Below, piece after piece: positions 1 to 13,059 of a stretch of DNA of 13,059 bases. The stretch's first letter is position 1; each line of letters starts with the position of its first letter. The stretch comes from an uncultured Limosilactobacillus sp. (GTDB taxonomy: Bacteria; Bacillota; Bacilli; Lactobacillales; Lactobacillaceae): the NCBI GenBank assembly GCA_944326735.1, contig CALVFC010000028.1, positions 1 through 13,059 on the forward strand, written 5' to 3'. A program made the translations under genes and the position numbers. The notes under the pieces were generated by a model. It saw only the letters and a list, made by a program, of their open reading frames with translations. It was not told where the DNA came from and ran no database searches.

Positions 1-59
1 AAATCCATTATAAATGTTAAGCATCCATAATTTTACTTATAATTGGTTATTTAATATTG

Positions 60-91
60 TATAATAAAGGCGTTGTAGAAATCGCTTACAA
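60..91 (+). promoter_or_regulatory. butA promoter -10 and cre operator
   Basis: A perfect TATAAT lies at 60-65; the -35 is poor (TTATAA at 37-42, 17-base spacing). Just downstream, bases 77-91 read on the minus strand as TTGTAAGCGATTTCT, which matches the CcpA consensus WTGNAANCGNWNNCW at every position. The site lies between the expected start of transcription (about 72) and the AGGAGG at 91-96, a position where CcpA would block transcription. Carbon-catabolite repression of the gene is inferred. Confidence 0.7.
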
Positions 92-103
92 GGAGGCAAT
101 ATT

Positions 104-877
104 ATGAGTCAAAAAGTTGCATTAGTTACCGGTGGTAGCCAAGGAATTGGTAAGGCAATCGCTGAACGGTTAGCACACGATGGCTTTGCTGTTTCAATCG
201 TTGCGTTGGAACAAAATAAGATTGACGACACCGTTAAAGAATTGGAAGCCAAGGGCGCCAAAGCCTTTGGGATCGCGGCGGACGTTTCCGACCGTGACGC
301 TGTCTTCAACGCTGTTAATGAAACCGTTGATAAGCTCGGCGATTTAAACGTCATGGTCAACAATGCCGGCTTAGGACCAACCACACCAATTGATACCATT
401 ACCCCTGATCAATTCAAGACAGTTTATGGAGTTAACGTTGGTGGTGTCCTTTGGGGCATTCAAGCTGCTCACCAAGCATTTAAGAAGTTGGGTCACGGCG
501 GTAAGATTATTAACGCCACGTCACAAGCTGGGGTTGTTGGTAACCCGAACTTAGCCTTGTACTCTGGCACCAAGTTTGCTATCCGTGGGATTACTCAAGT
601 AGCCGCCCGTGATTTGGCTGACGAGGGGATCACTGTTAATGCATATGCTCCAGGGATTGTTAAGACCCCAATGATGTTTGATATTGCCCACCAAGTTGGG
701 AAGAACGCTGGTAAGAGCGACGAGTGGGGGATGCAAACCTTCGCTAAGAACATTGCATTAAAGCGGTTATCTGAACCAGAAGATGTTGCCAATGCAGTTG
801 GCTTCTTAGCTGGCCCAGACTCTAATTACATTACTGGTCAAACCATCATTGTTGATGGTGGGATGCAGTTCCACTAG
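104..877 (+). CDS. butA: Diacetyl/acetoin reductase, short-chain dehydrogenase family
   Basis: This 257-residue cytoplasmic protein is a classical short-chain dehydrogenase/reductase, most like the (S)-acetoin-forming diacetyl reductases. These use NADH to reduce diacetyl to acetoin and acetoin to butanediol, giving an outlet for reducing power from pyruvate. The Rossmann motif TGGSQGIG is at residues 9-16 and NNAG at 86-89. The catalytic tetrad is N111, S140, Y153 and K157 (YSGTK). The C-terminal half has the usual [12 protein letters not shown] loop and the ITGQ...VDGG ending, and the length is normal for the family. AAGGAGG at 90-96 sits 7 bases before the ATG, which supports the start. 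The gene has its own promoter and a cre operator, and a hairpin terminator follows. A related sugar- or polyol-specific dehydrogenase is possible, because substrate cannot be read from the motifs alone. Confidence 0.9.
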
Positions 878-888
878 TCATTAATACG

Positions 889-925
889 TGCCTCATTCGG
901 GGAATTAACCGGATGGGGTATTTTT
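889..925 (+). terminator. Terminator after butA
   Basis: A 12-pair stem (889-900 with 909-920, including three G-U pairs) and an 8-base loop are followed directly by five T at 921-925. It lies 12 bases after the butA stop. The T run abuts the ribosome site of the small gene that follows, so that gene is reached only by read-through or by a promoter I cannot see. Confidence 0.7.
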
Positions 926-938
926 GGAAGTGATCTAT

Positions 939-1046
939 ATGAAGAAACTAGACCATAAGCAGACCATTGTGTTGGGGACATTAATAATTACCGCAATTGG
1001 TTGGCCAATGTACTTGGCCCGCCAAATAAAGAAACATCGTAAATAG
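939..1046 (+). CDS. 35-residue single-pass membrane microprotein
   Basis: A short reading frame encodes 35 residues: a basic N-terminus (MKKLDHK), a hydrophobic stretch of about 19 residues (roughly 9-27, including VLGTLIITAIGW) and a strongly basic tail ending KKHRK. This is the pattern of a single-pass membrane peptide. GGAAGTGA at 926-933 lies about 5 bases before the ATG. A terminator precedes it, with the T run touching the ribosome site, and another strong terminator begins 6 bases after its stop. I recognise no family. No promoter is evident, so expression probably depends on read-through from butA. The basic tail suggests that the C-terminus stays in the cytoplasm. It could be a chance frame, but start signal, composition and terminator placement argue for a real gene. 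Confidence 0.6.
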   Translation: MKKLDHKQTIVLGTLIITAIGWPMYLARQIKKHRK

Positions 1047-1052
1047 ATTTCA

Positions 1053-1096
1053 GGCTCGTTAGTAAAAAGTTTTTTACTAACGGGCCTATTTATTTT
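1053..1096 (+). terminator. Strong terminator after the 35-residue gene
   Basis: A 15-pair stem (1053-1067 with 1072-1086, one G-U pair) and a 4-base loop are followed by the T-rich stretch TATTTATTTTTA. It closes the butA/microprotein unit. Confidence 0.85.
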
Positions 1097-1172
1097 TATG
1101 TATCTATTTGCATTTATCATTAGATATCGTTATTATATTGATTAAATATTCATTATAACTAATATTTTTGGG

Positions 1173-1244
1173 TGCAAACGAGTGCATTAGCGGGGTGAAA
1201 GTGAGATTTTATTCATGCTATACTTATGATGTAAGCGCTTTACA
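1173..1244 (+). promoter_or_regulatory. Promoter of the amidohydrolase-carrier operon with cre-like sites
   Basis: An extended -10 element, TGCTATACT, lies at 1216-1224 and predicts a transcription start near 1231. TGTAAGCGCTTTACA at 1230-1244 lies on that start. It contains the palindromic core AAGCGCTT but deviates from the CcpA consensus at two positions in either orientation, because one half is offset by a base. A second cre-like sequence, TGCAAACGAGTGCA (1173-1186), lies about 50 bases upstream. Repression by CcpA is inferred. Confidence 0.6.
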
Positions 1245-1281
1245 CAATTGCATTTATTTCATTTATTTGGAGGGGTTATCA

Positions 1282-2433
1282 ATGGATAAGGATAAACAGA
1301 TTGCTATTTTGTCAAAGCTGATTTCAATTAAGTCAGTCAATGATAATGAGGCAGAAGTAGCCGACTATATCGAGTCATTATTCAAGCCGTACGAAAAGCA
1401 GGGTGTTCAGATTGACCGTGTTCAATACGCCCCTGGCCGTGATAATCTGGTGATCACCATTGGCTCTGGTGATAAGATGCTGGGCTTCTCTGGTCACGAA
1501 GACGTGGTCTCTGAAGGGGATGCCAGTCAGTGGTCGTCTGATCCATTCAAGGCCACAATCAAGGATGGTAAGCTCTATGGCCGTGGTGCCGCAGATATGA
1601 AGAGTGGCCTAGCAGCATTAATTATTGCGATGCTGGATATGTTAGATAACCACAACGTTCCAGGGAAGATCCGGTTATTGTGCACCGTTGGGGAAGAAAC
1701 CGGTGAATACGGTGCTGCCCAACTAACTAAGGAAGGGTACGCCGATGGACTTGGTGGTTTAATTATTGCTGAACCAGGTAACAGTATGTCCGAAATTGGC
1801 TACACCTCTAAAGGAGTAATTGACTATATTGTCACTTCTATTGGTAAGCAGGCCCACAGTTCACAACCTCAAAATGGGATTAACGCCATTGACCACTTGG
1901 TTGACTTTGCAACCCAGGTTAAGCCGCTGATGGCCAAGTTTGATAAAGTTAACCCGATTTTGGGTAAACTAACCCACGTTCAATCCGTCTTCCAAGGTGG
2001 GTCACAGATTAACTCCGTACCAGCTAAGGCAATTATTAAAGGCAACATTCGGACCATTCCTGAATATCCAAACCAGGTTGTCTTTGATGCACTGAACAAG
2101 TTAGTAGCGGACCTTAATCAAAAGCCTGGTTACGACCTTAGTATTCGTTACAGCTTCCCAGAAGAAGCGATGCCGGGTGATAAGGATGCACCACTGATTA
2201 AGTTGATGGAAAAGGTTCACGATGAAATCTTTGATGGTCCAGTAAAGGCCATTGGTCAATCAGGCGCGTCTGATGGTTCCGAATTCTTACATGGCAAGGG
2301 TGACTTTGCGATCGCTGAAATTGGACCTGGTAACAACACTCAACACCAGACAGACGAAAATGTCGAAGTGGATGTTTTCCATAAGTCAGTTGAATTTTAC
2401 AAACAAGTAGCCAAAGAATTTTTTGCTGACTGA
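1282..2433 (+). CDS. M20-family zinc amidohydrolase (ArgE/DapE-type deacylase)
   Basis: This 383-residue cytoplasmic enzyme belongs to peptidase family M20, whose members cleave N-acyl amino acids, succinyl-diaminopimelate or small peptides with two bound zinc ions. Metal and catalytic motifs are present: GHEDVV (H72, D74), GRGAADMKSG (D105), EET (general base around E138/E139), IAEPG (E164) and QHQTDE near the end (H355). Residues of about 180-290 form the usual dimerisation insert. The ATG at 1282 is preferred because GGAGGGG at 1269-1275 precedes it. A longer in-frame start at 1168 would place the promoter inside the gene. The stop is 11 bases before the carrier gene, so the two are almost certainly cotranscribed, and the enzyme may process what the carrier imports. 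ArgE, DapE and dipeptidase activities cannot be separated here. A role in lysine synthesis is unlikely without other dap genes nearby. Confidence 0.85.
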   Translation: MDKDKQIAILSKLISIKSVNDNEAEVADYIESLFKPYEKQGVQIDRVQYAPGRDNLVITIGSGDKMLGFSGHEDVVSEGDASQWSSDPFKATIKDGKLYGRGAADMKSGLAALIIAMLDMLDNHNVPGKIRLLCTVGEETGEYGAAQLTKEGYADGLGGLIIAEPGNSMSEIGYTSKGVIDYIVTSIGKQAHSSQPQNGINAIDHLVDFATQVKPLMAKFDKVNPILGKLTHVQSVFQGGSQINSVPAKAIIKGNIRTIPEYPNQVVFDALNKLVADLNQKPGYDLSIRYSFPEEAMPGDKDAPLIKLMEKVHDEIFDGPVKAIGQSGASDGSEFLHGKGDFAIAEIGPGNNTQHQTDENVEVDVFHKSVEFYKQVAKEFFAD

Positions 2434-2444
2434 GGTGACTGCGG

Positions 2445-3959
2445 ATGGAGAATCAAACAAAACCAAAACATAAATTTCATATGCCGTCAGCGTTTACCAT
2501 CCTGTTTATACTGATTGTGCTGATTGCCGTTTTGACGTGGATTGTCCCTGCCGGTGAATATAAAGTCGATTCTGCCGGTAATATGATTTCTGGGACCTAC
2601 CATACGGTTGCTGCTCATCCCCAAGGTATCTGGGACGTCTTCATGGCCCCAGTAATTGGGATGATTGGTAACAAGGCCACGACGGGTGCGATTGACATTG
2701 CCCTCTTCATTCTGGTCATTGGTGGTTTCTTGGGAGTCGTCAATAAGACTGGCGCCCTGGATGACGGGATTCGGTCCATCGTTACCAATTCCAAGGGACA
2801 CGAAAAACGGTTAATCGTTATTTTGACCATCATCTTTGCCATTGGTGGTTCTACCTACGGGATGGGTGAAGAAACCTTAGCCTTCTTCCCGCTAATTGTG
2901 CCGATCATGATGGGGGTTGGTTACGACTCTCTGGTAGCAGCCGGTATCATTTTGCTGGGAACTCGTGTAGGGGACTTAGCATCAACGGTTAACCCATTCT
3001 CCACAGGGGTTGCCTCAGGAATCATTAAAATTTCTCCCGGATCTGGCTTGGGGTCACGGATTATCTTATTGGTCATCGTGACTGCTTTGACAATTGCTTT
3101 TGTCATTCACTATGCCGACAAGATCAAGAAAGACCCAACCAAGTCATTAGTTTATAAACAACGGAAGGCTGATATGAAGTTCTTCGAAGTGGAAGAACGG
3201 AGTAGTAAGCCGAGCCCGTTGACTAAGGTGCAGAAGCACGTCTTATGGGTATTCGCCCTGACATTCATTATCATGATCGTCGGGCTCGTGCCATGGACCA
3301 GCATTAACAAGTCATGGACATTCTTTGATACCTTCACTAAGTGGTTAACCAGCGTCCCATTCCTTGGTAACTTCTTGGGTGCCGACATGACGGCGCTGGG
3401 AAGCTGGTACTTCAATGAAATTACGATGCTCTTCCTGTTCATGTCGGTCGTTATTATGTTCGTTGGTCACATTAAAGAAGCGGACTTTATCGATTCATTT
3501 ATGAAAGGGATGGGTGAATTACTGAACGTTGCGATTATCGTTGCGGTTGCCCGGGGAATTCAGGTTGTCATGAACAACGGTAAGATTACCGGGACCATCC
3601 TCCACTGGGGTGAATTATCACTCGGTGGAATGCCAAAAGCGGCGTTCATCATTTTAGCCTTTATTTTCTTTATCATCTTGTCATTCCTGATTCCATCTAG
3701 TTCCGGATTAGCGGCGGCAACAATGGGGATCATGGGCTCGTTAGCTCATTTTGCCCATGTTGACGGCAGTGTTCTGGTTACTTCTTACCAGGCCGCAACG
3801 GGGTTGATTACGGCGGTAACACCAACAGCGGGGATGTTAGTGGGGGCTTTGGCCCTGTCTCGGATCCCAATTACCATTTATTGGAAGTGGGTTTACAAGT
3901 TTATCCTGTTGCTGTTCTTGGTTACCTGTGTATATTTGGCGGTGTTGACAATAATGTAG
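2445..3959 (+). CDS. YfcC-family membrane carrier (DcuC/ion transporter superfamily)
   Basis: This 504-residue polytopic membrane protein resembles the YfcC branch of the DcuC family (Pfam 03606), secondary carriers linked to C4-dicarboxylates, amino acids or peptides. Hydrophobic segments begin at about residue 14. Two re-entrant-loop signatures are visible: TVNPFSTGVASG at about 181-192 and PSSSGLAAATMG at about 416-427. GEETLAFFPL lies at 141-150. A long polar cytoplasmic loop (about 223-264) separates the halves. GAGGTGA, which overlaps the upstream stop, is the ribosome site. It is the second gene of an operon with an M20 amidohydrolase, a pairing that suggests uptake of an acyl-amino acid or dipeptide. 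The actual substrate is unknown. There is no clear terminator directly behind it; the structured repeat block begins 5 bases after the stop. Confidence 0.87.
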   Translation: MENQTKPKHKFHMPSAFTILFILIVLIAVLTWIVPAGEYKVDSAGNMISGTYHTVAAHPQGIWDVFMAPVIGMIGNKATTGAIDIALFILVIGGFLGVVNKTGALDDGIRSIVTNSKGHEKRLIVILTIIFAIGGSTYGMGEETLAFFPLIVPIMMGVGYDSLVAAGIILLGTRVGDLASTVNPFSTGVASGIIKISPGSGLGSRIILLVIVTALTIAFVIHYADKIKKDPTKSLVYKQRKADMKFFEVEERSSKPSPLTKVQKHVLWVFALTFIIMIVGLVPWTSINKSWTFFDTFTKWLTSVPFLGNFLGADMTALGSWYFNEITMLFLFMSVVIMFVGHIKEADFIDSFMKGMGELLNVAIIVAVARGIQVVMNNGKITGTILHWGELSLGGMPKAAFIILAFIFFIILSFLIPSSSGLAAATMGIMGSLAHFAHVDGSVLVTSYQAATGLITAVTPTAGMLVGALALSRIPITIYWKWVYKFILLLFLVTCVYLAVLTIM

Positions 3960-3963
3960 ATGT

Positions 3964-4240
3964 AGAGTGCGAGCCGTGACGGATTAGCAACTGAGCACTA
4001 ATGAATCCCGGACGATGATTGTGGTAGCAATCAAGTCCGGGATAATTATGCGGAGGTTGCGGTCACGGCGAGCACGTTTTGACTCGGTTGCAGTAGAATT
4101 GGCGACTTGTCGTCGGAGGAGGAGTGCGTTAGCTCGAGAGAGTTTAGGGCGAGCACGTTTCGACTCAGCTGCAGTAAAAGTAGAGGCGAGCACATTTCGA
4201 CTCAGTAGCAGTAGGACTTAGCTACTGCCCACGTTTCACC
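3964..4240 (+). repeat. Structured modular repeat block 1 (plus orientation)
   Basis: Three related units follow the carrier gene. Right boxes lie at 4068-4097, 4149-4178 and 4186-4214, with consensus GCGAGCACRTTTYGACTC followed by CRGYWGCAGTA. The first unit starts with a left box AGAGTGCGAG (3964-3973) and encloses nested inverted repeats: 3973-3980 with 4062-4069, 3987-3991 with 4056-4060, 4005-4013 with 4035-4043, and 4016-4021 with 4028-4033, all perfect. The second unit has GAGTGCG at 4122-4128 and only about 20 bases before its right box. The third lacks a left box and is followed by the hairpin GCAGTAG/CTACTGC. A weak CACGTTTCAC echo occurs near 4230. The same family occurs inverted at 9271-9581. 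Open frames on both strands here are by-products of the repeat. Confidence 0.85.
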
Positions 4241-4271
4241 GCACTTACATTGGAAAATTAGATAAACATTA

Positions 4272-4318
4272 AGAGCTCTAGTACTCGGAAAAGATCCGAG
4301 CACTAGGGCTCTCTTTGT
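4272..4318 (+). terminator. Hairpin terminator candidate beyond repeat block 1
   Basis: A 17-position stem (4272-4288 with 4296-4312, one mismatch and one G-U pair) and a 7-base loop are followed by a modest T-containing tail, CTTTGTGC. It lies about 310 bases after the carrier stop and ahead of the next gene. It could end a long 3' untranslated region that contains the repeats. The weak T run lowers confidence. Confidence 0.5.
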
Positions 4319-4408
4319 GCTTTCAGGTTGGTAGACGAAGATTATCCAAATTTGCCAAAAAGTAGTACAGTAGAAAGGATAGTTATTTGAAGGAGTAAAT
4401 AGTCAAGT

Positions 4409-4978
4409 ATGAAATGGTGGAAACAGTGGTTAACGGCGCTGATTTTCTTTGGGGCATTGATGCTGTCGGGAACAGCGCTTGCTAGTAATCGTCCTCAGCA
4501 TATGCGAACCCCAATTGATTGGCATAAATCATCAGAAACGGTTGCTTACCCCGATATTAAACAGGCCAAAAACTTGTGGGTGAAGGTCGACCTGCAGCAT
4601 AGTCGAACCTATATCTATGATGGCTCGAAATTGCTGTATACGATGTACAGCTCAGCCGGCGTTTACAAAAAAGATAGTGCCACCGGTAAGAAGCAGAGTG
4701 TGACACCAACAGGAACCTTCCATGTCCAGGATATTCGCAAGGATCGGGTGTATAACCAAAACCTAGGCTTGGGGGCTAACTACTGTATCTCTTGGAATGG
4801 TGACTACATGTTTCACTCTGTGGTGACTGGCAAGCAGCCGCAAAACTACTTGAAGAGGGATGCGGCCAAGTTAGGGAAAGCACCAAGTTCACCAGGATGC
4901 GTATGTCTCTCAATTCCTGATGCCCAGTGGATGGAACATAACTTGCCGACCGGAACAAAGGTCGAAGTAGTTGATTAG
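4409..4978 (+). CDS. Secreted YkuD-type L,D-transpeptidase-like protein with atypical motif
   Basis: This 189-residue protein begins with a typical signal peptide (WWK, a hydrophobic core to about 20, cleavage near TALAS at 22-26). The rest is a YkuD/ErfK domain of about 130 residues; members cross-link peptidoglycan stem peptides between two diamino acids or attach wall components. The VTPTGTF motif is at 98-104, the conserved histidine at H136 (MFHS), and the catalytic cysteine at C164. The active-site signature, usually SHGC(I/V)RL, reads SPGCVCL at 161-167: the histidine before Gly-Cys is proline and the arginine two residues after the cysteine is cysteine. Activity may therefore be altered, or this may be a subfamily form. 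The nearest ribosome site, AGGAG at 4391-4395, is a rather long 13 bases from the ATG. It is monocistronic and has its own terminator. Confidence 0.82.
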   Translation: MKWWKQWLTALIFFGALMLSGTALASNRPQHMRTPIDWHKSSETVAYPDIKQAKNLWVKVDLQHSRTYIYDGSKLLYTMYSSAGVYKKDSATGKKQSVTPTGTFHVQDIRKDRVYNQNLGLGANYCISWNGDYMFHSVVTGKQPQNYLKRDAAKLGKAPSSPGCVCLSIPDAQWMEHNLPTGTKVEVVD

Positions 4979-4994
4979 TAATTTAAAATTAAAG

Positions 4995-5027
4995 ACGAGT
5001 CAGGATAATGTTGTCCTGACTCGTTTT
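4995..5027. terminator. Bidirectional terminator between convergent genes
   Basis: A perfect 11-pair stem (4995-5005 with 5014-5024) has TTTTC on its plus-strand 3' side and an A-rich left flank that gives U-rich RNA on the minus strand. It serves the L,D-transpeptidase-like gene and the convergent minus-strand operon. Confidence 0.8.
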
Positions 5028-5030
5028 CAT

Positions 5031-5552
5031 TTACTTGATCCAACGATACTGGTAAGTCTTAGGTGCTAACTTGAACTGTACGCTGGTGTACTTTTGCGAA
5101 TTGTCAGAATAAGTAACGGTAAAGTCATGAGGGTTAGCATGGTCGTCTAATTTGCCAGCGGGTTTTGGCTTAATTTTCCCGTTGTTAATCCGCATTCTAT
5201 TATTCTTTTCGATCGTAAAAACATTCTTTTTTGACTGCCGGTTCAAGTAGCGCGGCCGGTTGAGAAAGTGACGAATTGCTTCCGGAGCAGCCTGCTCTTC
5301 TTTGTTGGCGTGGGCACCAACGACAGGATTGCCATGACTGTCAACGTCCTCAACGTTGACGTATGCTGCACGACCGTGTTGGTCAAAGAAGGCATATTGG
5401 TGTTCTGTTCGGTAGGCGTTGGAATTAATCATGGTCACAATATAAACGTGGTTATTTAGGTCACTTTGCTTCATTGCTTCTGCTTGACCGTGCCACATAC
5501 CAACGCCAAGAAAGGCACAAATAGCGACCAGGATGAATTTTATTTGTTTCAT
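5031..5552 (-). CDS. Secreted protein of unknown function
   Basis: I do not recognise this 173-residue protein. It starts with a signal peptide: lysines at 2 and 5, a hydrophobic run at about 6-20, and a likely cleavage site after GQAEA at 22-26. There is no lipobox cysteine at a suitable place and no later membrane segment, so it is probably released or loosely wall-associated. The mature part is polar and basic, rich in Asn, His, Lys and Tyr, and ends with an aromatic-basic QYRWIK. No catalytic motif or repeat stands out. Its start lies 2 bases beyond the stop of the hydrolase gene (5555), so the two are cotranscribed and translation is probably coupled. A small extracellular beta-sheet domain is a guess from composition only. 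Confidence 0.75.
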   Translation of the reverse strand: MKQIKFILVAICAFLGVGMWHGQAEAMKQSDLNNHVYIVTMINSNAYRTEHQYAFFDQHGRAAYVNVEDVDSHGNPVVGAHANKEEQAAPEAIRHFLNRPRYLNRQSKKNVFTIEKNNRMRINNGKIKPKPAGKLDDHANPHDFTVTYSDNSQKYTSVQFKLAPKTYQYRWIK

Positions 5553-5554
5553 TT

Positions 5555-6106
5555 TTAAGCCTCACTGTTCACCATATTTTGTAGTTCATCCAATACTAAC
5601 GGGAACTCTTGATAGCCGTCACTTGATAAGAAGTGGCCGCCTGTTGGCCGGAGTAAAAGCTTGGCATTGATGCCATTAGCAACTGCCACGGCATATTGGT
5701 AGGGGGCAATGGGGTCGTTTTGCGCGGTGATGACCGTTGCTTGAGCAATTTTATCTTTGATCTGTGAATAGTCAGGTTGTGGACTCATGAAATCATTTAA
5801 TTCTGGATAGGTTGGCAACGGTTCTGCAAATGCGCCGACCAAGATTAAATTAACATTGCTAATCTGGTGTTGTTCCACAAAACGCAGAGCAGTGACACAG
5901 CCAAGACTGTGGGCGATGATGGTGATGCCATTCTGAGCCGGAATTTGTTGATTAACGGCAGCCGCCCATTCTCCTTGGTTTGGATTAAAGGGATTCGGCA
6001 GGGTTAGCCGTTTTACTTTAATTGCTGGTTTAGCGGCTTGTTCTAGCCATGGGAACCAGTCATCATCCTTAGTAGAAGTACCATGAATTAAATAAACAGT
6101 AGTCAT
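5555..6106 (-). CDS. Small alpha/beta hydrolase (RBBP9/YdeN-like)
   Basis: This 183-residue cytoplasmic protein is a small alpha/beta-hydrolase of the RBBP9/YdeN type, a family of serine hydrolases with mostly undefined substrates. After strand 1 comes LIHGT (oxyanion region, residues 6-10). The nucleophile elbow is AHSLGC at 65-70 with S67. D131 (QNDPIAP) and H158 (TGGHF) complete the triad. The length is normal for the family. The start has GGGGGT as ribosome site about 9 bases upstream. It leads a two-gene minus-strand unit with a secreted unknown protein, but the enzyme itself has no signal peptide. A TATAAT (minus strand, 6159-6164) may drive it. A hairpin with a U run just upstream could alternatively act as an attenuator of a longer leader. 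Confidence 0.83.
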   Translation of the reverse strand: MTTVYLIHGTSTKDDDWFPWLEQAAKPAIKVKRLTLPNPFNPNQGEWAAAVNQQIPAQNGITIIAHSLGCVTALRFVEQHQISNVNLILVGAFAEPLPTYPELNDFMSPQPDYSQIKDKIAQATVITAQNDPIAPYQYAVAVANGINAKLLLRPTGGHFLSSDGYQEFPLVLDELQNMVNSEA

Positions 6107-6171
6107 TGTGACGTACCCCCAAAGTCAATATCCTAGGTGTTCAATCATTACTAAATTTATTATACAGCAAT

Positions 6172-6235
6172 AAAAAAAGGACTACGCGAAAACGTAGCCC
6201 TTCATGTAAGTAAGCAGGTAGTTAATCGCTACCTG
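6172..6235 (-). ncRNA. Candidate small RNA or attenuated leader
   Basis: The predicted minus-strand transcript is about 64 nucleotides. A promoter (TTGACG, plus-strand 6264-6269; 16-base spacer; TATTAT, 6242-6247) would start it near 6235. A perfect 7-pair hairpin (6215-6221 with 6229-6235) sits at the 5' end. A 9-pair terminator stem (6178-6186 with 6193-6201, one G-U) followed by seven U ends it. No convincing coding frame lies between, only a 7-codon frame without a ribosome site. It lies upstream of, and in the same direction as, the hydrolase operon, so it may be its attenuated leader instead of an independent RNA. Confidence 0.5.
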
Positions 6236-6241
6236 TATTCC

Positions 6242-6269
6242 ATAATATCATAAGTGAGTGGGGCGTCAA
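6242..6269 (-). promoter_or_regulatory. Minus-strand promoter for the candidate small RNA
   Basis: TTGACG (6264-6269) and TATTAT (6242-6247) read on the minus strand, 16 bases apart, each with one mismatch to consensus. It is followed 40 bases later by a clear minus-strand terminator, which is why I take it as a real transcription unit. Confidence 0.5.
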
Positions 6270-6273
6270 TTAA

Positions 6274-6363
6274 AATTAGACAATTCTAACGATCTGTGTC
6301 TAATTGGGGAGATGTATGAATAAATCATTCACGTTGACCATTCTATTGTACAATAAACAATGG
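6274..6363 (+). promoter_or_regulatory. Two dyads in the aldo/keto reductase promoter region
   Basis: A perfect 9-base inverted repeat, AATTAGACA (6274-6282) and TGTCTAATT (6297-6305), has a 14-base spacer. Further down, the 12-base palindrome TATTGTACAATA (6344-6355) contains the likely -10 TACAAT (6349-6354) and lies within a looser CCATT/AATGG dyad (6338-6363). Operators for an unidentified regulator of the reductase operon are inferred. Confidence 0.45.
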
Positions 6364-6400
6364 AACTAATTAACTACGCTCTTTAAGCGAGGAAGAACAT

Positions 6401-7354
6401 ATGAAAACAGTTAAACTTGGTGGCACCAATCTGCCAGTATCGAATATTGCACTAGGAATAATGCGGATGGGAACATTGTCTGTTAAAAAATGCACGTTAG
6501 CGCTTCAGGCGGCCCATGAAGCCGGAATTAATTATATTGATTCTGCGGATATTTATGGGAACGACCCAGAATTAGGACGGGGCTCATCTGAAATTCACTT
6601 TGGCCAGGCGTTTAAGCAAAGTGGCCTTCATCGTGACGACTTCTTTATTCAATCTAAGGCAGGGCTATTTTCGAACGCTGATAATAAGATTACCCGTTAT
6701 GATTCATCCAAGCAGCACTTGTTAAAAGCCGTTGATGGGATCCTCGAGCGGATGGGAATTGATTACTTAGACTTGCTAGCGATTCACCGCCCCGATCCCC
6801 TGATGGAGCCAGAACAGATTGCGGAAGCATTTGATCAACTGGAAGCCAGTGGCAAGGTGCGGCGGTTTGGGGTTTCTAACTTTAACCCACAGCAAATTGC
6901 TCTTTTGCAGCAGGCAGTTAACCAACGCCTCTTAGTGGACCAAGTTCAATTCGGATTGGGACATACGGGGATGATTGATTTTGGCCTGCACACAAATATG
7001 ACTGATGAAGGGTCAATTAACCATGATGGTGGCCTGCTTGAATATACGCGCCTGCACCGGATGACCATTCAAACATGGTCACCGTTCCAATACGGTACTT
7101 TTGCGGGGACCTTTATCAACAGTCCTAAGTTCCCAGAATTAAATGACAAGCTGGGCGAACTGGCTGCTAAATATCACGTCAGCAAGAACGCCATTTCCGT
7201 AGCATGGATTTTGAAACACCCTGCCCACATGCAGGTCCTGATTGGGACGATGAACCCTGAACATATTAAAGACAGTGCGGCTGGTAGTGATATTACCCTG
7301 ACAAACCAAGAATGGTACGATCTGTACCTGGCTGCCGGGAACACATTACCATAA
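6401..7354 (+). CDS. Aldo/keto reductase (YdhF-like)
   Basis: This 317-residue cytoplasmic NAD(P)H-dependent oxidoreductase has the (beta/alpha)8 aldo/keto reductase fold and resembles the YdhF group of predicted oxidoreductases. The catalytic tetrad is complete: D47 and Y52 (DSADIYG), K86 (QSKAG) and H129 (AIHRPDP). GVSNF at 157-161 and the C-terminal cofactor region around VLIGTMNPEHI are present, and the length is typical. AGGAAG (6390-6395) lies 5 bases before the ATG. The stop is one base before the start of a PAP2 phosphatase gene, so they form one operon. Two palindromes upstream may be operator sites. Reduction of small aldehydes or ketones is the family function; the substrate here is unknown. 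Confidence 0.88.
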   Translation: MKTVKLGGTNLPVSNIALGIMRMGTLSVKKCTLALQAAHEAGINYIDSADIYGNDPELGRGSSEIHFGQAFKQSGLHRDDFFIQSKAGLFSNADNKITRYDSSKQHLLKAVDGILERMGIDYLDLLAIHRPDPLMEPEQIAEAFDQLEASGKVRRFGVSNFNPQQIALLQQAVNQRLLVDQVQFGLGHTGMIDFGLHTNMTDEGSINHDGGLLEYTRLHRMTIQTWSPFQYGTFAGTFINSPKFPELNDKLGELAAKYHVSKNAISVAWILKHPAHMQVLIGTMNPEHIKDSAAGSDITLTNQEWYDLYLAAGNTLP

Positions 7355-7355
7355 A

Positions 7356-7859
7356 ATGGATTATCAAAAAGATTATTCACAAATTGCTTCCTGGTTTAAT
7401 GACCATCAGGCCGCTCACAAAATGCTAATTTGGTCTAACACCATCATTGTGTGGATCATGTACATTGCATACTTTGGCTTGCTCTTGTGGTTAATTATTG
7501 CTCAACAGACTTGGTGGCCATTCATTGTTATTCCGGGCGGCAGTTTTGTATTGCTATCCATCGTTCGCAAGCACTTAAACTATGCCCGGCCATATGAAAA
7601 ATGGGCCATCAAACCGCTAATCCCTCGAGAGGGGCGCGGAGCATCAATGCCCTCTAGGCACGTTTTCTCAGCGGTAATGATTGCGCTATGCGTATGTCTA
7701 GTGCAATGGTGGTTAGGATTAATATTATTGGTATTAGCACTCGCCTTAGCGGCCATCCGGGTTATCGGTGGGGTTCACTACCCACGTGACGTGATTGTTG
7801 GGGCCTTATGTGGACTGTTAGCCGGTGTAATCCTGTTTGCTATAATTAGTTATCAATAG
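7356..7859 (+). CDS. PAP2-family membrane phosphatase
   Basis: This 167-residue integral membrane protein belongs to the type 2 phosphatidic acid phosphatase superfamily, whose bacterial members dephosphorylate phosphatidic acid, phosphatidylglycerophosphate or undecaprenyl pyrophosphate on the outer membrane face. The three signature blocks are present: RKHLNYARP (71-79), MPSRH (98-102) and R135 with GGVHYPRD (138-145, H141 and D145). Hydrophobic segments lie at about 27-50, 55-70, 104-134 and 146-165. The protein is short for the family but has every block. The start overlaps the end of the reductase gene by context (TAA, one base, ATG) and has no good ribosome site, so translation is probably coupled. 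A strong terminator follows. A role in undecaprenyl-phosphate recycling is possible but not shown. Confidence 0.87.
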   Translation: MDYQKDYSQIASWFNDHQAAHKMLIWSNTIIVWIMYIAYFGLLLWLIIAQQTWWPFIVIPGGSFVLLSIVRKHLNYARPYEKWAIKPLIPREGRGASMPSRHVFSAVMIALCVCLVQWWLGLILLVLALALAAIRVIGGVHYPRDVIVGALCGLLAGVILFAIISYQ

Positions 7860-7866
7860 TAATATC

Positions 7867-7903
7867 AAAAAAGCGATGAGGTAATTTACCTCACCGCTTT
7901 TTT
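7867..7903. terminator. Strong bidirectional terminator
   Basis: AAAAAAGCG (7867-7875) and CGCTTTTTT (7895-7903) pair perfectly around an inner TGAGGTAA/TTACCTCA stem, with one mismatch between the two stems. The A and T tracts make it work on both strands, serving the phosphatase operon and the convergent 30-residue gene. Confidence 0.88.
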
Positions 7904-7926
7904 GAATAAAACCATTAAATAATTGC

Positions 7927-8019
7927 TTAAGCCCGATTGTTCATTATGTGGGCGCTTGTCGCAATAATCAGGGCCACGAAACTAATTAAGGCAATAACAT
8001 TACTCATAGCAGACATCAT
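7927..8019 (-). CDS. 30-residue single-pass membrane microprotein
   Basis: A minus-strand frame encodes 30 residues beginning MMSAMS, followed by a hydrophobic helix (about 8-26, including IALISFVALIIATSAHIM) and a short polar tail NNRA. AAAGGAG is centred about 9 bases before the first ATG, a good ribosome site. An extended -10 (TGTTACAAT, minus strand, TACAAT at 8087-8092) lies about 70 bases upstream, and the leader contains a small GGGTT/AACCC hairpin. The shared bidirectional terminator (7867-7903) closes the unit 23 bases beyond the stop. I recognise no family. Size and topology resemble regulatory membrane peptides or small holin-like toxins, but it has no clear Fst/Lpt-type motif and no visible antisense RNA, so the function stays open. 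Confidence 0.65.
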   Translation of the reverse strand: MMSAMSNVIALISFVALIIATSAHIMNNRA

Positions 8020-8086
8020 ATTGAACAACTCCTTTTAACATAATCTGGAAAAATATTTTGGGTTCTTATTAACCCCTCCACACTGT

Positions 8087-8095
8087 ATTGTAACA
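8087..8095 (-). promoter_or_regulatory. Extended -10 promoter of the 30-residue gene
   Basis: Read on the minus strand, TGTTACAAT matches an extended -10 (TGN followed by TACAAT, one mismatch to TATAAT). No good -35 is seen. It gives a leader of about 60 bases. Confidence 0.45.
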
Positions 8096-8188
8096 GCTTT
8101 TATTCATTATGATGATAATAATTGCATAAGCTTTTAGTGAGCGATTTTCTTAAAAATTTACCATTTTTATTAATAATTGCTCAGAGAT

Positions 8189-8237
8189 TGAAAACGGTTA
8201 CATAATTATTGACTTATCTAATTCTCAAAAGTTAATT
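8189..8237 (+). promoter_or_regulatory. Full-consensus cre site and possible promoter before EamA gene
   Basis: TGAAAACGGTTACA at 8189-8202, with the preceding T, matches WTGNAANCGNWNNCW at every position. TTGACT at 8209-8214 is a possible -35; the -10 17 bases on is poor (TTAATT at 8232-8237). The cre would lie upstream of the -35, where CcpA can activate. The rest of 8041-8325 is A/T-rich, and apart from the promoter and leader of the 30-residue gene I see only a short TTATC/GATAA dyad near 8297. Confidence 0.55.
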
Positions 8238-8325
8238 TTTTAAATATTGGCGGCTTTGATGTGGCTATTTTCTGGCAGGTGATGTTAAATTAAGTTATCA
8301 GAGATAAACGAAAGGACGAATAAGA

Positions 8326-9240
8326 ATGTCACGAAAAATGAAAGGAGTCTTATTAGCAGCTGGTGGGGCTTCTTTATGGGGTGGCTCGGGAGCTGCTGCC
8401 CAGTACCTGTTTTCTCGGACGGATATTAACACTAATTGGCTTGCAGCCATGCGGCTTTTGCTGGCTGGCGCACTGTTATTACTATGGAGTGCTTACAAGG
8501 CTCCCCAGCAGGTAAGAGCATTGGCCACTAATAAGAAAAATATTTTCTATTTAGTTATGTTTGCCGTTTTTGGAATGCTAAACTCACAGATTTCTTATTT
8601 TTTGGCGGTTAAATATAGTAATGCGCCGACCGCAACGGTGATTCAATACCTGCAACCCGTCATTATTATTATCTGGTTAGCTATTGCGGAACGACATTGG
8701 CCGAGTCGACTAGATAACATTTCAGTCGTCGTTGCGTTAATTGGAACGTTTTACCTCGTTACCGGCGGTCATTTGAACACTTTGACATTAACTCCCCGTG
8801 CTATCCTTTGGGGTGTTTGGTGTGCCGTGGCCGCGGCTCTTTACACGCTGTTACCCCGACCGTTGCTGGAACGGTTCGATGCCCTTGCTGTGTGTGGCTT
8901 TGCTATGTTATTAGCGGGAATTTGTATTATTCCAGAATTGTTCATTCATCCAGTACCACACTTAAACTTGTTAGGGTGGTTGCTGATTGTCTACATTATT
9001 GTCGGTGGAACAATGTTCTCTTATACAATGTTCCTTCAGAGTATGCGGTACATTTCACCAGCTGTAACCGGAATCCTGTCAGCGTTTGAACCATTAGTGG
9101 CTACGTTGCTGGCAGTGACGTTGCTAGGAACCCGACTCACCGTGGCCGCGGTCTTTGGCTCAGTATTGATCCTGTTGACCACAGTTATTCAGGCAATCCC
9201 CATGGACCGAATTCCAGGATTACGACACTTTAGTAAATAG
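8326..9240 (+). CDS. EamA-family transporter (drug/metabolite transporter superfamily)
   Basis: This 304-residue membrane protein belongs to the drug/metabolite transporter superfamily, ten-helix carriers that mostly export amino acids, metabolites or toxic compounds. Two EamA repeats are visible: residues of about 7-143, ending in the NAPTATVIQYLQPV helix and the following pair, and about 157-290, containing the matching SPAVTGILSAFEPL motif. The length is standard. AAAGGA at about 8312-8317 lies 8 bases before the ATG. The gene is monocistronic, with a terminator 4 bases after its stop. A full-consensus CcpA site lies about 125 bases upstream, which suggests carbon-source control. The substrate cannot be predicted. 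Confidence 0.85.
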   Translation: MSRKMKGVLLAAGGASLWGGSGAAAQYLFSRTDINTNWLAAMRLLLAGALLLLWSAYKAPQQVRALATNKKNIFYLVMFAVFGMLNSQISYFLAVKYSNAPTATVIQYLQPVIIIIWLAIAERHWPSRLDNISVVVALIGTFYLVTGGHLNTLTLTPRAILWGVWCAVAAALYTLLPRPLLERFDALAVCGFAMLLAGICIIPELFIHPVPHLNLLGWLLIVYIIVGGTMFSYTMFLQSMRYISPAVTGILSAFEPLVATLLAVTLLGTRLTVAAVFGSVLILLTTVIQAIPMDRIPGLRHFSK

Positions 9241-9244
9241 GAAG

Positions 9245-9268
9245 AGGACGGCGTGATCCGTCCTTTTT
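9245..9268 (+). terminator. Terminator after EamA gene
   Basis: A perfect 7-pair stem (AGGACGG with CCGTCCT) and a 6-base loop are followed by a run of T to 9268. Confidence 0.85.
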
Positions 9269-9270
9269 CG

Positions 9271-9581
9271 GTTGCAATTGAGTTGAAACGTGGTTGGCTG
9301 AAGTTCTTCTACTGCGACTGAGTCAAAACGTGAGCAGTAGCTGATTGGACATTCACACCGATGAATCGGGTGTGACTATCCTAATCAGCCTTGCGGGGGC
9401 TCACAAACGAAAACAAGTTTTCTGGTTCGCTCCCTCGCCCTAAGCTGTTCTAATGCAACCGAGTCGAAATGTGCTCGGCCTAAGCCCTTAGTGTCTAGTT
9501 ACGTAAGGATCCTTGATGCGCTTCGCACCTCAAGCACCTTACTAGACTAGCCATACAGGGCTTTTAACGGCCTCGCACTCT
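9271..9581 (-). repeat. Structured modular repeat block 2 (minus orientation)
   Basis: The repeat family of 3964-4240 recurs here inverted. The left box AGAGTGCGAGG is the complement of 9571-9581. Right boxes (complement) lie at 9451-9478, 9310-9333 and, degenerate, 9271-9293. Between 9477 and 9572 the insert has nested pairings: 9477-9480 with 9569-9572, 9482-9487 with 9558-9563, 9493-9497 with 9543-9547, 9503-9508 with 9537-9542, 9512-9516 with 9530-9534, and 9517-9520 with 9524-9527. A second insert nests 9340-9349 with 9379-9389 around 9353-9359 with 9369-9375. A third imperfect hairpin with GAAAAC/GTTTTC at its tip spans about 9393-9438. CTACTGC (9309-9315) pairs with GCAGTAG (9334-9340). 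Confidence 0.85.
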
Positions 9582-9632
9582 AGTAAACCTTTTACTAAAC
9601 AAATCTTTCCATATTTTTTTGCTCACTTTTGT

Positions 9633-9855
9633 TAACGCGTTATTAATGAAAACCTTTTCAGAAGAAAAACACTGTCAACGCGGGGGATGGGCGATATCAC
9701 TCACCTGACACACTTTTAAATAAATAGACCAATGTGAGATATATTGTCTCATTTATTCATATTTCACTATCTACTGCTTAGTAAAAATGTAAGCGCTTCT
9801 TTAAATTTTACTTCAAATCACATATAATAGTTTTTGTGATGTAGGAATGTCCTAC
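9633..9855 (+). promoter_or_regulatory. Regulatory region of the organophosphate antiporter gene
   Basis: No gene is seen in 9582-9884. Signals are a 10-base palindrome TAACGCGTTA (9633-9642), a TGAGA/TCTCA dyad (9735-9751), a cre-like TGTAAGCGCTT (9788-9798; one mismatch to the CcpA consensus), a promoter with TTTAAA (9800-9805), 17 bases, and TATAAT (9823-9828), and a perfect hairpin GTAGGA/TCCTAC (9841-9855) just after the expected start of transcription. The last may be an operator or leader stem. Confidence 0.6.
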
Positions 9856-9884
9856 TCAACGTTATAACAAGGGAGTTGTTTGGA

Positions 9885-11309
9885 GTGTTTCATTTTCTTA
9901 AGCCGTCCCCTGATGCTGAGAAATTAGTACCAAAGGACAAAATTAGTTCTACCTATAAGCGCCGTCAAGCCGGTGTCTTGTTGGCAACTTGCTTCTCCTA
10001 CTTGGCTTACTACATTATTCGGTTGATCTTTACGACTGAACAAAAGCCAGTTATGAAGGAATACGGATTTAGTATCGGTCAAATCGGTCTGATTCTGTCA
10101 ACCTTTGGGATTGGTTATGGGATTGCCAAGCTGTTCATGGGTGGTTTAGCTGATAAGGCTAACACTAAGACCTTCTTAGCATTTGGTTTGTACCTGTCTT
10201 GTTTCTTTAACGCCATTTTGGCTTTCACGAAGAACTTCTATGCAATTATTTTCTTAATGCTTTTAATTTCCATTACGCAAGCCATGGGTGCACCAGCTTG
10301 CCAGCGTGAAATTTCATTATGGTTCGCTAAGAAACACCGTGGGGTTGTCTTTGCCGTTTGGGCATCTGCCCACAATGCCGGGGCCTTCGCCTGTGTTGCA
10401 TGTATCCAAATTGCCACTTTCTTATTCTCTGGCTCACTGCCAGCTGTCTTCCTGACCGCCTCAGTTGTTTCTGCTGTGATCGCTACGATCATGCTGCTGA
10501 TCAACTCTGAACGTCCAGAAGCTGCCGGTCTGCCAAACATGGCTGTTTACTCTGGTCACGTTGAATTGGATGAAAATGGTAATTCTACTGCCCAAGAACT
10601 GTCTAACAAGTCATTCTGGCAGATCCTGGTTCAAAACATCTTGTGCAACAAGGTTGTTTGGGCCGTTACCTTAACTTCAATGTCCATTTACATTGTTCGT
10701 TACGGGATTATGTCATGGATTCCTTCATACCTGCCAACCAAAGGATTCTCCGTTGATTGGGCTAAGTGGTTAGTCGGGATCTTCGAATTGTCTGCTGTTC
10801 CAGGTGTTATCATCCTGGGTGCTGTGTCTGACCTTTTGAAGGGTCGTCGTTCACTGGTTTGCTTCATCTGTGTTATCTTGATGATCATTTGCTTGATCAC
10901 TTACTTCACTTCAACTAACCACGCCGTAATCGTTACTGTCCTTTTTGTAATGGGTAGTTTGATTTACGCTCCACTGTCATTAGTTGGATTGATGGTTAAC
11001 GAAGCCGTGCCAAACTATGCGGTTGGGCTATCGACCGGGTTCATGGGCTTCTTCCAGTACGTCTTTGGTGAAACTGCCGCTACGGCCTTAATTGGTCAAT
11101 TAGTTGACCACTATGGCTGGGGCGCATCATCTGCAACCATTTACGTTGCTGCCGGAATTGCCTTCTGTCTCTTAGTTTACTTAGTATTTAAGGAACGGAA
11201 GATTCTGAAGATGGAAGCACAAATTAACGCTGACCCAGCTGCTCAAAAGGCTGACGAAGAAGCTGCCGCTAAGGCCGACAAGGAAGCTGCTGAAGACGAA
11301 AACAAGTAG
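9885..11309 (+). CDS. Organophosphate:phosphate antiporter (UhpT/GlpT type, MFS)
   Basis: This 474-residue, twelve-helix protein of the major facilitator superfamily belongs to the organophosphate:Pi antiporter family, which exchanges phosphate for hexose phosphates or glycerol 3-phosphate. Residues known to bind phosphate in GlpT have counterparts, numbering from this start: R46 (AYYIIR), H163 (SAHNAG) and R272 (IVRYGIMSW). The C-terminus from about 449 is a charged Ala/Asp/Glu/Lys-rich tail ending ADKEAAEDENK, not needed for the fold. I prefer the GTG at 9885, nine bases after GGGAG (9871-9875). The upstream TTG at 9876 touches that site and would add three residues. No UhpABC-type sensor genes are adjacent; a cre-like site and dyads upstream, and a convergent LysR gene, are the visible control candidates. 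Hexose-phosphate and glycerol-phosphate specificity cannot be separated. Confidence 0.87.
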   Translation: MFHFLKPSPDAEKLVPKDKISSTYKRRQAGVLLATCFSYLAYYIIRLIFTTEQKPVMKEYGFSIGQIGLILSTFGIGYGIAKLFMGGLADKANTKTFLAFGLYLSCFFNAILAFTKNFYAIIFLMLLISITQAMGAPACQREISLWFAKKHRGVVFAVWASAHNAGAFACVACIQIATFLFSGSLPAVFLTASVVSAVIATIMLLINSERPEAAGLPNMAVYSGHVELDENGNSTAQELSNKSFWQILVQNILCNKVVWAVTLTSMSIYIVRYGIMSWIPSYLPTKGFSVDWAKWLVGIFELSAVPGVIILGAVSDLLKGRRSLVCFICVILMIICLITYFTSTNHAVIVTVLFVMGSLIYAPLSLVGLMVNEAVPNYAVGLSTGFMGFFQYVFGETAATALIGQLVDHYGWGASSATIYVAAGIAFCLLVYLVFKERKILKMEAQINADPAAQKADEEAAAKADKEAAEDENK

Positions 11310-11331
11310 TCGATTAACTTCATAGAATTAG

Positions 11332-11367
11332 AAAACCATTTGATGTGTGAGCATCAAATGGTTTTTT
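11332..11367. terminator. Bidirectional terminator between antiporter and LysR genes
   Basis: A perfect 14-pair stem (11332-11345 with 11352-11365) has an A run on the left and six T ending at 11367. It serves both convergent genes. Confidence 0.9.
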
Positions 11368-11370
11368 GTC

Positions 11371-12222
11371 TTATAAAGTATTGATTAGTTTCTTAGTGAT
11401 CGGGCTCAGCTGGCTGCCTTTTTGCCAAACTAACTGGACTTTAGTGGCCCAGCGTGGATGGTCAATGACCTGCAAGGAGTGGTGGGCGTAAAGCTCCGCA
11501 ATCGATTGCGGAACTAACGCGATTCCCATTCCCAGGTCAGCCCACAAGACGGCTGTTCGAGCATCATCACACTTGACGGCGCAGAAGCGGGAAACGCCCG
11601 CCCGCGCGCACACCTCACTAAGAATCGATTCAAAGCGCCGGTACAAGATTAGTGGCTGGTTACTGAAAGCAGGTAAATCCAGCCTACCTGTTGGCAAATG
11701 ATATTGGTGGTCATCAAACACCGCCACAATCGGGTCATTAGCAATGGTTTTCTTTTCAATCCCCAGGGCGTTGTAGGGCGTGCGGACAAGGGCTAGGTCG
11801 ATGAGACCACTATTAACTTGCTTGATTAATTCGAAGGTATTCCCCTCGGTCAATTCAAAGGTTACGTCTGGGTAATACTGGCGGAATGACTGTAGGATAT
11901 CCGGTCTGATCAGTTTTCCAGCAGACGACATCAGGCCCAGTTTAATGGTCCCCATTGTGCCGGCCTGTTCGCGTTGCACTTCCTCTTTGACGTTATCTGT
12001 GAGGCTAACGATTTGCTTAGCATAGCGTTGGAAGACTTTCCCTGCGTCAGTCAGTTCGATGCCATGCGATTCCCGCACAAATAGCTGGGTTCCCAACTCC
12101 TTCTCCAACTGCTTCATGTTATAGGAAAGGGGCGGTTGGGACGTGTATAGCAACTTAGCGGCGGAGGTAATTTGGTGTTCCTGAGCCACCACCAAAAATT
12201 GCCGTAGCTGTTTGAGATTCAT
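11371..12222 (-). CDS. LysR-family transcriptional regulator
   Basis: This 283-residue protein is a LysR-type regulator. The N-terminal winged helix-turn-helix covers about residues 1-60 (MNLKQLRQF, then ITSAAKLLYTSQPPLSYNMKQLE and LFVRES). A linker helix leads to a periplasmic-binding-like effector domain from about residue 88 (GTIKLGL) to the end. I chose the ATG at 12222 because AGGTG lies 6 bases upstream; a GTG three codons earlier would overlap that site. It is convergent with the organophosphate antiporter gene and divergent from the LCP gene, and LysR regulators often control a divergent neighbour. Its own promoter holds a symmetric dyad, suggesting autoregulation. The effector is unknown. 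Confidence 0.88.
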   Translation of the reverse strand: MNLKQLRQFLVVAQEHQITSAAKLLYTSQPPLSYNMKQLEKELGTQLFVRESHGIELTDAGKVFQRYAKQIVSLTDNVKEEVQREQAGTMGTIKLGLMSSAGKLIRPDILQSFRQYYPDVTFELTEGNTFELIKQVNSGLIDLALVRTPYNALGIEKKTIANDPIVAVFDDHQYHLPTGRLDLPAFSNQPLILYRRFESILSEVCARAGVSRFCAVKCDDARTAVLWADLGMGIALVPQSIAELYAHHSLQVIDHPRWATKVQLVWQKGSQLSPITKKLINTL

Positions 12223-12258
12223 AATTGTCACCTGATATTAAAATATTTGATACCACTT

Positions 12259-12288
12259 ATTATAAAACAGTATTTTATTATTTACCAA
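12259..12288 (-). promoter_or_regulatory. LysR gene promoter with embedded dyad
   Basis: On the minus strand TTGGTA (12283-12288) and TATAAT (12259-12264) are 18 bases apart. The spacer is nearly filled by the dyad ATAAAA-CAGTA-TTTTAT (12262-12278), an AT-rich inverted repeat with the size and symmetry of a LysR-type binding site. Autoregulation is inferred. On the plus strand a TATACT (12297-12302) may be the -10 for the LCP gene. Confidence 0.5.
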
Positions 12289-12354
12289 GGCGCACGTATA
12301 CTAATTATTGGCTTGATAAAGTTATTCAATAATTAGTTGGGAAGTGAGATTTAG

Positions 12355-13059
12355 ATGCACGAATATCATGGTCGCCATCAACGCCCGCGGCGGCGGTGGC
12401 CACTTGTGGTGGTCCTTGGCATGATGGTAATTGCCATTCTAATTGGGTGGGTCCATCATTCTATTCATACGACTGCCAGTCAGATGATGACTACTAATTC
12501 TCACTCCATGCCAGCAAAGTTACGTAATGGCAAACCATTTACGGTCCTGGTAATGGGGACCGATGTCGGTGCATTAGGGCGGGGAACATCCTACGCAGGT
12601 AATACCGACACAATGGAACTGTTAACAGTCAATCCACAAAAGAAGCAGATTCAAATGGTGGCGATTCCCCGTGACACCCTAGTACGGGTCAATACTAAGA
12701 AGGGCCCCGATTTTGTTAAAATTAATGCGGCCTATGCAATTGGTGGTGCGCAGCTGGCCAAGAAGCAGGTTAGCGAATTGCTGGATGTGCCCGTTGATTA
12801 CTATGTATTGACCAATATGGGGACGTTAAAGAAGGTCGTCAACGCGGTCGGCGGTGTCAATGTGAACAATCCGTTTGCCTTTACCTATGAGGATCACCAC
12901 TTCAAAAAGGGCCACCAGCATTTAACCGGTGATGAAGCCCTGAAGTACTCACGGATGCGTTACGATGATCCTAATAATGACTACGGTCGTCAAGAGCGGG
13001 GTCAACAAGTGTTACAGTCAGCGATTATGTCATTTAAACAACACGGTTCCATTACTGCC
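12355..13059 (+). CDS. LytR-CpsA-Psr (LCP) family cell-wall ligase, 3' end beyond window
   Basis: The first 235 residues of an LCP protein are present, with no in-frame stop before the window end. LCP enzymes move teichoic acids or other glycopolymers from an undecaprenyl-pyrophosphate carrier to peptidoglycan, outside the membrane. A short basic N-terminus (RPRRRW, 10-15) precedes one membrane helix (about 16-33). Conserved LCP residues are visible: R76 and D85 in the first motif, IPRDT (104-108; R106, D107), and the SRMRYDD...DYGRQERGQQ block (199-218; R200, R202, D209, R212, R215, Q217). GGAAGTGAG at 12340-12348 precedes the ATG by 6 bases. A divergent LysR gene shares the upstream region and could control it. 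A standalone attenuator role, historically given to LytR, is less likely than ligase activity. Confidence 0.9.
   Translation, partial: MHEYHGRHQRPRRRWPLVVVLGMMVIAILIGWVHHSIHTTASQMMTTNSHSMPAKLRNGKPFTVLVMGTDVGALGRGTSYAGNTDTMELLTVNPQKKQIQMVAIPRDTLVRVNTKKGPDFVKINAAYAIGGAQLAKKQVSELLDVPVDYYVLTNMGTLKKVVNAVGGVNVNNPFAFTYEDHHFKKGHQHLTGDEALKYSRMRYDDPNNDYGRQERGQQVLQSAIMSFKQHGSITA

Follow-up and report, generated by a model that had tools for sequence, protein, structure and literature searches.

Stop-codon-anchored, structure-conserved repeats with changing inserts in Limosilactobacillus and related genomes

REPs are short palindromes with RAYT partners. In E. coli, those that lie no more than 15 nt from a stop codon are reported to stall ribosomes and to lower translation (Liang, Rudd and Deutscher 2015, as cited in PMC12306157). 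The elements presented here resemble the E. coli REPs, as far as that text describes them, in being hairpin repeats behind genes with high copy number. They differ from REPs in consisting of about 107 nt of nested helices plus a tail, in residing at the stop codon, often with their own TAG, and in their changing inserts. With regard to REP/REPIN-RAYT systems, our copies do lie at gene 3' ends, but their 107-nt nested structure is not a short palindrome, and five of the eight copy-rich genomes (at least nine matches) have no Y1 match.

Pneumococcal BOX elements, as described in PMC3049150, have a constant boxA and boxC around a variable boxB, are folded, and are thought to be parasitic. Our elements share with them the constant ends, the variable middle and the folding, a likeness drawn from the description of BOX. 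However, BOX as described there varies by the number of boxB units, whereas our elements have a single middle of near-constant length, compensated sequence change and placement at stop codons. Integron attC sites likewise have conserved ends, a variable interior and a hairpin that is selected on one strand; our elements are similar in all of these respects, but no gene cassettes were seen between copies. Truncated copies with an intact 3' end are also reminiscent of remnants derived from group II introns or of SINE-like remnants, and the left end GUGYG resembles the start of group II introns. However, the scanned loci gave no Rfam intron-domain match, and six of the eight copy-rich genomes have no RVT_1. 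With respect to a MITE of a DDE insertion sequence, comparison by eye of the left end AGAGTGCGAG with the reverse complement of the right end TTCTACTGCA revealed no terminal inverted repeat; TAG/AGA, seen near both ends of many copies, is at most a candidate target-site duplication.

The elements are of a known kind, namely structured interspersed bacterial repeats; what is new is the stop-codon anchoring and the proposed layered overwriting and codon reshaping. No description of these repeats in lactobacilli was found in the open-licence papers searched. PMC2267715 lists three stem-loop clusters in Lactobacillus johnsonii.

The window, which is the whole stretch of 13,059 nt that was analyzed from a contig of an uncultured Limosilactobacillus sp., contains two full elements. 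Element A (3960 to 4098, plus strand; insert type T3) has a left box AGAGTGCGAG at 3964-3973, nested helices and a right tail at 4069-4098. Element B (9448 to 9585, minus strand; T5-like insert) has its left box at 9581-9572 and its right tail at 9477-9448. The general architecture is a nested hairpin of about 107 nt, from GAGTG to GCAC, followed by a tail of about 25 nt that ends GCAGTAGAA. Our covariance model, R1, was built from 23 full copies whose loci were fetched by a tail pattern and a DNA search; it matches A with 93.6 bits and B with 92.5 bits, and both are among the 23 sequences used to build it.

A preliminary description of this DNA had claimed that the two units have common ends around interiors without obvious similarity, and both observations hold. 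A and B have the same left box GAGTGCGAG, and 27 of the 30 positions of the right tail (CGAGCAC..TAGAA) are identical between them. When the interiors (95 and 94 nt) are aligned, the score is 24 (shuffled mean 19.2, standard deviation 7.0), and 250 of 1000 shuffles score as well, so that their similarity is at chance level. The right box has four window matches at up to three mismatches (0.00 expected). The 8-nt left box alone is weaker evidence, with two window matches compared with 0.17 expected, and as many in 6 of 200 shuffles. When folded as RNA, both units are far more stable on the element strand than their shuffles (z of -7.76 for A and -4.25 for B), and both fold better on this strand than on the opposite one. 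Nested folding, as earlier claimed, is thus borne out, but the arms are only partly the perfect ones described: internal loops, which recur in other copies and include a symmetric GA/GA loop beside the boxes, separate the helices.

Element A follows a DcuC-family transporter gene (an ORF at 2445-3959, plus strand; Pfam PF03606, E 1.4e-116) with a TAG stop at 3957-3959, and its left box starts 4 nt behind this stop. The source of the window is close to L. frumenti: a genome scan with a tail pattern gave a single hit, in L. frumenti DSM 13145, and window positions 2401-3957 are 88.6% identical there. Behind A is an array of 5'-truncated copies at 4101-4216, with a trace to roughly 4257, all on the plus strand. 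The first (4101-4179; R1 match at 4119-4179) is of another type, T2, and keeps its right tail; window positions 4101-4221 are 88.6% identical to a T2 element behind ychF in L. frumenti (L001). The next (4180-4216) is essentially a right tail only, with a box match at 4187-4210 at one mismatch, and belongs to direct repeat D1. Finally, a decayed right-tail trace at 4229-4257 forms inverted repeat I6 with 9265-9293 (76% complementary).

Element B is flanked by an EamA gene and an MFS gene and does not sit at a gene stop; the ORF context of the window revealed no minus-strand gene ahead of it. Behind it, from 9434 to 9265 on the minus strand, are a module and more tails. The T6 module (9332-9434; two hairpins by eye) lies within an element tail as a nested second repeat, and cuts the right tail of a second copy (9307-9332; inverted repeat I5). 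A decayed right-tail trace (9265-9293; inverted repeat I6) lies near a terminator-like hairpin, seen by eye, behind the EamA gene. Positions 9307-9439 of the window are 94.7% identical to a locus of genome G001 (L004). The T6 second repeat (GGAGYGAACCAGAAA ... CAGCTACTGC) is lodged, in both orientations, in tails or hairpins belonging to the first family, as a repeat within a repeat; further sites are L255:3454, L223:16630, L238 (minus strand, 13841) and L015. By eye, separate terminator-like hairpins come after the element arrays of the window, at about 4271-4316 (plus strand) and at 9239-9259.

Among 50 Limosilactobacillus genomes, R1 has matches in 14 and none in 36. With at most 66 candidates scored per genome, the per-genome counts are lower bounds, and six genomes have 20 or more matches: at least 21 in G001, 54 in G002, 20 in G010, 28 in G013, 66 in G043 and 65 in G049. 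Elsewhere in the genus, G024 has at least 17 and G022 at least 9. In the family, 30 of 121 sampled genomes match at an E value of 1e-5, G001 and G002 among them. The tail is still CACGTTTCG in six of eight loci taken from other genomes, and the inserts are again different there. An Rfam covariance search (window elements, 11 and 10 loci) gave no match near a gathering score; the best was mir-1784 on a long hairpin of L282, whose 33.7 bits fall short of the gathering score, 98. A plasmid search with unit B gave no match, and viral contigs contained no exact match of the one tail pattern used. A strict pattern, which recovered only 23 ordinary copies in 1.2 Mb, detected no long version carrying a gene between its two ends; the same search returned one pair of ends at 194 nt.

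Selection on the fold, one of the possibilities raised in the preliminary description, is strongly supported by compensatory changes, the boxes included. In the 23 sequences, 83.5% of cells are paired, compared with 67.7% after shuffling and 34-44% with one strand slid. We also aligned 124 distinct rows from all 126 R1 matches (copies and fragments, short ones included). In this alignment, which was fitted to the R1 model and therefore leans toward it, 90.7% of cells are paired compared with 72.0% after shuffling and 34-47% overall in the slid-strand controls, and double-changed cells number 842 compared with 249. Double changes occur in 36 of 40 pairs, and one box pair itself covaries: of 123 rows, 65 have CG and 45 have UA at this pair. 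These data show that the fold is under selection while the interior sequence changes into several types.

Of the 124 rows, 99 have the left-hand GA and 107 the right-hand GA of the GA/GA loop that separates the box helix from the next helix. Since this mismatch is kept in about four fifths of the rows, the arms are not simply being made perfect. Evolution driven by the palindrome alone, which had also been suggested, leaves both the kept mismatch and the stop-codon placement described below unexplained. At 32 well-paired positions without a common G-U pair, 101 cells are G-U and 44 are A-C. This excess points to RNA of the sense strand, as supporting and not decisive evidence, since the model tolerates G-U.

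Most copies are sense-oriented at a stop codon, and the element's own TAG often serves as the stop. In these counts, genes were called with a simple script and not taken from annotation. A hit-selected set used 116 of the 126 R1 matches (10 short or weak ones omitted), of which 108 are at least 125 nt long and 106 are distinct. Of these 106 full copies, 91 are directly preceded by a same-strand gene, and for 78 of the 91 the stop of this gene falls between -13 and +3 nt relative to the start of the model; in 36 of the 78, the stop is at the distance of the element's own TAG. A second count covered 1.2 Mb of contiguous sequence from three genomes and used 66 of 77 matches, the 11 others being weak or short. 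Here, 46 of 66 copies are sense-oriented at a same-strand stop (26 at own-TAG distance), 12 face the start of an opposite gene, 7 are further off, and 1 has no neighbor; none of the 66 is inside a called gene. By comparison, 3451 of 325,948 noncoding strand positions (about 1%) lie within 3 nt behind a sense stop. Element B belongs to the copies away from a same-strand stop. Outside the genus set, 33 of 52 hit-selected copies from ten genomes are at a stop (52 of 54 used, two duplicates dropped), including all 11 in G155, and 12 of the 33 are at own-TAG distance, with TAG in 11 cases and TAA in one. In G010, only 7 of 21 loci are near a stop. Counterselection against insertion into genes would leave copies free to lie anywhere between genes; placement this sharp therefore calls for either targeting to stop codons or a function there.

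Insert exchange can be followed at orthologous sites. Among 331 ortholog pairs from three genomes, 10 pairs (8 different genes) have a full copy on both sides, and the insert types, read by eye, differ in 9 of these 10. In 10 more pairs, with 9 different partner genes, a full copy is opposite a site recognized by two patterns as having none, and 5 pairs are full and partial. Identical orthologous inserts or freely lost pairing, named in the preliminary description as contrary to its reading, were looked for and not found. At ychF, one element has its hairpin deleted between the boxes, and only a tail-like remnant is left of another (L193 in G013 and L196 in G024), which amounts to a natural loss series.

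Many copies form layered arrays. Unit orders in the 1.2 Mb (F, full; t, truncated) are F 27, Ft 25, Ftt 2, FF 2, t 8, tt 3 and ttt 1, so that 12 arrays hold truncated units only. In all 27 mixed arrays, the full copy is on the stop side (binomial p 1.5e-8 if arrays are independent), and its next neighbor is of another type in 26 of the 27, with T1 and T1b counted as one. Typing covered the 104 tails for which the sequence upstream could be aligned to one of seven consensuses at a score of at least 9, and T5 assignments of truncated units rest on few bases. The left junction is constant and the right one variable. The 46 truncated units keep the right tail and have lost the left part, and 31 of them begin within the 3' arm, between consensus positions 70 and 89. 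A full copy on the stop side with 5'-truncated copies behind it is expected if a newcomer, arriving on the stop side, replaces the 5' half of an old copy. One copy, L238, is a chimera, with a T7 5' half and a T4 3' half joined at the shared ATTTCTCC. Of the cassette exchange envisaged in the preliminary description, swapping of interiors is supported, but cassettes do not seem to enter between standing boxes, in that a whole copy lies beside the stop with truncated ones behind it.

The ends of genes that bear an element have an unusual composition. In 75 bearing genes, third-position C rises from about 0.2 to 0.53 between -165 and -30, with G down to 0.10; in the last 15 nt this flips to C 0.07 and G 0.35. 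No such course of third-position C and G is seen in 142 other genes. Arginine codons in the last 15 nt are AGA or AGG in 26 of 30 cases in bearing genes and in 12 of 41 in other genes (p 2e-6). Orthologs were compared at 30 loci per gene (29 parsed for ychF) of 48 to 50 matching genomes, with p values that ignore genome relatedness. For ychF, 4 bearing genes have a mean C count of 1.25 in the last 24 nt, compared with 4.92 in 25 genes without an element. All 4 bearing genomes have AGG and TAG. Of the 25 others, 24 have CGN together with TAA or TGA, and only G013 departs from this, with AGG and the remnant of the hairpin-deleted element. For trpS (6 bearing, 24 not), C in the last 24 nt is 1.5 compared with 5.29 (p 6e-4), upstream third-position C is 8.5 compared with 3.92 (p 0.004), and TAG is the stop in 6 of 6 compared with 3 of 24; G is no different (p 0.98). 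Usp, with 3 bearing and 27 other genes, has no significant shift (p 0.86 for C, 0.055 for G and 0.10 for upstream C).

In ten pairs of bearing and non-bearing orthologs, two of which share a partner, the last 24 nt contain 8.0 compared with 5.0 G (p 0.004) and 1.9 compared with 3.7 C (p 0.045), and upstream C is 7.2 compared with 3.3 (p 0.03). The non-bearing partners resemble ordinary genes, so these ten pairs suggest that the G-rich, C-poor collar follows the element and does not attract it. Outside the genus set, a C-poor, G-rich gene end is seen again, in data without a control gene set, but the C-rich zone of Limosilactobacillus (-75 to -30) is not.

Pairing of gene ends with the anti-SD sequence peaks for 9-mers starting 20 to 16 nt before the stop in 101 bearing genes, compared with 200 genes sampled from 470 others, and the best site reaches -6 kcal/mol or lower in 56 of the 101, and in 37% after shuffling. 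A peak of this kind would fit ribosomes being held before the stop. In the genomes outside the genus set, however, pairing is strongest at about -24. This shift between lineages makes the idea of a ribosome register weak, and with G-rich composition giving much of the signal, we keep an SD register of the terminating ribosome only as a lead.

Other candidate explanations of the collar were rejected. It pairs slightly more weakly with its own element than with other elements (-15.3 compared with -16.0 kcal/mol; p 0.014) and no better with its own tail than with others (p 0.86). Pairing with the C-rich zone is weakly above shuffles (p 0.018), but not above pairing with the zones of other genes (p 0.18). 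Codon choice for less structure does not apply: the last 60 nt fold at -10.6 compared with -9.3 for synonymous random versions, and are less structured in only 31 of 75 genes. Translational bypass of the element is unsupported, the ychF protein ending at the same residue with and without it. A Rho/rut interpretation of the upstream C-rich stretch is rejected, with PF07497 in none of the 50 genomes; in control genomes it matched 9 of 14.

We lean toward the hypothesis of a non-autonomous interspersed repeat, selected for its structure, whose copies arrive at stop codons, overwrite the copy already present and function within the mRNA as a stop-proximal REP would; we think this somewhat probable, with its movement and function inferred from the patterns above. 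Entry would take place at the stop codon, with another element as the template, and the newcomer would overwrite the 5' half of the resident. Element RNA would then be made as the start of the gene's 3' UTR, where its strong hairpin would adjoin the terminating ribosome and might slow termination or guard the mRNA 3' end, as stop-proximal E. coli REPs reportedly do. The last codons of the host gene would adapt to the element by becoming C-poor and often G-rich. A bolder version, which we offer as speculation, is a mobile element with RNA structure that inserts in a manner coupled to the termination of translation: the terminating ribosome, or a cut at the stop, would mark the site, arrivals would overwrite the resident's 5' half, and synonymous codons would be reshaped, in Limosilactobacillus up to about 150 nt upstream.

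If the repeat targets stop codons or is kept there with its own TAG, it would be a parasite with a novel means of persisting in compact genomes without destroying genes, and a stop-targeting repeat would link repeat evolution to translation termination. Fixed ends and a fixed fold with free sequence provide a natural, large-scale record of compensatory evolution, and the codon changes are a ready test of stop-proximal structures acting on ribosomes in Gram-positives in which no Rho was found.

The strongest alternative, which we regard as possible but doubtful, requires no dedicated enzyme. Hairpins would stall replication or be cut, and the broken gene end would copy another element through short homology in the left box, by template switch or gene conversion, swapping inserts and leaving right-hand remains. 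The L238 chimera joined at a shared motif, the constant left and variable right junctions, neighbors mostly of other type, and exchange at orthologous sites all agree with this, as does the result that no enzyme tracks the elements among the two families tested (Y1 transposase and reverse transcriptase). However, a first arrival at a stop without homology and the choice of stops are unexplained, and an orthologous site in G001 (L252) has no visible trace beside copies in G049 and G043. Copying by template switch or gene conversion would best account for exchange and layering, though it leaves the first arrival unaccounted for.

The elements could instead be immobile regulatory elements of host 3' UTRs, inherited vertically and changed by sequence drift only. 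Orthologous genes do share copies across species (ychF in 4 genomes, trpS in 6), and fold and codon context are kept. But the differing types in 9 of 10 shared pairs, the 10 further pairs with a copy recognized on one side only and the 36 of 50 genus genomes without a match make this account improbable.

We also consider unlikely a SINE-like retroelement, in which target-primed reverse transcription of RNA copies leaves intact right ends and truncated left ends. The 46 right-tailed truncated units have this form, and the fold is that of RNA. However, RVT_1 (PF00078) is absent from six of the eight copy-rich genomes (G002, G010, G013, G022, G024 and G043), and truncated units are always behind a full one in mixed arrays (27 of 27), which argues for overwritten old copies and not incomplete new ones.

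Still less probable is the movement of a REP/REPIN-like DNA element by a Y1 transposase, of the RAYT or IS200/IS605 type, that acts on single-stranded hairpin ends. The repeat is a hairpin without terminal inverted repeats at gene 3' ends, TAG is seen near both ends of many copies, and Y1_Tnp (PF01797) is present in G013, G022 (with stops in frame) and G024. The preliminary description had advised looking for a transposase or RAYT-like gene whose presence tracks copy number, and such a link is not supported: Y1_Tnp is absent from G001, G002, G010, G043 and G049, allowing that genomes may be incomplete, and is abundant in G014, G034 and G035, where R1 found no copy. Both enzyme families are absent from G002 (at least 54 matches), G010 (at least 20) and G043 (at least 66). 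Movement may have ended. Polar truncated arrays and stop-codon placement are unexplained by such a transposase. Ordinary intrinsic terminators, suggested by strong hairpins directly behind genes, are very improbable, in that the alignment has no T run after the hairpin but the tail CACGTTTYGACTC.., several arrays have, by eye, a separate terminator-like hairpin behind them (as at about 4271-4316 in the window), and 60 of 106 copies lie between genes of one direction.

Some additional observations concern individual genomes and loci. Genomes G034, G035, G037, G038 and G031 have 11 to 31 reverse-transcriptase matches, many in frames of 473-477 aa, together with one or no element match. Two elements are arranged tail to tail in L134, L048, L168, L189, L010 and L145, and abut directly in L010. 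Finally, a G010 variant (loci L050, L063 and L113-L131) represents a parallel family that has other box letters (TAGTATGCGA and GGAGCATCATTAC) and the same GA/GA loop.
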